NCBI GenBank assembly: GCA_013178305.1 | Contig: JABLXB010000004.1 | Span: forward strand, 62,001 to 126,000 | Source of the DNA: Bacillota bacterium | Lineage (GTDB): Bacteria > Bacillota > Sulfobacillia > JABLXB01 | DNA: 64,000 nt | Reading direction: 5' to 3' | Part shown: piece by piece, positions 1 through 64,000 of the stretch | Numbering within the stretch: position 1 is the stretch's first letter | Layout of the letters: each line of letters starts with the position of its first letter | Position numbers and translations under genes: made by a program | Notes under the pieces: model-generated | Database searches by the model: none | The model's input: only the letters and a program-made list of their open reading frames with translations | What the model was told of the DNA's origin: nothing

Positions 1-937
1 CGGACTCGTAAGCCGCGCCGAACTTCTCATCCACGAGCCCTTCCTCATATAGCTCGGAATACAGATCAGATCCGCGGCCGAACAGCGCCTCGAGGAGGAC
101 ACGCGAAGCCACTTCCGTCTTCAGAAGGTCGAAGCCGCGAACTCCACCCGCCACATCCTTGAATCCGATCTCGATGAGCGGGGTGGCCACGACCATGTCC
201 TGGATCACTGTGCCTTCCTTGACGCCGTCCGGTTCATCTCCATAGAGCCGCCTGATTTCGCCGCGCCGGGCCCTGTCCCGGCCGTCAACGAGGGCTGCTA
301 CCTCGTCGAATACGCGTTCCGGTTCGACGGCGCCCACGACGAACACGGCCATGTTCTCCGGGCAGTAGAACGTCTCGTAACACAGGTACAGCATCTCTTT
401 GGTGATCCGCCGTATGGAGTCCACCGTGCCCACCACGTCGATGCGGACCGGGTGGGAGTGGTACAGCGCCCTCATCAGGTTCGATCCGACCCTAACCTCG
501 GGCATGTCCTCGTACATGCGGATCTCCTGCTCGATGATGCCCTTCTCTTTCTCTACGTTCTCGTCCGTGAAATAGGGCCGCTGTACGAAGCCGAGGAGTA
601 TCCGGAGACACTCGTAGAAGTTGTCGGTCGTCGAGAAAAGATAGGTCGTGCTGGTGTAGGTGGTGTAGGCGTTGGCGGAGGCGCCGAGCTCCGCGAACTC
701 CTGGAATATATTACCGTGCTCCTCCTCGAAAAGCTTGTGCTCGAGGAAGTGGGCTATGCCGTCGGGGACCTCGACCACACTGCCGGTCCGGGGGTCCTCA
801 AAACGGTTGTCGATCGAGCCGTACTTCGTGGCGAACGTCGCATACTTCTTGTTGTAGTCCTTCTTCGGCATAACGTAGACCGGCAGACCGTTGTCCAGCC
901 GCCTTACGTGGATGCGTTCATCAAGCGTTTCGCTCAC
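1..937 (-). CDS. yfmH: M16 family peptidase, YfmH-like (3' part missing)
   Basis: Insulinase-type zinc peptidase running off the left edge, so its C-terminal half is not seen. The zinc site HFLEH (HxxEH) is intact about 55 residues in, and the distal Glu region EKGIIEQEI follows about 75 residues later, so this is the catalytically competent partner. I chose the GTG at 935-937; a TTG at 962-964 behind a GGCAGGGGG tract is an alternative. It lies directly downstream of the YfmF-like gene on the same strand, the usual order. In Bacillus the YfmF/YfmH pair has been linked to 5-aminopentanol modification of elongation factor P. That role here is inferred from family and order. Confidence 0.85.
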   Translation of the reverse strand, partial: MSETLDERIHVRRLDNGLPVYVMPKKDYNKKYATFATKYGSIDNRFEDPRTGSVVEVPDGIAHFLEHKLFEEEHGNIFQEFAELGASANAYTTYTSTTYLFSTTDNFYECLRILLGFVQRPYFTDENVEKEKGIIEQEIRMYEDMPEVRVGSNLMRALYHSHPVRIDVVGTVDSIRRITKEMLYLCYETFYCPENMAVFVVGAVEPERVFDEVAALVDGRDRARRGEIRRLYGDEPDGVKEGTVIQDMVVATPLIEIGFKDVAGGVRGFDLLKTEVASRVLLEALFGRGSDLYSELYEEGLVDEKFGAAYES

Positions 938-979
938 GATCCTGTCACCCTGCAATCGGTCCAACCCCCTGCCAGCCCT

Positions 980-2281
980 TCACTTGTTGGTGAGAAAATA
1001 CACCGTGTCGAGATCCACCCTGGATGCGGCCTCGATCACCTGGTCCTTCGTGACCTCCATGACGGCGGCGATCCGCTCGTCGAGGGTCTCGGGCCTTCCC
1101 AGGGCGAGGAGCTCCAGGAACGAGGCGATTATCGAAGCGGGATTGTCCTCCCACGAGCGCAGCCGGTTTACCAGCGCCTTGCGGGTGTAGTCCATCTCCT
1201 CGTCGCTGACGTCGCCCTTCCTGATGTCCTCGGCCTGCCGGCAGATGATGTCGAATGCCTGGTCCTTCTTATCCACGTCGATTCCCGAGGTAACCAGGAG
1301 GAGCCCCTTGACCGGGTTGTACGTGGAACTCGCATAATACGCCAGGCTGGCCTTTTCCCTGACGTTGGTGAACAACTTGGAGTGCACGAACCCGCCGAAT
1401 ACGCCGTCGTAGAACATGAGCGGGTACAGGTCCTCCCTCGGTGAGGCGTCCACTCTGTAACCGAGGCAGAGCTTGCCCTGGTTCACAGCCTGTCGTTCCG
1501 TGACGAACCGCGGCTCACCCGGTGCCTTCTTCCTTATCGTGCCGGGGATCTCCCCACCGCCTCGCCGGTCGAAGCTGAACGCGCGTTCCACGAGGTCGAA
1601 GGCGTACTCACGGTCCACGTCGCCTATCACACAGACGTCGACCGGGTTGGTCTCGAGGGATTCCTTGTAGAGTCCATACAACGAGGCGCCGTCTATGGAC
1701 GGGATGTCCTCGGCAACGCCCAGCTCGTGGAGCCCGAACGGTTCACCACCGCACATCTCCTGCACGCAGCGCACCACGGCGTACCGTGACTTCTCGTTGA
1801 TGATCCCCGCGATCTCGCGCGTGAGGACGTCCTTCTCCTGCTCGACGTACTCTCTCTTGAATGACGGGCCGGTTTCTCCCCCAGCCGCTCCTCCAGTCGC
1901 CCCCGACGTGACCGGCTCCAGGGTCACCCGCCTCAGGAAATCCAGCCCGCGTGCCAGCAGATCCTCGCCGGCGCCGACGTACTTGTGGTTCACGACCTCG
2001 AGGCCGAGCTGCATCATGTGGTGCTCGCCGAGCTTGAACACGCCGGCGTCGAACCGCGCGCCGTACATGTCGTCCAGGTGCCGCGCGATCTCCTTCCTGG
2101 TCTCCAGCCCGCTGCACCCGCGTTTCAACACCATGGGGGCAAGCGCCATATGGGTGACAGTATCCCGGCCGAGCCTGTTGTGAAGGAATACCTTTACGGT
2201 GTTGGTCTTGAACTTGCTCGTAGGATATATGTAGACCCTGACTCCGTTCGAAAGCGTGGCAGGGAAGAAGTCGCCAACCAT
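980..2281 (-). CDS. yfmF: M16 family peptidase-like protein, YfmF-like
   Basis: A 433-residue M16-fold protein (start MVGDFFPATL). The region where the zinc motif should lie (around residues 45-60) has no HxxEH, so this looks like the non-catalytic partner of the neighbouring YfmH-like peptidase, as is typical of paired M16 proteins. The C-terminal half keeps the second M16 domain (KASLAYYASSTYNP, about residue 310). The next gene begins within about 45 bases. The pair is associated in Bacillus with EF-P modification; here that is inferred from family and order. The 180-base gap upstream should hold its promoter, but I see no convincing -35/-10 pair. Confidence 0.85.
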   Translation of the reverse strand: MVGDFFPATLSNGVRVYIYPTSKFKTNTVKVFLHNRLGRDTVTHMALAPMVLKRGCSGLETRKEIARHLDDMYGARFDAGVFKLGEHHMMQLGLEVVNHKYVGAGEDLLARGLDFLRRVTLEPVTSGATGGAAGGETGPSFKREYVEQEKDVLTREIAGIINEKSRYAVVRCVQEMCGGEPFGLHELGVAEDIPSIDGASLYGLYKESLETNPVDVCVIGDVDREYAFDLVERAFSFDRRGGGEIPGTIRKKAPGEPRFVTERQAVNQGKLCLGYRVDASPREDLYPLMFYDGVFGGFVHSKLFTNVREKASLAYYASSTYNPVKGLLLVTSGIDVDKKDQAFDIICRQAEDIRKGDVSDEEMDYTRKALVNRLRSWEDNPASIIASFLELLALGRPETLDERIAAVMEVTKDQVIEAASRVDLDTVYFLTNK

Positions 2282-2414
2282 CAGAGTTCCTCCAGAAGCG
2301 ACCTAATTGTCCTACGTACCTTGGTGTGCCTTAGTGTGTCTAGGCGTCACGTGAATATCCGGCAGCACCCCGGCCTAATTCGCTTCTACTGCAGGATATT
2401 CCTGTTGAAATAGG

Positions 2415-2439
2415 AAAGCCCACCTTGTCAGTGGACTTT
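2415..2439. terminator. Hairpin downstream of the GntR gene
   Basis: Nine-base arms AAAGCCCAC (2415-2423) and GTGGACTTT (2431-2439), with one G-T wobble and a 7-base loop, lie 20 bases past the stop of the GntR gene. There is no strong T tract on either side, so termination is plausible, not proven. Confidence 0.4.
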
Positions 2440-2460
2440 CAGTCTCTAACGCCTATCAGA

Positions 2461-3519
2461 TCAATCCTGTGTGGATGGGGTTGGGTTCTCATTCGCCTGC
2501 AACTGAGTGTGAGGACACAGACCCTCCACATACTGACGAAGCATAGCGACGGACTGGTCGTTAATCCTATCGTAAAACAAGAAGATGTTCGCTCCCGGCG
2601 CCAGTTTCTCAACCGTAGCCTTGCAGGGCTGAGTAACGAAGAAAGCATCGCCCCAGGCCAGCAGGTTTCTCAGCTCCTCGGTCTCGTGCAAATGTGCAGT
2701 CCTTACTTGAGCGCCGTTCCTCACGATATCGTTGACCCTGTTGAGTAAATACTGCGTCGAGTCTTCGCGGCGACAGACCACGCCGAGCCTGCTTGCTGGC
2801 GGCATAGTGGAGACCTGTTCGATTGTCTGTGGGTCGCTCTCAACTACCACTCCGAACACTGGTATGTTGTATTTCTGGACTTCGCGCAGCACTGTCGCAT
2901 AGTGGAAGAATGTAGTCGCAATCGCCTTGGGCGCCTTGGAGACGCCGACCTCTAGATTAAGCCAGCTTTGAAGGTGATCGAGGACCACGGGCTCTACCAG
3001 AACATCGAGTTCCCGCGAGAGCTGATCCGCCAGCTTCTCCGCATCAAAAGCCGTGCACTCAACGAATGCCACGCAGCTGCGTGGGTTCAGAACCGCCCTG
3101 TCCAGCACCTTCTCGAACACGGTCCTCAACTCTTGAATGGTGTATCCGCTTGACACCGCTCGTAACACGGCCCGGAACAAAACGTCCTCTACCTGGCCGC
3201 CAACGGGGGGAGCGAGGACATCATTGCCCGCATTTGGGCTGCCGATTACCTCGGTGCCCCGCTTCGGACGGGCAACGACAAGCGCCTCTTCCTCGAGGAT
3301 CTTGTAGGCACTGCGCACGGTATGGACGCTGAGGCTGAGATGGCGCGCGAGGTCACGTACAGGGGGTAGCACCATCCCGGACACAAGCTTGCCGGTCGAG
3401 ATACTCCAGCGGATGTTCATTGCCAGCTGCTTGCATAGAGGCGTAGGTAGACTTCTGTTGATCTGCCATTCCTGCAATAAGTTGGTGTCGATCAACAGGA
3501 TTCCCCCAGTTCCCGGCAT
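2461..3519 (-). CDS. GntR-family transcriptional regulator with large C-terminal domain
   Basis: About 352 residues from the ATG at 3519, which has AAGG upstream; the longer frame to 3630 lacks a ribosome site. Residues about 15-80 form a GntR winged helix (LPPVRDLARHLSLSVHTVRS, then a KRGTEV wing). The remaining 270 residues are neither an FCD nor a clear UTRA domain. They look like an alpha/beta ligand domain (VFGVVVESDP, LGVVCRRED), somewhat like periplasmic-binding folds. It is transcribed divergently from the M28 peptidase and amino-acid transport block, so local control of that block is a reasonable inference. Ligand unknown. Confidence 0.75.
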   Translation of the reverse strand: MPGTGGILLIDTNLLQEWQINRSLPTPLCKQLAMNIRWSISTGKLVSGMVLPPVRDLARHLSLSVHTVRSAYKILEEEALVVARPKRGTEVIGSPNAGNDVLAPPVGGQVEDVLFRAVLRAVSSGYTIQELRTVFEKVLDRAVLNPRSCVAFVECTAFDAEKLADQLSRELDVLVEPVVLDHLQSWLNLEVGVSKAPKAIATTFFHYATVLREVQKYNIPVFGVVVESDPQTIEQVSTMPPASRLGVVCRREDSTQYLLNRVNDIVRNGAQVRTAHLHETEELRNLLAWGDAFFVTQPCKATVEKLAPGANIFLFYDRINDQSVAMLRQYVEGLCPHTQLQANENPTPSTQD

Positions 3520-3631
3520 TAGCAAAGGACCTTGCCTATTAGGATGGTCCCCTCCGAGAGACAATTTCTCACTCTCACAGAAACGCGGAAGGAATTCGGC
3601 CAAGTCCGTTGAACATAGCCCACTAAACATA

Positions 3632-3658
3632 ACAATAGAAACACATTGTGCCTATTGT
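3632..3658. promoter_or_regulatory. Candidate operator between divergent GntR and M28 genes
   Basis: Inverted repeat ACAATAG (3632-3638) and CTATTGT (3652-3658), with an inner near-palindrome CACATTGTG, inside an AT-rich patch between the two divergent genes. Position and symmetry suit a GntR-type operator. No binding consensus was checked. Confidence 0.35.
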
Positions 3659-3739
3659 GTCAAGCCGTGCCGGATGGCGTTGTTCTACCGCTGCCGGCGT
3701 CGTTACCTCAAAACTCGTCTGGTGTGGTGGAACGTCGGT

Positions 3740-4993
3740 ATGCATACGTACGACATCGTCAGGAAACTCGATGCACCCCGGATTCTTGAACACGTGACCC
3801 GCCTTGCGTCTTTCGGTCCTCGTAACCCGTGTACGCAAGGTGATAGGGCATCTCTCGACTATATTATCAGACTGGCTGACGAGTGGGGTATCGATCATTG
3901 GACCGTGCCCTGCCGCGTTTCAAAGTTTGTGCCACATTCAGCTACTCTCGAGTGTATCGCTCCGGCGCCAGGAACCGTGCTTTGCATGCCCCAGGACAGG
4001 ACCGGAGCCGCTCCCCCCGGCGGTCTGACGGCAGAGGTCGTATATGCCGGCTACGGACGCGAATCCGATTACGCTGGCAACAACGCAGCCGGAAAAATCG
4101 CGCTGCAGGAAACCTGGGGGCTGGATTCGTCGGAGAAACTGTCGATCGCGCGCCACTTCGGCGTCGCAGGCTTGATCTGGATACACGCCCACCCGGGCGG
4201 GAAGCTCGCCGCATGGGGACTTACAGCGGAACCGGCGTCAATGCCGGTCGTTTGCGTGTCGTATGAAGACGGTCAGCGGCTGCGCCGGGCCTGCCAGGAA
4301 GGTCCTGTCGTCGTGCGCCTCGACTGTGACGTAGCCGGCGAACCCGGATACAGTGACCACCTGTTCATGGAGATACCGGGGACTGATGGCAGTGGGCGCG
4401 TTTTCATGCTTGTAGCCCACCGGGATACCACTCACATAAGCCCCGGGGCAAACGATAACGCTTCCGGCATGGCGGCAGTGCTCGAGATCATGCGCGCGTT
4501 TCGCGATCAACCCCTACCATTCGGCCTGCGTGCGATGTTTTCGGCGGCGGAAGAAGGCGGCGGCATCGGCCTGGCCCAGTATGCGAGGGAGCACCTGAAG
4601 GGCAACTCTCACACGGTTCTTGGGGCGATCAATCTTGACATGATCTCGGTGGGAAGCAATCTCCGCATAGTCACTGGCGATAAGCGGAGCCGTACCAGCG
4701 CACGCATCAACGAGTATCTTGCCAGGAGCGCTGCGTCCTTGAATTACCATCTGGATTCGTACGAGATATCGATAGGCCTGGCTGACACCGGTCCGCTTCT
4801 TGACGCTGGTATTCCTGCGTCCTGGCTTTTTAAACCAGACGACCCTCGCGTTCACACTGACGAGGATCTACCCGAACATGTGAATGCCAATGACCTCAAG
4901 GTGACGGCAGATATCGTAGCCCACGCGCTGATATCAATGGGGAATGACATCGCAGGGATGGGAAAAGGAGGAACTGCAGTTGGGATTCGTTAA
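3740..4993 (+). CDS. M28 family zinc (amino)peptidase
   Basis: 417 residues from the ATG at 3740, behind GGTGGAA; the longer upstream frame has no support. The M28 metal-binding series is visible: H227 in LVAHRD, D239 in GANDNASG, the Glu pair in AAEEGG (271-272), D300 in INLDM and H372 in VHTDED. A PA-like insert may occupy about residues 95-185. There is no signal peptide, so it is probably cytoplasmic. Its 3' end overlaps the start of the threonine-synthase-like gene, and the Liv transporter follows, so it probably trims peptides or N-blocked amino acids that feed this block. Exact substrate unknown. Confidence 0.85.
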   Translation: MHTYDIVRKLDAPRILEHVTRLASFGPRNPCTQGDRASLDYIIRLADEWGIDHWTVPCRVSKFVPHSATLECIAPAPGTVLCMPQDRTGAAPPGGLTAEVVYAGYGRESDYAGNNAAGKIALQETWGLDSSEKLSIARHFGVAGLIWIHAHPGGKLAAWGLTAEPASMPVVCVSYEDGQRLRRACQEGPVVVRLDCDVAGEPGYSDHLFMEIPGTDGSGRVFMLVAHRDTTHISPGANDNASGMAAVLEIMRAFRDQPLPFGLRAMFSAAEEGGGIGLAQYAREHLKGNSHTVLGAINLDMISVGSNLRIVTGDKRSRTSARINEYLARSAASLNYHLDSYEISIGLADTGPLLDAGIPASWLFKPDDPRVHTDEDLPEHVNANDLKVTADIVAHALISMGNDIAGMGKGGTAVGIR

Positions 4994-6227
4994 GCACCTG
5001 GAATGCGTCAGTTGCGGGAGCACGTACCCGGCGGGAGAGCACCGTTACGCCTGCGCCAAGTGCAACGGCTACTTGCAGGTGGTGTTTGACATTGACAGAA
5101 TGAAGGAAAGCCTGAACCGGCGGGATTTCCAGTGCCGGCCACAGGGGATAATGGAGCGCTGGCTCGAATTCTTGCCAATCGAAAAACCCGAGCTGGTTCC
5201 TCGTGTGTCCCTGGGTGAGTCTGTTACTCCGCTCATTCATGCGAGGCACCTTGGACAGTACCTTGGGCTTGATAACCTCTTCTTCAAGGACGAAACGAGA
5301 TTCCCCACGGGTTCCCTCAAGGACCGCTCCATGCCGCTCGTCGTTCTGAAGGCGCTCGAGTTCGGCTTCAGCTCCGTGTCGATAGTGTCCAGCGGAAACG
5401 CGGCTGCCTCGCTCAGCGCATACGCCGCCCGCGCCGGACTTCAAGCAGTGGTGTTCGTGGCAGGCGGCAGGTCAGCACGGCTCGCCAAGTGCCGCTCATA
5501 TGGGTCCATGCTCATACATGTAGATGCACCGTATTCTGAGGTGGAGGCCTTGTACCTCGAGGCTCGCCAGGCGTACGGCTGGTACGACTGCAACGGGCTC
5601 ATCAACCCGTTCCGGCTGGAGGGAAAGAAAACGCTCGCCCATGAGGTGTGCCAGAGCCTTGACTGGTCAGTGCCTGACGTGGTGGTGATGCCCACATGCT
5701 TCGGTAACGGCTTGGTTTCGGCATGGCGGGGGTTCCTCGAGCTTGAGGCGCTCGGGTGGTGTAGCGGTAAGCCGGCGGTCTTTGGCGCGCAGCCGGAGGC
5801 GTGCGGCCCCATTGCTCGCGCGTTCGAACGGGGGGACCGCGACGTCCGTCCAGTGGCGCCGGCGCTCACAGTGGCAACGTCAATAGCAGTCGGCGACCCG
5901 TCAATCGGGGGCAAGCGTGTATTGGAGGTGGCCGAGCAATCTCATGGCGGCGTAGCCGGAGTCTCGGAAGAACTCATCCTTCAGGCACAGGCGCTGCTGG
6001 CCCGCAAGGAAGGATTGTTCGTGGAACCGGCGGGCGCGGTGGGCGTAGCTGCGATAATCAGACTGGTGAGCGAATCGCGTCTTTCACGTGAGGACATAGT
6101 TGTTGCGTCCATTACGGGAGAAGGGTTGAACGATCCTGACGCGATAGAACCGTGGGCGCCATCGCCACATATAGTCACCCCGGACATGGAGAGCCTCAAT
6201 GCTCTCCTCAAACGAATCGCCTCTTGA
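4980..6227 (+). CDS. Threonine synthase-like PLP-dependent enzyme
   Basis: 415 residues from a TTG at 4980, preceded at ideal spacing by AAAGGAGG; the upstream ATG at 4944 lacks such a site. An N-terminal zinc ribbon (C9, C12, C25, C28) precedes a fold-type II PLP domain with the Schiff-base lysine K114 in TGSLKDRS and the phosphate loop SSGNAAAS (138-144). Threonine synthase and several relatives (for example cysteate synthase) share this outline. The gene overlaps the M28 peptidase by 14 bases and precedes a branched-chain-type transporter. No homoserine pathway genes are near, so the true substrate may not be O-phosphohomoserine. Confidence 0.75.
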   Translation: MGFVKHLECVSCGSTYPAGEHRYACAKCNGYLQVVFDIDRMKESLNRRDFQCRPQGIMERWLEFLPIEKPELVPRVSLGESVTPLIHARHLGQYLGLDNLFFKDETRFPTGSLKDRSMPLVVLKALEFGFSSVSIVSSGNAAASLSAYAARAGLQAVVFVAGGRSARLAKCRSYGSMLIHVDAPYSEVEALYLEARQAYGWYDCNGLINPFRLEGKKTLAHEVCQSLDWSVPDVVVMPTCFGNGLVSAWRGFLELEALGWCSGKPAVFGAQPEACGPIARAFERGDRDVRPVAPALTVATSIAVGDPSIGGKRVLEVAEQSHGGVAGVSEELILQAQALLARKEGLFVEPAGAVGVAAIIRLVSESRLSREDIVVASITGEGLNDPDAIEPWAPSPHIVTPDMESLNALLKRIAS

Positions 6228-6298
6228 CATCCGCAAACGGCTCGATTTACCGCGTCGAGGTCAACGCACTCTTGACGAAAACAAAGGGGGAGGAAGAA

Positions 6299-7507
6299 AT
6301 GAGAAGCAGTACGGTAAGACTGGCAGTGGTTCTCCTGGCGCTGGTGAGCATGCTGGCCGTTGGGTGCGTTCAGAAGAAACCCGAGGCCACGCCTGGAGCT
6401 GCGCCACAACCTCCGGCAGCTCCGGCGGCCAAACCCGAGGTGCCGAAGACCATCAAGATCGGCAACGCAGGAGCGCTGACCGGTGGTCCCGCGCAACTGG
6501 GCACCTGGGTAAAGAAGGGCGTGCAGCTGGCGATCGAAGAGGCCAACAAGGCCGGTGGAATCAACGGCGTGATGATCGAGCTCGTGGCCATGGATGATCG
6601 CGCGGACCCGAAGGAAGCGGCGGCAATCGCCAATATGTTCGTCTCAGATCCCACGGTGGTGGCCGTGGTGGGTCACCTCAACAGCTCGTGCACGCTTGCA
6701 TCCGCGCCGATCTATAACAAGGGCGGCCTGGTCCAGATTACCGCGACGTCGAGTTCGCCCAAAGTGACCGAAGCGGGTCCTTACACGTTCAGGGTGTGCA
6801 ACACGGACGAGCACAATGTTCGCTTCAATGTTCAGCTGCTGATTGACGAGGGATACAAGAAGATCGGTATCCTGTATGAGAATAACGACTACGGCCGTGG
6901 GGGCTATGACGTCGCGGTCAAGACCCTCGAGAAAGCAGGGATCAGGCCCGTTTCGGCCGAGTCGTTCATGCTCGACGAGACCAAAGACTTCGGGACTATT
7001 ATCGCGAAGTTCCGTAAGGCCGGCGCCACTGCGATCTACGGGCATCTCGACCAGTCTGACCTCGCGCTCTTCATGAAGCAGTGCCACGCGGTCGGATACA
7101 AGCCACAGCTTGTCGGCGCGGGCGTATACAATCCCGATGTCATCAGGCTTGGAGGCAAGGCCATGGAGGGAGCCATCGGCAACGCGATGTTCCACCCCGA
7201 CAATATCAGGCCAAGCCTCAAGGCATTCTTCGACAAGTATGCGAACAGGTACAAGGGTGATGGGAGCTCCGTCGAGCCGAACGTGATAGCCCCGGCCGGA
7301 TACGATGCCGCCATGATGATCATCGAAGCGCTCAAGAAGAGCGGTGTCTCACGTGAAGGGGTCAAGAATTACCTGACCAATCTTAAGGACTTCGATGGTG
7401 CTCTAGGGAAACTGAGCTTCGACGAGAACGGCGATACCGTGGTACCGACCATATACGTCCAGGTAAAGGACGGGAAATTCGTCGAGTATACACCCAAGAA
7501 GAAGTGA
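6299..7507 (+). CDS. livK: Amino acid ABC transporter substrate-binding lipoprotein (LivK-like)
   Basis: 402 residues from the ATG at 6299 behind GGGGGAGGAAG. It has a lipoprotein signal peptide with lipobox LAVGC (C23), then a Pro/Ala-rich linker (about residues 25-48) and a type I periplasmic-binding fold starting TIKIGNAGALTGG. It captures the substrate outside the membrane for the LivHMGF transporter encoded just downstream. Members of this family bind branched-chain and other amino acids, amides or short peptides. The substrate here is inferred only as amino-acid-like. A strong hairpin separates this gene from livH. Confidence 0.9.
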   Translation: MRSSTVRLAVVLLALVSMLAVGCVQKKPEATPGAAPQPPAAPAAKPEVPKTIKIGNAGALTGGPAQLGTWVKKGVQLAIEEANKAGGINGVMIELVAMDDRADPKEAAAIANMFVSDPTVVAVVGHLNSSCTLASAPIYNKGGLVQITATSSSPKVTEAGPYTFRVCNTDEHNVRFNVQLLIDEGYKKIGILYENNDYGRGGYDVAVKTLEKAGIRPVSAESFMLDETKDFGTIIAKFRKAGATAIYGHLDQSDLALFMKQCHAVGYKPQLVGAGVYNPDVIRLGGKAMEGAIGNAMFHPDNIRPSLKAFFDKYANRYKGDGSSVEPNVIAPAGYDAAMMIIEALKKSGVSREGVKNYLTNLKDFDGALGKLSFDENGDTVVPTIYVQVKDGKFVEYTPKKK

Positions 7508-7528
7508 CGGGCGGATGTGAAGCCATGA

Positions 7529-7565
7529 CCTGAGCGGGCCATCGCCAGTCATCGGCCCGCTCAGG
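7529..7565 (+). promoter_or_regulatory. Perfect intercistronic hairpin between livK and livH
   Basis: CCTGAGCGGGCC (7529-7540) and GGCCCGCTCAGG (7554-7565) pair perfectly over 12 bases with a 13-base loop and no following T tract. Such stems after binding-protein genes can protect the upstream mRNA or partly stop transcription, giving more binding protein than permease. Confidence 0.65.
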
Positions 7566-7584
7566 TTCGAGGAAGAGTGGTACT

Positions 7585-8454
7585 ATGTTCCTGGAACAAG
7601 TGATTGCAGGTCTCACACTTGGGTCGACATATGCCTTGCTGGCCCTGGGGTACAGCATGGTGTTTGGTGTGCTGTCTTTCGTGAACTTCGCTCACGGCGA
7701 TGTTGCCGTGGTCGGTGCATATCTCGCCTGGCTTCCATACGTGAACTGGGGATGGGGCTTTCTGCCTTCGATGCTGTTCGGCATAGCCGGCGGCGTCGCT
7801 CTCGGCGTATTCATGGAGAAGATCGGGTACGTCCCCCTCCGGAAGGCGTCCCGTCTAGCAGCCATACTCGTCTCGCTGGGATTCTCATTCGTGATAGCCA
7901 CCATGCTGCAGCTCACGTTCACGACCGAGCCGAAGCACATGCCGGAAGTATTCGAGATCCATACGTACCAGATCCTCAACACCTCCGTCAACTCGGTTCA
8001 GGGCCTCATTCTCCTGCTGTCGCTCGTGTTCATGAGCGGCCTCCACCTGTTCGTCCAGAAAACGCGGGTGGGGATGGTCATGAGGGCTACCTCCCTAGAC
8101 AAGGACACCGCAGGGTTGATGGGAGTGAATGTTAACAACGTGATCTCCCTCACCTTTGCCATAGGGTCGGGCCTCGGCGTCATCGCCGCTATCATGATTG
8201 CGATCTACTATGGTACGGTCTATCCCACAATGGGTTCGATTATCGGGATCAAGGCATTCACAGCGGTCATCCTGGGAGGCGCCGGAAGCATTCCCGGGGC
8301 CGTGGTTGGAGGCTTGTTGATGGGGCTTGTCGAGAGCCTCGGTGGGGCGTACATCTCGACCGCGTATACGAACGCGATAGCATTCTTCATGTTGATCCTG
8401 ACCCTGCTGCTTAGACCCGCAGGCCTTCTCGGAAGAACCATATCGAAAGTGTGA
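7585..8454 (+). CDS. livH: Branched-chain-type amino acid ABC transporter permease LivH
   Basis: 289-residue, strongly hydrophobic inner-membrane permease. The start MFLEQVIAGLTLGSTYALLA is the classic LivH N-terminus, and the EAA-like region ATSLDKDTAGLMGVN sits near residue 165. It forms the transmembrane pore with LivM. Seven bases separate it from livM, and the whole set livKHMGF is collinear, so it is one operon. Only the substrate class is uncertain. Confidence 0.92.
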   Translation: MFLEQVIAGLTLGSTYALLALGYSMVFGVLSFVNFAHGDVAVVGAYLAWLPYVNWGWGFLPSMLFGIAGGVALGVFMEKIGYVPLRKASRLAAILVSLGFSFVIATMLQLTFTTEPKHMPEVFEIHTYQILNTSVNSVQGLILLLSLVFMSGLHLFVQKTRVGMVMRATSLDKDTAGLMGVNVNNVISLTFAIGSGLGVIAAIMIAIYYGTVYPTMGSIIGIKAFTAVILGGAGSIPGAVVGGLLMGLVESLGGAYISTAYTNAIAFFMLILTLLLRPAGLLGRTISKV

Positions 8455-8461
8455 GGCGATA

Positions 8462-9454
8462 ATGGCCGTCGAATTGCGTGCCACCATCAACCGCTGGAAA
8501 AGAAGTCGCTGGCTGACCCCGGCAGCCCTGGCCGTGGCATTGGCACTACCGCCACTCTTGCCGAATCAGTACTGGACACACCTATACTTCATGGTGGTCC
8601 TCTGGGCCATGCTGTCGTCAAGCCTCAACATCGCCGTAGGATATACCGACCTGGCGAACCTGTCCCACGCGACATTCTTCGGGATTGGGGCATACGCCGC
8701 CGCGTTGCTGGCCCTGAGGCTCCACGTTCCGTTCTATCTCACGTTGTTCGCGGGCGGTGTCGTCGCCACGGTGTCTGGATTCCTGCTGGGCCTGCCCAGC
8801 CTGAGGCTGAGGGGTATGTATCTCGCCCTCGCCACGATAGGCTTCGGAGAAATCGTCCGGCTCGTGGAGATAAACTGGATTTCACTCACAAGCGGGCCTA
8901 TGGGTCTGCCCGGAATACCGGGGGCGGAGATGGGCATGTTCGAGCTCAGTAAGGTAGGGTTCGGCTACTATGCACTCGCCATTCTGGTATCGGAGTTGCT
9001 CGTAATAAGGAACATCGTGAATTCCAGGATCGGGCGGGCGCTAAGGGCCATTAAGAACGACGATATTGCAGCGGCGTCCCTGGGAATCAACGTCGTCTAT
9101 TACAAGGTATTCGCGTTCATGCTGTCGTCGTTCTTCGCCGGGGTTGCCGGCAGTGTTTACGCTCATTACATGACATTCGTCAGCCCCAGTTTCACGATGG
9201 CCGATTCGGTCACCATGCTCAGTATGGTGATTCTCGGCGGGGCGGGCACGCTTTTCGGGCCGGTGGCGGGCGCGATAGTCCTGGGGTTGCTGCCCGAGAT
9301 GCTGAGGTTTGCCGATCTGTACAGGATGGTGCTGGTAGGCTCCATCATGATAGTGGCCATAATCGCGAAGGAAGGGGACATGAGGGAGAGGTTCCGGCGG
9401 ATGGTACGCCGGCTCAAGACCGGACCCGAATTCGAGACAGGTGAAGAACCATGA
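8462..9454 (+). CDS. livM: Branched-chain-type amino acid ABC transporter permease LivM
   Basis: 330 residues with multiple membrane segments, including the conserved GYTDLANLSHATFFGIGAYA stretch typical of LivM (about residues 60-80) and the EAA loop region RALRAIKNDDIAAASLGIN. It pairs with LivH to form the channel. The 3' end overlaps the livG start by four bases (ATGA), indicating translational coupling. Confidence 0.92.
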   Translation: MAVELRATINRWKRSRWLTPAALAVALALPPLLPNQYWTHLYFMVVLWAMLSSSLNIAVGYTDLANLSHATFFGIGAYAAALLALRLHVPFYLTLFAGGVVATVSGFLLGLPSLRLRGMYLALATIGFGEIVRLVEINWISLTSGPMGLPGIPGAEMGMFELSKVGFGYYALAILVSELLVIRNIVNSRIGRALRAIKNDDIAAASLGINVVYYKVFAFMLSSFFAGVAGSVYAHYMTFVSPSFTMADSVTMLSMVILGGAGTLFGPVAGAIVLGLLPEMLRFADLYRMVLVGSIMIVAIIAKEGDMRERFRRMVRRLKTGPEFETGEEP

Positions 9455-10260
9455 ACCCCCAGGTCAAGGACCGAAAGAGCCTCCTCTCTGTAAAGGGCAT
9501 CGTCGTGAAGTTCGGCGGGCTAATCGCCGTGAACAACGTCAGCACGGATGTCAAGGAAGGGTCTATCCACGGCCTGATTGGCCCAAACGGCGCGGGTAAG
9601 ACCACGCTCTTCAACGTAATATCAGGCCTGGTAAGGCCGGAGGAAGGCACTATCGCTTTTGACGGAAAGCCGTGCACCGGCTTGGCTCCGTACAGGCTTT
9701 GCGAACGCGGAATAAGCCGGACCTTTCAGAACATCCGGATACTGAGCGACATGACCGTTTTGGAGAATGTTCAGACTGGATTGCACTCGCGCATGAGGAC
9801 CGGCGTCAGAGATGCGGTCATGCGTACGAGGCGGTTCAGGGACGAAGAAGCGTGGACTCGACAGGAAAGTATGCGGTTGCTCGAATTCGTGGGCCTCGTC
9901 CATCTCCAGGATGAACCGGCCAGGAACCTGGCGTACGGTCTTCAACGGCGGCTGGAAATCGCTCGAGCGATGGCCACTCAGCCCAGGCTCCTGCTGCTCG
10001 ATGAGCCGTCCTCGGGGCTCAACACCGGGGAGAAGGCATCCCTGTCCGATCTGATCAGGGCCATCAACCAGGAGGCCGGCAAGACGATCGTGCTTATCGA
10101 GCACGACATGAGACTCGCTATGACACTGTGCGAGACCATCCTGGTCCTCAGCCAGGGGGAGAAGATCATGGAGGGGACTCCGGCCCAGGTTCAACAGGAC
10201 TCGAGGGTTATCGAGGCGTACCTGGGCAGGGGGTACAGAAAGGGTAGTTCCCATGCTTGA
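9451..10260 (+). CDS. livG: Amino acid ABC transporter ATP-binding protein LivG
   Basis: 269 residues. Walker A is GPNGAGKT (about 47-54). The signature region reads LAYGLQRRLEIARA, the usual LivG variant of LSGGQ, followed by Walker B LLLLDEPSSGL. The N-terminus carries a Q-loop region SRTFQNIR. It is the cytoplasmic ATPase that powers uptake with LivF, and it overlaps both neighbours (livM by 4 bases, livF by 8). Confidence 0.93.
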   Translation: MNPQVKDRKSLLSVKGIVVKFGGLIAVNNVSTDVKEGSIHGLIGPNGAGKTTLFNVISGLVRPEEGTIAFDGKPCTGLAPYRLCERGISRTFQNIRILSDMTVLENVQTGLHSRMRTGVRDAVMRTRRFRDEEAWTRQESMRLLEFVGLVHLQDEPARNLAYGLQRRLEIARAMATQPRLLLLDEPSSGLNTGEKASLSDLIRAINQEAGKTIVLIEHDMRLAMTLCETILVLSQGEKIMEGTPAQVQQDSRVIEAYLGRGYRKGSSHA

Positions 10261-10960
10261 GCTATCGAAGGTCGAAGTGGCGTACGGCGAAAATATCGCT
10301 GTCCGGCAGGTCACGATGAACGTCGGTGAGCGGGAAATCGTGGCGCTCATCGGCAACAACGGGGCGGGAAAGACGAGCATATTGAGGGCGATCTCGGGCC
10401 TGCATCCGGTGAAGTCAGGCAGAATACGCTTCGAGAACAAGAGGATCGATCACCTGCCGGTTCATGCTGTAACCAGCCTGGGAATAATCCACGTACCTGA
10501 AGGGCGCAAGATATTCTCCACGCTCACTGTCCAGGAGAACCTGATGATGGGAGCGCACCGCCTTCGCGACAGATCGGGCATCAAAGCCGAACTCGAGAGG
10601 GTCTATGACATGTTTCCAGTGCTGAAAGATAGGCGATTCCAGCCAGGTGGAACTCTCAGCGGCGGTGAGCAACAGATGCTGGCTATCGGCAGAGGGTTAA
10701 TGGCTCAGCCCGGGATGCTTCTCCTGGACGAGCCGTCGCTGGGCTTGTCCCCCGTGCTGACAGAACGGATCGCGGACAAGATCGTCGAAATCGCGGCCGG
10801 CGGCCTTCCCATACTCCTGGTCGAACAGAACGCCAGGATAGCCCTCGAGATATCTCACAGGGCGTACGTGCTCGAAACCGGCTCCGTGGCGTTCGAAGGC
10901 ATATCGAAAGACCTGCTGGAAAACGAGAAGGTCAAGAAGACGTACCTGGGCGCGGAGTAG
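10253..10960 (+). CDS. livF: Amino acid ABC transporter ATP-binding protein LivF
   Basis: 235 residues. Walker A is GNNGAGKTS, the signature LSGGEQQMLAIGR and Walker B LLLDEPSLGLS, all intact. It is the second ATPase of the Liv-type transporter and overlaps the livG end by 8 bases. The cysteine synthase gene starts about 30 bases later and is probably co-transcribed, which ties the transporter to amino acid metabolism. Confidence 0.93.
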   Translation: MLELSKVEVAYGENIAVRQVTMNVGEREIVALIGNNGAGKTSILRAISGLHPVKSGRIRFENKRIDHLPVHAVTSLGIIHVPEGRKIFSTLTVQENLMMGAHRLRDRSGIKAELERVYDMFPVLKDRRFQPGGTLSGGEQQMLAIGRGLMAQPGMLLLDEPSLGLSPVLTERIADKIVEIAAGGLPILLVEQNARIALEISHRAYVLETGSVAFEGISKDLLENEKVKKTYLGAE

Positions 10961-10992
10961 CGCCCGGTCTTTCACGAAAGGTGGAATTGCCC

Positions 10993-11925
10993 GTGCCCAG
11001 AATCGCCGGCACCTTGCTCGAAGCAATCGGCGGAACCCCGCTGGTCGAGCTTCGGAGGGTAAGGCCGAAAAACCGAACACGCATTCTCGCCAAGATGGAA
11101 GCGGTGAACCCGGGCGGTAGCATCAAAAGCAGGACTGCCCTGGGGATGATCGAGGCGGCCGAACGTCGAGGGCTCCTCCACCCGGACAGCATCATCGTTG
11201 AGCCGACCAGCGGTAACCAGGGCATCGGCCTGGCGATGGTTGCGGCGGTAAAGGGATATAAGGCCATAATCGTTATGCCGGAAACCATGAGCATCGAGCG
11301 GAGGCGCCTCATAAGGGCATATGGTGCGCAAATCGTGCTGACCCCGGATTGCGGGGATATGCAGAAAACGTTCGAAGCGTGTATCAGGAAGGCCTACGAT
11401 CTGAGAGACAACGACCCCAGGGTATTCATCCCGCAGCAATTCGAGAACCCCGCCAATCCCGACATCCATAGAAGGACCACCGGTCCCGAGATCATGGAAC
11501 AGGTTGGAGAGCCGATTTCCGCCTTCGTGGCGGGGGTCGGGACAGGCGGCTCGCTGACCGGCGTAGGAGAGTCTCTCAAGGAAAAGTGCCCGGGCGTGAT
11601 CATAGTGGCAGTGGAACCGGATAACGCGGCAGTCCTGTCGGGAGGAAAGATGGGAAACCACATACAGCAGGGGATTGGCGATGGCATGATCCCTCCCGTA
11701 CTCAACACCTCCGTCATTGACCGGGTGATTACCGTGGCGGATGAGGACGCCAGAAACACGGCACGGCGCCTTGCCAGAGAGGAAGGCCTTCTTGTGGGTG
11801 TTTCAAGTGGATCCAACGTGTGGGCCGCTCTGACCCTGGCTGAAGAACTCGGGGATGGTAAGACAATCGTGACGGTGTTGCCTGATACGGGCGAACGATA
11901 CCTGAGCACCGGGCTTTTCGACTGA
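10993..11925 (+). CDS. cysK: Cysteine synthase family PLP enzyme
   Basis: 310 residues from the GTG at 10993, preceded by AAAGGTGG at 8-base spacing; the earlier GTG at 10981 has a site that is too close. The PLP lysine is K45 in NPGGSIKSR, the substrate loop is PTSGNQGIGLA, and the phosphate loop is GTGGSLTGVG. The fold and length match O-acetylserine sulfhydrylase. Placement behind a Liv-type transporter is less usual than a sulfur-assimilation context, so a related beta-substitution role (for example diaminopropionate or cystathionine type) cannot be excluded. Confidence 0.82.
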   Translation: MPRIAGTLLEAIGGTPLVELRRVRPKNRTRILAKMEAVNPGGSIKSRTALGMIEAAERRGLLHPDSIIVEPTSGNQGIGLAMVAAVKGYKAIIVMPETMSIERRRLIRAYGAQIVLTPDCGDMQKTFEACIRKAYDLRDNDPRVFIPQQFENPANPDIHRRTTGPEIMEQVGEPISAFVAGVGTGGSLTGVGESLKEKCPGVIIVAVEPDNAAVLSGGKMGNHIQQGIGDGMIPPVLNTSVIDRVITVADEDARNTARRLAREEGLLVGVSSGSNVWAALTLAEELGDGKTIVTVLPDTGERYLSTGLFD

Positions 11926-12008
11926 ACCGGGCAAGAAATGGCCGGGGGCACGCATGCCGTAGGCCTTAAGATCCTCCACCCTGTACACGTGAATGGGAGG
12001 CCTTTGGA

Positions 12009-12416
12009 GTGTTGATACAAACCGTTGCAGTCTCTCGTAAAGGTCAAGCCGATTTTGAGGCTTCGCTGCCCTCGGGCAAGAGCATCGTCATGAGTAGTGA
12101 AGGCCCTAAACCTGTTGAAATGATCATAGCCAGCCTGGGTGGATGCAGCGCGCTCACTTTGGAGGAAATTTTCAAGAAGATGAGGATTGACGTGGACGAC
12201 ATGGCTATCGAGGTCGAGGGCTTACTCACGGAGGATAAACCCCGCCTGATACTGGGCGCTCGGCTGAGGTGTCGCTTCTGGGGGAAGGACCTGAAGGAGG
12301 AACAGGTATCCAGGGCGGTCGACCTTGCGAAGGAGTACTGTTCGGTACACCATACCCTGGAAAAGGCCGGCCCGATCGAGTATTCGTACGAGATCAACCC
12401 CCCGAGGCAGTCTTGA
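12009..12416 (+). CDS. OsmC family protein
   Basis: 135 residues from a GTG at 12009 behind GGGAGG. The two OsmC cysteines are present: C46 in GGCSALT and C111 in EYCSVHHTLEKAG, both typical of thiol-dependent peroxidases of the OsmC/Ohr superfamily. This supports a role in removing hydroperoxides or in related thiol chemistry. It lies 80 bases after cysteine synthase on the same strand and may be the last gene of that unit. Confidence 0.85.
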   Translation: MLIQTVAVSRKGQADFEASLPSGKSIVMSSEGPKPVEMIIASLGGCSALTLEEIFKKMRIDVDDMAIEVEGLLTEDKPRLILGARLRCRFWGKDLKEEQVSRAVDLAKEYCSVHHTLEKAGPIEYSYEINPPRQS

Positions 12417-12455
12417 GCCCACGTTGTGTATCGTCCATGAGTAGCGAGTCACAAT

Positions 12456-12482
12456 TGAGGGTGCCCTCAGTGGACACCCTCA
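12456..12482. terminator. Hairpin between convergent osmC-like gene and ftsH
   Basis: TGAGGGTG (12456-12463) and CACCCTCA (12475-12482) form an 8-base stem in the gap between convergent genes. A second stem CCCGGC/GCCGGG lies at 12513-12528, closer to the ftsH stop. Neither has a proper T tract, so termination is inferred from position. Confidence 0.4.
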
Positions 12483-12543
12483 GAATGTTGACAACGGCCG
12501 CAGTCGATTATACCCGGCTGTTGCCGGGCCCGCCTCGCGGGGA

Positions 12544-14388
12544 TTATACCGCCGGAGCGGTGGCCTCGCCGACAACCGCGGCAGGCGAGGGAGCGTCGAC
12601 GTTGTTGAGGAGCCGCTCCAGCTCCGGTCCCTCGATAGTCTCCCTCTCGATAAGCGTCTCGGCGATGAGATTCAGCTTCTTCTCGTTCTCCTTGAGCAGT
12701 CTCTTGGCGCGGTCGAAGCACGAGGTCACGATGTTGCGTACCTCCTTGTCGATCGCCGCCGCCACTTCCTCGCTGTAGTTCCTGTCCCTCGCTATGTCCC
12801 GGCCGAGGAACACTTGGTCCTGCTTGTTTCCGAAGGTCAAGGGGCCGAGCTCCTCGCTCATGCCGAATTCCATTATCATGCGCCTGACCATCTTGGTCGC
12901 CTTCTCGAGGTCGTCCGAAGCGCCCGTCGATACCTCGCCGAACACCATCTCTTCAGCCGCACGGCCCGCGAGCGCGGACGTTACGCGATCGAGTATCTCG
13001 GCGCGCATCACGAGGTACCTGTCCTCGATGGGCAGCTGCAGCACGTAGCCGAGAGCGCCGCCCCTCGGTATGATCGATACCTTGTGCACAGGGTCGGTGT
13101 GCCTGAGCATCCGCGCGACGAGAGCGTGCGCCGCCTCATGGTAGGCGATTACCTTCTTCTCCCGCTCGCTGATGATGCGGCTCTTCTTCTCGGGACCCGC
13201 AATAACCCTGTCGATAGCCTCCTCGAGCTCGTTCATGCCGACCTTCTTCTTCCGGCGCCTGGCCGTGAGTAGCGCCGCCTCGTTCATGATGTTCTCGATG
13301 TCCGCCCCCGTGAACCCCGGAGTCCTCTTCGCGAGGGTCTCGAGGTTTACTTCCTTGTCGAGGGGCTTGCCCCTGGCGTGTACCTTGAATATCTCGACCC
13401 GGCCTTTCAGGTCGGGCTTCTCGATGACGATCTGCCGGTCGAATCGACCGGGCCTCAGCAAGGCTGGATCCAGGACGTCCGGCCGGTTCGTCGCCGCCAC
13501 TATGATGATGCCCTCGTTCACGCTGAAGCCGTCCATCTCGACCAGGAGCTGGTTCAGGGTCTGCTCCCTCTCGTCGTGGCCCCCGCCGTAGCCGGCGCCG
13601 CGCTGGCGACCGACCGCGTCTATCTCATCGATAAACACGATGCAGGGGGCGTTCTTCTTGGCCTGGTCGAACAGGTCGCGCACCCTCGACGCGCCCACGC
13701 CGACGAACATTTCGACGAAGTCGGAGCCGCTGATGCTGAAGAACGGCACCCCGGCCTCGCCGGCGACTGCCCTGGCTACCAGGGTCTTGCCGGTACCCGG
13801 CGCCCCAAAAAGCAGGACTCCCTTGGGGATCCTGGCACCGAGTTCGAGATACCTCTTGGGGTGTTTCAGGAAGTCAACGACCTCCTGCAGCTCCTCCTTC
13901 ACCTCGTCGCACCCCGCCACGTCGCTGAACGTGATCTTCTTCCGGTCAGATGGCGAATGCAGCCTCGCCTTGCTCCGGCCGAACTGCATCACCCGGCTGC
14001 CGCCCCCCTGCGTCTGCTGCAGGATGAAGAAGAACAGCGCGCCGATGACGATCACCGGCAGTATGTTCGTGACGAGGGTCATCCACCACGGTGGCTGCGG
14101 CGCGGTCTTGATGTCGACCGCCACACCCCGCTTCACGAGCATGTCGACGAGTCCGGGGTCCTGCATTATGACCGTCTCGAACTCCTGTCCGTCACGCGTC
14201 TTTCCGGTCACGCTCTTCCCGTCGACGATGACGACTGACTGGAGCTTGTTCTCCTCGATCATGCGCGTGAATTCGCTGTATGTGACGTGCTTCTTCGCCG
14301 AACCCGGGCTGGTTAGCATGTTGGCGAGCGACAGTGTCAATAGAAGTAGCAGGAGATAGAACGCTACCCCCCGGAACACCTTGTTCAA
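12544..14388 (-). CDS. ftsH: ATP-dependent zinc metalloprotease FtsH
   Basis: 614 residues, normal family length. Two membrane segments (about 7-24 and 104-123) flank an extracellular domain. The AAA module has Walker A GAPGTGKT (195-202), Walker B IVFIDEID and the second region of homology [19 protein letters not shown]. The zinc site HEAAH is at 417-421, with a coiled-coil tail. It is a membrane-bound hexamer that degrades misfolded membrane and short-lived cytoplasmic proteins. tilS lies immediately upstream, as in many Bacillota, though the hpt gene often found between them is absent. Confidence 0.97.
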
Positions 14389-14442
14389 CCACCAGCCCTC
14401 CTCTCAAGCGTGCCGGATAATTCTATCATAACTCATACATCG

Positions 14443-15882
14443 TTACAACGAAACCGGCAGTCCAGTTCGGGTGCGGTTATCGCTCGCATTCTCCAGGATG
14501 GTCAGGACGAGTACGGTGGTGGTGGCAGGCGTGACCTTGAACCTCTCGTCTATCCTGTAACCACCCACCCACGCGATCTGGTCTCCCGACAGCACGATGG
14601 GGACCGAATCTCGCTCGGCGAGCGGCACCTTGAGGGAGGTCATGAAGTCCCCGACCTTCTTGCCGCCCTTCAGCCCGAGCGGGTAGAAAAAGTCCCCGTC
14701 GGCGCGGGAGCGGACGGTCAGCGGTCCTTCTACAAGCGCATAATCCAGGTATGCCTTGAGCGGGTCATCGTTGGCCTCTACCCGCGGGCCTGCCTCAGCA
14801 ACAGGTATTATCTCAGCCGCGATGCTCATGCGCAAGTCCGTCAAATGAGTCACGCCGGGGACCCTGAGCGGCACCGGGCTTCGCAACCCCGCCGATGTGC
14901 CCCCGGGTGACCGGGTCAGCCTGAGGGCATTGCGGTCGAGTCTCGCCACCAGTCCGCCGGGCAGATCGAGGCTCGCGCCGGCCCTGCCGGACTCGATCAT
15001 GCCTATCACTGCCTCAACGTGCCCGAATCCAAGGGGGTCATGCGCATCGATACACGAAGCCTCCGGTGCAGCTGTCGCCGCGCCTCCCAGGACGGCGTCG
15101 CGAGCCGCCATGCGGAGAACGCGCCGCTGGATGGACCGTTGAAGTTCGAGGAACCCGCGCCTGTCGATCCTCACGCCCCCGGCGTCGCGTTCCGCCAGGG
15201 CTTCCGACGCCCCGCGCGCGGCGGATTCAAGGTACAGGTCGTCCTCGCGCAGGATCTCCGCCGTCCCGGCGAGTACCTCCTTGAGCCTGGGGTTCCAGCG
15301 TTCGAGCGACGGGATCACTTGCAGGCGGACCTGGTTCCTGAAGTACAACGGTTCGAGATTCGTCCTGTCGATACGCGGCGAAATGCCGCGTGTGGCGCAA
15401 TATTCCTCGATTTCCACCCTCGTGACGTTCAGCAGCGGCCTGAAGTACATCCCCCTCACGGGAGGGATACCCGCCAACCCCTCGATGCCGGACCCTCGTA
15501 TCATCCTCATGAGCACCGTCTCGGCCTGGTCGTCGAGAGTGTGCCCGAGCGCGACCCGCTGCGAGCCTGTACTCGCGGCGGTCTCCTCGTAGAAGCGGTA
15601 GCGAGCCCGCCTCCCCGCTTCCTCCGCCCCGGCTCCCCACTCATTCATGAGTCGCGGGACGTCGACGTGCGAAACTACGCACTCCACCCCGAGGCCCGAG
15701 CAAAGCGAGGCCACGAACTCGGCGTCCCGCCGCGACTCCTCGCCACGAAACCCGTGGTCGAGGTGGCACGCCGCCAGGCTGAACCCGAGGTCGTCGCGGA
15801 GCTCCATGAGGCTGAGGAGCAGCGCCACGGAGTCCGGACCGCCGGAGACTGCGGCGAGCACCTTTTCGCCCCGCCGGACCAT
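14443..15882 (-). CDS. tilS: tRNA(Ile)-lysidine synthetase TilS
   Basis: 479 residues from the ATG at 15882. The PP-loop SGGPDS sits at 13-18, unusually close to the start. The open frame continues upstream with family-like residues (GKVRETIVRHS), so the protein probably begins earlier, perhaps at a CTG at 15942 behind GGGGG. TilS modifies C34 of the AUA-decoding tRNA-Ile to lysidine. The HxxDDQAET-type motif (HTLDDQAETVLMR) and the C-terminal TilS domain (about 380-470) are present. It lies upstream of ftsH on the same strand. Confidence 0.93.
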   Translation of the reverse strand: MVRRGEKVLAAVSGGPDSVALLLSLMELRDDLGFSLAACHLDHGFRGEESRRDAEFVASLCSGLGVECVVSHVDVPRLMNEWGAGAEEAGRRARYRFYEETAASTGSQRVALGHTLDDQAETVLMRMIRGSGIEGLAGIPPVRGMYFRPLLNVTRVEIEEYCATRGISPRIDRTNLEPLYFRNQVRLQVIPSLERWNPRLKEVLAGTAEILREDDLYLESAARGASEALAERDAGGVRIDRRGFLELQRSIQRRVLRMAARDAVLGGAATAAPEASCIDAHDPLGFGHVEAVIGMIESGRAGASLDLPGGLVARLDRNALRLTRSPGGTSAGLRSPVPLRVPGVTHLTDLRMSIAAEIIPVAEAGPRVEANDDPLKAYLDYALVEGPLTVRSRADGDFFYPLGLKGGKKVGDFMTSLKVPLAERDSVPIVLSGDQIAWVGGYRIDERFKVTPATTTVLVLTILENASDNRTRTGLPVSL

Positions 15883-16045
15883 GGAGTGCCGGACGATGGT
15901 CTCCCTTACTTTGCCGACAAAAGCCCGTGGTGAGAAGCCCAGACGCCATACCCCCGGAGTATTCGAACAGGCTAGGGGTTACTATTTCCCGCACAGGATA
16001 AGTATTCCTCCGCGGGCGGCACTTCTAACACTGGTACAATGCGAA

Positions 16046-16071
16046 CCGGTGCGGCCTCGCGACCGCACCGG
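16046..16071 (-). terminator. Stem-loop after spoIIE
   Basis: CCGGTGCGG (16046-16054) and CCGCACCGG (16063-16071) form a perfect 9-base GC stem with an 8-base loop, 44 bases beyond the spoIIE stop. On the minus strand it is followed by TTCGCATTGT, only weakly T-rich. Confidence 0.55.
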
Positions 16072-16114
16072 GGGAGGAACCTGAGGCTTACGCCGGCCCC
16101 GCGACTGCCGTACG

Positions 16115-18289
16115 TTACGCGGGAGGGAACTGGGCGACGACCACGGTCATGTCGTCCCTGATCTCCTTGTCCGCCCCCTTACACGCCGCGAGCGCACGCT
16201 CGAGTATCCTGTCTGCCATCTCCTGTGATGACGCCCACCTGGACCTCGAGACGAACGAGGCGACCCAGGGTTCCCTGGGGTTGGGGTCTTTTCTCGCCTG
16301 GAGCACGCCGTCCGTAACCATGACGAGCATGTCGTTGGGAAGGATCACCCGCGGGATTGTCTCCACGGGAATGTCCGAGATTATCCCGGCGGGGAGGGAC
16401 TGCGCGCGGACGACCGCCACCTCGTTTCCCCTCCTGATGAAGCTTGGACACGCACCTATCTTGACGAATTCGGCGTCCCCCGTGGAAAGGTCCACGAACG
16501 CCAGGTCCAGCGTGGCGAACGCTTCCCCCGTAGCCCGCGCCACCATAACGGAGTTGACGGTGGACACAGCCGCCTCGCGGTCGAAACCCGCATCCATGAG
16601 GGTTTCGACCAGCGCCAGCGCCGCGCCGCTCTCGCCCGCCGCGGCCGGTCCCGCGCCCATCCCGTCGCTCAGGGCGATCATCACGCGGCCGTTCTTCAGA
16701 TCCTTCACCGCGACGCTGTCTCCCGAGACATCGGTTCCGCCCTTGTTAGCCTTCGCCACGCCCACACTACAACCGATGCGCCTCTGCTCGGGCGGGGCCA
16801 CGGCGGGGGCGCCGCTGAGCAGTTCGGACGCAACCTCGTCCATGAACCGCGACGCCATACGTAGTTGCGCCCCGAGCACGTGGCGGCCCTCACCCGCCCG
16901 CTTCTCCCACCGCCTCGAGCACACTTCGAGTTCGCCGAGGTGATTGACGGAAAGCGCGACCATCTCCGGATAACGGCACCTGAACGAAGCGGCGGAACGA
17001 GCGCCGTCGGGGTTCCCCGCGCCGCCGGACCCAGGCGCGCTGGGCGCTCCCCCGGCCGCCTTGCGTATCAGGTCGAACATCCACCTGTAAGTGCTCCTGA
17101 ACTCGTCCTCCCAGCATCGCCTGAAATCCGTGCACCTCTCGCAGACCCTCGACGTGATCGACCCGAACATCCTGGGCATCTTGTCCTGCTCGTCCCGGGT
17201 AACCGTGTAAGCCTGTTCGAATGCGCGGGATATCTCCCTGAGAGCGAGGGAGTAGCCGCGGAGCTTCGCGATCGCGACGTCGATCGTCGCGGCGGCCGGC
17301 GCCCTGCCCTGCTCCCCCACGCCCGCGGGCTCCTGAGTAAGCATCCGCCGGAGCGCCGAGGTTACTCCCCCCGGGATCACCAGCACGACAGCAGCGCCCA
17401 CGAGCGCCTCCGTCATGGACTGGGCGAGGCTGGCCACGTTGGAGGTGTAGAGACTCATCGCCACAGAGCCGAGGAGGAACCCGCTGAAGCTGCCGAGACG
17501 CCCGAGGTCCCTGAACATCCCCGCCACCAGCCCCGAAAGCGCCTGAACCCCGATGTAAACCGGGGCGGCGGTCCCCGAGATGCTCGCGACCAGCCCGTAT
17601 GCGACCCCAGCCGCGGCCCCGGCTGTGCTTCCGCCGGCGTATGCAACCGTGGCGGTGAGCGCGCTCCCGACCGCGTTCTTGAGCAGGAGGGGTCCCGCCC
17701 GGACTGGGCCGATCCCTGCGACAGCGGCGGCGAGCAGAATCGCGACCGGCGTGGTCTCCTCCGCCGAATACGCCCTGTGCAGGGGAGTACCCGACCAGAT
17801 CGCCCGCAAGCCCAGCGCAAACATCACGGTCAGGGTGGCGCACAGGAGCCCCTCAAACACCACCACTAACATGGCGTATGGGCTCCAACCGCCGATGATT
17901 AGCATCACGGACCTGACGGTCACGCGCGCTATCCCCGCGCCTGCCGCCGTCTTGATGAGCCTCGCGGCGCCCGCCGACGACCTGACTCCCAGAAACATCA
18001 AATAGGCCAGTACCAACCCTGCTGCCGACTCGGCTGCCCCGCCAGGGCCAGCGACCGTGAGGCTACCCATGGCCACCGAAACCCCCGCTGCCATCGCAGA
18101 TTGCGACAGCAGGAACTCCACGGCCGCGAAAAAGGCGAGGCCGAACGGTGACAGGTTACCGAGTACCGTTACCCGGCCCATGAGCAGCCCGAGCGCCACC
18201 ACGGGAAGGCTCGTCCGCGCGAATCGCACGGCCGGCTCTACAAACCCCCTCCCGCCCGCTTCACGAGCCCTACCCGTTCCAGCCGGCAT
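16115..18289 (-). CDS. spoIIE: Stage II sporulation protein E (SpoIIE)
   Basis: 724 residues from the ATG at 18289, preceded by GGGGCGGTGG; the frame stays open to 18571 but without a ribosome site there. The N-terminal third is a multi-pass membrane region, followed by a central regulatory domain and a C-terminal PP2C-like phosphatase with LSDGMGAG, MLVMVTDGVL and DDMTVVV metal-site motifs. SpoIIE dephosphorylates SpoIIAA to activate sigma-F in the forespore and acts at the polar septum. Its presence is the main evidence that this organism belongs to an endospore-forming lineage. Confidence 0.93.
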   Translation of the reverse strand: MPAGTGRAREAGGRGFVEPAVRFARTSLPVVALGLLMGRVTVLGNLSPFGLAFFAAVEFLLSQSAMAAGVSVAMGSLTVAGPGGAAESAAGLVLAYLMFLGVRSSAGAARLIKTAAGAGIARVTVRSVMLIIGGWSPYAMLVVVFEGLLCATLTVMFALGLRAIWSGTPLHRAYSAEETTPVAILLAAAVAGIGPVRAGPLLLKNAVGSALTATVAYAGGSTAGAAAGVAYGLVASISGTAAPVYIGVQALSGLVAGMFRDLGRLGSFSGFLLGSVAMSLYTSNVASLAQSMTEALVGAAVVLVIPGGVTSALRRMLTQEPAGVGEQGRAPAAATIDVAIAKLRGYSLALREISRAFEQAYTVTRDEQDKMPRMFGSITSRVCERCTDFRRCWEDEFRSTYRWMFDLIRKAAGGAPSAPGSGGAGNPDGARSAASFRCRYPEMVALSVNHLGELEVCSRRWEKRAGEGRHVLGAQLRMASRFMDEVASELLSGAPAVAPPEQRRIGCSVGVAKANKGGTDVSGDSVAVKDLKNGRVMIALSDGMGAGPAAAGESGAALALVETLMDAGFDREAAVSTVNSVMVARATGEAFATLDLAFVDLSTGDAEFVKIGACPSFIRRGNEVAVVRAQSLPAGIISDIPVETIPRVILPNDMLVMVTDGVLQARKDPNPREPWVASFVSRSRWASSQEMADRILERALAACKGADKEIRDDMTVVVAQFPPA

Positions 18290-18707
18290 TCCCGAAACCA
18301 CCGCCCCACTCGTGCTTGGATAGGCCGCGGTTCTTGTACGCCTGAGCCATCCAGCCTGTCCCGATTCTACAACTGGAAGTCTGTGGTATTTGTCGTAACG
18401 CCCCACAACGCAGGGCCAAAAAAGCGACACGCAGCCCGGTGCCCTGACCACCGAAACACCCGTTTCAAGACAGATCGTTCTAAAGCTGTCGAGGGGCGTC
18501 ATTTCGACGAAGGCGCGCGCAAATGACACCACAAAGATGTTGGAGAATATACGTGAGAGTAAGTCCGCCATGCGTATGCACGCGTGCGCACGGGTCGTGT
18601 TCGTGGGGGTGCTACCTCGTGCTCAATCACCCGCAGGCCATGAGGCTGGAATAGCTGTACGCCGAGGGGCGGTGAGCGCCGCCGGCCTCGCGGCCCGGCG
18701 CTGTCAC

Positions 18708-19151
18708 TCAGGCGATGTCGAACCAGTCCAGCCCGAGTTCGATGTAGACCCGCTGCCTGAGCAGGCTGTGGTGGTCGATGATGGAGTCCTGCGCCTCATC
18801 GGATTCGTGGGGCTTGAACCCGACCTCGATGCCGATCCCGCTGGTAATGAGCGCGGCCTTCATGTCGTCCTTTATCCCGCTTCCGGAGAACACGATGATT
18901 ACCGGTACCGGACAGGCCCTTGCGTCTTCAAGAGTGTAGCTGAGTTTCTGGTAGGCAGTGCCGGGCCCTTCCTGGAGCTTCGCCTCTATCCCGAGGTACT
19001 TGCCGCGGCACCCCAGCACGATGTCGAGCTTGCGGGGCGTGCCTACAAAGCGGTACCCGACGTTCTTCTCTTCCCTGACGCCGATGGGCGCGTCCCAGGA
19101 CCCAATGTAACGAACGATCGCCCGCCTGAACCTGGTGGCGTTCTCGGCCAC
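18708..19151 (-). CDS. Small PD-(D/E)XK nuclease-like protein, putative restriction endonuclease
   Basis: 147 residues from a GTG at 19151 behind GGGGGTGAC. A PD-(D/E)XK-type core is visible: D43 in PRKLDIVL, then E56 and K58 in LGIEAKL, followed by a conserved-looking Q68 in AYQKLSY. A second hydrophobic strand (PVPVIIVFSG) follows. It lies 51 bases after a Dam-family methyltransferase on the same strand, the arrangement of a type II restriction-modification pair. Identity as the restriction enzyme is inferred from motif and neighbour. It could instead be a housekeeping or Vsr-like repair nuclease. Confidence 0.6.
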   Translation of the reverse strand: MAENATRFRRAIVRYIGSWDAPIGVREEKNVGYRFVGTPRKLDIVLGCRGKYLGIEAKLQEGPGTAYQKLSYTLEDARACPVPVIIVFSGSGIKDDMKAALITSGIGIEVGFKPHESDEAQDSIIDHHSLLRQRVYIELGLDWFDIA

Positions 19152-19202
19152 GTCGTCACCCCCGCCGGCTCGCCCGCGGCCGCGCCGCCGGCGAAACCCG
19201 TC

Positions 19203-20093
19203 CTAGTAGTTCCTTATGATGAACTCGTCGATGAATCCCCTGCCGTCGGCCCTGCAGTTTATCGGCCGCTTCGCCTGGATGATTTCGACTCCGAAGCCGG
19301 GGTAATGCGCGTAAAGCTCCTTGATGAACGAGGTGGCGGAGTTGCTCAGCATGACATAAGCTCCACGAGCGCCGGCGTCAGCGATCACACGCGCCAGCCG
19401 TTTCTGGTCGTCCGGGCCAAATCCAGAGTCGACGTATTTCGTGAAGCTGGCCGTCTCGCTGAGTGGGTGATACGGGGGATCGAAGTATACGAACGAGCCA
19501 CGTCCGGCGCCTTCCACGGCCTCCTCGAAGTCCTTGCACGTGAACGTAACGCCCCGCAACGCTGCGGATACCTTACGGAGGTTGTCCGCGTCCGCGATTC
19601 TCGGGTTTTTGTACCGTCCGAACGGGACGTTGAACTGCCCCGCGGCATTCTCCCGCCAGAGGCCGTTGTAACAGGTCTTGTTCAGAAAGATGAACCGCGA
19701 CGCCCGTTCGACCGGCGAAAGGGTAGCGGGGTCGACCGCCCGGACTCGGTAGTAGTACGTGGAGCCCCCGCGTTCCGGGTCGAAGAATTCGGCCTCGTGG
19801 CGCCTGAGGGATTCGATAAGCCCGTCGACTCCGCTCTGCACCACCGAATAGGCGTTCATCAGTTCCTCGTTCCTGTCATTGAGCGAGGCCTTCCCCGGGG
19901 AAAGCGCGAAGAAAAGGGCCCCACCGCCCACGAAAGGTTCGAAGTACGTGTCGAACTCCCGGGGAACCCTTTCGAGGAGATGCGCGAGCATCTGTCCCTT
20001 GCCGCCCGCCCATTTGACGAAGGGTCTGGCGCCTGCCTCTATGCCTGGTTTAAATGTGTTCGGAACCACGCGCTCGCGGCCGCCCCTTTCCAC
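19203..20093 (-). CDS. dam: D12-class DNA adenine methyltransferase (Dam family)
   Basis: 296 residues. The N-terminal FVKWAGGKGQ (motif X), FEPFVGGGAL (SAM-binding motif I) and YFDPPYHPL (catalytic DPPY, motif IV) appear in the alpha-class order, and the late motif FIDEFIIRNY ends the protein. It transfers a methyl group to N6 of adenine. Dam and DpnII-type enzymes of this class recognise GATC, which is a guess here. The first codon is a GTG; a second GTG (at VVPNTF) is an alternative. It lies upstream of a small nuclease-like gene, suggesting a self-contained restriction-modification unit. Confidence 0.88.
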   Translation of the reverse strand: MERGGRERVVPNTFKPGIEAGARPFVKWAGGKGQMLAHLLERVPREFDTYFEPFVGGGALFFALSPGKASLNDRNEELMNAYSVVQSGVDGLIESLRRHEAEFFDPERGGSTYYYRVRAVDPATLSPVERASRFIFLNKTCYNGLWRENAAGQFNVPFGRYKNPRIADADNLRKVSAALRGVTFTCKDFEEAVEGAGRGSFVYFDPPYHPLSETASFTKYVDSGFGPDDQKRLARVIADAGARGAYVMLSNSATSFIKELYAHYPGFGVEIIQAKRPINCRADGRGFIDEFIIRNY

Positions 20094-20240
20094 AGACGAA
20101 TTCTCAGCGTATTCGTCATTTCCTGCAGGCGGTCTGAACGAGCCCCTGCGCAGTTAACGCATCTCCGGTCCTGATTGTCTACTCTGGGGTTGTACCTTCA
20201 TGATACGCCCTGCGTACTATGCGCTGTCAGCCTGAATGCG

Positions 20241-20259
20241 ACGGCCGATTGACGGCCGT
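20241..20259 (-). terminator. Short hairpin after the cyclase gene
   Basis: ACGGCCG (20241-20247) and CGGCCGT (20253-20259) form a 7-base stem with a 5-base loop, 11 bases past the stop of the cyclase operon. There is no T tract, so this is weak support for termination. Confidence 0.35.
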
Positions 20260-20269
20260 TGCCATCGCC

Positions 20270-21028
20270 CTATTCGATTATGGCAACCGGCCTACACCAG
20301 GCAGCGCTGGCCCTCGCGATCTTGATGGGAAAGCAAGCAAACTTGAAACCGAACGGTCGTGGCAGTTGCTCGAGGTTGGCGAGTTTCTCGATGTGACAGT
20401 ACTCCCGTTCCCTGCCGGCGAAGTGGGCCGGCCACACGGCGTCTTTGCCGCCGTTCTTGAACTGCTGGGCCATGATGTTCAGGGGAATATCCAGGCTCCA
20501 GGCGTCCGTACCCATGACCTTGACGCCCCTGTCGCAAAGCCACAATACGGCCTCACGGTTCAGACCGGCGTGCTTACCCGGATACTCGGGGTCCTCGAGG
20601 TACAGGTCGCCGCCAAGAACCATGATTAGCACGATGTCGCCCGGCTTTATCGTGTAGCCTATCCTCGCGAGTTCCCTCTCGAGGTCGAGGATGCCGATGA
20701 TCTCGCCCCTCTTCTTGTGCCTGAAGTCGAGAAGCACCCCATCACCGTAGCACCATTCGAGCGGCACCTCGTCGATCGTCTTCGCCGGCCGGCCCTCCGC
20801 CGTGGGCCCGAAATGCCACGGGGCATCAAGGTGGGAGCCGGTGTGCGTAATCGCGTGCACCTCTTCCGTAGCCAGGGCCAACCCGTCGGGGAAGGCCTCC
20901 AGCGGCACGCCCGCCAGTTTCGCGTAGTAGCGCGCGTTCTCACCGTGCTTCCAGTAAACGATCTGGGGCGGCCGCGGGTCAAACCCGAATGTAGCCAGCG
21001 TCGTGCTGAGATCGATTATTCTCGGCAT
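20270..21028 (-). CDS. Cyclase / kynurenine formamidase family hydrolase
   Basis: 252 residues from the ATG at 21028, with AGAAGGTG six bases upstream. The metal-binding signature HTGSHLDAPWHF (62-73) defines the cyclase family, Mn/Zn-dependent hydrolases of formamides, lactones or cyclic amides. It starts one base after the stop of the HMGL-like gene, so the two are translationally coupled. The context (a TRAP transporter for an organic acid and a DRE-TIM enzyme) suggests ring-opening or deacylation of a pathway intermediate rather than tryptophan breakdown; no kynurenine genes are near. Substrate unknown. Confidence 0.82.
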   Translation of the reverse strand: MPRIIDLSTTLATFGFDPRPPQIVYWKHGENARYYAKLAGVPLEAFPDGLALATEEVHAITHTGSHLDAPWHFGPTAEGRPAKTIDEVPLEWCYGDGVLLDFRHKKRGEIIGILDLERELARIGYTIKPGDIVLIMVLGGDLYLEDPEYPGKHAGLNREAVLWLCDRGVKVMGTDAWSLDIPLNIMAQQFKNGGKDAVWPAHFAGREREYCHIEKLANLEQLPRPFGFKFACFPIKIARASAAWCRPVAIIE

Positions 21029-21029
21029 G

Positions 21030-22340
21030 TCAGGCACCTTCTTTAGAAAGCCGCTTCACGAGTTGCTTGAGCACCTGCCGCGATATCGTGGACTTCCTCA
21101 CCGTGGCCTCTTCCTTGACGAGCTCAGTCAGCCGGGATATCTGCGATTCGCTGAGATGGATCCCCAGTTCATCGAGAAACCTGCGGACCGCGGTCTTCCC
21201 CGAGAGTTTACCCAGAACTATCTCGTAACCCTCTCTGCCGACCATCTCCGGCACGAACGGCACGTATCCGGATGGGCGGCCGGCCGTCGTGATCTTCTCA
21301 AACAGGAACACGCTGAGACCCGCGACGTAGGTAAACAGGTTATTCCCAACGACGGCCTTATTTGCGGGGATGGGTACCTTCGCGAGTTCCGAAACAAGCT
21401 GGCAGGTGGGGTACAGCTGGTCGAGGCGCACACCCGTGTCAACGTTCATCAGCAACTCGAGCGCGATCGTGACTTCCTCAGTGGCGGCGTTGCCACCCCT
21501 CGAGCCGAGCCCGTTGATGGAGGTATGCACGAACGATGCGCCTCCTGCCACGGCGGACAACATATCGGCATGCGCAAGACCGAATTCGTTGTGAGCATGC
21601 ATGTGTATTGGCGTATTGGGGAGCCACTCGCGCATCTTACGGATGATGAACATGGTGGTCCAGGGCAGGGAGTTGCCAGACGTGTCGGATATGGCCACGC
21701 CGTCGGCGCCGCCCTCGAACACTATCGCTTTGTACAACCTCTCGAGGAACGGGAGCGGGGCCCTGAAATCATCCCACGGCATCGCTACCGTGTGGAGTCC
21801 CTGCTTCTTCGCGTAGGAAACCGCGTCGACGAACCTCCTGACGATGTCATCCTCGCTGAGACCCCACATCACGTTGCAGGTCCAGGGGTTGGCGACGTTC
21901 TCGACGATTATGCCGTACGCGCCGCAGTCTGCGACGGCGTCTATGTCCTCCTTCAGCCATCTCGCCAGGCAGATGACCTTCGAATCCAGCTTCAGGTCGA
22001 CTATTTGCCTGGTGACCTCCAGGTCGTCCTTGGAGACCACGGGGAACGTCTCTATGCTGAAGACGCCGAGCCTGTCGAGCGCCCTGGCGATCGCTATCTT
22101 TTCGTCCCTCGTGAACGCGATACCCGGGGCCTGTTCGGCTTCGCGGATAGTCACGTCGTGAATGTAGACTCTGTTTCCGGGCGGCAACGTGAGCTGCGAC
22201 CGGCTTTCCTCCATGTAGTTGAACGGCGTTATCCAGTACTGGTCCGTCATCCATTTCTGCTCGTCACGCAAGCCAACCGCCTCCGATAATCCGGTTTTCT
22301 CACAAATGCTGCTACATCTCTCATTGCGACCCGCCATCAT
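21030..22340 (-). CDS. HMGL-like (DRE-TIM) acyl-CoA lyase or synthase
   Basis: 436 residues; the start overlaps the TRAP permease stop (ATGA), though an internal ATG at 22250 is possible. The signature VTIREAEQAPGI (the DRE-TIM loop, about residue 63) and the metal ligands HMHAHNEFGL (HxH) are intact, so a divalent-metal TIM-barrel is clear. The closest outlines are isopropylmalate, homocitrate and citramalate synthases and HMG-CoA lyase. The C-terminal 120 residues have no obvious LeuA regulatory domain. Linked to a TAXI-TRAP importer, it probably adds or removes an acyl unit on an imported organic acid. Confidence 0.75.
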   Translation of the reverse strand: MMAGRNERCSSICEKTGLSEAVGLRDEQKWMTDQYWITPFNYMEESRSQLTLPPGNRVYIHDVTIREAEQAPGIAFTRDEKIAIARALDRLGVFSIETFPVVSKDDLEVTRQIVDLKLDSKVICLARWLKEDIDAVADCGAYGIIVENVANPWTCNVMWGLSEDDIVRRFVDAVSYAKKQGLHTVAMPWDDFRAPLPFLERLYKAIVFEGGADGVAISDTSGNSLPWTTMFIIRKMREWLPNTPIHMHAHNEFGLAHADMLSAVAGGASFVHTSINGLGSRGGNAATEEVTIALELLMNVDTGVRLDQLYPTCQLVSELAKVPIPANKAVVGNNLFTYVAGLSVFLFEKITTAGRPSGYVPFVPEMVGREGYEIVLGKLSGKTAVRRFLDELGIHLSESQISRLTELVKEEATVRKSTISRQVLKQLVKRLSKEGA

Positions 22341-24235
22341 GCCGCGGAGCGCTTCACGAACCTTCTCGTTAGCAGGACCGCGATGACTACCAGTCCTGCA
22401 AGGTCAGTAACCATTCCAGCGTCGATGAGCAGGAGCGCCCCCAGGAAGAACAGCGCGCGCTCCGGGGCGGACATCCGCCCCCTGAACCAGCCCTCCACCA
22501 CGACGCTCAGGCAAAAGACGCCGATGGCGGACGTTATGGCGGCCTGTACTATCCTCACCGGTGCACCGATGCTCAGGAGACTCGGGCCGTACACGAACAT
22601 GTACGGGACGATGAACCCCGATAGGGCGAGCTTACACGCCTGCCACCCGACGGCGTTGGGGTCCGCGTCTGCAATCCCCGCAGCCGCATACGCCGCAAGC
22701 GCGACGGGCGGCGTAATGGCGGAGATCGTAGCGAAGTACAGGATGAACAGGTGGGCCTGAATTATGGGGACGCCCACCCTGATCAGCATGCCGCCCACTG
22801 TGGAAGCTGCCAGGATATACGCGGCCGCCACCGGCATGCCCATCCCGAGGATCAGGCATACGATCATGGCCAGCATGAGCGCGTAGATCTTGGACACACC
22901 CATGATGCTGACCATGGCGCTCAACTTGACGCCGAGCCCGGTGAGGCTGATGAACCCCACGACGATACCTGCCGTCGCGCACGCCAGGGCTACGGGCGCC
23001 ATGACCGTTGCGCCCCGCTCGAGCGCGGCCAGGAAGTCTACGAGCGTCAAGCGGTTCTCGGGCCTGAGGACCCATATGACCGTCAGCGATATCATTCCGA
23101 ACAGGGCCGACTTCATCGGCGAGTACCCGATCAGGAGTGCCCTGACGATGCTCCCAAGCGGTATCAGGCACGTGGCAGCTTTCCAGAGGCTGAGGTTGAT
23201 GTCTTTCACCGAATCGCCCAGCGGCTTCAGACCCTCCTTCTCAGCCCGGAGGTCTATCGTGATGAAGATGCCCAGAAAGTACAGGCAGGCGGGTATGAGC
23301 GCGTTGAGCATCACCTTGCTGTAAGGCGTCTTCGTCATCTCCGCAAGGATGAATGCCGCGGCGCCCATGACGGGGGGCATTATCATGCCTCCGGTGGAGG
23401 CCGCCGCTTCGACGGCCCCGGCGTACGCCGGCCTGAATCCCAGGCGTTTCATGAGGGGGATAGTGAACGTGCCGGTAGTGACCACATTGGCAACGGCGCT
23501 GCCCTCGATGGTCCCAACCAGCGCGCTCGCCACGACGGCCGCCTTGGCGGGACCGCCACGAGTCTTGCCGGTGAGGCGTATGGCCAGGTCGTTGAAGAAC
23601 TCCCCCCCGCCCGATCTCTCCAGGAACGCCCCGAAGATGACGAACATCACGACGTCGATCGCCGAGACGCTGGTCGACACGCCGAACATGCCAGCCGTGG
23701 AGTTGAACATCTGATCGATTACCTTGACATAGGTGAACTGCGGGCTGCCAAGACGTCCCGGAAGCATCCAGCCGAAGAGTCCGTACAACCAGAAGAGGCC
23801 TGCCAGCCCGGCGATTGTCGTGCCGACATGCTCGCGGGTCGCCCACAACAGCAGGGCCATCATCAGCGTGCCCGCTACCTGGTCGTACAGATTGGGTGTC
23901 CCCTCGCGGATGATGATACCGTTGTAATCTACGAAGGTATACAGAGCAATCGAGACGGCGATCAGGAACCCCGCAGCGGCCAGCACCGGGCTGCGATCCC
24001 TGTTCAGAGACCTCCTGGCGGACAGCAGGTATGCGAGCGCCAGGGTGAACAGCACGTGGACGGACCGCTGCCTCCACGCTTCGAGCACCCCGACCTGCGC
24101 GCGGTAGATGTGGAAGGCAGACATGAGAATGGCCACTACCGCTACAGCAATGCCCAGCCACCGCACGAGGCGTGACGAGCCCGCCTCTGCAGCGTTTTCG
24201 GGCTCGAGAAATTCTTCGAGGTACGTGTTTCCCAC
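22337..24235 (-). CDS. TRAP transporter fused 4TM/12TM permease (TAXI type)
   Basis: 632 residues from the GTG at 24235, preceded by GGGAGGTGAG. Hydrophobic segments fill the protein: about four in the first 170 residues (DctQ-like part), then the DctM-like domain with VFVIFGAFLERSG-type and GMGMPVAAAYI-type motifs. It is a sodium- or proton-driven importer of carboxylates that works with the TAXI binding protein encoded directly upstream. The 3' end overlaps the next gene by four bases. Confidence 0.92.
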   Translation of the reverse strand: MGNTYLEEFLEPENAAEAGSSRLVRWLGIAVAVVAILMSAFHIYRAQVGVLEAWRQRSVHVLFTLALAYLLSARRSLNRDRSPVLAAAGFLIAVSIALYTFVDYNGIIIREGTPNLYDQVAGTLMMALLLWATREHVGTTIAGLAGLFWLYGLFGWMLPGRLGSPQFTYVKVIDQMFNSTAGMFGVSTSVSAIDVVMFVIFGAFLERSGGGEFFNDLAIRLTGKTRGGPAKAAVVASALVGTIEGSAVANVVTTGTFTIPLMKRLGFRPAYAGAVEAAASTGGMIMPPVMGAAAFILAEMTKTPYSKVMLNALIPACLYFLGIFITIDLRAEKEGLKPLGDSVKDINLSLWKAATCLIPLGSIVRALLIGYSPMKSALFGMISLTVIWVLRPENRLTLVDFLAALERGATVMAPVALACATAGIVVGFISLTGLGVKLSAMVSIMGVSKIYALMLAMIVCLILGMGMPVAAAYILAASTVGGMLIRVGVPIIQAHLFILYFATISAITPPVALAAYAAAGIADADPNAVGWQACKLALSGFIVPYMFVYGPSLLSIGAPVRIVQAAITSAIGVFCLSVVVEGWFRGRMSAPERALFFLGALLLIDAGMVTDLAGLVVIAVLLTRRFVKRSAA

Positions 24236-24251
24236 GGTTCTCACCTCCCGT

Positions 24252-24284
24252 GAGCGGAGGAGAACCTGATGCTCTCCTCCGCTC
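24252..24284 (-). promoter_or_regulatory. Perfect 12-bp intercistronic hairpin between TAXI receptor and permease
   Basis: GAGCGGAGGAGA (24252-24263) and TCTCCTCCGCTC (24273-24284) pair perfectly, with a 9-base loop and no T tract. It sits exactly between the binding-protein stop and the permease start, like the livK-livH hairpin, and may set receptor excess over permease. Confidence 0.65.
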
Positions 24285-24296
24285 TGCCCGCGGCTG

Positions 24297-25346
24297 TTAC
24301 CTGTTCGCCTCGATCACCTTGAGCGCGCCGGGACTCATGATGGATTTCTCGAGCCCCGACATCACCTTATCCCAGGACAGTAGGTCCACGAACGGTAGCT
24401 CTTTCACGATCTCCGCCCTGTTCTTGACGAGGACCTCGATAACCCTGGCGAGGAAGTCGTCCGGAAGGCTCTTGTTGGCTACCAGGACACCCGAGTAGCC
24501 GAGCAGAGTCACAGGGGTCTTCTGGCCCTTGTAGATCCCTGCGGGCTTCTCGATGGCGAAGAGATACGGGAACTTCTTCAAGATTACCTGGAGCTTGTCG
24601 GGGGCGATGGACAGGAGTCTCATCGGCTTGCTCGACTCGATCTCCATGATCGTGGCGTGCGGGACCTCGCCGCACAGGCTGAACATGTCGATGTGGTTGT
24701 CCTTCACCAATGACGGATACTCGCCCCATGCTACGAAGCTGATCGAGCCGCCCTTGTTCTTGATGTCGTCGTAGGTGATGCCGTACGCCTCGAGCACGTT
24801 CCTGAAGATTACTTCAGAGATGAACCCGTTCTTGCCGGGGGCGACCCTCTTCCCCACGACGTCGGGTATCGACTTGATGCTGCTGTTCTCGGGCACGCCG
24901 AACTGCGCGTAGCTCGTAAGGACCGCCCCGATGGCAGTGATATTCGAAGCCTTTTCGCCGGACTTGCCTTCGATGGCAGGGTACAGCACGGCCGAGCTGG
25001 TCATCCCGATCTGGGCGTCCTTGCCGGCGTTCACGAGCTTGATGTTGCTCTCGGCGCCGCCTTCGATGACGTTGACCGTAAGCCCCTTGATCTCCCGCAT
25101 CAGGATTTCCGAGCACTTGACCATCGTGGGATACCAGGGCCCGCCGACGGGCCCGGATGCTATAACGATCGACTTGGGCCATTCCTTCGACTGCCCCGGC
25201 TGCGCTGGCTGTGACTGGCCAGGTTGCGGCTGGGTAGCCTGTGGCTGGCCGGCCGGCCGCTGAGAGCAACCGGGCAGGGCCACGAGGGCGGCAACCGCCA
25301 CCACCACTACGAGGGTCAGTATCCGGCTGTGGATGTGTTTGGACAT
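24297..25346 (-). CDS. TAXI-family TRAP transporter solute-binding lipoprotein
   Basis: 349 residues behind GAGGAGGGA. The signal peptide ends in lipobox LPGC (near residue 27), followed by a Gln/Pro-rich tether (about 28-55). The mature part opens with IVIASGPVGGPWYPT, characteristic of TAXI receptors, with an IGMTSSAVLYPAIEG-type ligand region. It is anchored outside the membrane and hands an organic acid or amino acid to the fused permease. The signal and family are clear; the substrate is not. Confidence 0.9.
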   Translation of the reverse strand: MSKHIHSRILTLVVVVAVAALVALPGCSQRPAGQPQATQPQPGQSQPAQPGQSKEWPKSIVIASGPVGGPWYPTMVKCSEILMREIKGLTVNVIEGGAESNIKLVNAGKDAQIGMTSSAVLYPAIEGKSGEKASNITAIGAVLTSYAQFGVPENSSIKSIPDVVGKRVAPGKNGFISEVIFRNVLEAYGITYDDIKNKGGSISFVAWGEYPSLVKDNHIDMFSLCGEVPHATIMEIESSKPMRLLSIAPDKLQVILKKFPYLFAIEKPAGIYKGQKTPVTLLGYSGVLVANKSLPDDFLARVIEVLVKNRAEIVKELPFVDLLSWDKVMSGLEKSIMSPGALKVIEANR

Positions 25347-25432
25347 GGTATTCCCTCCTCGCTGGGTGAACCGCTGGGATAAGTACGTCTTCTCTGCCGC
25401 AAACGACGGGATTTCGATTCGAAAGACCTTCT

Positions 25433-26134
25433 CTAGAGGCCCTCTGGTGGTGAATCACTCACCCCCTCGAGCCGCTCCAACCGCTCGATCATCCGGTCGA
25501 ACGCGCGCTTCTTGTGCTGATAAGCAAATTCCCTGAGTTCCTCGATCCTGCGCTCTCTGAGCAGGCGTACGATCTTCCTGTGCGCCTCGAGCGAGTCTGC
25601 GAGGATCTCGGGCATCATCGGAAAGAGCGAACGCGCCCTTTCCGTCTTCTCCCATAGGTCGTTGATCATTTTCCGGAGGAACTCGTTCCCGCAGACTGCA
25701 TATATGGTGAGGTGAAAACGCCTGTTGAGGGTCCCGTACGCGTAGGGGTCGTTGCTGGAGACGGCCGATGCCATTTCGTCGATCACAGCCTCAAGTTGCT
25801 GCAGCTCCGCCGCCCCGACGTTGGGGGCGGCAGTCTCGGTGGCGTACGCCTCGAGCTGCGCCCTCACGGGGAGAGCCTGCTTGAGTCCCTCGATTGATAT
25901 GCCTGCAACGCGGGGCCCGACGTGCGGCGTCACCTCGACCAGGCCCTCCGCCTCGAGCGTCTTGATGGCCTCGCGTACAGGGATACCGCTGGTGCCCAGG
26001 CTAAGGGCGAGTTCCTTGATGACCAGCCTCGCACCCGGCTGGAGTCTCCCGCTGACAATAGCCTCGCGCAGAGCCGTGTAAACCATCTGGTTTTTAGTCC
26101 GGTAAACGATTTTGCCCATCTCCATCGCCTGCAC
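25433..26134 (-). CDS. FCD-domain GntR transcriptional regulator
   Basis: 233 residues from a GTG at 26134 with GAGGTG six bases upstream; the frame stays open to 26320 without a usable start. N-terminal winged helix (LREAIVSGRLQPGARL, then IPVREAIKTLEAEGLV) and a C-terminal all-helical FCD ligand domain with metal-site-like residues (NRRFHLTIYAVCGN, EAHRKIVRLL). It is the first gene of the TAXI-TRAP/HMGL/cyclase operon and most likely represses it until the imported acid binds. Confidence 0.85.
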   Translation of the reverse strand: MQAMEMGKIVYRTKNQMVYTALREAIVSGRLQPGARLVIKELALSLGTSGIPVREAIKTLEAEGLVEVTPHVGPRVAGISIEGLKQALPVRAQLEAYATETAAPNVGAAELQQLEAVIDEMASAVSSNDPYAYGTLNRRFHLTIYAVCGNEFLRKMINDLWEKTERARSLFPMMPEILADSLEAHRKIVRLLRERRIEELREFAYQHKKRAFDRMIERLERLEGVSDSPPEGL

Positions 26135-26188
26135 GCAAATCACCTCGAGTTGGGTCAGTATCACAAGGGATGCCAGCAAATATATTTG

Positions 26189-26206
26189 ATACCGCATATT
26201 GTGTAT
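26189..26206. promoter_or_regulatory. Possible operator upstream of the FCD regulator
   Basis: ATAC (26189-26192) and GTAT (26203-26206) face each other across 10 bases in an AT-rich patch between the regulator and the GGDEF gene. It is the only obvious symmetric AT-rich site upstream of this operon. The evidence is weak. Confidence 0.25.
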
Positions 26207-26360
26207 TCGGCATGGGTTGCTTGTTTCCTCCTGTTCTCTCAGGTGGATCGGCGCCAGGAAGGTGATAATGCTACCGGGCGACGACGGCCGGACCGCGGCC
26301 ATAGCACAGTGGCTCGGCAAGAAAAGTGCATCGCCCGGAGGCCGGGCGGGGGAGGACTGG

Positions 26361-27185
26361 TCAGGACTGCGAGAGGTTGGTCTGGTGAACGGGGTCGCCG
26401 AGGGGACTGCGGCGTGCGCGGTGGTTATTTGATTTATCCGCGTACATCATGGAGTCGGCCACCCACAGCAGGGCGTCGATGTCCTTACCGTCGACGGGGT
26501 ACCTGGCGATGCCCACCGACACGCTCACCGCGACGCTGCCACCGCACACGCGGCTCCCCGCCAGGTTGTGCGCGAGACGGTCCTTGAGCGTCTCGATGTT
26601 AGGACCCGAGTCCACAAACAGAACTCCGAACTCGTCACCGCCATACCTGGCCGGGACGTCATCGTGACGGACGCTCAGGCGCAGCGCGCGCGCTGCGTGC
26701 CTGAGCACCTCATCCCCGCACTGGTGGCCGTGCACGTCATTTATCTCTTTCATGTTGTCGACGTCGAGCACGGCCACTGACGGCCTGCACCGGCCCGCCC
26801 GCGCGTCGCTCAGGGCCTCTTCCGCCCTCTCGAAGAAGACTCTCCGGTTGAACAGCCCGGTGAGGTGGTCGATCTCGGCGTCCCTTTTGAGTCGCTGGGA
26901 CGTGCGGCTTATCTCCAGCATGATGAGGAACATGGAGCCCAGCACCAGGATTGCACTGACGATAGCCAGCAGTCCGATGGCGTATGGCCAGCGGGCCAAG
27001 CCAGCGCCATATTGCGGACCGCTGCCCCAGCGGAGGAATAGGCTCAGGACCTCGATGCCCAGACCGGCATAGAACAGCGTCGCGGCTCGCCGCACGCGCG
27101 GCGAAACGGACCTCGTGAAACAGATCATCCAACCAACGGCCGCGAAGTAAACCAGGATGCGGCCGGTTTCCCACAGAGCCGACAC
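26361..27185 (-). CDS. Membrane-bound diguanylate cyclase (GGDEF)
   Basis: 274 residues from a GTG at 27185 with GGGGAGG at 9-base spacing. About three hydrophobic segments (about 5-105) precede a GGDEF domain (about 115-265) with an intact RYGGDEFGVLF active loop. The substrate-binding region DIDHLTGLFNRR-like (EIDHLTGLFNRR) is present. It makes c-di-GMP from two GTP. No RxxD inhibition site is obvious five residues before GGDEF. It follows pilT by about 22 bases and is probably co-transcribed, linking c-di-GMP to pilus retraction. Confidence 0.9.
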   Translation of the reverse strand: MSALWETGRILVYFAAVGWMICFTRSVSPRVRRAATLFYAGLGIEVLSLFLRWGSGPQYGAGLARWPYAIGLLAIVSAILVLGSMFLIMLEISRTSQRLKRDAEIDHLTGLFNRRVFFERAEEALSDARAGRCRPSVAVLDVDNMKEINDVHGHQCGDEVLRHAARALRLSVRHDDVPARYGGDEFGVLFVDSGPNIETLKDRLAHNLAGSRVCGGSVAVSVSVGIARYPVDGKDIDALLWVADSMMYADKSNNHRARRSPLGDPVHQTNLSQS

Positions 27186-27207
27186 GTGCGTCACCCTCCC
27201 CGTATGG

Positions 27208-28245
27208 CTACACTCCGAGCGCGGCAGCCGTCCTGGCCCGGAACTCATCCTCGCTGATGGCCCTCATCTGGTGGAGCTCTTCGACCGATCGCGCCATCGT
27301 CCTCATTCCCAGCGCCTCTCCGGCCTCGATGGCTGCCCTCAGGTTGTGTGTCTCGCCCTGGCGGATGATGGCCCTGACCTCGGGATTCCCAACCAGCACT
27401 TCACACGCGACAACGCGACCCGGACCACTGGCCCTTGGGACAAGCTGCTGCGAAACGACTCCTTCGACTACCGCGGCGAGGTGCCTGTAGGCCTGCCGCT
27501 GGTACTCGAGCGGAAAGATGTCCACCACCCTGTTTACCGCCTGCGCAGCGCTGGTAGCATGAAGCGTGGCCAGCACGAGGTGGCCGGTCTCCGCGGCCGT
27601 TATCGCCGTCGTGGCAGTCTCGAGGTCACGCAGCTCCCCGATTACGATGACATCGGGGTCCTCCCTCAGGGCGGCGCGGACCCCGTCCGCATACGACTCC
27701 GTATCGGAACCGATCTCCCGCTGATTGATTATGCTCCTCTTATGCCGGTGAAGATACTCGATTGGGTCTTCGAGGGTAATCACATGATAGGCTTTCGTTT
27801 CGTTGATCGCGTTTATCATGGCGGCCAGCGTGGACGACTTACCGGACCCTGTAGCCCCCGTTACGAGCACCAACCCGTACTCCTTCGACGCCAGTTCGGC
27901 CACCACTGGCGGGAGAGACAGGTCATCCAGCGTGGGCATCTGTGACGAGAGTATCCTCACGCAGATCGCGACCGAGCCCCTCTGCCTGAACGCATTAACC
28001 CTGAACCTGCTGAGTCCCGGGATGCTGTACGAGAAGTCGACCTGCCCCGAGGCGAGGAACTTGTCGAAATGCTCCGCGCGGCACATCGAGCGCAGGGTTT
28101 CCTCAACCTCTCGCGGCGTGAGCGGCCTGCCATCGATCCGCACCAGCTCACCGTGGATCCGCAACGCGGGGCTCGACTCGACGGTAACGTGCACGTCCGA
28201 GGCGTGCCGCTGGATCGCGGTCCTGAGAAGGTCGTCTATATCCAA
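27208..28245 (-). CDS. pilT: Type IV pilus retraction ATPase PilT
   Basis: 345 residues from a TTG at 28245 behind GAGGTTGAAC. Walker A is GATGSGKSST (about 128-137); the Asp box (ITLEDPIEY), Walker B (DVIVIGELRD) and the His box (GHLVLATLHATSA) follow in order. The hexameric ATPase drives pilus disassembly for twitching or uptake. No other pilus genes are in the window, so the pilus is encoded elsewhere. It is divergent from an HD-GYP gene. Confidence 0.93.
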   Translation of the reverse strand: MDIDDLLRTAIQRHASDVHVTVESSPALRIHGELVRIDGRPLTPREVEETLRSMCRAEHFDKFLASGQVDFSYSIPGLSRFRVNAFRQRGSVAICVRILSSQMPTLDDLSLPPVVAELASKEYGLVLVTGATGSGKSSTLAAMINAINETKAYHVITLEDPIEYLHRHKRSIINQREIGSDTESYADGVRAALREDPDVIVIGELRDLETATTAITAAETGHLVLATLHATSAAQAVNRVVDIFPLEYQRQAYRHLAAVVEGVVSQQLVPRASGPGRVVACEVLVGNPEVRAIIRQGETHNLRAAIEAGEALGMRTMARSVEELHQMRAISEDEFRARTAAALGV

Positions 28246-28270
28246 TTCCGTTCAACCTCTCGGCGGGGTT

Positions 28271-28297
28271 CGTAATGACTTACCATTGCACATTACG
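28271..28297. promoter_or_regulatory. Inverted repeat between divergent pilT and HD-GYP genes
   Basis: CGTAATG (28271-28277) and CATTACG (28291-28297) are perfect 7-base arms separated by 13 bases, centred in the short divergent intergenic region. Placement and symmetry suggest a shared regulator site. Its binder is unknown. Confidence 0.45.
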
Positions 28298-28416
28298 CTT
28301 CAGGCGCGCCGCCGGGCACTGGGCGACCTGGCCCACACGCTGTAATCCACTGTTAACATAAAGCAGGGCGACGCATAAGCTCTACCGTGGCGGTTTTCCC
28401 GTGGAAGGGGTGTACC

Positions 28417-30078
28417 ATGCGTCACAGTCTGCTCTCCAGAGTGCGCGTGCGTCTGTTCCTGCTCGTTCTGGTGGCTCTCGTCCCAATGCTGGCCCTGGTG
28501 TGTCACACAGCGTCCGAGCAGCGACGGCTTGCGGTGGTTTCAGCGAAGAGGCATGCCCTCGAGCTGCTCGACTTCGCGTCCATGCACCAGCACCAGCTGA
28601 TGGAGGGGACGCGAAACCTCCTCTCGACACTGGCGCGACTCCCCGAAGTCCGCAGGGGGGATTACCGGGCTTGCACGGCGCTCCTCCGGGATCTGGCCGG
28701 CCCGTCAACTCCCTATCTTGCATTCGGGATTGCCGGCCTTGAAGGCAACGTCGTATGCAGTGTCCCCGAAGTACCGGGCCTGACCAACATCTCCGACCGC
28801 TCCTATTTCCGGAAGGCACTGGACGAGCAGGATTTCATCATAGGGGATTACCAGACCGGCGGCATCGCAGGAAGGGCATCGTTGTATTTCGGTTACCCGG
28901 TGGCGGACGACGAGGGTGGAATCACGTCGGTTCTCTACGTCGCGCTCGATCTTACGTACCTGGAACGCGAGGTGTCCGATGTCTCATTACCGCCGGGAGT
29001 AGTGTTCACCGTCATGGACGACAGCGGTAAAGTACTTGCCAGCCAGCCGTCCGGCACCGCGGTGAGGGGGCAGACGGCTTCCGAAACGGCTCTGCCACCG
29101 GCGGTCCTCTCCGCCGAAGAGGCGGGCACCGCGATCGTGCCCGGGCCGGAGTCATACATGCTGGCGTTCACGCGGCTCGGCGCTCACTCCGGCACCGGGA
29201 ATCTCCGCGCAAGCCTGAGTATACCGACCAGATTGCTGTTCGAGGATGTCGACCGGCTGTACCGGCGGAATCTGATCGGGTTGGCTTCGGTGACGGTCCT
29301 TGCAGTCCTGGCTGCCTGGGTGGGGGGGGAACTGTTCTTCCTGCGAACCCTGAAGGTACTTGTCCGGACTACCGAACGGCTGGCGTCAGGGGACTTCGAG
29401 GCCCGCACCGGACTGGCGAGTACCGGCGAGTTCGGCCAACTCGCCCGGGCGTTCGACAGGATGGCGGAGGCTAACGCGGCGCTGTTCAATGAGATCAGGC
29501 GCTCCCATGCCGAACTCCAACGCGCCTACGAGGAAACCCTCGAGGGGCTGGTCAAGGCACTCGACCTTCGCGACCACGAGACCGAGGGCCACTCGTGGCG
29601 CGTGACGGAGATGACCGTGCAGGTCGCCAGGGAATTGGGGATGGATGGTCAGGATCTCGTCGATACCCGGCGTGGCGCCCTGCTGCACGACATCGGGAAG
29701 ATCGGGATACCGGACAGTATTCTGCTCAAACCCGGATCCTTGGATGAGGAAGAGTGGGGGATAATGCGAAGGCACCCTGTGCTCGCGTTCCAGATCCTCC
29801 ACCCTATCAGCTACCTGCGTAACGCGCTGGTTATCCCCTATTTCCATCACGAGAAATGGGATGGGACTGGGTATCCGTGTGGGGCGAAAGAGGAGGAGAT
29901 ACCGCTGGCTGCGCGGGCATTTGCAGTGGTCGACGTGTACGACGCCCTCTTGTCCGAAAGGCCCTACCGGCCCGCATGGCCGGAGGACCAGGTCCTCGAG
30001 CACATCCGCGGGCAGGCGGGGACGCACTTCGACCCTCAGGCAGTGGTCGCCTTCATGCGGGTACTTGGCGAAGACTAA
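28417..30078 (+). CDS. HD-GYP domain sensor (c-di-GMP phosphodiesterase)
   Basis: 553 residues from the ATG at 28417, behind GGAAGGGGTG. It has an N-terminal membrane helix, then a periplasmic Cache-like sensor (about 40-275), a second membrane helix (about 280-300), a HAMP linker and an HD-GYP domain (about 380-550). Catalytic motifs are intact: HDIGKIGIPD, HHEKWDGTGYP and the late DVYDALLSERPYRP. It should hydrolyse c-di-GMP in response to an external signal. Adjacent genes encode a GGDEF synthase and PilT, so synthesis and breakdown are both encoded around one pilus motor. Confidence 0.92.
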   Translation: MRHSLLSRVRVRLFLLVLVALVPMLALVCHTASEQRRLAVVSAKRHALELLDFASMHQHQLMEGTRNLLSTLARLPEVRRGDYRACTALLRDLAGPSTPYLAFGIAGLEGNVVCSVPEVPGLTNISDRSYFRKALDEQDFIIGDYQTGGIAGRASLYFGYPVADDEGGITSVLYVALDLTYLEREVSDVSLPPGVVFTVMDDSGKVLASQPSGTAVRGQTASETALPPAVLSAEEAGTAIVPGPESYMLAFTRLGAHSGTGNLRASLSIPTRLLFEDVDRLYRRNLIGLASVTVLAVLAAWVGGELFFLRTLKVLVRTTERLASGDFEARTGLASTGEFGQLARAFDRMAEANAALFNEIRRSHAELQRAYEETLEGLVKALDLRDHETEGHSWRVTEMTVQVARELGMDGQDLVDTRRGALLHDIGKIGIPDSILLKPGSLDEEEWGIMRRHPVLAFQILHPISYLRNALVIPYFHHEKWDGTGYPCGAKEEEIPLAARAFAVVDVYDALLSERPYRPAWPEDQVLEHIRGQAGTHFDPQAVVAFMRVLGED

Positions 30079-30104
30079 GGGGCAGGCCGCGAGGGGCCTG
30101 CCCC
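30079..30104. terminator. Bidirectional hairpin between convergent HD-GYP and AOR genes
   Basis: GGGGCAGGCC (30079-30088) and GGCCTGCCCC (30095-30104) pair perfectly over 10 bases with a 6-base loop, between two convergent stops. Strong stem, no T tract. Confidence 0.6.
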
Positions 30105-30112
30105 CTGCAGAC

Positions 30113-31825
30113 TCACAGTCGTTCCGGCAGTGACTCCCACGTCGCTGAGAGTTCGCCTTCGGGGACGTCGAACACTACGCCGTATGGCGGGAGATTCTCA
30201 CGGGAGAAGAACTCCGGCAGTCTGTCGGCCTGGGGGCCGATGCCGGCCCGCCTGTTGAACGTGACCTCGGCCGAGATTATCTCTCCGCCCCAGCGTGTCA
30301 GGAAATTATCTGGGAGCGCGGCGCCGTGGAATGTCCGGAGAAGATCGAGCACGAGCGCGGGCTGCGAACCCGTCGCGCCCATCAGGAAGATGCACAGGCC
30401 AAGCGAGTCGTACGATGCTCTGACCAGCTGTATCCCCCTCGACAGGGCAACCTGCCCGTTGGGCTTGTGATGATCGACCTTAGCGGCCAGCGTAAGCCCC
30501 GCGGTGTGGTCCGCGCCCATCGGGCAGGTGCAGTACGTAACGCCCGTGCCCTTGATGGCCCGCGGGTCGTAACCGGGAATCGCCTGGTTCTTGACTACCG
30601 GGACCCTGCGGACCCCGAGAACCGTTCCGGCGACGCCGGCGCCCATACCCGCGAGCCGCCCAAGCAGGCTGCCTGATGGGACTTCGTCCAGTATCTCCAG
30701 GAACGACGCCGCATCCCCAAAGCGCGCCAAGCCGCCATCCGCCATCACGCCCAGGGTAGCCCCGACCTCGATGGTGTCGAGGCCGAAGTCGTTGCAGGCG
30801 TAATTCAGCCTAGCGACGTCGTCCAGCGAGGCAAGCCCCAGATTGGAACCCATCAACGCGATGGTCTCGTACTCGAGCGGGGCCACGAGCTCCCTGCCGC
30901 TCTCGTCGGGATAGCAGTTTGAGCAGCGGATCACGCAACCATGCATACAGGTCTCGGTAGGAGTCCCCTCGCCGCCGCGCGATGTGATGACCTCGTACAT
31001 GTGCTCGCCGGTGAGGGTCTCGGCCTCCTCGAATGCCCCGCCACTGAAGTTGCGAGTCGGGAGGCCGCCGAGGACGTTGACCCCGCGCAGCGTGACTGCG
31101 GTCCCGTACTTGGCCAGGTTCTTGCTCCGGTCGTTCTCGAGCACGGCCTGGTTGAACCGCTTTCTAGCCTCGGAGAATGCGGTTGGGTCCACCGCGGACG
31201 GCGCCTGTTTGCCGCCGTTCGCCACGAGTATTGCCTTCACGCGCTTCGACCCCATCACCGCGCCCACACCGCCCCTTGCTGCCATGCGGCTCGGCCGCCC
31301 GAACATGTCGGTCACGGCCACGGTGGCAGCGTGAAGCCCAATCTCACCGGCCTGTCCTATTGAAATGACCGAGTAGTCGCGCCTATACTCGCCAAGCAGC
31401 CGCTTGACCAGGTCGAAATTGCCCAGTCCCGCGTATGCTGTCCCATCCTCGAAGCGCAGGCCGTCGGGTGTGACCAGGAGGACCGTCCAGTCAGGGGCCG
31501 CCGCCCCCTCGATGACAAGCCCGCGAAGCCCGAGACGCGCCAGGGCCGCAGCCGCCGTCCCTCCGGCGTTTGCCTCCTTGATTCCGCCGGTGAGCGGGCT
31601 CTTGCAGCCTATCGAAAGCCTGCCCGCGCTGGAGACCCCCGTTCCGGCGAGCGCGCCGCCGGCGATTACCAGCTTGTTTGAATCGCCCAATGCGTCGCAG
31701 GTGGGCGGAACCTCGGCCAGCAGGATGTCTCCGATCAGAGCCCGCCCGCCGGTCAGTCTGCGATCATCACCTGGTTCCTCGTAACGCCAGGTCCGTGCAC
31801 CGGCGTCTATCCTCAGCAGTCTCAA
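30113..31825 (-). CDS. Aldehyde:ferredoxin oxidoreductase family protein
   Basis: 570 residues from a TTG at 31825 behind GAGGTAGAGG. The N-terminal tungstopterin-binding domain is recognisable (GGRALIGDILL, SSAGRLSIGCKSPLTGG). A [4Fe-4S]-type cysteine group appears as CMHGCVIRCSNC (about residues 295-306), with the fourth ligand probably in DSLGLCIF near residue 490. It is more divergent than the second AOR of this window. It is the last gene of a GntR/dehydratase/GntP/cupin operon, so a sugar-derived aldehyde or keto acid is a plausible substrate. The oxidation itself is inferred from family. Confidence 0.8.
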   Translation of the reverse strand: MRLLRIDAGARTWRYEEPGDDRRLTGGRALIGDILLAEVPPTCDALGDSNKLVIAGGALAGTGVSSAGRLSIGCKSPLTGGIKEANAGGTAAAALARLGLRGLVIEGAAAPDWTVLLVTPDGLRFEDGTAYAGLGNFDLVKRLLGEYRRDYSVISIGQAGEIGLHAATVAVTDMFGRPSRMAARGGVGAVMGSKRVKAILVANGGKQAPSAVDPTAFSEARKRFNQAVLENDRSKNLAKYGTAVTLRGVNVLGGLPTRNFSGGAFEEAETLTGEHMYEVITSRGGEGTPTETCMHGCVIRCSNCYPDESGRELVAPLEYETIALMGSNLGLASLDDVARLNYACNDFGLDTIEVGATLGVMADGGLARFGDAASFLEILDEVPSGSLLGRLAGMGAGVAGTVLGVRRVPVVKNQAIPGYDPRAIKGTGVTYCTCPMGADHTAGLTLAAKVDHHKPNGQVALSRGIQLVRASYDSLGLCIFLMGATGSQPALVLDLLRTFHGAALPDNFLTRWGGEIISAEVTFNRRAGIGPQADRLPEFFSRENLPPYGVVFDVPEGELSATWESLPERL

Positions 31826-31831
31826 GCGCCT

Positions 31832-32239
31832 CTACCTCTCCAGGATCTCGTACGGGCCTTCCGTCGGCCACTTAGGAAGCAGCCCGATGAGCATGATCCC
31901 CGCTGTCACCAGCAGCCTCACCGTTTCGTCACCGGTGCACCAGACCCTGTGAGGTACACCTTCCTTGTTGAGGATGGCGTCCCCCGCCTCGAACGGGTAC
32001 CTCACGCCGTCGTTCTCGATCTCCCCCTTCCCAGCCAGGACGTAGTAGCACTCCTCGCAGGCATGCTTGTGCAGGGGTGAGTGGTTCCCCGCAGGAACTT
32101 CCACGATCCCCACGATGAGCGACTTCGGCGTGAAGCCGGTCTCGGGATAGATGACTTTCCAGTCCCTCACGCCTTTTCTGGACTCCATCGGTGCGCCGCC
32201 AATGAATTCGCTCTTCTTGATTACGACCTTTTCCGCCAT
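31832..32239 (-). CDS. Cupin-domain protein
   Basis: 135 residues from the ATG at 32239, preceded by GGAGGGG. A single cupin barrel shows HKHACEECYYVLAGKGEIE (metal-type His/His/Glu cluster) and the second motif with GVPHRVWCTGD. Six bases separate its stop from the AOR-family start, so both are co-translated. It may isomerise or epimerise a sugar acid or bind one as a sensor. Family size and operon support an accessory catabolic role; the specific reaction is unknown. Confidence 0.8.
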   Translation of the reverse strand: MAEKVVIKKSEFIGGAPMESRKGVRDWKVIYPETGFTPKSLIVGIVEVPAGNHSPLHKHACEECYYVLAGKGEIENDGVRYPFEAGDAILNKEGVPHRVWCTGDETVRLLVTAGIMLIGLLPKWPTEGPYEILER

Positions 32240-32344
32240 GGTTCTCCCCTCCATTTGCTAGAACGAGCATACGTGCACGTTCAAATGACCCCGTGGCCGC
32301 TGCACCGCCCTCGTGCCGCTCTCAGGCTGCCCTCGGGCGTGGGC

Positions 32345-33685
32345 TCACCTCCACAGGAACGGGCTCAGCACGAGTATGATAATCAGCGTGGTGATCGCGT
32401 TTATCGCCGTAGGCAGGGTGTATGCCTTGAACGCCCCTCGCGTGTTCAGGCCGGCGATTTTCGCCACGACCCAGAACGCGCTGTCGTTCACGTGGCAACC
32501 GAGGAGGGCGCCCGAACCGATGGCCAGTGCCAGCCATATTCCGCTCAAGCCCAGCTGCGCCGCCACGGGGGCGATGAGGTTAGCGGTCGTGATGATGGCC
32601 ACCGTACCCGACCCCTGCGCGAACTTGATGGCGGCCGCGATGAACCAGGCCAGGAGAATAGCCGGAACGTTGTATGAGATCATCCCCTGCGCCAGTACCT
32701 TGCCGATGTTGGTTGCCCCGAGGACCTGGCCGAACGAGCCGCCCGCGCCGGTCACGAGGAGTACGAGTCCAGCGTCGGCCAGCGCAACGTTGACCGACTT
32801 GGATACCTGATCGGAGTTCATCCGGCTATACGCCACAAACAGTGCTGCGACCGCGCCCAGCAGCATGGCGACGTTGCGCTCACCAATGAACTTCAGTGTA
32901 TCTATCACTGCGCTTTGCTGTCCCTTGAAGGCTATGGGGACGATAGAGGCCAGCACTATAAGGATTACCGGCACGGCAATAGGAAGCAGGGACGCGGGGA
33001 GAGACGGGAGGTTCTTCTCGTCAATCTCTTCGAACTTGGCGTCGGACAGTGACGGCTCCTCATCCTGATCCGGGTTCCAGAACGCCTGCCGCTTGGCAAG
33101 GAAGTTGTATGCGTAGAGAGCCAGGAAAGCCGCCGGCGCACCGACTATGACGCCGCCCAGGATCATCTGACCGAGCGGGACCTTGAGAGTGTCGGCGACC
33201 GCCAGCGGGCCGGGCGTCGGCGGGATCAGCATGTGAGCGGTCCCAAGCCCGATGACGAGCGGCGCGATTACGATGGGCAGCGCGGCCTTAATAGCCTTGC
33301 CGAGCTTCTTGGCGATGGGAGTCAGGATGATGAATCCTACGTCGAAGAAAACCGGTGTTGACACTATGAGACCGGTGGTGCACAGCGCCTCGGGGACTTT
33401 CCTGGCGGAGAACACGCTGAGGGTCGACTTGACTATCCTCTGTACCCCGCCACAATCCGCGAGCAGCTGGCCGATGATCACGCCGAAACCCACGGTCAGC
33501 CCGATGCCGCGCATCGTACCCCCGAAGCCCTCGGCGATGAGACCCGCGGTCTTCATGGCGCCGACGCCGGAGGCTATGCCGTAGTAGAAGCCGCCGAGAA
33601 TGAGGCCGAAAACGGGTGAGATCTTGAACCTGATGACGAGGACCAGCGCAATGGCAACAGCGATGAGTAGATGGAGCACCAACAT
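32345..33685 (-). CDS. GntP-family gluconate/organic acid permease
   Basis: 446 residues behind GGAGGGGAG. It is hydrophobic throughout (about 12-14 segments), with GntP-type stretches such as GLILGGFYYGIASG, MLIPPTPGPLAVAD and GSGTVAIITTANLIAP. This family imports gluconate, galactonate, glycerate or related hydroxy acids with protons. It lies between the enolase-superfamily gene and the cupin in one operon, so it probably brings in the dehydratase substrate. Confidence 0.9.
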   Translation of the reverse strand: MLVLHLLIAVAIALVLVIRFKISPVFGLILGGFYYGIASGVGAMKTAGLIAEGFGGTMRGIGLTVGFGVIIGQLLADCGGVQRIVKSTLSVFSARKVPEALCTTGLIVSTPVFFDVGFIILTPIAKKLGKAIKAALPIVIAPLVIGLGTAHMLIPPTPGPLAVADTLKVPLGQMILGGVIVGAPAAFLALYAYNFLAKRQAFWNPDQDEEPSLSDAKFEEIDEKNLPSLPASLLPIAVPVILIVLASIVPIAFKGQQSAVIDTLKFIGERNVAMLLGAVAALFVAYSRMNSDQVSKSVNVALADAGLVLLVTGAGGSFGQVLGATNIGKVLAQGMISYNVPAILLAWFIAAAIKFAQGSGTVAIITTANLIAPVAAQLGLSGIWLALAIGSGALLGCHVNDSAFWVVAKIAGLNTRGAFKAYTLPTAINAITTLIIILVLSPFLWR

Positions 33686-33742
33686 GTCTTCTCCCCTCCT
33701 TAGTATGCCGGTGTAGCGGTGTCGCGGTCGACGGATGTGGTA

Positions 33743-34864
33743 TCAGGTCGACAGGTGCCTGGCGACGGCCTGTTCGTCGACGTGTACGCCGAGACCCGGG
33801 CCATCGGGCGCACACGCCTGGCCGTTCCTGACTGGTAGCGGTTCTCCGATAACCTCCCACTTCAAAGAACAGTTCGAGACATCCCTCAGCATTTCAAGAC
33901 CTGCCGGCACGGCGGTCATCAGATGCAGTGATGCGGCCAATCCAAGATCAGTCCCGAAATGGTGCGGTGAACAGGGTATCGACTGCGACCGCACCGTGCC
34001 GGCAATCTCCCTCATCCCGGTAAAGCCACCGGCCCTGGTTATGTCCGGCATTGCCACCCGCAACGCACCCGCCGCCACCGCGCGGTGGAACTCGTCAACC
34101 GTGAAGTAGTTCTCACCGGCCGCGACAGGCACCCTAACCGAGGAGGCAATCTGCGCCATGCCCTCGATGTCGTCGCAGGGGACCGGTTCCTCGAGCCAGG
34201 ATGCACCGGAGTGGTCGACGACCGGCGCGAGCCTCAGAGCCTGCTCCCGCGTCCAGGCCTGGTTCGCGTCCACGTAGACCTTTCCCCTGCCCGCCCCACG
34301 AACGGCCGAGCAAACAGTGCGCACCATGTCCATGTCCTGGCGCTCGTCAAAACCCACGCGGACCTTCACAGCAAGGTAGCCCTCGGCCAGGCAATCGAGC
34401 GCGTGATCGACGATCCGCGAGGAGTCAAGACCGGTGGCGTAGAGGGGGATCGGGGAAGGTTTCTCGGCCCCGAGCAACCGATATATGGGCTCGCCGGTGG
34501 CTTTGCCCTTTATGTCCCACATTGCGATGTCCACCGCGGCGATTGCCTGGTAGATTGGGCCCTTGGCGCCCCATTGTAGGGCCAGCCTGTATAGCATGGA
34601 CTCGAGGTACTTTGTGGTCGCCGGCGGGTCTAGCGGATCGCGCCCAATCAGCAGCGGGGAGACCGCCTTCTCAACCGTGATCCGGCGCTCCTCGAGAGCC
34701 CAGAATGGGAAGTTCACGAACGTCTCGCCCCAGCCGTCAATACCCTCGTCGGTTTCCACCTTCACGAGGGCGAAGTTCCGATGCGTGATGGTGCCGAGGC
34801 TGAAGCTCAGGGGTTGTGCCAATTTATACTTGAGGCCGTAGAATTTAACGCCGGTTATCTTCAT
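33743..34864 (-). CDS. Mandelate racemase/muconate lactonizing enzyme (enolase superfamily)
   Basis: 373 residues from the ATG at 34864, behind GGAGGAAGAG. Enolase-superfamily residues are visible in order: the KxK-type base LAVKVRV, metal ligands D in YVDANQAW, E in WLEEPV and E in AAGENYF, then the D of MPDITRAGG and the His near HHFGTDLGL. The His-Asp style second base resembles mandelate-racemase members, including sugar-acid dehydratases. Next to a GntP permease, a galactonate- or gluconate-type dehydration is the likely role. The exact acid is unknown. Confidence 0.85.
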   Translation of the reverse strand: MKITGVKFYGLKYKLAQPLSFSLGTITHRNFALVKVETDEGIDGWGETFVNFPFWALEERRITVEKAVSPLLIGRDPLDPPATTKYLESMLYRLALQWGAKGPIYQAIAAVDIAMWDIKGKATGEPIYRLLGAEKPSPIPLYATGLDSSRIVDHALDCLAEGYLAVKVRVGFDERQDMDMVRTVCSAVRGAGRGKVYVDANQAWTREQALRLAPVVDHSGASWLEEPVPCDDIEGMAQIASSVRVPVAAGENYFTVDEFHRAVAAGALRVAMPDITRAGGFTGMREIAGTVRSQSIPCSPHHFGTDLGLAASLHLMTAVPAGLEMLRDVSNCSLKWEVIGEPLPVRNGQACAPDGPGLGVHVDEQAVARHLST

Positions 34865-34945
34865 TGATGCTCTTCCTCCAGACCAGATGCCCAGATGAGG
34901 CGTCTTTTGCCCCGCTTCCACCGCGATGTGGCGACCCCGCGGGGC

Positions 34946-35725
34946 TTACTTCAGGCCCTCAAAGATGTGGTCGAAGTGACGGACCATGATCTGCCTCACA
35001 GCCGCACCGTCGCGATTGGAGAGCGCGTCCAGCAGGCGACGGTGTATGTCCAGCGATTCCTCCAGGTGGCCTTCCCTGGAGAAGCACTTGGCCTTCATGT
35101 AGCCCCAGAGCCCACGTTTCATGAAGGCGAGGTATTGTTGAGCAGTGTTGAGAAGCACGTGGTTCTTGCAGGCCCTGGCAATGGCCTCATGGAAATCATA
35201 GTCGCTCTGCAAGTAACCCTCGACGTCGCCCACTTGTACTGCGGTCTCCATTCCGGCGAGCGCCGATTTCATCTTGACAACATCGTCGTAGGTGAAACGC
35301 TCCGCCGCCATCTCAGCCAAACCGGGTTCCACCACCAGTCTTGCTTCGACAGCGTCGTAGGCCCCCTGCCCTTCTTCGAGAGTGCCCATCGCAGCGGCCC
35401 TGGCGAATGCGAGCGGCGCGGCGAACCGGACGTACGTCCCGTCCCCCGGTCTCCGCTCCAGCACGCCCGCCAGTTCCAGTGCGGACAGCGCCTCCCTGAC
35501 CGCGGTCCTGCTCACCCCCACTTCTTCGCAGATGACTTGCTCAGAAGGAAGCCTGTCTCCCACTCTCAGGCCCCCGTTCTCGATCTGGGCCAGAAGCTGT
35601 TCTGCCACGTGAGTGGATTTCTTCGTGAAGTCGACCCTGGTGAGCTGCAAATTCAACACCCCGCGTGTAAGGCTTTCGTGCGCGCCCGGCGCTCTCGGCC
35701 GTTCACGAGTCCGCTTCGGGCTCAT
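34946..35725 (-). CDS. FadR-type GntR transcriptional regulator
   Basis: 259 residues. The winged helix is clear (LRVGDRLPSEQVICEEVGVSR, then TAVREALSALELAGVLERRPG), followed by an FCD domain with the expected acidic and histidine residues (DYDFHEAIARACKN, HRRLLDALSNRD). The ATG at 35725 has no good ribosome site; a TTG near the LNLQLT stretch (about 35653) behind GGGGTG is an alternative. It is first in the dehydratase/GntP/cupin/AOR operon and probably its substrate-responsive repressor. Confidence 0.85.
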   Translation of the reverse strand: MSPKRTRERPRAPGAHESLTRGVLNLQLTRVDFTKKSTHVAEQLLAQIENGGLRVGDRLPSEQVICEEVGVSRTAVREALSALELAGVLERRPGDGTYVRFAAPLAFARAAAMGTLEEGQGAYDAVEARLVVEPGLAEMAAERFTYDDVVKMKSALAGMETAVQVGDVEGYLQSDYDFHEAIARACKNHVLLNTAQQYLAFMKRGLWGYMKAKCFSREGHLEESLDIHRRLLDALSNRDGAAVRQIMVRHFDHIFEGLK

Positions 35726-35798
35726 GTACGAAGGTAATAATGTATTACATTAATATCAATTGGACGCAACTCGAGGAAATCCTCCTTGCGCGGACTCA

Positions 35799-36018
35799 TC
35801 CGGATCTTCCTGATGTGGGCCTCCATCTCTGGGGGGCTAAGCCCATATTCGCGGCGTACGCGATGACCTGCGCTAGATCCTTAAGATGCAGGTCCTCGAG
35901 GATTTTTGTCATGTGGGTACGTCGCCGTATGGGGTCTGGGATTAAGGGTATCTGCCACCTCCATATGCGTTTTCCCCTGCGCGACAAGTGCGAGGACTTC
36001 GACCTGCCGAGGAGTCGA
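35799..36018 (-). pseudogene. LuxR-type HTH C-terminus, frameshifted relic
   Basis: Reading minus, STPRQVEVLALVAQGKTHME and VADTLNP match the start of a LuxR/NarL helix-turn-helix (LTPREVEVL...GKTNKEIADTL). The match then shifts frame near 35927 and continues as MTKILEDLHLKDLAQVIAYA and ANMGLAP, the usual end of that domain. No response-regulator receiver part precedes it, so this is a decayed fragment of a transcription factor. Stops and the frame break make it non-functional. Confidence 0.7.
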
Positions 36019-36044
36019 CCCCTGTCCGGCCAAGCAGGACCAAG

Positions 36045-36190
36045 CCAGTGCTGTGTTGATCCTCGAGTGCACGGGCCCTGCAGAGGCGCCCGAGATCCTC
36101 GCCACGCTGCCCCTGGTCCAACAGGGACTGATCGAGTTCGACGTAATCCCGTTGAAGCCGTACCCCGGGTTTTCGCGGTTGTTTGTATAG
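36045..36190 (+). pseudogene. C-terminal fragment of an unidentified protein
   Basis: The plus-strand frame ending at 36190 reads like a real protein tail (VLILECTGPAEAPEILATLP and then VIPLKPYPGFSRLF), while its upstream part (35906-36040) has no protein-like character because it overlaps the minus-strand LuxR relic. I do not recognise the family. It appears to be a truncated gene end abutting another relic. Confidence 0.4.
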
Positions 36191-36229
36191 CACTAGCAGT
36201 CACCGGCCGAATCCGCACTAAGGAGGAAC

Positions 36230-36257
36230 GGGGGCCGGATTCTGTCGCCCGGCCCCC
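36230..36257 (-). terminator. GC-rich hairpin after the Asp-box lipoprotein gene
   Basis: GGGGGCCGG (36230-36238) and CCGGCCCCC (36249-36257) form a 9-base stem with a 10-base loop, about 70 bases past the lipoprotein stop. T tract weak. Confidence 0.45.
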
Positions 36258-36324
36258 TGAAGCGCGAGCATGGTTCGCTGAGACTTTCCTGCGCCGGCCT
36301 CTCACTCCTACTGGATGGTTGCGG

Positions 36325-37413
36325 TTACTGTACCCTGGCCGGAACCTCTGCCCACGTGTGACCGCCATCGGCGGTCTTGAGCAAGAGGCCTTCGCCAATG
36401 GCCCACCCTGTCTTGTCAGATACGAACTCCAGTGCCCTCACGTCCTTCAGTCTGCGGTCCGGCTTCACCGCGGTCCAGTTGCGGCCACCATTCGTCGTCA
36501 CGTACACCTGCGTCCCGTCGGTTGCAAACCCATTAGTAATGCTGGCGAAGGTCCATACCAGCCCGTACTCGCCGACGGACTTCAACATGGATCCGACAGC
36601 CCACGCCTTTCCGCCGTCATGGGTTACGTAGAATCCCATCTCCATCTGGTTGCCGGCAAACGAGACCGGAATCAGCCCGTCGCTAGCGCTGAAGAACACC
36701 GGCTGCATCGTTGTGAGTTGCGACTTCTTGTGCGCTTCGGGGAGCATCAGGCTCACGCGTTCCCAGGTCCGCCCGCCGTCAACAGTCCTGAGCAGGTAAG
36801 CCGTACCATCAACCGGTTCGTAACCCGTAATCCACCCTTCCTCAGCATTGCGGAACGCGAACCCCGTCTTGTGGCCGGCAAAGGGTATCTCGCCCGGCTT
36901 GAACACGCGGGGATCAGTCTTGGACGCGACCGACCACGTCTTGCCCCCGTCGGTCGTACGCAAGAGAGTGACCACCTCGTGGTGCATGGCGACACCTTGA
37001 TGCGCCATCATCCACCCGTTAGAGGGGTCGATGAACTGCATTTGAGGCGCCACGCCCTCCACGGTTTCGAGTTCTATTGCCGAGTTATCCCATGTCCGGC
37101 CACCATCAGACGTCCGGTAGACGACGAGCGTCGAACGATCTCCGTAAGCCCCAACCCATGCCCGATTTCCGTCCATGAAGAAGCCCCTGGCACACTGGTT
37201 CAACCGGCAACCCGCCGGCGTCACGGACTTCCAGGTAAGCCCGCCATCGGTGGTGCACAGCACTGCCGACTCAGTCAAGGCCCATCCCGTGGTATCGTCA
37301 ACCATGTTCATGCATGTAAACGACGGCGCCGCAGCTGGTCCAGTCATCGAACATCCGGCCAGAGTAACCGAGATAACGAGAGCGCTAACAGCCATCTTCA
37401 ACACGGAACGCAT
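36325..37413 (-). CDS. Ycf48/sialidase-like lipoprotein with seven Asp-box repeats
   Basis: 362 residues with a lipoprotein signal peptide (lipobox LAGC, near residue 21). Seven evenly spaced Asp-box-type motifs are visible: TTDGGLTW, TSDGGRTW, TTDGGKTW, TVDGGRTW, THDGGKAW, TTNGGRNW and TADGGHTW, predicting a beta-propeller. WALTESAV-, WIGAYG- and GWITGYE-like stretches recur between them. Ycf48-like and BNR-repeat proteins of this outline bind partners at the cell surface or, rarely, are glycosidases. No sialidase catalytic set was found. It is an isolated gene in a relic-rich region. Confidence 0.8.
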   Translation of the reverse strand: MRSVLKMAVSALVISVTLAGCSMTGPAAAPSFTCMNMVDDTTGWALTESAVLCTTDGGLTWKSVTPAGCRLNQCARGFFMDGNRAWVGAYGDRSTLVVYRTSDGGRTWDNSAIELETVEGVAPQMQFIDPSNGWMMAHQGVAMHHEVVTLLRTTDGGKTWSVASKTDPRVFKPGEIPFAGHKTGFAFRNAEEGWITGYEPVDGTAYLLRTVDGGRTWERVSLMLPEAHKKSQLTTMQPVFFSASDGLIPVSFAGNQMEMGFYVTHDGGKAWAVGSMLKSVGEYGLVWTFASITNGFATDGTQVYVTTNGGRNWTAVKPDRRLKDVRALEFVSDKTGWAIGEGLLLKTADGGHTWAEVPARVQ

Positions 37414-37670
37414 AATGGGTCACTCCTTGTGGTCTATCCGCTAAACCCACGCATACCCATCCGGCGCTGCGGCATCCGGATAATCCCCGCAGTTCTGGAC
37501 CGTACAGTGTGGCTTGCTGCATGACCAGCCGTCACGACCCGGCCGTGCTCCCGTCACTACAGACGCGCGTGAACCCGCCGGGTTCCGCGGGTAATTCGAG
37601 GAGTTCGGCGGGGTGGTTACGAAGAACTACCTCTGGGCAACGAGAGATTCTCTGATATGGGGTGGTTTTG

Positions 37671-38492
37671 GTGCGACGCGACAGCGCCGGCGGCCAGTCA
37701 CGCCTGGTACTGGCTACGGACCTGGATGGCACGCTGGTGGGAGACGGGCCTTCGCTGGTACGGCTCAACAAGTGGATACGCGACAGGCGCGACGCGGTGG
37801 CGGTAGTCTATCTTACCGGCCGGCACTCGGGCTCGGCCTCTGGGCTGATTGAATGCGAGGGACTGGTCCGACCTGACGTCCTGGTGTGCAACGTGGGGGC
37901 GGAGATACGGTTTGCACCGTCGTACGACCCCGATCCAGCCTGGGAGGCACGAGTCCGCGAAGGGTGGAACCAGGCCCTGGTGTGCGCACATCTCAAGGCG
38001 AAGTTCCCGCACCTGGTCTACCATGACTTGCCCACGGAGCTGCGGCTAGCCTATCATACGGACTCGGGCCTCTCGGAAACCCGCGCTGCGGTTGCCGACT
38101 CTCTACGGAACGCAGGCCTGCCCGCTACGGTGGTAGTAAGCACGGGCGGTTTCATGGACGTTATACCTGCTCAGGCTGGCAAGGGGCGTGCGCTGCGGTA
38201 CGTCATGCAGGTAATGGGCTGGGAGGACAGGTGTGTCATCGTGTGCGGGGACAGCGGGAACGACCTCGACATGCTGCTGCTCGGCCTGAACGGGGTTGTT
38301 GTCGGGAACGCCACCGAGGAGGTTCTGGGAGTCCGGCTGCCGGAGGCTGTTTACAGAGCCTGCGGCCAGTGTGCCGAAGGAATCATTGAAGGGTTGTGCC
38401 ACCACGGGTTCATGGATGAACGTGACCTCGGTGCGACGCCTGAGGACGAAGGCTGGCGTGGCGATGAACTCGGCAAGGAGTCGGCGGGTTGA
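37671..38492 (+). CDS. HAD-superfamily sucrose-phosphatase-like hydrolase
   Basis: 273 residues from a GTG at 37671, preceded by GGGGTGG; a GTG at 37662 is an alternative. HAD motifs are intact: DLDGTLV (motif I), YLTGRHSG (motif II), an invariant-Lys region near AQAGKGRAL and GDSGNDLDML (motif IV). The type IIB cap and order match sucrose-6-phosphate phosphatase and related sugar phosphatases. No sucrose-phosphate synthase lies nearby, so the substrate remains open. It stands alone between relics. Confidence 0.8.
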   Translation: MRRDSAGGQSRLVLATDLDGTLVGDGPSLVRLNKWIRDRRDAVAVVYLTGRHSGSASGLIECEGLVRPDVLVCNVGAEIRFAPSYDPDPAWEARVREGWNQALVCAHLKAKFPHLVYHDLPTELRLAYHTDSGLSETRAAVADSLRNAGLPATVVVSTGGFMDVIPAQAGKGRALRYVMQVMGWEDRCVIVCGDSGNDLDMLLLGLNGVVVGNATEEVLGVRLPEAVYRACGQCAEGIIEGLCHHGFMDERDLGATPEDEGWRGDELGKESAG

Positions 38493-38872
38493 GGCGCCGT
38501 CAAGGAGGCGTCCCGCCCTGCAAAAGGACGCTTGGTAGTCCTTCCAGGAGAGACAGCGGAGCAGTCCCCTGAGAGGGCTGCCCCCCTTTCGATTAGTGAT
38601 TCGACCAAGTTGAGCTTATCCTCAGACGAGGCTCTGTCGCGGCGAGGTGCAGTCCTGGGCCTGTAATTGGGCCGATGGGATTCGGCCTGTGCTTGGCCCG
38701 TTGTGCGAAGATCCCGGGCAAGGGAATCGCAGGCCCGCAGTCAGGGCCACGTGTACATCGGTGTGGCCTGCGAAGTTCGTGCCCAATAGTCTCTGTCAGG
38801 TGGCGCAGCGGATTGTCAGACTGGCGGGGTTTCCACCCGGCTTTGAGTTGGGCGCAAGCCTCGTCTTCTCGG
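38493..38872. other. Gene-free stretch with an S1-domain gene relic at 38609-38672
   Basis: 380 bases without a credible gene. Positions 38609-38672 match 54762-54825, inside the intact S1-domain gene, at 57 of 64 positions without gaps. Read on minus, six of the seven differences are synonymous. The rest of this stretch has no recognisable coding content. Confidence 0.6.
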
Positions 38873-39544
38873 CTACTCGAGATAAGCTTTCCTGGTTAGG
38901 TCCGTGCCGAGGCTTCGGGCAGTCTTTCTCGCTCTATAGTTCAAGAAAACTGCCAGAGGGAAATACAGGGCTTTGGGGATTCTCTCGGCAATCAACTGCT
39001 GTGCCCTGCTAGATATCGTCTTACCGTCCAAAACGTCTTCCAGAGCAAGTTTTAGGGCCGAAGAGATTCTTCTGCCTTTGCCACCCAGACTCTCAAGCGG
39101 AGCTCCATTGATGATCGGTCCACCCCCGTAGCTCAGACCCCCCAGCCAACTCATCTGCGCTGATTCAGCGAAGTACCTGCAGGACTCAAGCAGTGATCCA
39201 CATAGGGTTACGTCCGGAAAGCCGCACTGCCCGATCGCAAATAGACTTTTCCCCTTGAGTTCATTGCGAAGGTTCGTGGCTGGCTGTTCCATGAACCAGA
39301 TAACGGGGTAGGGAAGTGTGTCTACGTATAAAGGTGTCACCAGGCCTATGACATGACTCTGCGAGACAATGCTCTTCAGGTCATCAAAGCTTTGCTTGCC
39401 GTCAAAATAGTCGATAACGTACACGATCTCTGCGTTATGGCCGGATTCCTCAGCCAGGGCCTTAATGGTTTGAGAGAAGCTGTAGGAGGTTCCTTTCTTT
39501 CGAGGGCTTCCAACGAAAATGAGTAGTCGCTGGGCTTTCATCAA
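38873..39544 (-). CDS. NAD(P)H-dependent FMN reductase-like flavoprotein
   Basis: 223 residues with a flavodoxin-type start (RLLIFVGSPRKKGTSYSF), the phosphate-binding loop GSPRKKGTS and the second flavin region PLYVDTLPYP. It is longer than simple FMN reductases; the last 60 residues include a basic, hydrophobic tail (FPLAVFLNYRARKTARSLG). Its start overlaps the preceding flavoprotein gene by four bases, so both act together. Codon use appears more AT-rich than that of neighbours, hinting at acquisition. Redox partner unknown. Confidence 0.75.
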   Translation of the reverse strand: MMKAQRLLIFVGSPRKKGTSYSFSQTIKALAEESGHNAEIVYVIDYFDGKQSFDDLKSIVSQSHVIGLVTPLYVDTLPYPVIWFMEQPATNLRNELKGKSLFAIGQCGFPDVTLCGSLLESCRYFAESAQMSWLGGLSYGGGPIINGAPLESLGGKGRRISSALKLALEDVLDGKTISSRAQQLIAERIPKALYFPLAVFLNYRARKTARSLGTDLTRKAYLE

Positions 39545-40110
39545 TACCCTACCCCCTCGAGCGCCTCCCGGATTCTGTGTTCCATGTCGGCTATGGAATC
39601 CGTGGGGTGGAGTACAAGCGCCTTGTGCGATTTAACCAGCATATTCAGGGCGTTTCTTGCCACCAAAGTTCCAAAAGCGTCTTCCTCTCCGGGCAGGGGA
39701 TTTTCTGCCACACCTATCCCCAAAAGTGCGGTAGGGTTGCCGTAGCGCGTTGGATGCAGCAAGTGTCCCCCTTTCACTATGTAGAGAGGGAGTCCCATCA
39801 CCATCAGTCTGTCAACAGCCTTCTTAAGCTGAGATGAGTAGCCTCCAAATCTAACAGGCGTGAGCATGACCAGAAGCGGACTATTCGCTGCGGCACGAAT
39901 GATCTGAGGCATGTCATCATCAAAGGTACACTTCCCTGGCGACCTAAAGGCGCAAGACCCACAGGATCTGCACGGCGAAATATCATACTCTCTTAGCCTA
40001 AAATCCCGAAATGACTCGCCTTTTCCCGTCAGTATCTGTACCAGGATCCTGTCCAACTCGTCAACCATGCTGTCCTCGATGGCAGCGCCGTTCAGTATGA
40101 CTGTGCCCAC
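39541..40110 (-). CDS. Iron-sulfur flavoprotein-like NADPH:FMN reductase
   Basis: 189 residues from the GTG at 40110 with GGGAGG five bases upstream; the listed upstream ATG lacks this. After the flavodoxin-type start (TVILNGAAIEDS), the cysteine set in SPCRSCGSCAFRSPGKC and an FDDDM stretch resemble the compact Cys motif of iron-sulfur flavoproteins. A PVRFGGYSSQLKKAVDR segment fits the flavin fold. The two-gene unit with the downstream paralog may form a heteromer that passes electrons. The coupling supports joint function; the substrate is unknown. Confidence 0.75.
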   Translation of the reverse strand: MGTVILNGAAIEDSMVDELDRILVQILTGKGESFRDFRLREYDISPCRSCGSCAFRSPGKCTFDDDMPQIIRAAANSPLLVMLTPVRFGGYSSQLKKAVDRLMVMGLPLYIVKGGHLLHPTRYGNPTALLGIGVAENPLPGEEDAFGTLVARNALNMLVKSHKALVLHPTDSIADMEHRIREALEGVGY

Positions 40111-40517
40111 GTCAACCTCCCGTGAATGCAAAGATGGCTCCTACGCATGTGCATTATAGAGTGAAACGGAATCGGGTAGAAGTCTAGAGAACTTTTCAAC
40201 AAGCCGCTCCGGTGTAGGTATGGCTGCCAATCCTCTGCCGCGATACCCATATCCCATCCGCCTCAATGAACAGCACCTTGAAACCTCTTCAAACTGTACA
40301 ATACGCCCAGAGGTTCTTTTTCTGTTTCTCCTTCTCTCTCTCTGTCCAATGAGAGGGGACCTTCGCGTACTCGTCGGGCTCATATTATGTTGGCAAACCT
40401 CAGGCCGACGATCTTCCAGTCCTTGCACGCCTCGAACACGTTGAATCTGATGAGCATGTTGTTCTCGAATATGGCCTGGGGGGTGTTGCGTTATATCAGT
40501 GGGGATCGCCGCGTCGG
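40111..40517. other. Gene-free stretch holding a protein-tail relic at 40380-40490
   Basis: About 400 bases, AT-richer than average. On minus, the open segment 40380-40490 ends in a stop and reads AIFENNMLIRFNVFEACK then DWKIVGLRFAN, which looks like a true protein C-terminus, but a stop codon directly precedes it. I do not recognise its family. The remaining bases show nothing further. Confidence 0.45.
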
Positions 40518-41075
40518 CTACGTGTTTTCTTCAGCAACCATACGACACAGGACAAGGGTCCCTCCAGGAGCGAGCACCTCGCCTTGCTCGTCGAGCTCCG
40601 GGTTGAACCCCGACAGTGCTGCCGCTCTGATCCTCGTGCAGCGTGCTACCACTGCTATAGCTTCCTCGAGGTCATCCAGGCTCACCCCGCCACGCACCGT
40701 AGGGAAATCATTTGTTGCCTTGGACCACGACACTACGTCTATGTCAACGTGAAGATAAACGCCTCCAACACGTGAGGCCACTGCCTCCAGAACGGGTCCC
40801 AGTGCGGGCTCTACGCCCTTTTGGGCGATATCGTCAGCAGTGACCACATCTATGCTCGAACCTGCCGGCGTAGACAGACTGACCCACAATCCCCCACTCC
40901 CTTCACCGTACCGCGGAGGTCCCCATCTGGCGACTTCTTCCGGGGTGAGTCTCGATACAGGGGTGACCCACAGCCCTTGCGCATTCAGCAAGACAGTCTG
41001 GTTCTCCTGTCCGCCGTGCCCAACAACTCCTCGACCCCTGTCAGCGCAAGGGCTTGCGGCTCCATGAGAATAATA
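40518..41075 (-). pseudogene. Arginase/ureohydrolase gene, N-terminally truncated at tRNA-Lys
   Basis: The C-terminal part of the ureohydrolase fold is visible: LHVDIDVVSW (the DxD metal motif), then SLDDLEEAIAVVARC and ALSGFNPELDEQGE, matching arginase/agmatinase/formimidoylglutamase ends. The N-terminal half with the GGDHS and DAHxD motifs is missing: upstream, the frame runs straight into tRNA-Lys, whose 3' end is at 41076. At about 185 residues instead of about 300, it cannot bind the full metal pair. The truncation exactly 3' of a tRNA fits loss or exchange of DNA at an integration site. Confidence 0.7.
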
Positions 41076-41151
41076 TGGTGGACCATGAAGGACTCGAACC
41101 TTCAACCGTCCGATTAAGAGTCGGATGCTCTACCAATTGAGCTAATGGTCC
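41076..41151 (-). tRNA. tRNA-Lys (anticodon CTT)
   Basis: Folds as a cloverleaf with acceptor GGACCAT/ATGGTCC, D-arm TAGCTC, anticodon stem TCCGA/TCGGA and loop CTCTTAA (anticodon CTT), a T-arm with GGTTCGAGTCC, and an encoded CCA end at 41076-41078. It lies 71 bases after tRNA-Met on the same strand, probably in one transcript. Its 3' side abuts a truncated arginase-family gene. Confidence 0.95.
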
Positions 41152-41222
41152 ACGCGATTTGCGGCTTCAGCGTTCACGCCACGCGCCTGCGTGGCGTCCT
41201 GCGTCCGCCGTCGTATTCAATT

Positions 41223-41299
41223 TGGTAGCGGCGGCTGGATTCGAACCAGCGACACTACGGGTATGAACCGTATGCTCTAGCCACCTGAGCTACGCCGCC
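41223..41299 (-). tRNA. tRNA-Met (anticodon CAT)
   Basis: Cloverleaf with acceptor GGCGGCG/CGCCGCT, anticodon stem TACGG/CCGTA and loop TTCATAC (anticodon CAT), T-arm GGTTCGAATCC, and encoded CCA at 41223-41225. Elongator type is likelier than initiator because the acceptor pair is G-U and the anticodon stem lacks three G-C pairs. First of a two-tRNA unit. Confidence 0.95.
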
Positions 41300-41331
41300 T
41301 CAAAGTCCGAACCCCAAGGTCAGCACGTTCA

Positions 41332-41360
41332 ATTCTAGCATCAACCCATGGTCGCGTCAA
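41332..41360 (-). promoter_or_regulatory. Sigma-A promoter of the tRNA-Met/tRNA-Lys unit
   Basis: On minus, TTGACG (41360-41355) and TAGAAT (41337-41332) are separated by exactly 17 bases, and the tRNA-Met 5' end lies 33 bases beyond the -10 box. Near-consensus boxes at ideal spacing. Confidence 0.8.
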
Positions 41361-41458
41361 GCGCTCCAGGCTGGTCAAACGTACTGCGCCAGGAGCGCAT
41401 CCCATCGACGCTGGAGTCGATTCCAACCCGATTCTCGCGCTCATCGCGACAACCCCCG

Positions 41459-41728
41459 TCAACCACCGGCCAGCGGCATACGGATATGGACCTCGTCTCC
41501 GTCGTGCAGCTCGTGCAGTGGGTCGACGGTGCGTGACCCGTTCACCTCGACATAATACGAGCCGTCGCCGTGACGGAAGTCCTCCACGATTTTTCGGAAC
41601 TCACCGCCATATAGCCGTCCCAGGTAATCGAGCAGTCCGCCCAGCGTATTGCCGTACAGCGTTAGGACCTCGATCTGGCAGTGTGTAATCTCCGCTACCA
41701 AAGCGGAGCACCTTATCCGGATGGTGAC
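41459..41728 (-). CDS. MoaD/ThiS-family sulfur carrier-like protein
   Basis: The C-terminal 85-90 residues read as a ubiquitin-like fold (VTIRIRCSALVAEITHCQIE, then LYGNTLGGLLDYLGRL, then EVHIRMPLAGG) ending in the Gly-Gly tail used for thiocarboxylation. I cannot assign a start: no ATG, GTG or TTG lies where the domain begins. A TTG at about 41704, or ATGs at 41887 or 41956, are possible. It is divergent from the MBL hydrolase. As in other clusters with tungsten enzymes, it may serve pterin cofactor sulfuration. Confidence 0.6.
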   Translation of the reverse strand, partial: VTIRIRCSALVAEITHCQIEVLTLYGNTLGGLLDYLGRLYGGEFRKIVEDFRHGDGSYYVEVNGSRTVDPLHELHDGDEVHIRMPLAGG

Positions 41729-41992
41729 TCTTTCTTCTTGACTTGTGGCCGAGCTTACGGATTGCCTCGCCTCCAACGGCCCCGCCGCAGCAGGGCGAGA
41801 TGGCAGCCGCCTCTTCAACCGGTCCCCCGGCTTCGAGGGCGGCGCGCGTTGGGTCTCCCGGACGGGACGTCCCAGTCCTGCTCTCATAGTATTCGTTCCA
41901 AATGGGTTCTGGAGGAACCACGCCCGGAGTCTCGAACCACGAACGATGGGTTCCATGGCTCGAGTGCCAGAGCCCGGGAGGGTGAACTACCG

Positions 41993-42865
41993 ATGCCGGT
42001 GGTCAATGAACTGCGAATTACCACGCTGGTCGACAACTACGTCGGCCGGATGGGCCTCATGGCGGAGCATGGTTCATCGATGCTGATTGAATCCGGAGAC
42101 TCCGCAGTCCTGCTCGATTGTGGCCGGACAGCGCTGGTCCTGGCCAACGCGAGGAAGCTCGGGGTCGACCTCGGAAGAGTCGAGGCGATCGTACTCAGCC
42201 ACGGACACATCGACCACACGGGTGGCCTCGCGCGGGTTCTACGCTATCTCAGGAGCCGGGGCCGCCGCGTGAAGGTGTACGCCCACCCCAACGCTGTTGA
42301 GGCCAAGTTCAGTCGCGAAGACACAGGACTTCGCTCCATTGGTATGAGACTGACTCCTGACGGAGTCCGCGAACTCGGGGCGGATCTGGTCTTATCAGAA
42401 GAGCCGCTCGAGGTCGCGCCCGGAATCTGGACGAGTGGTGAGATACCGCGCGGTCATGGTCCCGAGGCAGTCGAGAAGAGGTTCCGGGCGAGGCGCGACT
42501 CGACGCTGTGCGAGGACCACCTGCCTGACGACCAGTTCCTCTGGGCTTTGACCCCGGCAGGTACGGTCGTGGTCTCCGGGTGCTGTCATGCGGGGCTGGA
42601 GAACTCCCTGTATCACGCTGTATGCATATCCAGGAACCCCAGGCTGAGGCTGGTTGCAGGCGGCCTGCACCTCCTGAAGAGGGAAGAGCACGAGCTGCTG
42701 TCCATCACCAAGGGGCTTAGAGCCCACGCCCCCGGTTCATTCGTCATCGGCCACTGCACCGGTTTCCGGGCGATGGTCGCATTCAGTAACGCATTCCCCG
42801 GCAAGGTTTTCGTCAACGCGGCCGGCGTGAAGGTGGAGGTCGGCGAGGAGGTCAAGGTATCGTAG
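41993..42865 (+). CDS. MBL-fold metallo-hydrolase
   Basis: 290 residues from the ATG at 41993 behind GGGAGGG. The metal motif LSHGHIDHTGGL (HxHxDH) is intact. Later motifs VSGCCHAGLEN, AGGLHLL and a final FVIGHCTG-type His complete the site in the manner of the dihydropterin/methanopterin-related MBL branch. Hydrolysis or transfer on a phosphorylated or pterin-like substrate is possible. It is divergent from a MoaD-like gene, hinting at cofactor chemistry. The substrate is unproven. Confidence 0.82.
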   Translation: MPVVNELRITTLVDNYVGRMGLMAEHGSSMLIESGDSAVLLDCGRTALVLANARKLGVDLGRVEAIVLSHGHIDHTGGLARVLRYLRSRGRRVKVYAHPNAVEAKFSREDTGLRSIGMRLTPDGVRELGADLVLSEEPLEVAPGIWTSGEIPRGHGPEAVEKRFRARRDSTLCEDHLPDDQFLWALTPAGTVVVSGCCHAGLENSLYHAVCISRNPRLRLVAGGLHLLKREEHELLSITKGLRAHAPGSFVIGHCTGFRAMVAFSNAFPGKVFVNAAGVKVEVGEEVKVS

Positions 42866-42924
42866 TACGTTCACCAATTGACCGCGTCCCCCATATTATG
42901 TAGCAAAAACAAGGGGATAGCGGC

Positions 42925-43797
42925 ATGAGCGTTTCCACGAACGGCTTGCCTCCCTGCCCTGAAGGCAATTATTACACAATCCGTTCGGGCGATACCCTGT
43001 TCTTCATCGCGCGCAGGTTCAATATCTCGGTAGACGACCTCATTGAGGCCAACCGCGGTCGCGTCGACCCGGAGAACCTCCAGGTTGGCCAGGTCATCTG
43101 CATACCCCTGGCTGTTCCCGTGCCCGCCTGCCCGCCGGGCTCCATAACGTACGTCGTCGCCCGCGGAGACACCTTCTTCAGCATCTCCAAGCGCTTCAGA
43201 GTGAGCGTGGGTGCCCTTATTCAGGCAAACCCCGGCGTCAACCCCGAGGCGCTTCTGATCGGCCAGCAGATCTGCATCCCCGACGTGCGGCGGATCTGCC
43301 CGGCCGGGTACTTCCGGTACGTAATCAAGTCGGGTGATACATTCAGGAACCTGGCCATGCGGTTCAACACCACCGTGGAAGCCATCCAGGCGGCGAACCC
43401 GGGGGCGGATCCGTACAACCTCCAGATAGGTCAGGTCATCTGCATCCCGCAACCGCTGCACAGGTCCCACCCGCCGGGTTCGACCTTCTACGTCGTAGCC
43501 CCGGGCGACACGTGTTTTTTCATCGCCCGCCGTTTCGGCACGACAGTCGAAGTTATCATCAGGTTGAATCCGGGAATAGACCCATACAGGCTGTTCGTCG
43601 GCCAGCGGATATGCATCCCCACGCCCTTGAGGTTATGCCCGCCGGGCGCGTTCGCGTATACAATCCGGCCCGGGGATACGTTCTATAACCTGGCCCTACG
43701 GTTCAATACGACGGTTGAACGGATCCAGATGGCGAATCCCGGTGTCGACCCGCTGAACCTGCAGATTGGCCAGAGGATCTGCATACCTCTGGCATGA
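42925..43797 (+). CDS. Protein made of five LysM repeats
   Basis: 290 residues built entirely of five LysM domains of about 55-58 residues, each with a GDT near its start (RSGDTLFFIA, RGDTFFSIS, KSGDTFRNL, APGDTCFFIA, RPGDTFYNL) and an ICIP end. Four repeats open with CPxG; the fourth has HPPG instead. No signal peptide or membrane segment is visible. LysM binds N-acetylglucosamine in peptidoglycan or chitin. In sporeformers, signal-less LysM proteins are often spore-coat components, which I infer as possible. The near-identical repeats suggest recent amplification. Confidence 0.9.
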   Translation: MSVSTNGLPPCPEGNYYTIRSGDTLFFIARRFNISVDDLIEANRGRVDPENLQVGQVICIPLAVPVPACPPGSITYVVARGDTFFSISKRFRVSVGALIQANPGVNPEALLIGQQICIPDVRRICPAGYFRYVIKSGDTFRNLAMRFNTTVEAIQAANPGADPYNLQIGQVICIPQPLHRSHPPGSTFYVVAPGDTCFFIARRFGTTVEVIIRLNPGIDPYRLFVGQRICIPTPLRLCPPGAFAYTIRPGDTFYNLALRFNTTVERIQMANPGVDPLNLQIGQRICIPLA

Positions 43798-43896
43798 CGC
43801 GGGTCGCTCCCACGGCTTTCCCGCTGACGCACATCTTCCGGGAATTGCCTTAACCCGGGTAAACGGGTAGACAGGACATCTATCAACCTGTCCAAA

Positions 43897-44139
43897 TTAC
43901 GACCTTGAAGCACTCCGGCGCTCGGTAATCTCTGCCCAGAGGAGGTACACTACCCCTGCCGAAAGCGACAGCAACGCCATCCGGCTGAGATCAGGCCCAA
44001 CATACCGGAACATCGCGTCGAACAGCTCACTGCTCCATGATGAGATACCGGAACCGAACACGGCAGCGCTAAGATATCGCGTCGCCTGCAGGAAGGCAGC
44101 CACTGCTACCAGTGCCACGCCAGCCCCTCTTCTTGACAC
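43897..44139 (-). CDS. Small two-helix membrane protein, unknown function
   Basis: 80 residues from a GTG at 44139, preceded by AAGGGGGGC. Two hydrophobic segments (about 5-22 and 47-63) and a basic C-terminus (ITERRSASRS) suggest a small inner-membrane protein. No family was recognised. The longer frame to 44217 has no better start. It is convergent with the LysM protein gene. Confidence 0.45.
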   Translation of the reverse strand: MSRRGAGVALVAVAAFLQATRYLSAAVFGSGISSWSSELFDAMFRYVGPDLSRMALLSLSAGVVYLLWAEITERRSASRS

Positions 44140-44254
44140 TATGGAAACGCCCCCCTTCAAATAGCAACCCTGATTAAGACGCCCTGCCGGCAGGAGAGTT
44201 CCATGATGAGGCCACATCCAAAAATGGGGCCGGGGGCGGGAATGGCAATACTGC

Positions 44255-44452
44255 TCAGGCGAGTAAATTCTTAAGCTCCTTCACTACTAATCCAGCCTGT
44301 CGGATGACCGCCCTAAGCACGCCTTGTCTACATCTGGGCCCCCATGATGGAGGACCGTAGTCGACCCGGAACGCATGGCTGCACTGTTTAAGCACTGCGA
44401 GTGTACGTGAGTCCCTCATAGAGGATTCTGCTCCGGCGTGTGGAATATACAC
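44255..44452 (-). CDS. Short ORF, uncertain
   Basis: 65 residues (or 54 from the ATG at 44419, with GGAG upstream) ending VVKELKNLLA, amphipathic in its last third. No family was recognised and nothing else supports translation. It fills most of the gap upstream of the yhf-type cluster. Confidence 0.2.
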   Translation of the reverse strand: MYIPHAGAESSMRDSRTLAVLKQCSHAFRVDYGPPSWGPRCRQGVLRAVIRQAGLVVKELKNLLA

Positions 44453-44453
44453 A
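44439..44453. promoter_or_regulatory. Possible operator upstream of the yhf-type cluster
   Basis: TGTG (44439-44442) and CACA (44450-44453) flank GAATATA, and a TATAAA box lies 13 bases later, before the yhfU-like GTG at 44487. AT-richness and symmetry make this the best candidate control site for the eight-gene unit. Consensus unchecked. Confidence 0.35.
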
Positions 44454-44486
44454 AATCAGTAGATTGTATAAAGAAGGCTGATCCCC

Positions 44487-44855
44487 GTGACCGTAAGGAT
44501 CATGATAGGCGGACAGGTCGACAAGGGGACGGTCCTCACCCTCGCAAGACGGCACGGCGGAGCCAGGGTTGAGGCGATCGCGCTCAGCGACATCGAGGCC
44601 GCGATGGAGGTCAAGTCGGGCCGCGCCGATTATTACCTGGGCGCGTGCCTCACCGGTGGAGGCGGTCTCGCAATGGCCATCGCGCTGCTGGGGATCGAAC
44701 GCTGCGTGACCGTCTCGTCCCCCGGGAGGCCTCCAAAGCCGGAGGAAATCCGCAAACACGTCAGGGCCGGCAAGAAAGCCTTCGGGTTTACGGCGGACCA
44801 TGCGGAAGCGGCCGTGCCGGCAATCATCCAGGCCCTGCTGGAGGTGGCGGAGTGA
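44487..44855 (+). CDS. yhfU: DUF2620 protein, YhfU-like
   Basis: 122 residues from a GTG at 44487 behind GAAGG. The sequence TVRIMIGGQVDKGTVLTLAR and the GACLTGGGGLAMAIALLG stretch match the DUF2620/YhfU outline. The Gly-rich loop looks like a nucleotide- or phosphate-binding turn, unproven. It is the first gene of the yhf-type cluster, and its stop overlaps the YhfS-like GTG start (GTGA). Function unknown in any organism as far as I can say; co-transcription with a PLP enzyme, transporter and hydrolase points to metabolism of a small nitrogenous compound. Confidence 0.8.
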   Translation: MTVRIMIGGQVDKGTVLTLARRHGGARVEAIALSDIEAAMEVKSGRADYYLGACLTGGGGLAMAIALLGIERCVTVSSPGRPPKPEEIRKHVRAGKKAFGFTADHAEAAVPAIIQALLEVAE

Positions 44856-45961
44856 CCGGGAGCCTCGAGAGTCACCCCTTGGAGTGTATGGACCTCGAAA
44901 GTGCGATTCGGATACAGTTCCGCCTCGTCGATACCATTCAGCGGCATTTTGACGGGTATTCCGTCATAGGATCGGGAGACCTCGGGGTCGTGGAATCCCT
45001 CGGTAGGCCCCGGACCACCGCAATGGTTGAGTCGACGCTCGCGGAGTTCTTCGGCGCCGATGACGCTGTGCTCGTACGGGGAGCGGGGACGGGGGCAATC
45101 CGCTCAGCACTGCAGGCCGGTCTCCGGCCGGGGGCGAGCGTGCTGGTCCACAGTGCCCCGATATACCCCACAACCCGGGTTACCCTGGAATCGATGCGCG
45201 TAACCCTCCTGAAGTGCGATTTCAACGACCTTGACGAGACGGGAGAGGCCTGCCGGGGGGTCGACGCGGCCCTGGTCCAGCACACCCGGCAGTCGCCACG
45301 GGACCGCTGCCGTCCCGGTGAGGTTATCGCCACGCTGAGGTCATCCGACCCGGGTCTGTTCATCCTCAGCGACGACAACTATGCCGTCATGAGGGTGCCG
45401 AAGATAGGTTTTGAGTCCGGCGCCACGGCGTCGGCTTTTTCGCTGTTCAAACTCCTCGGCCCTGAGGGAATCGGGTGCGTAGTCGGCAAGAGCGAGTTGA
45501 TCCGCCGGATAAGGGAACAGACCTACTCCGGCGGCAGTCAGGTCCAGGGGCCCGAAGCCATGGACGCGCTGCGCAGCCTGGTCTACGCTCCGGTTGCCCT
45601 CGCTATCCAGGGCCGGGTGGTCCGGGAGGTGGTCGAACGGCTCTGCGCAGGCGAGATCCCCGAGGTGAAAGCCGCGCACGCAGCCAACGCGCAATCAAGT
45701 GTGGCGCTGGTGGAATTCCGCGATCCAATCGCTCCAAGGGTCCTCGAACACGCCTGGAGGTTCGGAGCGGCGCCACACCCGGTCGGAGCGGAGTCCCGTT
45801 ATGAGGTAGCTGCCCTGTTCTATCGTGTCTCCGGAACTTATCTCGAGGATGACCCCAGTCTGCAGTCGTACATGATCCGGGTCAACCCCATGCGGGCCGG
45901 ATCGGATACCGTCCTGAGGGTCCTCCGCCAGACCCTGGATTACGTGCGCAATTCTGGTTGA
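44852..45961 (+). CDS. yhfS: PLP-dependent fold-type I enzyme, YhfS-like
   Basis: 369 residues from the GTG at 44852, preceded by GGAGG and overlapping yhfU by four bases. Fold-type I aminotransferase/desulfurase features are present: a GAGTGAIR-type phosphate loop (about 75-82), the HTRQSP region, and the probable PLP lysine in SLFKLLGPEG. E. coli YhfS has the same outline. It presumably transaminates, cleaves or racemises an amino compound brought in by the YhfT-like transporter. The reaction is unknown. Confidence 0.82.
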   Translation: MTGSLESHPLECMDLESAIRIQFRLVDTIQRHFDGYSVIGSGDLGVVESLGRPRTTAMVESTLAEFFGADDAVLVRGAGTGAIRSALQAGLRPGASVLVHSAPIYPTTRVTLESMRVTLLKCDFNDLDETGEACRGVDAALVQHTRQSPRDRCRPGEVIATLRSSDPGLFILSDDNYAVMRVPKIGFESGATASAFSLFKLLGPEGIGCVVGKSELIRRIREQTYSGGSQVQGPEAMDALRSLVYAPVALAIQGRVVREVVERLCAGEIPEVKAAHAANAQSSVALVEFRDPIAPRVLEHAWRFGAAPHPVGAESRYEVAALFYRVSGTYLEDDPSLQSYMIRVNPMRAGSDTVLRVLRQTLDYVRNSG

Positions 45962-45976
45962 GAGGGAGGCGATCCC

Positions 45977-47257
45977 ATGTTGTTCGGGAAGATCATCGTG
46001 GCGGCAGCGATGGGCGGGCTTGCGGCGGCACTTGCACAGAAGGGTATCGCAGTATTTCACGACGGGCTCAGGCCGGTTATGCCGGAGTTCCTGGAGGGGC
46101 GCATGAAGCGCAGAGAACTCGCCCTGACCAGCTTCGCCCTCAGTTTCGGACTCGTGGTCGGCTACGGCATACCGGTCTCGTTGACGGGCGCACTCTTGCT
46201 GATCCACTCGGTTTTCCTCGCGACGGACATCATAGCCGCGTTCTCGCCCAGTACACCTGTCGCCGCAGCGATCGGCGCTCTGTACGGCGGCGGGATTGCG
46301 GTCGGGCTTCAGTGGATAGTCAACCTGATAAAAATGCTGCCGGTCAACTTCCTCGGGGCTCTCGGGGATGTCGGGACTCCGATCGTGGTGGCGTTTGCAG
46401 TCTTCCCAGCCCTTGCGGTGGGCTACCAGTACGGCGCCAGGAAGGGAATCTACACCCTCCTATTCTCGCTGCTTGTCAGGCAGCTCGTCGTCAGATTCAG
46501 TCCTATTCCGCTGGGCACCGCCAAGCTCAACATCAATCCTGAGGGTTCGGCCCTTGTGGCGGGCATGGTGTTCCTGCTCATGTATGCCATGCGTGAAAAG
46601 GCCGGCGGGCACGAAGTCGACACGGCATCGATATTTGCCAACCGCGTGACGCGGATCAAGAAGAACCTGCCCTACCTCGCGGTCATGGGGGCGCTTGTAG
46701 GTATCGCCACTCAACTACATATCGTCGCCGGCGACCCCATTTCCCTGAATCTCGTGGCGAAGGGGAACATCACTGACGCGGCGATAGCGGCATTCGCCCG
46801 CGCGATCGGCTTCATTCCCCTCGTGGGCACAACCGCCATCGCCACCGGCGTGTACGGTCCCGTAGGCATGACACTGGTATTCGGCGCTGCCCTCCTCTCC
46901 CCCAATCCGGTCGTGGCGGGGATCCTCGGAGCAGCCGTCATTGGTGCCGAGGTCCTTTTTCTGGACGTGCTGGCCCGGTTTATGGACAGGTACCCCGGTA
47001 TTCGCAGGGCCGGCGAGCACATCCGGACGGCTATGACCAAGGTGCTCGAGATCGCGCTGCTTGTTGGAGGTATGACGGCGGGCAACTCCATGGCCCCCGG
47101 CCTCGGGTTCTTCCTCGTGGCGGGTGTTTACATTCTCAACGAAATCGCGGGGATGCCCATCACTCGCATGGCAGTCGGCCCTGTGGCGGCCATCCTTGTG
47201 GGCGTGGCCATCAACATACTGAAGGTCCTGGGGCTGTTCATAGTCCCGGTAAAGTAA
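45977..47257 (+). CDS. yhfT: Multi-pass transporter, YhfT-like
   Basis: 426 residues behind GGGAGG. The protein has about 10-12 hydrophobic segments with few charges; a cytoplasmic loop with EKAGGHEVDT splits two halves. It corresponds to the YhfT family, whose substrate is not known. As the only membrane protein in the cluster, it is the probable importer for the pathway. Spacing to yhfS is 15 bases. A strong stem-loop follows its stop. Confidence 0.82.
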   Translation: MLFGKIIVAAAMGGLAAALAQKGIAVFHDGLRPVMPEFLEGRMKRRELALTSFALSFGLVVGYGIPVSLTGALLLIHSVFLATDIIAAFSPSTPVAAAIGALYGGGIAVGLQWIVNLIKMLPVNFLGALGDVGTPIVVAFAVFPALAVGYQYGARKGIYTLLFSLLVRQLVVRFSPIPLGTAKLNINPEGSALVAGMVFLLMYAMREKAGGHEVDTASIFANRVTRIKKNLPYLAVMGALVGIATQLHIVAGDPISLNLVAKGNITDAAIAAFARAIGFIPLVGTTAIATGVYGPVGMTLVFGAALLSPNPVVAGILGAAVIGAEVLFLDVLARFMDRYPGIRRAGEHIRTAMTKVLEIALLVGGMTAGNSMAPGLGFFLVAGVYILNEIAGMPITRMAVGPVAAILVGVAINILKVLGLFIVPVK

Positions 47258-47266
47258 CGTACCCGG

Positions 47267-47293
47267 CCTGGGCCGGGGAGAAACCGGCCCAGG
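47267..47293 (+). promoter_or_regulatory. Intercistronic hairpin between yhfT and yhfZ
   Basis: CCTGGGCCGG (47267-47276) and CCGGCCCAGG (47284-47293) form a perfect 10-base stem with a GGAGAAA loop, without a T tract, just before the yhfZ ribosome site (AAGGAGAG, about 47298). It may divide the unit into transport and regulatory/catabolic parts. Confidence 0.6.
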
Positions 47294-47315
47294 TCCCAAG
47301 GAGAGCATCGCGGCA

Positions 47316-48242
47316 ATGAAGATGACCGACATCAGCCAGAGTCTGCTCAGGAAAGACGGCTACGTCGCGGTGCAGATAGCCAGGGACCTGCTCGGCAGGC
47401 GCCCGGGCGAACGGTTACCGCGCGTCCAGGACTACGCCGAGACATTTCAGACCGGCCACGGCACGATCCAGCACGGCCTCAAACTCCTCGTAGAAGCCGG
47501 GGCGATAGCGCTGGAGGCCCGCGGGCACCTGGGGACGTACCTGGCTGCGATGGACTGCAAGAAGCTGTGGGAGATCAGTGGACAGGCATTCATACTTGGC
47601 CTGATGCCCCTCCCGTACAGTCGCAGGTATGAGGGACTGGCAACAGGGGTGTACGAGGCGTTTCGCAAGGCGAACGTCCCGTTCAATCTCGCGTATATCC
47701 GCGGTTCAGCCAACCGGCTGCAAGCGCTCGAGCGAAACCAGGGGGACTTCGTCGTACTGTCGAGGATGTCGGTCGAAGCCGCGCAAAAGGAACATGATAT
47801 TACGATCGTAGTCGGCTTCGGCCCGCGGACATACGTCGGCGAGCATGCGTTGGTCCTGCGGAAGGGGGTCCACGGGGCAATCACCGAGGGGATGCGGGTG
47901 GGGGTCGACCCCCACAGCCTCGACCAGTGCCAGCTGACGCGGAGACTGTGTGAGGGAAAGCGCGTTGAGATGGTCGAGATCAAGTACACGCAGGTCATTG
48001 AAATGCTGGAGCTCGGCCGGATCGATGCCGTCGTCTGGAACGCAGACGAAGTCCCGAGGTCGGGCAAGGTCAGGGTCGTTCAGATCGATCTGGGGCCACA
48101 GTCCAGCAACACCGAGGCTGTACTGGTGGCCCGAAAAGACCGGACGGAGATCGAACGCATCCTCTCGCACGTCGTGGTGCCGTCAGAAGTGTTGGAGGTC
48201 CAGCGCCAGGTTCTGTCGGGCGAAAGGATCCCGAGCTACTGA
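47316..48242 (+). CDS. yhfZ: Winged-helix regulator, YhfZ-like
   Basis: 308 residues. The N-terminal 85 residues form a GntR-like winged helix (LPRVQDYAETFQTGHGTIQ). The rest resembles the YhfZ ligand-binding domain (FRKANVPFNLAYIRGSA, then DFVVLSRMSVEAAQ), a periplasmic-binding-like fold used as a sensor. E. coli YhfZ occupies the same cluster. It is the likely repressor of this unit, responding to a pathway compound. Confidence 0.8.
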   Translation: MKMTDISQSLLRKDGYVAVQIARDLLGRRPGERLPRVQDYAETFQTGHGTIQHGLKLLVEAGAIALEARGHLGTYLAAMDCKKLWEISGQAFILGLMPLPYSRRYEGLATGVYEAFRKANVPFNLAYIRGSANRLQALERNQGDFVVLSRMSVEAAQKEHDITIVVGFGPRTYVGEHALVLRKGVHGAITEGMRVGVDPHSLDQCQLTRRLCEGKRVEMVEIKYTQVIEMLELGRIDAVVWNADEVPRSGKVRVVQIDLGPQSSNTEAVLVARKDRTEIERILSHVVVPSEVLEVQRQVLSGERIPSY

Positions 48243-48270
48243 CGAGTGTGTCCGCGAGGAGGTCCCGGTT

Positions 48271-48711
48271 TTGGCGGTGGAACTGCGTCTACGGTTGCTG
48301 AAGGAAAGCGGACAGGCATCCCACGAGGTAATCGCGGAAGTGCACGATATAGTCGACCAAATCGAGAGTCACTACGGGGTACGTGTCGACGACCAGGAGA
48401 GCGGGATGTTCGTAAACCACCTCGCGCTTGCACTGGAGAGGCTGAGGCTGGGCCGCGGGATCGACAGCATTCCCCCCGTGGTACTGGAAGAAGCACGGAC
48501 CTTCAAAGAAGAGTGGGAGTTCGCTCAGAAAATCGCGTCTCGTGTAGAAGGGCGATTTAAGCATCCTATTCCGGAAGCCGAGATCGGGTATATCGCACTC
48601 TACTTGAGAATGCTGCATCTTCCCGGCGGAGGGCCCTGCGACTGCCGGAAGGAAGGTGGGCCGAACGAACTCGAAAATACAGACAGTCCTCGGGCCGATT
48701 TACCCGAATGA
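48271..48711 (+). CDS. yhfY: PRD-domain protein, YhfY-like
   Basis: 146 residues from a TTG at 48271, behind GAGGAGG at 8-base spacing. It shows an N-terminal LLKESGQASHEVIAEVHDI helix and the PRD-like FVNHLALALERLRLGRGI plus EIGYIALYLRMLH at the end, with histidines typical of PTS regulation domains. It has no DNA-binding part. The C-terminal tail overlaps the next gene by 56 bases. The E. coli homologue YhfY is equally small. It may bind or modulate YhfZ. Confidence 0.75.
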   Translation: MAVELRLRLLKESGQASHEVIAEVHDIVDQIESHYGVRVDDQESGMFVNHLALALERLRLGRGIDSIPPVVLEEARTFKEEWEFAQKIASRVEGRFKHPIPEAEIGYIALYLRMLHLPGGGPCDCRKEGGPNELENTDSPRADLPE

Positions 48712-49579
48712 GTTGGGGCCGGCGCTCGTGCACGAGCACCTGGTGATAGACCTGTCCGGCCCCAAGAACGACCCCGACGCCTGTATCGGTACCCCTTCGG
48801 TCATGATCCCGGAGGTAGCTGCCATGGTCGGTGCCGGCGGCAGGGCAATCGTCGAACTCACCAACACCGGCATGGGACGCGACATCGACCGGCTTCGCGA
48901 GATAAGCTCCGCGACGGGCTGTCACGTGATCGCGGCGACCGGGTTCTATCAGGTGTCCTATCATCCGGAATGGCTGCGCAGCAAGACCGTGGACGAAATC
49001 GCGGACATCATGGTCCGCGAGGTTACCTGCGGTATCGACGGCACGGCCGCGAAGGCGGGCGTAATCGGGGAGATCGGTACGAGCAGGAGTAGAGTGCACC
49101 CTGAGGAGGAGAGGGTCCTGAGGGCGGCCGCACGGGCCAACCTCCGGACCGGCGTCCCGATCTCAACCCACTGCACCCTGGGCACCATGGCGACGGAGCA
49201 ACTGGACATTCTCGAATCCGAAGGGGTCGAGTTGCACAGGGTCGCGATAGGCCACCTCGATCTGGTCGACGATATCGAGTACCATTCCGAAGTAGCCAGG
49301 AGAGGGGCGTTCGTCCAGTACGATACCGTGGGCAAGCACAACTACCAGCCGGACGATGTGCGAATCAGGCTCATTCTGGACATGCTCGACAGGGGTTTCG
49401 TGAGACAGGTGATGCTGTCCTGTGATGTGACCCGGAGGTCCCACCTGAAATCCAGCGGTGGAAACGGCTACGACTACCTCTTCAGGGTTTTCCTGCCGGA
49501 GCTGATGGCGGGGGGCCTGGACCAGGCAAGCGTCAAGGTGATCACTAACGACAATCCGGCGAGGTTTCTCGCCTTCTAG
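48656..49579 (+). CDS. php: Phosphotriesterase-homology protein (Php)
   Basis: 307 residues from a GTG at 48656, overlapping yhfY. Binuclear-site motifs of the PTE family are in order: LVHEHLVID (HxH), a Glu in VIGEIG that may replace the usual carboxylated Lys, STHC, AIGHLD and the late Asp in SCDVT. PTE relatives hydrolyse lactones, phosphotriesters or amides. E. coli Php lies in the same cluster and its natural substrate is unknown. It probably opens a ring or cleaves an ester in the pathway. Confidence 0.85.
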   Translation: MGRTNSKIQTVLGPIYPNELGPALVHEHLVIDLSGPKNDPDACIGTPSVMIPEVAAMVGAGGRAIVELTNTGMGRDIDRLREISSATGCHVIAATGFYQVSYHPEWLRSKTVDEIADIMVREVTCGIDGTAAKAGVIGEIGTSRSRVHPEEERVLRAAARANLRTGVPISTHCTLGTMATEQLDILESEGVELHRVAIGHLDLVDDIEYHSEVARRGAFVQYDTVGKHNYQPDDVRIRLILDMLDRGFVRQVMLSCDVTRRSHLKSSGGNGYDYLFRVFLPELMAGGLDQASVKVITNDNPARFLAF

Positions 49580-49607
49580 CCTGGCTGCGGCGACGGAGTG
49601 ATTGCGG

Positions 49608-50804
49608 TTGTTCCTGGACGTGACATGCAGGCGTAATCCCGGCCTCATCAGGGCGGCTGTCAGGCTCCACCAGTCGGGCCGGATATGGCCCAATACGTAC
49701 GTGGTGGACCTCGACGCAGTCGAGGCAAACGCGCGTCTCATCGCCGGGGCGGCCCGTTCGGCCGGAATATCCCTATACTTCATGACCAAGCAGCTGAACC
49801 GTAACCCCGAGATCGCGCGGGCTATTGCCTCGCAGGGGATCGCCAGGGCGGTAGCCGTTGACTGGGAGGAGGCCATGACCCTCGATCAGGCCGGCGTCCG
49901 GGTCGGTCACGTGGGGCACCTGGTCCAGCTTCCGTGCAAGGCGATCGGCCCCATTTTCTCCATGAAGCCCGAGGTGATCACGGTCTTCAGCCTGGACAAG
50001 GCGGCCGAGATCGCCGCGGAAGCCATAAACAGGGGGATGGAGCAGCCGATACTCCTGAGGGTGGTGGGCCGTGGTGATTGGTTCCACCCGGGTCAGGTGG
50101 GAGGCATAGCGGAGAGGGACTTGCCGTCCGTCGCCAACGCCATCGCACACCTCGGTGGAGTGAAGATAGCGGGTGTTACGTCGTTTCCGTGCGTCACGTT
50201 CGACGAGCGTAGACGGACAGCGGTCGCGACCCCCAATATGAGGACCCTCCGGCGTTGCGCACTATTGCTGGAGAAGGAATTGGGTATACGGGTGAGCCAG
50301 GTAAACGCCCCCAGCATGACTGCAGTGGGCACCATGGACCTGCTCGCCCGCGAAGGAGCGACACACGCTGAACCCGGCCACTCACTCACGGGCACGACTC
50401 CGCTGCACGCCCGTTCGGACCAGCCCGAGACTCCGGCGGTCGTCTATGTGACCGAGGTGTCCCACGTCTTCGGCGGCAGGGTGTACTGCTTCGGCGGAGG
50501 CTTCTACCCGCGTTCCCAGGCCAGGGCGGCGCTTAGTGGTCGCGACCCCGACGAGTTGTTCGGCCGCACCCTCACCTTCGAGGGGATTTCCAACGAGAGC
50601 ATCGACTATTATGGCACCTTGATCAACTCCCGGGGCCTCGATATCCGGACCGGAGACACGGTGGTCTTCGCCTTTCGCGCGCAGATGTTCGCCTCGCGTT
50701 CGTCCCTCGCCCTGGCCAGGCGGGTTTCTTCGGATGATCCGGATCTGGTCTCCGTCTACAGCCCGCGTGGTGACCGGAGGGAGACGCGTGAGGCCCGTGA
50801 ATAG
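49608..50804 (+). CDS. yhfX: Alanine racemase-fold PLP protein, YhfX-like
   Basis: 398 residues from a TTG at 49608; another TTG at 49602 is possible. The N-terminus MFLDVTCRRNP matches YhfX proteins. YVVDLDAVEANARLI and SLYFMTKQLNRNPEIA provide the PLP lysine (K in FMTKQ) of a fold-type III alanine racemase/threonine-aldolase-like barrel, and the C-terminal VYCFGGGFYPR region supports the family. It would act on an amino acid produced or used by the YhfS-like enzyme. Reaction unknown. Confidence 0.82.
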   Translation: MFLDVTCRRNPGLIRAAVRLHQSGRIWPNTYVVDLDAVEANARLIAGAARSAGISLYFMTKQLNRNPEIARAIASQGIARAVAVDWEEAMTLDQAGVRVGHVGHLVQLPCKAIGPIFSMKPEVITVFSLDKAAEIAAEAINRGMEQPILLRVVGRGDWFHPGQVGGIAERDLPSVANAIAHLGGVKIAGVTSFPCVTFDERRRTAVATPNMRTLRRCALLLEKELGIRVSQVNAPSMTAVGTMDLLAREGATHAEPGHSLTGTTPLHARSDQPETPAVVYVTEVSHVFGGRVYCFGGGFYPRSQARAALSGRDPDELFGRTLTFEGISNESIDYYGTLINSRGLDIRTGDTVVFAFRAQMFASRSSLALARRVSSDDPDLVSVYSPRGDRRETREARE

Positions 50805-52011
50805 GCGAGCGATCCTGGTTGTGCTCGACGGGCTGGGCATCGGCGAGATGCCCGACGTCACCAGGTTCAGACCACAGGACGCCGGCGCAAACACGCTGGC
50901 TCACATTCTCGAGAGATCGCCCGGTCTCCGCCTCCCCGTGCTGGAGGCGATGGGTTTGGGGAATGTTGTCCGGGCCACAGGCCTGAGGCCGGCCGGTCCC
51001 GCCGCCTTGTCCAGTTACGGCCGGTGCATGCTCGGTCACGAGGGTGCGGACACGTACGCGGGTCACAACGAGATCGCTGGAAGTAGCCCGCCAAGATCCG
51101 CCCGGATGCTTTTCTCTGAAGTATCCGCGCGCGTGCGTTCTGTCCTGGAAAGCCGGGGTTACAGGGTCGCTGCGGTCCCCGCCGGTGGGCCGGCGCTTGT
51201 AGTCGAGGATGCCGTGCTTGTCGGGGACAACCTCGAGGCAGACCCTGGAGCCGTGTTCAACGTGACTGCGGCGCTGGATGCCATCCCGTTCGAGACCGTC
51301 CTCGCCATTGCCCGTGCAGTCCGCGGGGAGGTACCCGTGAGCCGCGTGATCGCGCTCGGCGGACCCCGCATCACTATACACGACATCGTCAACGAGGTCA
51401 GGTCGACCGCATCGGGCCAGACAGGGGTGGTCACACCGAACCTGAACATATACAACGAACAATACCAGGTACGCCACATGGGATACGGCGTAAATCCCGG
51501 TCGCCAGGCTCCGGGTCTTGCCGCCAGAGCAGGCATTCCGGTTACGCTCATCGGGAAGATGGCCGACGTGATAGACTGCCCCGGCGCGCACGCCGTGCCG
51601 TGTGTGCCCACCCGCGAAGTACTGCACCACGTGCTCGAGGAGATGGACCGTATCGAGGACGGGCTGATTGCGGCGACCGTCCAGGAGACGGATCTTGCCG
51701 GACATGAGAAGGACACCGCCAGGTACGCCCAGGTGTTGATGACGGCGGATGAGCTGATCGGCCGCATCCTGGCCTGCCTGGCGGCCCGCGACTTATTTGT
51801 CGTCGCCGCAGACCACGGCAACGACCCTACCATCATCCACCGCAGCCACACGCGGGAGATGGTCCCGCTCCTCGCCCTCTACCGGGCCCAACCCGCCAGG
51901 GACCTGGGACTCCGCCGCACCCTCTCCGATATCGGCGCGACGATCTCGGAGTATCTCGGGACCGGACCCACCGAGACCGGCGAGAGTTTCCTGAGCATGC
52001 TGGGGGGCTAG
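50788..52011 (+). CDS. yhfW: Phosphopentomutase-like protein, YhfW-like
   Basis: 407 residues from a GTG at 50788, preceded by GGAGGG and overlapping yhfX by 17 bases. Alkaline-phosphatase-superfamily metal motifs are visible: VVLDGLGIGEMPD at the start, ADTYAGHNE (the Thr nucleophile region as in DeoB), QETDLAGH, and AADHGNDPTIIH near the end. DeoB moves phosphate on pentoses; YhfW proteins share the site but their substrate is not known. It closes the yhf-type cluster and may supply or use a phosphorylated sugar-like intermediate. Confidence 0.85.
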   Translation: MRPVNRRAILVVLDGLGIGEMPDVTRFRPQDAGANTLAHILERSPGLRLPVLEAMGLGNVVRATGLRPAGPAALSSYGRCMLGHEGADTYAGHNEIAGSSPPRSARMLFSEVSARVRSVLESRGYRVAAVPAGGPALVVEDAVLVGDNLEADPGAVFNVTAALDAIPFETVLAIARAVRGEVPVSRVIALGGPRITIHDIVNEVRSTASGQTGVVTPNLNIYNEQYQVRHMGYGVNPGRQAPGLAARAGIPVTLIGKMADVIDCPGAHAVPCVPTREVLHHVLEEMDRIEDGLIAATVQETDLAGHEKDTARYAQVLMTADELIGRILACLAARDLFVVAADHGNDPTIIHRSHTREMVPLLALYRAQPARDLGLRRTLSDIGATISEYLGTGPTETGESFLSMLGG

Positions 52012-52014
52012 TCA

Positions 52015-52245
52015 CTACAACTTCTGGATTTCGAGCAGGTCCTGGACCCGTTCAGTCATGTACCTGTAAGAATCGTAGACGCCCTGGTTGTAGAACTCGG
52101 GGGCCAGTTTCTCGATGAAGAAATCCAGTATGAGCGTCGAAGCCAGGTCTCCCAGATCCTCATCTCTCTCCTTGCGGAAGTAGTCCTTGATCAATGAGAT
52201 CATGTCGTCACGTTTTTCTTTGCTCAGCTTAAACCTGCTATCCAT
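52015..52245 (-). CDS. DUF2164 family protein
   Basis: 76 residues from the ATG at 52245, behind GGTGGGAG; the longer frame to 52344 is not supported. The sequence LSKEKRDDMISLIKDYFRKE and the LASTLILDFFIEKLAPEFYN stretch match DUF2164, a small alpha-helical family of unknown function. It is convergent with yhfW, whose stop lies 4 bases away, and its transcript can be separate. Confidence 0.75.
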   Translation of the reverse strand: MDSRFKLSKEKRDDMISLIKDYFRKERDEDLGDLASTLILDFFIEKLAPEFYNQGVYDSYRYMTERVQDLLEIQKL

Positions 52246-52485
52246 ATCCGCGCTCCCACCTTCACCCGGGGCTAGCAGCCAATCAGATTCAACATCGGGC
52301 GGCGGAGACCTTTCCGCGCTCTTCCCCCTCCTGCCCGGCTGCAAGTCAGGCCTAAAGCATCTCTCCGGCTGTCCCGATACCGTCTAGTAGGACCCAGAAA
52401 CCGGTATTACTGAGATCTCCCTGGATCGAGCTGTAGTAGCAGCACTCCTACTTGCAGCGGCCGGGGAGCAAACGGGGGTTTGGAC

Positions 52486-54345
52486 ATGAAGATAGGGGTA
52501 GGAGCCAGGATCGCGGGCGGTTATGCCGTGCTCGTCCTGGCACTGGCAGCAGTGGGCCTCTACGGAACGAACGGAATCCGGCAAGTTGATTCCACCTATC
52601 GCGACCAGATCCTTGACCACCACGTTGAAGCCATCACCGTTATCCACGAGCTGGACGCCCAGGTCGCAAAGAGAATCGTCGCAGTGACCAACTACGCTGA
52701 GACTCGCGAGGAGACGTATCTCAGCGAGGCGCAGGAGCATGAGAACAACACCGCGGCGCTACTTGCCCGGGCTGAACAGATTGCGCAGTCGGAACAAGAC
52801 CGGCAGCTCCTGGCGAACGCCCGCGCCCAGATCGATGAGTACAACGCTGTCGCCGCCGACATAGTCACTCATACGAAAGCCAGTGACACGGTTGCCCTTA
52901 ACCGTGACCTTTACATGAGTGCAGAACTCGAAAAGCGCCTGAGTGACGTGTTGAACAGCTGGGTGACGCTCGCCAAAGGACAGGCGAACGTAGCCAGGGT
53001 GGAAGCGAAGCGGACGGCGGATTCGGTTCAGACAGTGACCCTCATCATCACAGTGGTGGCGGCGGTATTCGCGGTCGGCACGGGCATGCTCATGGCGCGG
53101 TCGATAGTGAGGCCGCTCGGCGCCCTGACGGCGGCCGCGACGTCCATGGCGGGCGGGGACCTGACGGTGGACGTGCCCGTCGTGAAGAGCAAGGACGAGA
53201 TTGGACAACTCACCGCCGCGTTCAAGGGAATGCTGGATAGCTTGAGAGAGATCGTAAGGAAGACTTCCAAATCGGCTGAGCAGGTAGCGGCCTCAAGTGA
53301 ACAGTTGTCAGCAACCTCGGAGGAGGCTTCTAACGCGATCCAGCAGGTGTCGGCGTCGATACAGCAGGTGGCGAAGGAGACGAACGCCCAGGCCGATGGC
53401 GCCCGCGAGACGGGCAAGGTGCTGTCGCAACTCAGCAGCGCCATCGACCAGGTCGCTCAGGGGGCTCAGAGCCAGTCGAAGAGCCTCTCGGATGCCACGA
53501 GAAGCGTAGACGGAATGGTGAAGGCGGTCGAGCGGATCGGGTCGGCGTCAGAGCAGGTAGCCGTGGCGGCTGAGACCGCGAGGGAATGCGCGCAGACGGG
53601 CAGACAGGCCATAGAGAAGACCGTGGCTGGAATGGAGACGATATCGAAGACGAGCGACGACATCCGTTCAAACATCAACGGCCTGGCGGAGCACTCGCAG
53701 CGGATAGTCGAGATCGTGCAGGTGATCAGCGACATAGCCGACCAGACGAACCTCCTCGCGTTGAACGCCGCGATAGAGGCGGCGAGGGCGGGAGAGCACG
53801 GCAGAGGCTTTGCGGTGGTTGCGGACGAGGTAAGGAGACTGGCCGAGAGGTCGAGTAAGTCGACCAAGGAGATAGCCGGCTTGATCTCCGACATACGGAA
53901 GAGCACGGACGCCTCCGTGAGGTCGGTTGGGGTTGGGGCGGAGGCGGTACAGGAAGGGTTCAAACTGGCGTCGGAAGCCCGTGAGATCCTCGGGAAGATA
54001 GTAAGTGCAGTGGAGAACGCCGGCGTGGAGTTCGAGAGGATCAGGGAGTCGCTGGGCGAGGTACAGGATGCCGGCAAGGCCGCAATGGCGGCCGTGGACT
54101 CGAGTGCTTCGGTGGTTGAGGAAGCGACGGCCGCAACAGAAGAGATGTCGGCATCGAGTTCGCAGGTGCTGAGTTCAGCGGACGCGATATCGAAGGGGGC
54201 CGAGAAAAATGCTGCAGCAGTGGAGGAGGTATCCGCTTCGGCGGAAGAGGTGAACGCCTCCATTGAGGAGATGGCGAATTCGGCTCAGTCGCTCGCGTCG
54301 ATGGCCCAGGGACTCAAAGAGATTGTGGCGGCATTCGAGTTGTAG
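52486..54345 (+). CDS. Methyl-accepting chemotaxis protein
   Basis: 619 residues from the ATG at 52486, behind GGGGG; a TTG at 52480 is possible. Membrane helices at about 8-30 and 185-207 flank a four-helix-type sensor. A HAMP domain (about 208-262) precedes a long signalling coiled coil with the hairpin tip [20 protein letters not shown] and the conserved [15 protein letters not shown]. It transmits chemical signals to CheA/CheW, which are not in the window. The ligand is unknown. Confidence 0.93.
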
Positions 54346-54377
54346 GCCGCTCGCCTGTCTCCGTGGATGGACGACAA

Positions 54378-54401
54378 AGCGCGGGGCCGACGCTCCGCGC
54401 T
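54378..54401 (+). terminator. Hairpin after the chemoreceptor gene
   Basis: AGCGCGG (54378-54384) and CCGCGCT (54395-54401) form a 7-base stem with a 10-base loop, 33 bases past the stop. Followed by ACATTTCAT, a weak T tract. Confidence 0.5.
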
Positions 54402-54411
54402 ACATTTCATA

Positions 54412-54499
54412 TGGTGCCGGGGGCGGGAATCGAACCCGCACGGGCGCATGTCCCAGAGGATTTTAAGTCCCCATCGTCTACCTGTTCCGACACCCCGGC
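54412..54499 (-). tRNA. tRNA-Leu (anticodon TAA)
   Basis: 88 bases including the encoded CCA. Acceptor GCCGGGG/CCCCGGC, anticodon stem GGGGA/TCCTC with loop CTTAAAA (anticodon TAA, reading UUA), a long variable arm as expected for class II tRNA-Leu, and a T-arm GGGTTCGATTCCC. No clear promoter was identified upstream. Confidence 0.95.
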
Positions 54500-54665
54500 A
54501 CGTGTTCGGTTTGGATCGTACCGCTCGTTCTACACCAAGTGTACTACAATTGCGCCATCTTATGAAACGACTGCGCTCAAAGACGTAGTCAATGACGCAG
54601 TCAAATGTGCTGCAACAAATATACCATGACTCCGTTGTCAGAAATCAATCCGGTTACCAAAACCT

Positions 54666-55055
54666 CTAAATGAAGTCCCCGCGGCGTCCCCTCCCGCCAC
54701 GCTTGGAGTCGGTGTTCTTCTTGAGATCGGAAAGCCGCTCATCGCTGTCCTTCATAAACCTGTTAAGCTTGTCTTCAAACGAGGCTCTGTCGCGGCGAGG
54801 CGCGGTTCTGGGCCTGTAATTGGGCGACGCCTGTTTAATGGAAAGCCCGATCTTACCTTTCTCGTCGAGGGAAAGAACCTTCACCTTAACGTGGTCGTTC
54901 TGCTTGAGGTAATCATTGATATCCCTTACAAAAGCGTCCGCAACTTCCGAAATGTGAACCAGCCCAGTTTTGCCGTTGGGCAGCGTCACAAATGCGCCGA
55001 AGTGGGTTATGCCAGTCACCACTCCTTCGACGATGCTGCCTACTTCAATTGTCAT
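54666..55055 (-). CDS. S1 RNA-binding domain protein (YabR-like)
   Basis: 129 residues. Residues 1-72 form an S1 domain (EVGSIVEGVVTGITHFGAFV, GLVHISEVAD, KVLSLDEKGKIGLSI). The tail is basic and Arg/Gly-rich (RGGRGRRGDF), fitting RNA binding. The outline matches the Bacillota YabR/general-stress S1 family. A 64-bp piece of its linker region recurs as a relic at 38609-38672. Confidence 0.88.
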   Translation of the reverse strand: MTIEVGSIVEGVVTGITHFGAFVTLPNGKTGLVHISEVADAFVRDINDYLKQNDHVKVKVLSLDEKGKIGLSIKQASPNYRPRTAPRRDRASFEDKLNRFMKDSDERLSDLKKNTDSKRGGRGRRGDFI

Positions 55056-55188
55056 GAGACTGCGACTCCTCCTATCCCCAAATCTTTGACTGGCAACGAC
55101 TATTATAAGTTACCCCCTATTTAGTGTCAAGGAGCAGCACCGGAGGCATTACGGCAGCCGGCGGCCGCGATCGGTCACGATAAGCGAA

Positions 55189-55212
55189 GCCCCCGTGCCG
55201 AAACACGGGGGC
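55189..55212 (-). terminator. Terminator of the AOR/amine-dehydrogenase operon
   Basis: GCCCCCGTG (55189-55197) and CACGGGGGC (55204-55212) make a perfect 9-base GC stem with a 6-base loop, 34 bases after the MoaD-like stop. On minus it is followed by TTCGCTTATC. Confidence 0.65.
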
Positions 55213-55245
55213 CATTGGGACAACTCCGCAGCCTGAGGTGCTAGA

Positions 55246-55488
55246 CTATCCCCCGGACGGTGGCGATATCACAACCATCTCCTCGCCATCGGCGGGGACA
55301 TAATCCCTATCACGGCGGGTTCCGCCGGAGAACGCGTACATCACGAGGCTCCGGTTCACTCCGATCTGGTCGAGTATCTGGTTTATCGACGCGCTGGCAT
55401 CAACCTCGACCTCCACCCGCTCCTTCCCCCCCGGGAAGAACTCGCGACCGTGGCCGTGCACCAGCAGGGTCACCTTCTTGACACCCAT
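55246..55488 (-). CDS. MoaD/ThiS-like sulfur carrier
   Basis: 80 residues from the ATG at 55488 behind GGAGGG. The ubiquitin-like fold is small but clear (VEVEVDASASINQILDQIGV, LVMYAFSGG), ending EEMVVISPPSGG with the diglycine tail needed for thiocarboxylate formation. It is the last gene of the AOR operon, consistent with a dedicated role in making the sulfur-rich tungstopterin of AOR. A second MoaD-like protein lies at 41.5 kb. Confidence 0.85.
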   Translation of the reverse strand: MGVKKVTLLVHGHGREFFPGGKERVEVEVDASASINQILDQIGVNRSLVMYAFSGGTRRDRDYVPADGEEMVVISPPSGG

Positions 55489-55570
55489 GTTCTCAACCAC
55501 CCTCCGGGGTCACCGGCTACAGCCGTCCCTCAGTTGGTCCGCGGCCGGCAACAGCCTGCCCAACGCGAGC

Positions 55571-57418
55571 CTACAGCCCCAGAGTCTGAGCCACGTAGTC
55601 CAGGCCCAGCTCCCGCAGCTTCGCTCCGGTCGGGATGCCGTTCTTGTCCCAGCCCCTCAGGCTGTAATAGTCGTCGAGGAGCCAGTTTACCGTGTCCAGC
55701 GTCAGGCCCTTACCCTGAGCGGGGCCGGTCGGAACCTTCTCCTCGTACCACCTGGGGGGCGGGTAGTCGTACGCCCTGCCGAATCCTTTGATCTCCCGGA
55801 TGCTGTACGACCTGGTCAGGTTCCAGATCCTCTCGCTTATTCCGAGGAGCTCTTCCCAGGTGTAGTTCATGCCGGTCACGATCGGGAAGATCTGGGCGTA
55901 GTTATCGAGCTCGAACCCGATCTCCACCCAAGGCAGCCTGCACAGCCCGAGGGTGTCGAAAAGCGGCCTGATATGCTGGAGCTCGATGACCCTCTTGGCC
56001 TTGCCCTCCAGCTTATCGCGGCCGACCTGCACGTCGTAGGTGATGGCCCACGCCCTGTTGTGGTGCGCGCCGACGTCGGCGGTCATAAACGCAAGCGCCA
56101 TCGCCGGGGCATACCGCGGTTCATACGCGCTCACTTCGAGTCCCTTCACCTGGATGGCAAACTTCTCGGAGCCCTTGCCGAGTCTCTTCGCCGCCTCCCT
56201 GGTGCCCTCTGCGAGGAGGTCGCCGATGCCCTCGCGTTTCGCGATTTTCTCGAGCAGATAGATTCCGGCGTCAACGTCACCCCACTCGAGCTTCCGACCG
56301 GCCATCTCCTCCGTGATGATCCCTTTCTCGAAGCACTCCAGCGCGAACGCCAGGACACTGCCGCCGGAGATGGTGTCGATCCCGAGCTCGTCGGCCACAT
56401 AGTTGAGGTGTGCAACCTCCTCGATCTTACCGACGAGGAGGTTCCCCCCCATCATACCAATTGTCTCGTACTCGGGGCCTTCAACGTAGACTTCACCTTT
56501 CGTGGTCTTCGCCTTGGAATATTTCCCGCAAGGAGTCGGGCAGTTGAAACAGCCCTTGTGAGTGATGAGGATATTGTCCAGAATTGCCTGCCCGTTGATG
56601 CTCTTGTGACCCTCGAAGTATCCGGTCCAGAAGTTCTTCGTCGGGAACGAGCCAACCTCGTTAACCCAGTCGGTCACGCCGGCTGTTCCCTGCGGGGTCC
56701 AATCCTTGAACCCGGGTTTCGAGAAGCAGCTCGCGAACATGGCCTTACCCTTTTCGAAAACTTTGACCGGGTCTGCGAGCGGTATCCCCTTCGTCCCCTT
56801 GACCGCGATGGCCTTGAGCTTCTTGGACCCAACCACCGTGCCAACTCCGGCTCGACCCGCCTGGCGGCCGAAGTCGTGCGAGATGATCGCGTATTTCACG
56901 AGCTTCTCAGCGGCGGGTCCGATCGTCGCGATCTGGAACTCCTCGCCGAGATCCTTCTTCAGCATCGTCTCGGTCTCGATGCAGCCCTTGCCCCAGTACC
57001 TGGAGGCATCGCGCAGTTCGACCTTGTCGTCCTCTATGACAAGCATCGACGGTTTCGCGGCGATACCCTCGATAATGACGGCGTCGTAGCCGGCGTACTT
57101 GAGCTCGGGGGCCAGGTGACCACCGACGTTGCTGTCGCCGTACCCACCGCTTGCCGGCGACTTCGCGCCGAATTCGAGCTTCCCTGACGACGGGAGGAAA
57201 ATGCCCGCCAGTGGCCCGGACGCCATCACGACTTTGTTATCGGGCCCGAGCGGATCGGCGCCCGGCTTTACCTCGTCCCAGAGGATCTTCGCCACGAATC
57301 CCCTGCCGCCGAGGTATTCGCGAGCCATCTTCTCCGGGGTCGGCTCCTTCTTGACCTGGCCGGTGCCGAGATTCACGCGGAGGATTGTCCCCCCGTAGCC
57401 GTAAAGCTTGCCACTCAT
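55571..57418 (-). CDS. Aldehyde:ferredoxin oxidoreductase (AOR)
   Basis: 615 residues, normal AOR length. The start YGGTILRVNLGTGQVKKEP, the tungstopterin-domain stretch GGRGFVAKILWDEV and the metal-site region GRQAGRAGVGTVVGSKKLKA are typical. The cluster cysteines read CFNCPTPC (about 288-295), with the last ligand in DTLGLCRLP (about 491-499). AOR oxidises aldehydes to acids and passes electrons to ferredoxin. Its ATG overlaps the ferredoxin stop (ATGA), giving a direct electron-acceptor partner. Confidence 0.93.
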   Translation of the reverse strand: MSGKLYGYGGTILRVNLGTGQVKKEPTPEKMAREYLGGRGFVAKILWDEVKPGADPLGPDNKVVMASGPLAGIFLPSSGKLEFGAKSPASGGYGDSNVGGHLAPELKYAGYDAVIIEGIAAKPSMLVIEDDKVELRDASRYWGKGCIETETMLKKDLGEEFQIATIGPAAEKLVKYAIISHDFGRQAGRAGVGTVVGSKKLKAIAVKGTKGIPLADPVKVFEKGKAMFASCFSKPGFKDWTPQGTAGVTDWVNEVGSFPTKNFWTGYFEGHKSINGQAILDNILITHKGCFNCPTPCGKYSKAKTTKGEVYVEGPEYETIGMMGGNLLVGKIEEVAHLNYVADELGIDTISGGSVLAFALECFEKGIITEEMAGRKLEWGDVDAGIYLLEKIAKREGIGDLLAEGTREAAKRLGKGSEKFAIQVKGLEVSAYEPRYAPAMALAFMTADVGAHHNRAWAITYDVQVGRDKLEGKAKRVIELQHIRPLFDTLGLCRLPWVEIGFELDNYAQIFPIVTGMNYTWEELLGISERIWNLTRSYSIREIKGFGRAYDYPPPRWYEEKVPTGPAQGKGLTLDTVNWLLDDYYSLRGWDKNGIPTGAKLRELGLDYVAQTLGL

Positions 57419-57816
57419 CTCTTGGGCACCTCCCCATCCGCGTCAAACAACGCATTAGTGGGACAATGCCTCAGGCAGTCGCCGCACAGGACGCACTTGA
57501 ACGGCGCTGGGAAGTCGGCATGGGTGAACATCACGTGCCTGGGGCAGGTCTCGACGCACAGCAGGCATCCGGTGCACTCGTCGGGTTCCACCCTGTAGTG
57601 CCCGTCCTCCTCCTTGATCGCTCCCACGGGACAGACGTTGAAGCATTCGCCACACTGATTGCAGTACTGGATCTCGTACTTCCCGGGGGCCGGGAAATGC
57701 CCCTTGATCCGCACCATGCCCTTCTTGGGATTGTTTTCATTGAAGTTCCTCAGCGCACAGACCAGTTCGCAGACGCGGCACCCCGAACACAGGTCGTTGT
57801 TGACGCCGATCTTCAA
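57415..57816 (-). CDS. Ferredoxin-type 4Fe-4S protein (AOR partner)
   Basis: 133 residues from a TTG at 57816 with GGAGG eight bases upstream; longer frames lack this. Four cysteine groups in CSGCRVCELVC, CNQCGECFNVCP, CTGCLLCVETCP and CVLCGDCLRHCP suggest about four [4Fe-4S] clusters. This resembles the polyferredoxin subunits seen with AOR and with hydrogenase-like complexes. It overlaps the AOR start by four bases, so it is the likely immediate electron carrier. It may also receive electrons from the dehydrogenase genes upstream. Confidence 0.88.
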   Translation of the reverse strand: MKIGVNNDLCSGCRVCELVCALRNFNENNPKKGMVRIKGHFPAPGKYEIQYCNQCGECFNVCPVGAIKEEDGHYRVEPDECTGCLLCVETCPRHVMFTHADFPAPFKCVLCGDCLRHCPTNALFDADGEVPKR

Positions 57817-57940
57817 GCCCTCCACCTCCACTGTGAGAGAATCGGCTGCCTGGCCTAACGCCGGGCAGGCGGTGAATGTAAGCGTGGCCGGGTAACCACG
57901 CCGGACAACCTTCGCTCTACAACAGCTCCACAACGCGCTT

Positions 57941-59098
57941 CTACACTACCGACGGCTCGCGGATCATCTCGCCCCGCTCGAACCTGCCCAGGTCCAGCAT
58001 GCTGATGTCGAGGCTGGTAGGCTTGTCGAGGATCGTCTCGGCCAGGAGCTTGCCGACCACCGGCGCCAGCATGAATCCGTGACCCGAGAACCCTACCGCC
58101 ATGTAAAACCCGTCGACCTGAGGCGTCTCGCCGAGAATCGGCTGGGCGTCCGGGCTAATCTCGTAAAGGCCCGACCACTGCCTCACGAGGCGGAGCTCAC
58201 CGAGGATGGGGAGGACCGGAAGGACGGTGTCCACCATCGTCTCGAGGAACTGCCATGTATGTCCGACGTCGTAGTCCTTGCGCTCATTCGGGTCGCCGTA
58301 CCCCATCACGAAGCTCCCATGAGGGGTCTGCTGGCAGTAGATGTGTTTCGAGAACGACATGACCATCGGGTCCTGGATCATCGAACACGGTTCGGTGACG
58401 AGTATGTGGTGCCTCTCCGGATAAACCGGGATGTCGACCCCGACCATCTCGCCGACCGGCTTGGCCCACGCGCCCGCGGCGTTGACCACCGCCTCGACGT
58501 CGTAATCCCCGCCGGTCGTGATGACCCGTGTCACCCTACCGTTCTTCACCCTGACGTCCTTGACCTCCACGAAACTCCGCACCTTGACGCCGAGGCGCTT
58601 AGCCGCGCGAGCGTATGCCCACGTGGTGTGGTGCGGGTTGCAGTGGCCGTCCTTGGTACAATACGTCGCACCCAGCATCCCGTCCGTGCGGAGGTGCGGC
58701 ACAGTCTCCCTCGCCTCTTCGGGGCTAAGCAGCTTCGATGGGATACCGAGGCTGTTCTGCAGTTTAACGTTCTTCTTGAACTGCTCCCATTCCTTTTCGG
58801 TATGGGCCAGAATTAAATATCCTTTCTGCTTGAATTCGATGTCGTACTCGTAGCCGAGCTCCTCGTTGAGGTGTTCGAACATGTTGATGCTCTCGAGCGC
58901 GAGGCGGCAGTTCATCTCGGTGCCCCACTGGCACCGCACGCCGGCGCCGCACCGGCCCGTGGAACCGCCGGCGAGGTAGCCCTTGTCGAACACGACCACA
59001 TCCGTACAGCCCTGTTTCGCCAGGTTATACGCGATCGCACAACCGATGACTCCGCCACCGATGACCGCTACCTTGGCAGTACTACTCACCGTCTTCAC
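57941..59098 (-). CDS. FAD-dependent amine/imino-acid oxidoreductase, DAO family
   Basis: 385 residues. N-terminal Rossmann FAD motif VAVIGGGVIGCAIAYNLAKQG (GxGxxG), a G-S-T-G loop, and C-terminal VGFSGHGFMLAPVVGKLLAE, the DAO signature. It matches the beta/SoxB-type catalytic subunit of sarcosine oxidase, proline dehydrogenase and related heteromeric enzymes. It is flanked by BFD, 4Fe-4S and second-FAD genes, so it is the substrate-oxidising subunit. The electron path via iron-sulfur proteins suggests a dehydrogenase rather than an oxygen-using oxidase. Substrate unknown. Confidence 0.88.
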   Translation of the reverse strand: MKTVSSTAKVAVIGGGVIGCAIAYNLAKQGCTDVVVFDKGYLAGGSTGRCGAGVRCQWGTEMNCRLALESINMFEHLNEELGYEYDIEFKQKGYLILAHTEKEWEQFKKNVKLQNSLGIPSKLLSPEEARETVPHLRTDGMLGATYCTKDGHCNPHHTTWAYARAAKRLGVKVRSFVEVKDVRVKNGRVTRVITTGGDYDVEAVVNAAGAWAKPVGEMVGVDIPVYPERHHILVTEPCSMIQDPMVMSFSKHIYCQQTPHGSFVMGYGDPNERKDYDVGHTWQFLETMVDTVLPVLPILGELRLVRQWSGLYEISPDAQPILGETPQVDGFYMAVGFSGHGFMLAPVVGKLLAETILDKPTSLDISMLDLGRFERGEMIREPSVV

Positions 59099-59360
59099 CC
59101 CTGGCGATCACACCAAGCTTCACCGGCTTGGTGGGCGGCCTGAATGTGGGCAACTCCACAGACCCAACGTCCTTGCCGAGGTATCTGGCGATCTCCTGGG
59201 CCAGGAGCGGCCTGCACGTCTTACCCTGGCAGGGCCCCATTCCACAGCGACATATTCGCTTTATCTCATCCATAGTGTGAAGGCCCTGGTCGAGCAGCTC
59301 GCGCACCTTCTTCAGGGTTACGTCCTCACACCTGCAGATTATGACCTTTTCCTCGTCCAT
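59082..59360 (-). CDS. BFD-like [2Fe-2S] protein (small dehydrogenase subunit)
   Basis: 92 residues from the ATG at 59360, behind GAAGGGGGG; the longer frame is another gene's shadow. Cysteines in VIICRCEDVTLKK and RICRCGMGPCQGKTCRP fit a BFD-like [2Fe-2S] domain. Its start overlaps the 4Fe-4S subunit stop (TGATG). Similar subunits occur in heterotetrameric proline and amine dehydrogenases, where they link FAD subunits to iron-sulfur electron transfer. Confidence 0.85.
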   Translation of the reverse strand: MDEEKVIICRCEDVTLKKVRELLDQGLHTMDEIKRICRCGMGPCQGKTCRPLLAQEIARYLGKDVGSVELPTFRPPTKPVKLGVIARGEDGE

Positions 59361-59857
59361 CAGGCGGCCCCCCTTCCGAGCGTTATGTGCCTGACGTCGT
59401 GGCAGAACGCCTTCGGGAACGCCACCCACACAACCGGTGTGGCCGTATTGTCCTTGCCTTTCACGACGCGCAAAACCCGCCCCTGGCAGATCTCGCGGCC
59501 CTCGCGGTCGTGACACGTCACCGTCTCCCCTTGACTGGGGAGCGGGACGAACTCGTACGGCAACTTCACCAGCGCTTCGTCGGTGGAGAATGTTTCATCA
59601 ACAACGAACACCGCCAGGCCCGGGCACGACGCGACGCATATCCCGCAGCCATTGCATTTCTCCTGGTCCACTATCGGGAGGTCGTTTATGTCCTCGAACG
59701 GCTGGACGGCTCCCTGCTTGCACGCGGCATAGCACGGGTCGCAGGGGATCTCCTGGAAGCACTCGAACACCGCGTACGGCCCTTTCTTCCGCCTCTCCTC
59801 GGGCGGTAACGTCTTTGAGAGGTCCACCCTGGTGGGGACCCCGGTTTCCTCGAGCAT
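59360..59857 (-). CDS. 4Fe-4S ferredoxin-like dehydrogenase subunit
   Basis: 165 residues. CFQEIPCDPCYAACKQGAV and KCNGCGICVASCPGLAV give one or two [4Fe-4S] clusters. The C-terminal third (LPSQGETVTCHDREGREI and VVKGKDNTATPVVWVAFPK) has no motif I recognise. The gene overlaps both neighbours and so is part of one complex. It resembles the gamma/iron-sulfur subunit of dye-linked L-proline-type dehydrogenases. Confidence 0.82.
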   Translation of the reverse strand: MLEETGVPTRVDLSKTLPPEERRKKGPYAVFECFQEIPCDPCYAACKQGAVQPFEDINDLPIVDQEKCNGCGICVASCPGLAVFVVDETFSTDEALVKLPYEFVPLPSQGETVTCHDREGREICQGRVLRVVKGKDNTATPVVWVAFPKAFCHDVRHITLGRGAA

Positions 59858-60939
59858 TACGACGCCACCCCCTTCAGAGCCGACAAACCCTTCCTGATCT
59901 TCTCACCCGTCGGGCCCGCGCGAAGCTCATCAAGTTCGCGCTGTGCCTGCGCCTTCTTCTGCTCGTAGTCAGGGCAGTATCCTAGCGTGGCGGCAGCCGC
60001 GTAACCGGCAAGTCGCCCGCCGACCATCGCGCTCGACGCCTCCTCGACCCCTCCCGCATCCCCCGCGACGAAGATCCCCTTGACGGTGGTCTCAAGGTTC
60101 TCGTCGTGCAGCGCCACGTGGCCACCCAGTTCGGAAACGTATTTCATCTTGCAGCCCGCCATCCACAGTAGCTCCGTGAGTGGCGACAGTCCGACTGCGA
60201 GGCACATCACGTCGCATTCGATGTACCTCTCGGTCCCCGCAATGCCCTTCCAGTCAGGGCCGAGCTTCCATATGGTCGCGCCCTCGAGGAACTCCTTGCC
60301 GTGCGCCTCTTTCACCGAATGGGAGGCGAGTATCGGCACCCCCATCCTGCGGATCTTCGAGGCGTGCACCGCGTACCCGCCTATCCTGGGCAAGGCCTCG
60401 ACCACGGCCGCGACTTTCACCCCCGCCTGCATGAGCTGGTAGCTCACGATCAGGCCGATGTTGCCGGCCCCGACCATGAGCACGCACTTGCCGGGCTCGA
60501 TCCCGTGCACGTTCATGAGGGTTTGAACAGCGCCGGCCCCGTATATGCCGGGCAGGTCGTTGTTCGGAAACGCCAGCATCTTCTCGGAGGCCCCGGTCAC
60601 GACGACGAGGCGTTGTGTCTTGAGCTTCAGGAACCTCTCGTTCTGTTCGAGGGTTATGATGTTGTCTGGATAATACCCGAGGGCCGTGCACTCGAGCATG
60701 ACGTCGATCTTCGGGTGGCTCATCACCTTCTCTCCGAGGTCACGCCCGATCACGATGCCCCTCGTGCCCGCGGACTGCTTCTGCGACCCGAAAAACTTGT
60801 GGGTCTGCTTGATGAGCTGCCCGCCGAGCCTGTCCTCCCGGTCGATGAGCGTAACCTGGGCGCCGCACGACGCCGCCGCGAGCGCCGCGCAAAGCCCCGC
60901 CGGTCCCGCGCCGATCACCGCAATCTCCGTCTGCCTCAT
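59857..60939 (-). CDS. NAD(P)/FAD-binding dehydrogenase subunit
   Basis: 360 residues from the ATG at 60939, overlapping the upstream stop. Two dinucleotide motifs are visible: EIAVIGAGPAGLCAALAAAS (FAD) and KCVLMVGAGNIGLIVSYQL (about residue 175). The C-terminal GIFVAGDAGGVEEASSAMVG is typical of thioredoxin-reductase-like and SoxA/HcnB-type flavoproteins. It would accept electrons from the DAO-type FAD subunit. No SoxA glycine-cleavage C-terminus is seen. Confidence 0.88.
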   Translation of the reverse strand: MRQTEIAVIGAGPAGLCAALAAASCGAQVTLIDREDRLGGQLIKQTHKFFGSQKQSAGTRGIVIGRDLGEKVMSHPKIDVMLECTALGYYPDNIITLEQNERFLKLKTQRLVVVTGASEKMLAFPNNDLPGIYGAGAVQTLMNVHGIEPGKCVLMVGAGNIGLIVSYQLMQAGVKVAAVVEALPRIGGYAVHASKIRRMGVPILASHSVKEAHGKEFLEGATIWKLGPDWKGIAGTERYIECDVMCLAVGLSPLTELLWMAGCKMKYVSELGGHVALHDENLETTVKGIFVAGDAGGVEEASSAMVGGRLAGYAAAATLGYCPDYEQKKAQAQRELDELRAGPTGEKIRKGLSALKGVAS

Positions 60940-61262
60940 TTCTTCACACCACCCACCGGCGGCAGGACGCCCTTGCCTTTTTGCTGCGTCACCCGCATCC
61001 CGTCGCGGACTTTCTCCACACACACCCGCACGTTGGGTATGCCATCCACCTCCATAAGACACGACGAGCAGTTGCCTATGGCGCAGAAGAATCCCCTGGG
61101 CCTGTGCATCTCGGCGCTCAGCCGGAGCACCCTCACGCCGGCCGCGTGGAGCGCGGCGGCTATGGGCTCGCCCTCGTAGGCGTCGATGGGCTTGCCCTCG
61201 TAGTAGATCGTCACCTTCTTCCGTTCCGGAAACGTCAGAATCGGATGGTCCTTGATCCTCAA
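60936..61262 (-). CDS. [2Fe-2S] ferredoxin-like subunit
   Basis: 108 residues from a TTG at 61262, behind GAGGGG, only five bases after the GntR stop. It has a plant-type ferredoxin-like start (VTIYYEGKPIDAYEGEPIA) with the cluster cysteines in FFCAIGNCSSCLMEV, then VRVCVEKV. This is the third iron-sulfur protein of the complex. Comparable genes accompany heterotetrameric dehydrogenases. It overlaps the FAD subunit start. Confidence 0.85.
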   Translation of the reverse strand: MRIKDHPILTFPERKKVTIYYEGKPIDAYEGEPIAAALHAAGVRVLRLSAEMHRPRGFFCAIGNCSSCLMEVDGIPNVRVCVEKVRDGMRVTQQKGKGVLPPVGGVKK

Positions 61263-61266
61263 GCTC

Positions 61267-61974
61267 TCACCCCTCGCCGTTACTTTCACCCGCCTGCACG
61301 ATCGCTTCCCTGAGCCCGCGCAGGTGCTCGTCCATCGCCCCGGCCGCCGCCTCCGCGTCACGGCTCGCTATCGCCTGGAGGATTCGCTTGTGCTCGGCGC
61401 AAAGCGCTTCCCATTTCTGCCGGTTGAGATGCGCCTGCTGGTGGTACTCCCTGAGGAGGTTCATCTGCATCTTGACGAGTTCGTGGAGCACGAAGTTGTG
61501 CGTCGCCCGCGCGATTGAAAGGTGGAAGTCGAGGTCCCTGTCCTCACCGGGTTCGGGGTCGCTGGCGCTGTAGAATGACTCAATGACCTGGGACATGTTG
61601 CCGATGTCCTCTTCGGTGGCGCGCTGGGCGGCGAGCCGGGCCACTGTGACCTCCAGCGCCATTCTGGCCTCCGCAATGTCGAGGAGCACGGATTTCTCCA
61701 GCGCATACAGCGTGGTCCCATCCTGGAACAGAACAGGGGGCGTCACCTCTCGAAGGAACCGGCCGCCTCCGGGCCTGCTCTCGATCAGGCCCCTCACCTC
61801 GAGCACGCGGAACGCTTCGCGGAGTATCCCCCTGCTGACTCCAAGCTGTTTCTCGAGCTCGCGCTCCGACGGAAACCGCTGGCCGGGGCTTACTCCCCCG
61901 TTTTTGACGAACTCCACCAGCTGTTCGACGACCGACTGGTAGAGCCTCTGTTTTTCCACTCTGAAAAACGGCAT
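61267..61974 (-). CDS. FCD-domain GntR regulator of the dehydrogenase/AOR operon
   Basis: 235 residues. Winged helix (GVSPGQRFPSERELEKQLGVSR, GILREAFRVLEVRGLIE split by a short turn) and an FCD domain with DLDFHLSIARATHNFVLHE and LCAEHKRILQAIASRD. It is the first gene of a nine-gene unit (regulator, five dehydrogenase subunits, ferredoxin, AOR, MoaD-like), so it probably controls it and senses the amine or aldehyde substrate. Confidence 0.87.
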   Translation of the reverse strand: MPFFRVEKQRLYQSVVEQLVEFVKNGGVSPGQRFPSERELEKQLGVSRGILREAFRVLEVRGLIESRPGGGRFLREVTPPVLFQDGTTLYALEKSVLLDIAEARMALEVTVARLAAQRATEEDIGNMSQVIESFYSASDPEPGEDRDLDFHLSIARATHNFVLHELVKMQMNLLREYHQQAHLNRQKWEALCAEHKRILQAIASRDAEAAAGAMDEHLRGLREAIVQAGESNGEG

Positions 61975-62088
61975 CGCACCCTACCTGCCTGGAATCGTTT
62001 AAGAGAATCACAACAGGACAACCCAGCAGCCCACTTGAAGCATTCTACAACGCGATGGAAAACTCCTGCCCTGTCAGAATGGGCGCTT

Positions 62089-62325
62089 CTAATTGAGGGA
62101 GAAGTCCTTCATGTCAGCAAGGTCATCGAACAGGAGCTGCCGGGCAATCGCGGCGGCAGTCCCGGTCCTGGGCGGCTCACCGTCGCTGTGTTCGTGGATC
62201 GTGGTGCGCCTGTACTTGCCGTCATGGCCTACCCCTTCCCAGATAAAGCCTCCTTTGCGTTTCGCGGACAGGCCCAGTCTCCTGCACACGGCTTTGATCT
62301 CACCCGTGGTAAAGGTAATTCCCAT
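62089..62325 (-). CDS. Small basic protein, possibly HicA-like
   Basis: 78 residues from the ATG at 62325; the longer frame to 62478 is not supported. ITFTTGEIKAVCRRLGLSAK, then KYRRTTIHEHSDGEP with two His in a beta strand, is reminiscent of the HicA mRNA-interferase fold (a Gly-Ser/His strand). No HicB antitoxin gene is adjacent, and the match is by eye only. It could equally be an unrelated small RNA-binding protein. Confidence 0.35.
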   Translation of the reverse strand: MGITFTTGEIKAVCRRLGLSAKRKGGFIWEGVGHDGKYRRTTIHEHSDGEPPRTGTAAAIARQLLFDDLADMKDFSLN

Positions 62326-62525
62326 GATTATAAACCAAGGAGCCTTCCCTTGAGGTCGGGCCCTTCGAGGCGCAACACGCGTCGCAGGTATGGGTAGTGA
62401 TGCCTGCGACAAATACGGGGTGGGGCACTCCGGTGTTCTACTTTGACTGACACGGATTCCGGGTAGTAGAATAGGCAACAGGACCCTGCCAGTAACGGGG
62501 TTTGAGGCGTTGGAGGGGGTCGGCG

Positions 62526-63515
62526 ATGAACCAGAAGAAGCGGGTGTTCTCGGGCATACAACCGAGCGGTATTCTCACACTGGGAAACTACCTCGGCGCG
62601 ATGAAACACTGGGCCAGGCTCCAGGATACTCACGATTGCGTGTATTGCGTGGTCGACCTTCACGCCCTGACGGTGCCGATCGACCCCGAGGAACTGAGGC
62701 GCAGGATACTCGACACCACTGCCACACTCGTCGCGGTGGGACTGGACCCCGCCAGGGTGATACTGTTCGTGCAGTCCCACGTGCACGAGCACGCGGAGCT
62801 CAGCTGGCTCCTGTCGTGCGTCACAACGTTCGGCGAGCTGGGGCGGATGACCCAGTTCAAGGAGAAATCCGAAGGGAAGGAATCGGTCACGGCGGGCCTG
62901 TTCACCTACCCCGTGCTGATGGCCGCCGATATCCTCCTCTACCAGACCGACGTGGTGCCGGTCGGGGCCGACCAGAAGCAACACGTCGAGCTCACGCGAG
63001 ATATCGCGGAACGGTTCAACAAGCGCTTCGGCGCCACGTTCGCCCTGCCCGAGCCGCATATCCCGGAGGTAGGCGCCAGGATCATGTCCCTGGACAACCC
63101 GAAATCGAAGATGAGCAAGAGCAACGCCAACCCCGACAGCTACATCGGCCTCCTGGACCCGCCGGACCTGATACGGAAGAAAGTCTCCCGCGCGGTCACC
63201 GACTCGGGGAGAGAGATCAGGTACGACCCGGCCGAGAAGCCGGCGATAAGTAACCTGCTGAGTATTTATTCACTGTGCTCGGCCGAACCGGTGCAGGTCC
63301 TGGAAGAGAGGTATGCCGGCAAAGGGTACAGCGACCTCAAGAAGGACCTCGGGGCGGTTGTCGCCGAGCACCTGCGGCCGTTCCAGGAACGCTTCAGGCA
63401 GGTTTCCGAATCCGGTGAGATCGACAGGATCCTGAATGAGGGAGCGGCCAAGGCCAGGGCCATCGCGAGCCGTACGCTGAACCTTGCCAAAGAACGAATC
63501 GGCTTGGTGCTCTGA
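62526..63515 (+). CDS. trpS: Tryptophanyl-tRNA synthetase
   Basis: 329 residues from the ATG at 62526, behind GGAGGGGG. The class I HIGH equivalent is SGIQPSGILTLGNYLGA, and KMSKS is intact (SKMSKSNAN). GLFTYPVLMAADILLYQTDV marks the ATP/Trp site, followed by the bacterial C-terminal alpha-bundle. It charges tRNA-Trp. It is followed by a clear terminator and a gene cut off at the right edge. Confidence 0.96.
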   Translation: MNQKKRVFSGIQPSGILTLGNYLGAMKHWARLQDTHDCVYCVVDLHALTVPIDPEELRRRILDTTATLVAVGLDPARVILFVQSHVHEHAELSWLLSCVTTFGELGRMTQFKEKSEGKESVTAGLFTYPVLMAADILLYQTDVVPVGADQKQHVELTRDIAERFNKRFGATFALPEPHIPEVGARIMSLDNPKSKMSKSNANPDSYIGLLDPPDLIRKKVSRAVTDSGREIRYDPAEKPAISNLLSIYSLCSAEPVQVLEERYAGKGYSDLKKDLGAVVAEHLRPFQERFRQVSESGEIDRILNEGAAKARAIASRTLNLAKERIGLVL

Positions 63516-63540
63516 GCAGGTCTTTTGTAGTCCAATATAG

Positions 63541-63586
63541 AACCTCCCCGAATACGGTTTGTGCTACCGGCGTTCGCGGGGAGGTT
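63541..63586 (+). terminator. trpS terminator overlapping the next gene's ribosome site
   Basis: AACCTCCCCG (63541-63550) and CGGGGAGGTT (63577-63586) pair, with inner GAA/TTC pairs, followed by TTTTCCTTTC. The right arm also contains GGGGAGG, 10 bases before a TTG that opens the next frame. Confidence 0.75.
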
Positions 63587-63594
63587 TTCCTTTC

Positions 63595-64000
63595 TTGCGC
63601 CACGTTGCCAGCCCATACTCCGATGCCGGCGCTACCGCGCCCATTGTCCAGGCTCCGCGCCTCACACGGCCGGCCAGCATCCGGCTGGTCGCCCTTGTCC
63701 TGGTCGCGCTATTCGCGACCTCGGCAGTGAGGATCTCGACCGCCCGGCTGTCGCCCTATCCTTCCGTGAGCCTCGAGGGGGTTGGGGAACTGGCTCCCGC
63801 GTTGAACACGGAGCTTCGATGGCTGCTCCTGTCCGCCCACCCGAGCGGGGCGCTCGCCCTCACGCCCGACAGGCAGCGGGTTATACCGTATTTCTCGAAC
63901 CTCTCCATGCTCGCCCTGGTGAATCGCGTGCCCACCGTCGTCGCGATGTACGTCGACTGGTACCTCGCCAGCCTGAACATGCCGGACAGGTGGGGCATGT
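63595..64000 (+). CDS. Start of a secreted/membrane-anchored protein, cut by the right edge
   Basis: 135 residues are visible from a TTG at 63595, behind GGGGAGG; the frame is open to the end. Residues about 29-45 (IRLVALVLVALFATSAV) form a signal or membrane helix. After it, IPYFSNLSMLALVN and YVDWYLASLNMPDRWG recall six-hairpin-type glycoside hydrolases, but this is by eye. The 3' part lies outside the window. The start depends on a ribosome site buried in the trpS terminator stem. Confidence 0.55.
   Translation, partial: MRHVASPYSDAGATAPIVQAPRLTRPASIRLVALVLVALFATSAVRISTARLSPYPSVSLEGVGELAPALNTELRWLLLSAHPSGALALTPDRQRVIPYFSNLSMLALVNRVPTVVAMYVDWYLASLNMPDRWGM

Follow-up and report, generated by a model that had tools for sequence, protein, structure and literature searches.

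The yhf gene cluster of a Bacillota bacterium: a predicted operator, a modelled RpiB/LacA fold for DUF2620 and a replaceable yhfT-amidase-php block

Results and discussion

The window contains a yhf gene set

Eight contiguous plus-strand genes at positions 44487-52011 of a 64,000-nucleotide stretch of Bacillota DNA (the window) are orthologues of Escherichia coli yhfU-S-T-Z-Y-php-X-W. Our leading interpretation, to which we assign a probability of roughly 0.45, is that the yhf cluster forms a catabolic operon, induced by its substrate, that breaks down an imported compound with an amine and a sugar-like part. New here are a predicted operator, the fold of YhfU (DUF2620), a ninth gene encoding an amidase, and the replacement of a yhfT-amidase-php block between two clusters. 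The features of the window are as follows.

44444..44465, plus strand: predicted YhfZ operator AATATACACAAATCAGTAGATT; palindrome AATATACA-N6-TGTATATT, ending 21 bp ahead of yhfU
44487..44855, plus strand: yhfU, DUF2620 (PF10941, 141 bits), modelled RpiB/LacA-fold protein (AF2, Foldseek)
44852..45961, plus strand: yhfS, fold-type-I PLP enzyme; YhfS-like_C (PF22475, 141 bits) and Aminotran_5; phmmer 4J8L, 1.6e-112
45977..47257, plus strand: yhfT, multi-helix membrane protein, presumed importer; YhfT (PF10797, 572 bits)
47264..47291, plus strand: G+C-rich inverted repeat in the yhfT/yhfZ gap; perfect dyad CCTGGGCC...GGCCCAGG
47316..48242, plus strand: yhfZ, GntR-type HTH and YhfZ_C ligand domain, presumed operon repressor; YhfZ_C (250 bits) with HTH_41; NF041241 (358 bits, cut-off 260); PDB 2OZZ, 7.7e-33
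48271..48711, plus strand: yhfY, single PRD domain (PF00874, 60 bits), no HTH
48656..49579, plus strand: php, phosphotriesterase-family metallohydrolase; PTE (PF02126, 282 bits); PDB 4LEF/1BF6, E about 1e-80
49608..50804, plus strand: yhfX, alanine-racemase-type (fold III) PLP enzyme; YhfX-like_C (PF21279, 90 bits) and Ala_racemase_N (PF01168, 58 bits); 4KBX, 5.3e-90
50788..52011, plus strand: yhfW, DeoB-like alkaline-phosphatase-superfamily phosphomutase; Metalloenzyme (107 bits); NF009049 (PRK12383; 493 bits, cut-off 254)

All of the Pfam scores lie above the curated cut-offs, the yhfZ and yhfW products also match their NCBIfam equivalogs, and profile searches moved no protein to another family. 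Each gene is the counterpart of the same-named E. coli K-12 gene, with identities of 47% (U), 52% (S), 39% (T), 35% (Z), 25% (Y), 46% (Php), 40% (X), and 42% (W). The first-pass annotation, which was made from the sequence alone, had assigned the genes in this way and had named two regulators, a DeoB-like protein, and two PLP enzymes of different folds, all of which agree with our results. Within the yhf gene set, the window copy is unexceptional.

The E. coli K-12 operon yhfZYXW-php-yhfUTS (b3376-b3383) is likewise made up of these eight orthologues on a single strand with tight spacing. It differs from the window in its sequences (24-52% identity), its operator half-site, and, as had been noted, its gene order, which is Z-Y-X-W-php-U-T-S there and U-S-T-Z-Y-php-X-W here. 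The window order is also that of the G348 cluster (L050). The overlapping starts and stops described at first occur at U/S (4 bp), Y/php (56 bp), and X/W (17 bp), but S/T, T/Z, and php/X are separated by 15, 58, and 28 bp, respectively. The start of yhfS lies at about 44852, the mechanical ORF start at 44645 being wrong; for yhfY, TTG 48271 or GTG 48277 is the likeliest start, as are TTG 49608 for yhfX and GTG 50788 for yhfW.

The yhf genes behave as one unit

Among 398 Bacillota genomes, YhfT and DUF2620 occur in the identical 12, which are all included in the 13 genomes with YhfS_C and the 15 with YhfX_C, and the yhf genes are adjacent in every one of the 12. A weak YhfT match in G142 was dropped, as no yhf cluster is present there, and a search of viral contigs found no YhfT. 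The cluster was also found in Enterobacterales, Vibrio, a Fusobacterium, and Anaerolineae. The copies compared span four bacterial phyla, and 5014 of the 5426 E. coli genomes retain at least 80% of the operon. Adjacency is conserved through at least five further gene orders; because the order varies among members, it is not a defining trait of the operon. Within families the spread is patchy; in one of them, 4 of the 13 genomes have the cluster. Some copies are carried on plasmids, and a Vibrio halioticoli plasmid locus lacks YhfS.

Z, S, X, and W diverge in a correlated manner (r 0.79-0.93). YhfT and YhfU diverge jointly (r 0.79) and less so with the other members (0.31-0.53 for YhfT, 0.56-0.70 for YhfU). 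The proposal that the genes form one functional system is borne out by their shared occurrence in 12 of the 398 genomes, by adjacency kept through reshuffling, and by a shared operator. This supports the view that the yhf set is a single, co-regulated unit.

That operator is a 22-bp palindrome, AATATACA-N6-TGTATATT, located 26-38 bp upstream of the first gene of Bacillota and Anaerolineae clusters, be that gene yhfZ or yhfU, and a second copy often lies directly 3' of yhfZ. A matrix trained on 14 sites, all from other genomes, scored the window site at 28.3 bits, as compared to 11.6 bits for the next independent place in the window and a maximum of 12.2 bits over 20 simulated 64-kb sequences. 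The search covered 2.0 Mb of the 3.37-Mb host genome; there, 44444-44465 is the sole strong match and no further operator is convincing; matches at 18.0 bits (the runner-up) and 15.4 bits fall inside or at genes unrelated to the yhf cluster and were rejected. The enteric half-site, AATATTCA in E. coli, shares the 8-6-8 arrangement and is one base apart from that of the window. The palindrome is thus likely to be the operator of the system, with YhfZ as the presumed binding factor.

YhfU is modelled with an RpiB/LacA fold

The first-pass annotation identified DUF2620 but gave it no role. A Foldseek search of the PDB with the AF2 model of YhfU (pLDDT 94) returned RpiB/LacA-type isomerases at every one of ranks 1-32 (TM about 0.73). 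YhfU also has a loop, Cys54-x-Thr56-Gly57-x-Gly59, that matches the Cys-x-Thr-Gly-x-Gly loop of these enzymes, which holds their catalytic Cys and anion hole; the Cys is conserved in all aligned copies and the Thr is Ser in G381. On the basis of this structure search, YhfU has the RpiB/LacA isomerase fold; profile comparison with RpiB by hhalign is, by itself, no more than suggestive (P 0.003, probability 10%). Unlike RpiB/LacAB proteins, YhfU gives no Pfam match to PF02502 (LacAB_rpiB), lacks the N-terminal Asp-His motif in the alignment, and has a shorter C-terminus, and its His105 is not invariant. The missing motif and the missing match indicate that YhfU may not be an isomerase.

A yhfT-amidase-php block is replaced as a whole

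Most Bacillota clusters and the Fusobacterium cluster contain a ninth gene, which encodes an amidase-signature hydrolase and precedes php, or follows it in G381 and G341. The nine-gene Bacillota/Fusobacteriota version (e.g., Cetobacterium somerae plasmid NZ_CP092520, L049-L054) has the same eight genes as the window, whereas the amidase is absent from the window and was not found in the rest of the host genome. The set had been called complete, which is accurate for the eight E. coli-type genes but overlooked the amidase.

The G079 (L049) and G384 (L093) clusters share 89-96% identity across Z, Y, U, S, X, and W (94% for YhfU). In contrast, their YhfT proteins are just 48% identical, the G384 cluster lacks both the amidase gene and php, and no php homologue was found anywhere in G384. 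The G384 YhfT groups with Anaerolineae YhfT (support 100), and the Anaerolineae clusters also lack the amidase and php. Between G079 and G384, the yhfT-amidase-php block has therefore been replaced by another yhfT, and Php lies outside the invariant core. The swap suggests that Php and the amidase belong with import, upstream of a YhfS-X-W core. The flow suggested earlier, from uptake through PLP chemistry and hydrolysis to phosphate movement, needs re-ordering, since hydrolysis would stand beside the transporter and ahead of the PLP and mutase steps.

Php carries the GEIG Glu at the bridging metal position of E. coli PHP, and its ligand motifs (HEH, Glu, His, His, Asp) are invariant. The window protein falls below the PRK09875 equivalog cut-off (303.5 versus 486 bits), with the bulk of the profile aligned. 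YhfT, previously called a permease, is only presumed to be an importer: its AF2 model (pLDDT 75) matches nothing in the PDB at E<=0.001, and the protein can be assigned to no transport class.

YhfW and neighboring genes bear on the substrate

YhfS (Aminotran_5/4J8L type) and YhfX (alanine-racemase type/4KBX) belong to different Pfam families and folds. Alignment of YhfW with E. coli DeoB shows that the nucleophile motif GADTYAGHNE and the Asp, DxxGH, ADHG, and HTRE motifs are kept, with Thr to Ser changes among the nucleophile and metal-ligand motifs of some members. Unlike the phosphopentomutase, YhfW lacks the Arg-Pro-Phe segment and scores 136 bits against TIGR01696 (cut-off 341). The missing segment suggests that the substrate is not plain ribose phosphate.

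A sugar-phosphate side to the pathway is indicated by the RpiB fold of YhfU, by the DeoB-type YhfW, by a true NagB (above the TIGR00502 cut-off) that overlaps the end of yhfW in G095, and by an HPr gene directly 3' of yhfW in G355, the latter two each in one genome only. An amino-sugar side is indicated by YhfX paralogues outside the cluster, which share sugar-ABC operons with genes for BadF/NagK-type kinases or AgaS-type isomerases. In two Anaerolineae clusters, and in Anaerolineae only, an MttB-family methyltransferase and a corrinoid protein follow and overlap yhfW; this arrangement suits an N-methylated amine better than an amino sugar.

A proposed pathway and its alternatives

In the catabolic operon that we propose, YhfZ, as a repressor of the GntR type that carries a ligand domain, would bind the palindrome at the operon's 5' end, and YhfT would import a compound with an amine-bearing and a sugar-like part. 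Where they occur, Php and the distinct amidase-signature enzyme would act on the compound in its imported form, hydrolysing it beside the transporter. The amine would be processed by YhfX and by YhfS, acting as a lyase or transaminase, the sugar-like part would probably be isomerised by YhfU, and YhfW would shift phosphate within the sugar-like product. YhfY would tie expression to the phosphotransferase system through its PRD domain. Counting against this scheme are the departures of YhfU from RpiB, the absence of Arg-Pro-Phe from YhfW, the Anaerolineae MttB, the single-genome occurrence of NagB and HPr, the lack of a sugar kinase within the cluster, the divergence of YhfT and YhfU apart from the rest, and the YhfS-less Vibrio locus.

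YhfU could instead be a soluble partner of YhfT that binds the incoming compound through its RpiB fold and is no pathway enzyme. The co-evolution of the two proteins, above that with any other member, the missing Asp-His motif, the variable His105, and the position of yhfU immediately upstream of yhfT in most gene orders all favor such a role; nevertheless, we find it doubtful, as the G384 swap changed YhfT and left YhfU as it was, yhfS separates U from T in the window, and the invariant or nearly invariant Cys and following loop suggest chemistry. It is similarly unlikely, in our judgment, that the compound broken down is a sugar-free amine, methylated or phosphorylated (betaine-like or a phospho-amino-alcohol), on which YhfW would serve as a mutase or phosphatase. 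In favor of amine chemistry are the presence of an amidase and two PLP enzymes, the MttB and corrinoid genes, and the lack of Arg-Pro-Phe; however, MttB is confined to Anaerolineae, and sugars are indicated by the YhfU fold, NagB, HPr together with the PRD domain, and the amino-sugar neighbors of the YhfX paralogues. Patchy distribution and plasmid copies might suggest a selfish operon with no shared pathway, kept together by horizontal transfer only, but this is highly improbable given the retention in E. coli, the operator conserved at the 5' end across reshuffling, the replacement of T, amidase, and php as one block, and the correlated divergence of Z, S, X, and W.

At somewhat less than even odds, we would further suggest both that DUF2620 forms a branch of the RpiB isomerase superfamily that has gone unrecognised and that yhf encodes an undescribed pathway. 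In that pathway, swappable import-hydrolysis modules, each a YhfT type that comes with Php and the amidase or lacks them, would supply a PLP-phosphomutase core shared by four or more phyla and by almost every E. coli. Among the operons of E. coli K-12 that have no assigned function, yhf is one of the larger, and over 90% of complete E. coli genomes carry it. Consistent with the earlier statement that no pathway is assigned, the open-access papers searched contained incidental mentions only and no pathway or substrate. Most of the operon is deleted in the genome-reduced yet viable E. coli DGF-298 (PMC10652928), and YhfZ turned up in a peptide-resistance screen (PMC12147183). Ligands of YhfZ can be screened for at once by means of the predicted operator. 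The RpiB fold suggests a testable role for DUF2620, the amidase offers a second handle on substrate chemistry, and the block swap tells which steps stand upstream.

Further regulatory features

In YhfY, the first PRD His is conserved (NHLALAL), and the second, which is His in most Bacillota copies, is Tyr in the window (IALYLRML). The inverted repeat at 47264..47291 has a folding energy of -29.1 kcal/mol (z -2.2) and is followed by no T-run; it could conceivably act as an RNA processing or attenuation element.

Gene content, distribution, and order of the yhf operon

The first-pass annotation had read eight consecutive genes of the window as a complete yhf set, and Pfam and NCBIfam bore this out by giving the expected family for each protein. 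Each of the eight is the counterpart of the E. coli K-12 gene of that name and, along most of the protein, 24-52% identical to its product. The genes lie on a single strand, overlapping or with gaps of at most 58 bp, and refined starts were placed at ~44852 (yhfS), 48271 or 48277 (yhfY), 49608 (yhfX), and 50788 (yhfW). With its eight genes, the window copy is an ordinary member of the set; what the analysis adds is a predicted operator, an RpiB fold for DUF2620, a ninth gene, and a proposed modular order of steps.

Features of the yhf region in the window
44487-52011 (+), yhf cluster
44444-44465, 22-bp palindrome, predicted YhfZ operator
47264-47291, strong G+C-rich hairpin without a T-run between yhfT and yhfZ, a possible mRNA processing site

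Co-occurrence of the families, which the first-pass annotation had proposed to map over bacterial genomes, was confirmed in one set of 398 Bacillota genomes. YhfT was found over the cut-off in 12 genomes, DUF2620 in 12, YhfS_C in 13, and YhfX_C in 15, and the same 12 YhfT genomes, the window's included, recur in all four lists. The chance that two 12-genome sets coincide at random is ~4e-23, relatedness left aside; the 12 genomes represent nine families. The other cluster genes adjoin yhfT in all 12, the exception being php in genome G384. A weak YhfT match in a thirteenth genome, G142, has no cluster and was rejected, and genome G045 carries yhfS-X-W at a contig end, without YhfT or YhfU. YhfT is also present in Enterobacterales and Anaerolineae contigs, a Fusobacterium, and a Vibrio plasmid, and at least 80% of the operon is kept in 5014 of 5426 complete E. 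coli genomes. The yhf operon is real, widely conserved, and probably co-regulated. A clinical Lactobacillus rhamnosus clade is marked by genes including those for DUF2620, YhfX, PRD, and phosphotriesterase-related proteins (PMC7513527), which looks like a yhf cluster.

The window order differs from that of E. coli, as had been noted from the sequence.

Gene orders of yhf clusters (Z, Y, X, W, U, T, S, yhf genes; P, php; A, amidase-signature ninth gene)
Enterobacterales: Z-Y-X-W-P-U-T-S
Most other Bacillota: Z-Y-U-T-(A)-P-S-X-W
Window, genome G348, and locus L003 (truncated at a contig edge): U-S-T-Z-Y-(A)-P-X-W
Genomes G381 and G341: Z-S-X-W-Y-U-T-P-A
Genome G209: Z-Y-U-T-S-P-X-W
Genome G384 and Anaerolineae: Z-Y-U-T-S-X-W
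Vibrio: Z-Y-P-U-T-X-W

In G341, yhfW (locus L056, 11493-12694, -) is apparently in two frames, so this cluster may have a frameshift; the copy of its sister genome G381 is intact.

A predicted operator at the 5' end of the operon

The regions 5' of the first gene share AATATACA-N6-TGTATATT, with the start codon 26-38 bp further on. A matrix trained on 14 sites, all outside the window, ranked the window palindrome first at 28.3 bits, against 11.6 for the next place and a maximum of 12.2 in simulated sequence, and no comparable site was found in the 2.0 Mb of host genome scanned. In leave-one-out analysis, the site was top-ranked in 11 of 13 loci, and in the other two a second copy just past yhfZ ranked first. 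Enterics carry an 8-6-8 palindrome with TTCA/TGAA cores in two copies, at -49 and -25. The position tracks the 5' end of the operon and not yhfZ itself, as would be needed for repression of the entire operon, and we infer that YhfZ binds this operator.

Protein families and the ninth gene

The AF2 model of YhfU, the DUF2620 protein (pLDDT 94), had RpiB/LacA-type isomerases as all of its best 32 PDB matches (TM up to 0.73, E from 2e-4); the first match of another fold had a TM of 0.49. Cys54 aligns to the catalytic Cys of RpiB and is followed by the same Thr-Gly-x-Gly loop. However, YhfU lacks the Asp-His motif of RpiB, and we therefore do not claim that it is an active sugar-phosphate isomerase. 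YhfW retains DeoB's nucleophile motif (D-T/S-x-x-G-H-x-E) together with its metal-ligand motifs, whereas the Arg-Pro-Phe segment of DeoB is missing; taking the arginine of this segment to act as in the B. cereus enzyme, YhfW is probably phosphomutase-like on a substrate other than that of DeoB. Php has the full set of metal-ligand motifs, with a Glu like that of E. coli PHP, and the PRD domain of YhfY has lost its second histidine in the window and enterics.

In many clusters a ~1.1-kb gap encodes a ~370-residue protein that carries the amidase signature (GTDGGGSVL), and all aligned copies keep the lysine and both serines that a Lys-Ser-Ser triad would need. Because scores against Pfam Amidase lie close to the cut-off (above it in two of four tested), we regard the protein as a divergent member; NCBI annotates the Cetobacterium copy as 'amidase family protein'. 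The gene occurs in 8 of 12 Bacillota clusters, L003, and Cetobacterium; the window, G298, G209, G384, Anaerolineae, and enterics lack it.

A block swap and a proposed order of steps

The clusters of G079 (L049) and G384 (L093) are 91% (YhfZ), 89% (YhfY), 94% (YhfU), 96% (YhfS), 96% (YhfX), and 95% (YhfW) identical, whereas their YhfT proteins are 48% identical and G384 lacks the amidase and php genes; a whole-genome search of G384 gave no php homologue. The YhfT of G384 and those of Anaerolineae group together (support 100), and Anaerolineae clusters likewise lack both hydrolases. The presence of the hydrolases therefore tracks YhfT type, and the core common to the clusters comprises S, X, W, and U. 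This one clear replacement and the Anaerolineae pattern suggest a pathway in which import would precede hydrolysis, where needed, and hydrolysis would precede the core. Pairwise divergence (r of 0.88 for Php/amidase, 0.79 for YhfT/YhfU, and 0.79-0.93 for YhfZ/S/X/W) agrees in part.

Neighboring genes point to a substrate that combines an amine with a sugar-like part. A NagB that passes TIGR00502 overlaps yhfW in G095, and HPr directly follows yhfW in G355. Directly behind yhfW, two Anaerolineae clusters encode an MttB-family methyltransferase and a corrinoid protein (L004, 11835-13920; L005, 8626-10856), a system under the cut-off of the trimethylamine model and close to MtgC-type corrinoid proteins. 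Stand-alone YhfX-like paralogues outside the yhf cluster (L090, L091, and L092) lie within sugar ABC-transporter operons beside genes for a BadF/NagK-type kinase, ROK or DeoR regulators, or an AgaS-type isomerase.

Elsewhere in the window, an arginase-family frame of 195 aa (40518-41105, -) matches the C-terminal part of the family only (profile 173-264 of 280). It abuts a tRNA-Lys gene (41076-41151), which a tRNA-Met gene adjoins; one possible reading is a truncated gene lying at an integration site.

Follow-up and report, generated by a model that had tools for sequence, protein, structure and literature searches.

Two described enzymes come closest to the flavin/iron-sulfur genes of the locus studied here. 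The heterotetrameric dye-linked proline dehydrogenase PDH1 of Thermococcales (P. horikoshii PH1363/PH1364, PDB: 1y56) combines a DAO-family catalytic subunit with a second flavin subunit and small iron-sulfur and BFD-type parts. Heterotetrameric sarcosine oxidase SoxBDAG (PDB: 2gag, 1vrq) likewise has a DAO catalytic subunit, together with SoxD, SoxG and an alpha subunit that holds 2Fe-2S, second-flavin and A3 parts and a folate (GcvT-like) domain. For the aldehyde oxidoreductase (AOR), the nearest solved relative is formaldehyde ferredoxin oxidoreductase (FOR) of Pyrococcus furiosus (PDB: 1b25/1b4n), a homotetramer whose natural substrate has so far been guessed from the glutarate bound in the crystal and from kinetics, the lowest Km being that for glutaric dialdehyde (PMC12096430). 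Class II tungsten oxidoreductases consist of WorL and WorS with an optional WorX; no proline-linked enzyme is described among them, and the word proline is absent from the main text of the 2026 classification, which recognizes 92 tungsten-oxidoreductase clades, of which only five have been assigned a physiological role (PMC13328260). We found no report in the literature linking AOR or tungsten to proline dehydrogenase, hydroxyproline or P5C.

In the window, the 64,000-nucleotide stretch of Bacillota DNA analysed here, gene calls confirmed an operon-like cluster of nine genes lying close together on the minus strand (61974-55246; Table 1). Most neighbouring genes overlap by 1-17 bases. There are only two real gaps, one of ~110 bp between DAO and ferredoxin and one of ~70 bp between AOR and the MoaD-like gene, and a sequence scan of both detected no minus-strand promoter- or terminator-like sites. 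The sequence-only reading that nine coupled genes place a DAO-type dehydrogenase and an AOR in one operon was borne out. As the first gene codes for a regulator, enzyme or maturation genes make up eight of the nine; GntR genes also lie upstream of the same operon in three related loci (L171, L174, L130). Plus-strand open reading frames, such as one of 569 aa opposite AOR, were disregarded as chance.

Table 1 Genes of the operon-like cluster, with positions in the window
Gene product	Position	Strand	Evidence
GntR/FCD-family transcriptional regulator, operon gene 1	61267..61974	-	Pfam GntR 1.3e-15, FCD 1.9e-26
[2Fe-2S] subunit (Fer2_4)	60936..61262, TTG start	-	Fer2_4 4e-30; soxA positions 16-99
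Second FAD subunit (Pyr_redox_2)	59857..60939	-	Pyr_redox_2 2e-32; soxA positions 169-496; 2gag_A, 1y56_A
4Fe-4S electron-transfer subunit	59360..59857	-	Fer4 1.2e-6; order kept in nearly all related loci
BFD-like [2Fe-2S] subunit (sarcosine oxidase alpha A3 domain)	59082..59360	-	SO_alpha_A3 3.1e-14, Fer2_BFD 7.8e-11
Catalytic FAD subunit (DAO family), PDH1-beta type, proposed L-proline dehydrogenase	57941..59098	-	DAO 6.8e-85; best PDB 1y56_B 4.2e-84; PDH1-type residues
Four-cluster ferredoxin (WorS-type AOR small subunit)	57415..57831, exact start uncertain	-	16 Cys, four motifs; three Fer4 stretches
FOR-like AOR large subunit (WorL), proposed glutamate-gamma-semialdehyde:acceptor oxidoreductase	55571..57418	-	AFOR_N + AFOR_C; best PDB 1b25 FOR 5.3e-154
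ThiS/MoaD-like small protein (WorX type), probable cofactor-maturation factor	55246..55500	-	C-terminal GG; homologues after AOR in many relatives

The five-gene core (Fer2, Pyr_redox_2, 4Fe-4S, BFD and DAO) is widespread in Bacillota and was present in nearly all DAO loci read. In the PDB sequence search with the DAO subunit, PDH1 beta ranked first among solved structures, with 286 bits (37% identity) against 173 bits for sarcosine oxidase beta, in agreement with the earlier suggestion that dye-linked heterotetrameric proline dehydrogenases supply the closest architecture. Arg, Met, His and Trp residues are shared with PDH1. At the GHGF(K/M) position the window DAO has Met, and all complex-linked relatives have M or Q, while the Lys of sarcosine oxidase is absent. 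The soxB model scored 220 bits, below its cut-off of 529, and the predicted fold was near-tied between proline dehydrogenase (Z 47.8) and sarcosine oxidase (Z 48.4). The parts of the SoxBDAG alpha subunit occur as separate genes, with the Fer2_4 subunit corresponding to its N-terminal domain and the second FAD subunit, in which the second Rossmann motif GAGNIG is intact, to the central part of the alpha subunits of sarcosine oxidase and PDH1. In contrast to SoxBDAG, no SoxD or SoxG was seen in the operon, and a domain search of its subunits gave no match to a folate-binding (GcvT-like) domain. It differs from PDH1 in its host group, Bacillota, in its division over five genes, in the ferredoxin, AOR and WorX genes that come next, and in a second flavin subunit that matches 1y56_A only weakly. 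Judged by sequence, the core is a complex of the proline-dehydrogenase type, which probably acts on proline and not on sarcosine.

The AOR shows the features of its family (AFOR_N, AFOR_C, CxxCxxxC and the catalytic Glu/Tyr/His) and sequence, tree and predicted fold all place it with FOR; it is closer to FOR (42% identity) than to AOR sensu stricto (517 vs 434 bits; tree split 97). Residues E308, Y416, H437, R481 and R492 of FOR are conserved, the two arginines as R484 and R494 of the window protein. In 1B4N, we take Arg481 and Arg492 to hold the distal carboxylate of glutarate; glutamate is 2-aminoglutarate. No FOR-like operon AOR lacks either arginine, and both are present in 80/80 named-genome relatives, but in just one of the 18 AOR paralogues of the host genome. 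They were rejected as a marker of proline use, since the FOR-like AORs of Desulfobacterota and Chloroflexota also keep them, with genes outside this operon; they mark the AOR clade. In contrast to homotetrameric FOR, the window AOR is encoded alongside a four-cluster ferredoxin subunit and has an operon partner that points to a substrate. This ferredoxin has 16 Cys in four CxxCxxCxxxC motifs, as in the WorS of class II enzymes, and its gene precedes AOR in nearly all relatives. Neither Pfam nor NCBIfam matched the last gene product at E 0.001; its -GG tail, position and conservation in other loci make it a probable ThiS/MoaD-like carrier. The gene content is that of WorS-WorL-WorX, WorX having been described among tungsten oxidoreductase genes (PMC13328260), and the AOR metal would be tungsten.

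The same gene order, which had been proposed as a check in other anaerobes, was recovered: the gene slot directly after DAO is occupied by four-cluster ferredoxin and AOR in 18 of 82 DAO loci from ~10 families, and the pair also follows the core in Desulforamulus aeronauticus and Acidaminobacter hydrogenoformans. With the core in nearly all DAO loci and ferredoxin-AOR next to it in these loci and named genomes, a chance arrangement is excluded. In 10/82 loci the slot holds L-glutamate-gamma-semialdehyde (P5C) dehydrogenase instead, an identity tested by NCBIfam (TIGR01236/TIGR01237) in three of the ten, all three above cut-off. This enzyme belongs to an unrelated protein family and is NAD-linked, whereas the AOR is ferredoxin-linked, yet in relatives it takes up the identical position behind the DAO complex. 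We propose one reaction for both enzymes, and the AOR is accordingly suggested to do that job, glutamate semialdehyde to glutamate. On the DAO tree, a quick tree, the AOR-linked and P5C dehydrogenase-linked states interleave, and the starred branches force at least five changes of the AOR state and at least three of the P5C dehydrogenase state. One supported clade (95) unites loci linked to P5C dehydrogenase, to a FOR-like AOR and to a second-type WOR. Two AOR lineages that are not related to each other have come to occupy this position. With kinship ignored, the FOR-like AOR and the DAO complex co-occur (34/40 genomes vs 89/398, P 3e-19), and AOR and P5C dehydrogenase avoid each other in genome counts (Fisher p 0.005). 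Strict mutual exclusion was rejected, as eight of the 89 DAO-complex genomes have both P5C dehydrogenase and a FOR-like AOR; 25 have neither. Hydroxyproline dehydratase and activase genes adjoin L082, L099, L100 and L104, proline racemase genes L068, L069, L094 and L130, and 2-oxoglutarate:ferredoxin oxidoreductase genes L082, L088 and L140; PrdR-like regulators are among the neighbours of related operons. A genome search of the host found neither P5C dehydrogenase nor classical proline dehydrogenase (PF01619). Its only two ALDH-type genes are both CoA-acylating, against ~19 AOR genes, and AORs appear to have replaced aldehyde dehydrogenases in this genome.

We consider it likely that the operon enzymes oxidize L-proline anaerobically in two steps, ending in L-glutamate, with a tungsten AOR as the second enzyme. 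The case rests on genomes, namely gene content, conservation, slot exchange, residue conservation and absence of the usual enzymes, from which we infer the substrates, metal, electron carriers and complex assembly of the operon enzymes. The five-subunit flavin/iron-sulfur complex would convert L-proline to P5C, which would open spontaneously to glutamate-gamma-semialdehyde. The FOR-like AOR with its ferredoxin subunit, standing in for the NAD-dependent P5C dehydrogenase of relatives, would then oxidize the semialdehyde to glutamate and send low-potential electrons to ferredoxin. The last gene would provide a tungsten-cofactor maturation factor and the first the regulator. Of the amine-to-acid scheme in the sequence-only reading, the two steps, by an imino-acid dehydrogenase and an aldehyde oxidoreductase, are retained, but sarcosine as the leading substrate is not supported, and the passage of all electrons to ferredoxin is doubtful. 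The proline/P5C couple, at about -0.12 V, is too positive for ferredoxin, so just the aldehyde step can reduce it, and ferredoxin probably cannot receive the full yield of electrons from the first step. Confurcation, in which AOR electrons pass via ferredoxin to the second flavin subunit, join those from proline and reduce NAD, is a distinctly unlikely addition, though it would give a reason for keeping the iron-sulfur-rich complex and AOR together. The slot exchange names a concrete substrate, glutamate-gamma-semialdehyde, and thereby a testable role for a bacterial FOR-like clade. If the pathway is true, proline catabolism gains a ferredoxin-linked, tungsten-dependent branch, and anaerobes without P5C dehydrogenase have the means to finish proline oxidation.

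It is unlikely that the substrate is instead an N-methyl amino acid, whether sarcosine, N-methylproline or a betaine product, which the complex would demethylate, with AOR turning the released formaldehyde into formate. The equally near fold of sarcosine oxidase, an AOR nearest to an enzyme named for formaldehyde, BCCT transporter genes beside the operon in L204, L215 and L217, an MttB-family methyltransferase in L204, and Desulfobacterota AORs beside another DAO and MttB-like genes would fit. But proline betaine would also lead back to proline, FOR favours a C5 dialdehyde (PMC12096430), and the far higher PDH1-beta score, Met for the sarcosine-oxidase Lys, subunits free of a folate-binding domain and neighbours such as P5C dehydrogenase in the AOR slot, hydroxyproline dehydratase and proline racemase speak against sarcosine and formaldehyde, the example given in the earlier interpretation. 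Oxidation of D-proline or D-hydroxyproline to a 2-carboxylate imine, with AOR acting further downstream, for example on 2-oxoglutarate semialdehyde, is very improbable for the window operon. Two paralogous operons of the same genome, L048 and L049, do fit a D-hydroxyproline route: in both, a DapA-family gene separates DAO from AOR, and L049 has a proline racemase family gene as well. Racemase family genes also lie beside the window-type operons L068 and L130. The window operon has neither a racemase nor a DapA-type gene, its DAO carries PDH1-type residues unlike those of L048/L049, and the P5C dehydrogenase that relatives have in the slot points to P5C as the product and hence to L-proline.

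L-Proline oxidation also accounts for the co-transcribed dehydrogenase complex and the exchange with a catabolic P5C dehydrogenase, both left unexplained if AOR runs chiefly in the opposite direction, with ferredoxin as the reductant that turns glutamate into the semialdehyde and ProC making proline from the latter, for synthesis or redox balance. We give such a reversal a very slight probability. Acid reduction is plausible for the family, the ethanol of Clostridium autoethanogenum being attributed to a tungsten-dependent aldehyde:ferredoxin oxidoreductase (PMC12727526). ProC occurs without ProA in the host and five further genomes (G281, G123, G049, G045, G086), all six with the operon, but ProA and ProC are both present in three operon genomes and both absent from three more. 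The least credible explanation is that AOR is a general aldehyde-detoxifying enzyme co-transcribed by accident. Many AORs are broad-range detoxifiers (PMC13328260), and the host has numerous paralogues, but accident is at odds with an order kept in ~10 families, two AOR lineages in one slot and the strong co-occurrence with the DAO complex.

The genes from 61974 to 55246 are tightly packed, with overlaps of a few bases between most neighbours and gaps of ~110 bp between the DAO and ferredoxin genes and ~70 bp between the AOR and small Gly-Gly (GG) protein genes. On the minus strand, neither gap held a promoter- or terminator-like site. The nine-gene cluster proposed in the sequence-only reading is therefore confirmed.

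Genes of the operon in the window, in order along the minus strand
Gene	Product	Position	Strand
1	GntR/FCD regulator		minus
2	[2Fe-2S] protein (Fer2_4)		minus
3	Pyr_redox_2 flavoprotein		minus
4	4Fe-4S protein		minus
5	BFD/SO_alpha_A3 protein		minus
6	DAO-family flavoprotein	57941-59098	minus
7	Ferredoxin, four [4Fe-4S] motifs		minus
8	AOR-family enzyme	55571-57418	minus
9	Small protein with terminal Gly-Gly		minus

A phylum-wide search of 398 genomes with the catalytic DAO subunit gave matches in 95 genomes, at ~50-62% identity in most, and the five-gene core (Fer2-FAD-Fd-BFD-DAO) was the same in nearly all of the ~80 loci read. Directly after DAO stood a ferredoxin-AOR pair, often with the small GG protein, in 18 of 82 loci, an ALDH-family gene in 10 and neither in 54. 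The ALDH-family genes tested, those of loci L099, L075 and L095 and a nearby one in L094, scored above the NCBIfam cut-off for TIGR01236 or TIGR01237, the models of L-glutamate gamma-semialdehyde dehydrogenase (P5CDH). When changes of state were counted from the starred branches of a quick DAO tree, the AOR-linked state had to change five times or more and the P5CDH-linked state three times or more. In one clade (support 95), P5CDH-linked L095 and L116 were sister to L082 and L088, whose AORs resemble Pyrococcus formaldehyde ferredoxin oxidoreductase (FOR), and to L133, which carries an AOR of a second, distant lineage. Thus, one position beside the same dehydrogenase is taken by different aldehyde-oxidation enzymes, and this exchange is the strongest evidence that AOR and P5CDH share a reaction.

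The neighbours of the complex include trans-4-hydroxy-L-proline dehydratase with its activase (L099, L100, L104, L082), proline racemase family genes (L068, L069, L094, L130), PrdR-like regulators and 2-oxoglutarate:ferredoxin oxidoreductase genes. P5C is the product of both hydroxyproline dehydratase and proline dehydrogenase and is consumed by P5C dehydrogenase. The intermediate in common is therefore P5C/glutamate semialdehyde. Among solved structures, the DAO subunit matched the Pyrococcus horikoshii L-proline dehydrogenase beta subunit best (1y56_B, 286 bits), with sarcosine oxidase well behind (173 bits), and the GHGF(K/M) position, Lys in sarcosine oxidase, was Met in Pyrococcus dye-linked L-proline dehydrogenase (PDH1) and in the AOR-linked and P5CDH-linked proteins, except for Gln in one AOR-linked protein. 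The predicted fold did not tell the two families apart. Betaine-type transporters or an MttB-family methyltransferase adjoin some operons (L204, L215, L217), so N-methylated substrates are possible.

The window AOR was nearest to FOR by sequence (517 bits vs 434 for Pyrococcus AOR), by tree and by predicted fold. FOR has its lowest Km for glutaric dialdehyde, and its crystal contained glutarate (PMC12096430). FOR residues E308, Y416, H437, R481 and R492 are kept in the window AOR (arginines R484 and R494), as in every FOR-like operon AOR. The two arginines, which in 1B4N reportedly bind the distal carboxylate group of glutarate, occur together in only one of 18 own AOR paralogues (L059); both are missing from the AORs of Pyrococcus and Aromatoleum. 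The pair was present in 80/80 nearest named-genome relatives; because these include AORs outside the operon, it is a mark of the AOR clade rather than of proline use. The L059 AOR (G000:C1:581000-594000), a second FOR-like enzyme of the own genome and 63% identical to that of the window, has its own ferredoxin and adjoins a sodium/solute symporter, with no dehydrogenase complex alongside. Operon AORs of family f58 (L110, L090, L111, L119, L120, L125, L092, L115, L138) carry Thr for the third cluster Cys (CFACPMATGK), with Leu where FOR has Thr240, and may have an altered cluster or activity.

In the genome to which the window belongs (3.37 Mb, 98% complete), both types of P5C dehydrogenase are absent, as is classical proline dehydrogenase. 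The same genome has ~19 AOR genes (20 matches, one gene matched twice) against two ALDH-superfamily genes, both CoA-acylating, so AORs seem to stand in for aldehyde dehydrogenases genome-wide. With FOR-like AORs counted at E below 1e-170, the DAO complex was found in 34 of 40 genomes with such an AOR, compared with 89 of all 398 (hypergeometric P 3e-19). Those 89 held AOR only (26), P5CDH only (30), both (8) or neither (25), a distribution with Fisher p 0.005. Both tests assume independent genomes and are indicative only, the DAO tree being the better control. The quarter with neither aldehyde enzyme counts against the proline-AOR reading. Six operon-bearing genomes (G000, the host, G281, G123, G049, G045 and G086) have ProC without ProA, so the AOR may also run in reverse and would then supply the glutamate semialdehyde from which these six make proline.

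In the proposed proline pathway, the DAO subunit would oxidise L-proline and hand its electrons to an acceptor by way of the iron-sulfur subunits and the second flavin subunit. P5C would open to glutamate semialdehyde, which the AOR would convert to glutamate; the electrons of this step would exit via the four-cluster ferredoxin, with ferredoxin as their probable acceptor. The earlier suggestion that all electrons reach ferredoxin probably does not apply to proline oxidation, given a potential of about -0.12 V for the proline/P5C couple. The second flavin subunit might join both electron streams on NAD.

Both the DAO-complex half and the AOR half are of known families, while their combination and proposed role are, to our knowledge, new. 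FOR work of 1999 reportedly suggested amino-acid semialdehydes as FOR substrates. A literature search of open-licence papers, hence weak evidence, gave no report tying AOR or tungsten oxidoreductases to proline catabolism. The four-cluster ferredoxin, AOR and small GG protein match the class II tungsten oxidoreductase WorS-WorL-WorX of the 2026 classification (PMC13328260), the main text of which does not mention proline.

Two further operons of the own genome, L048 (G000:C1:594000-608000) and L049 (G000:C2:338000-351000), pair a Fer2/FAD/Fd/DAO complex with an AOR, the DAO and AOR genes being separated by a DapA-family gene, and L049 also has a proline racemase family gene. They look like a D-hydroxyproline route with AOR replacing 2-oxoglutarate-semialdehyde dehydrogenase. 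Another own-genome DAO-AOR cluster, L050 (G000:C1:77000-95000), contains TPP-dependent dehydrogenase E1-like and ABC transporter-like genes, identified by eye only. In Desulfobacterota (L192, L196, L198, L202, L205, L209), a FOR-like AOR and ferredoxin adjoin a different DAO-family gene, with MttB-like genes alongside in several, suggesting that the same AOR clade may serve another amine substrate.
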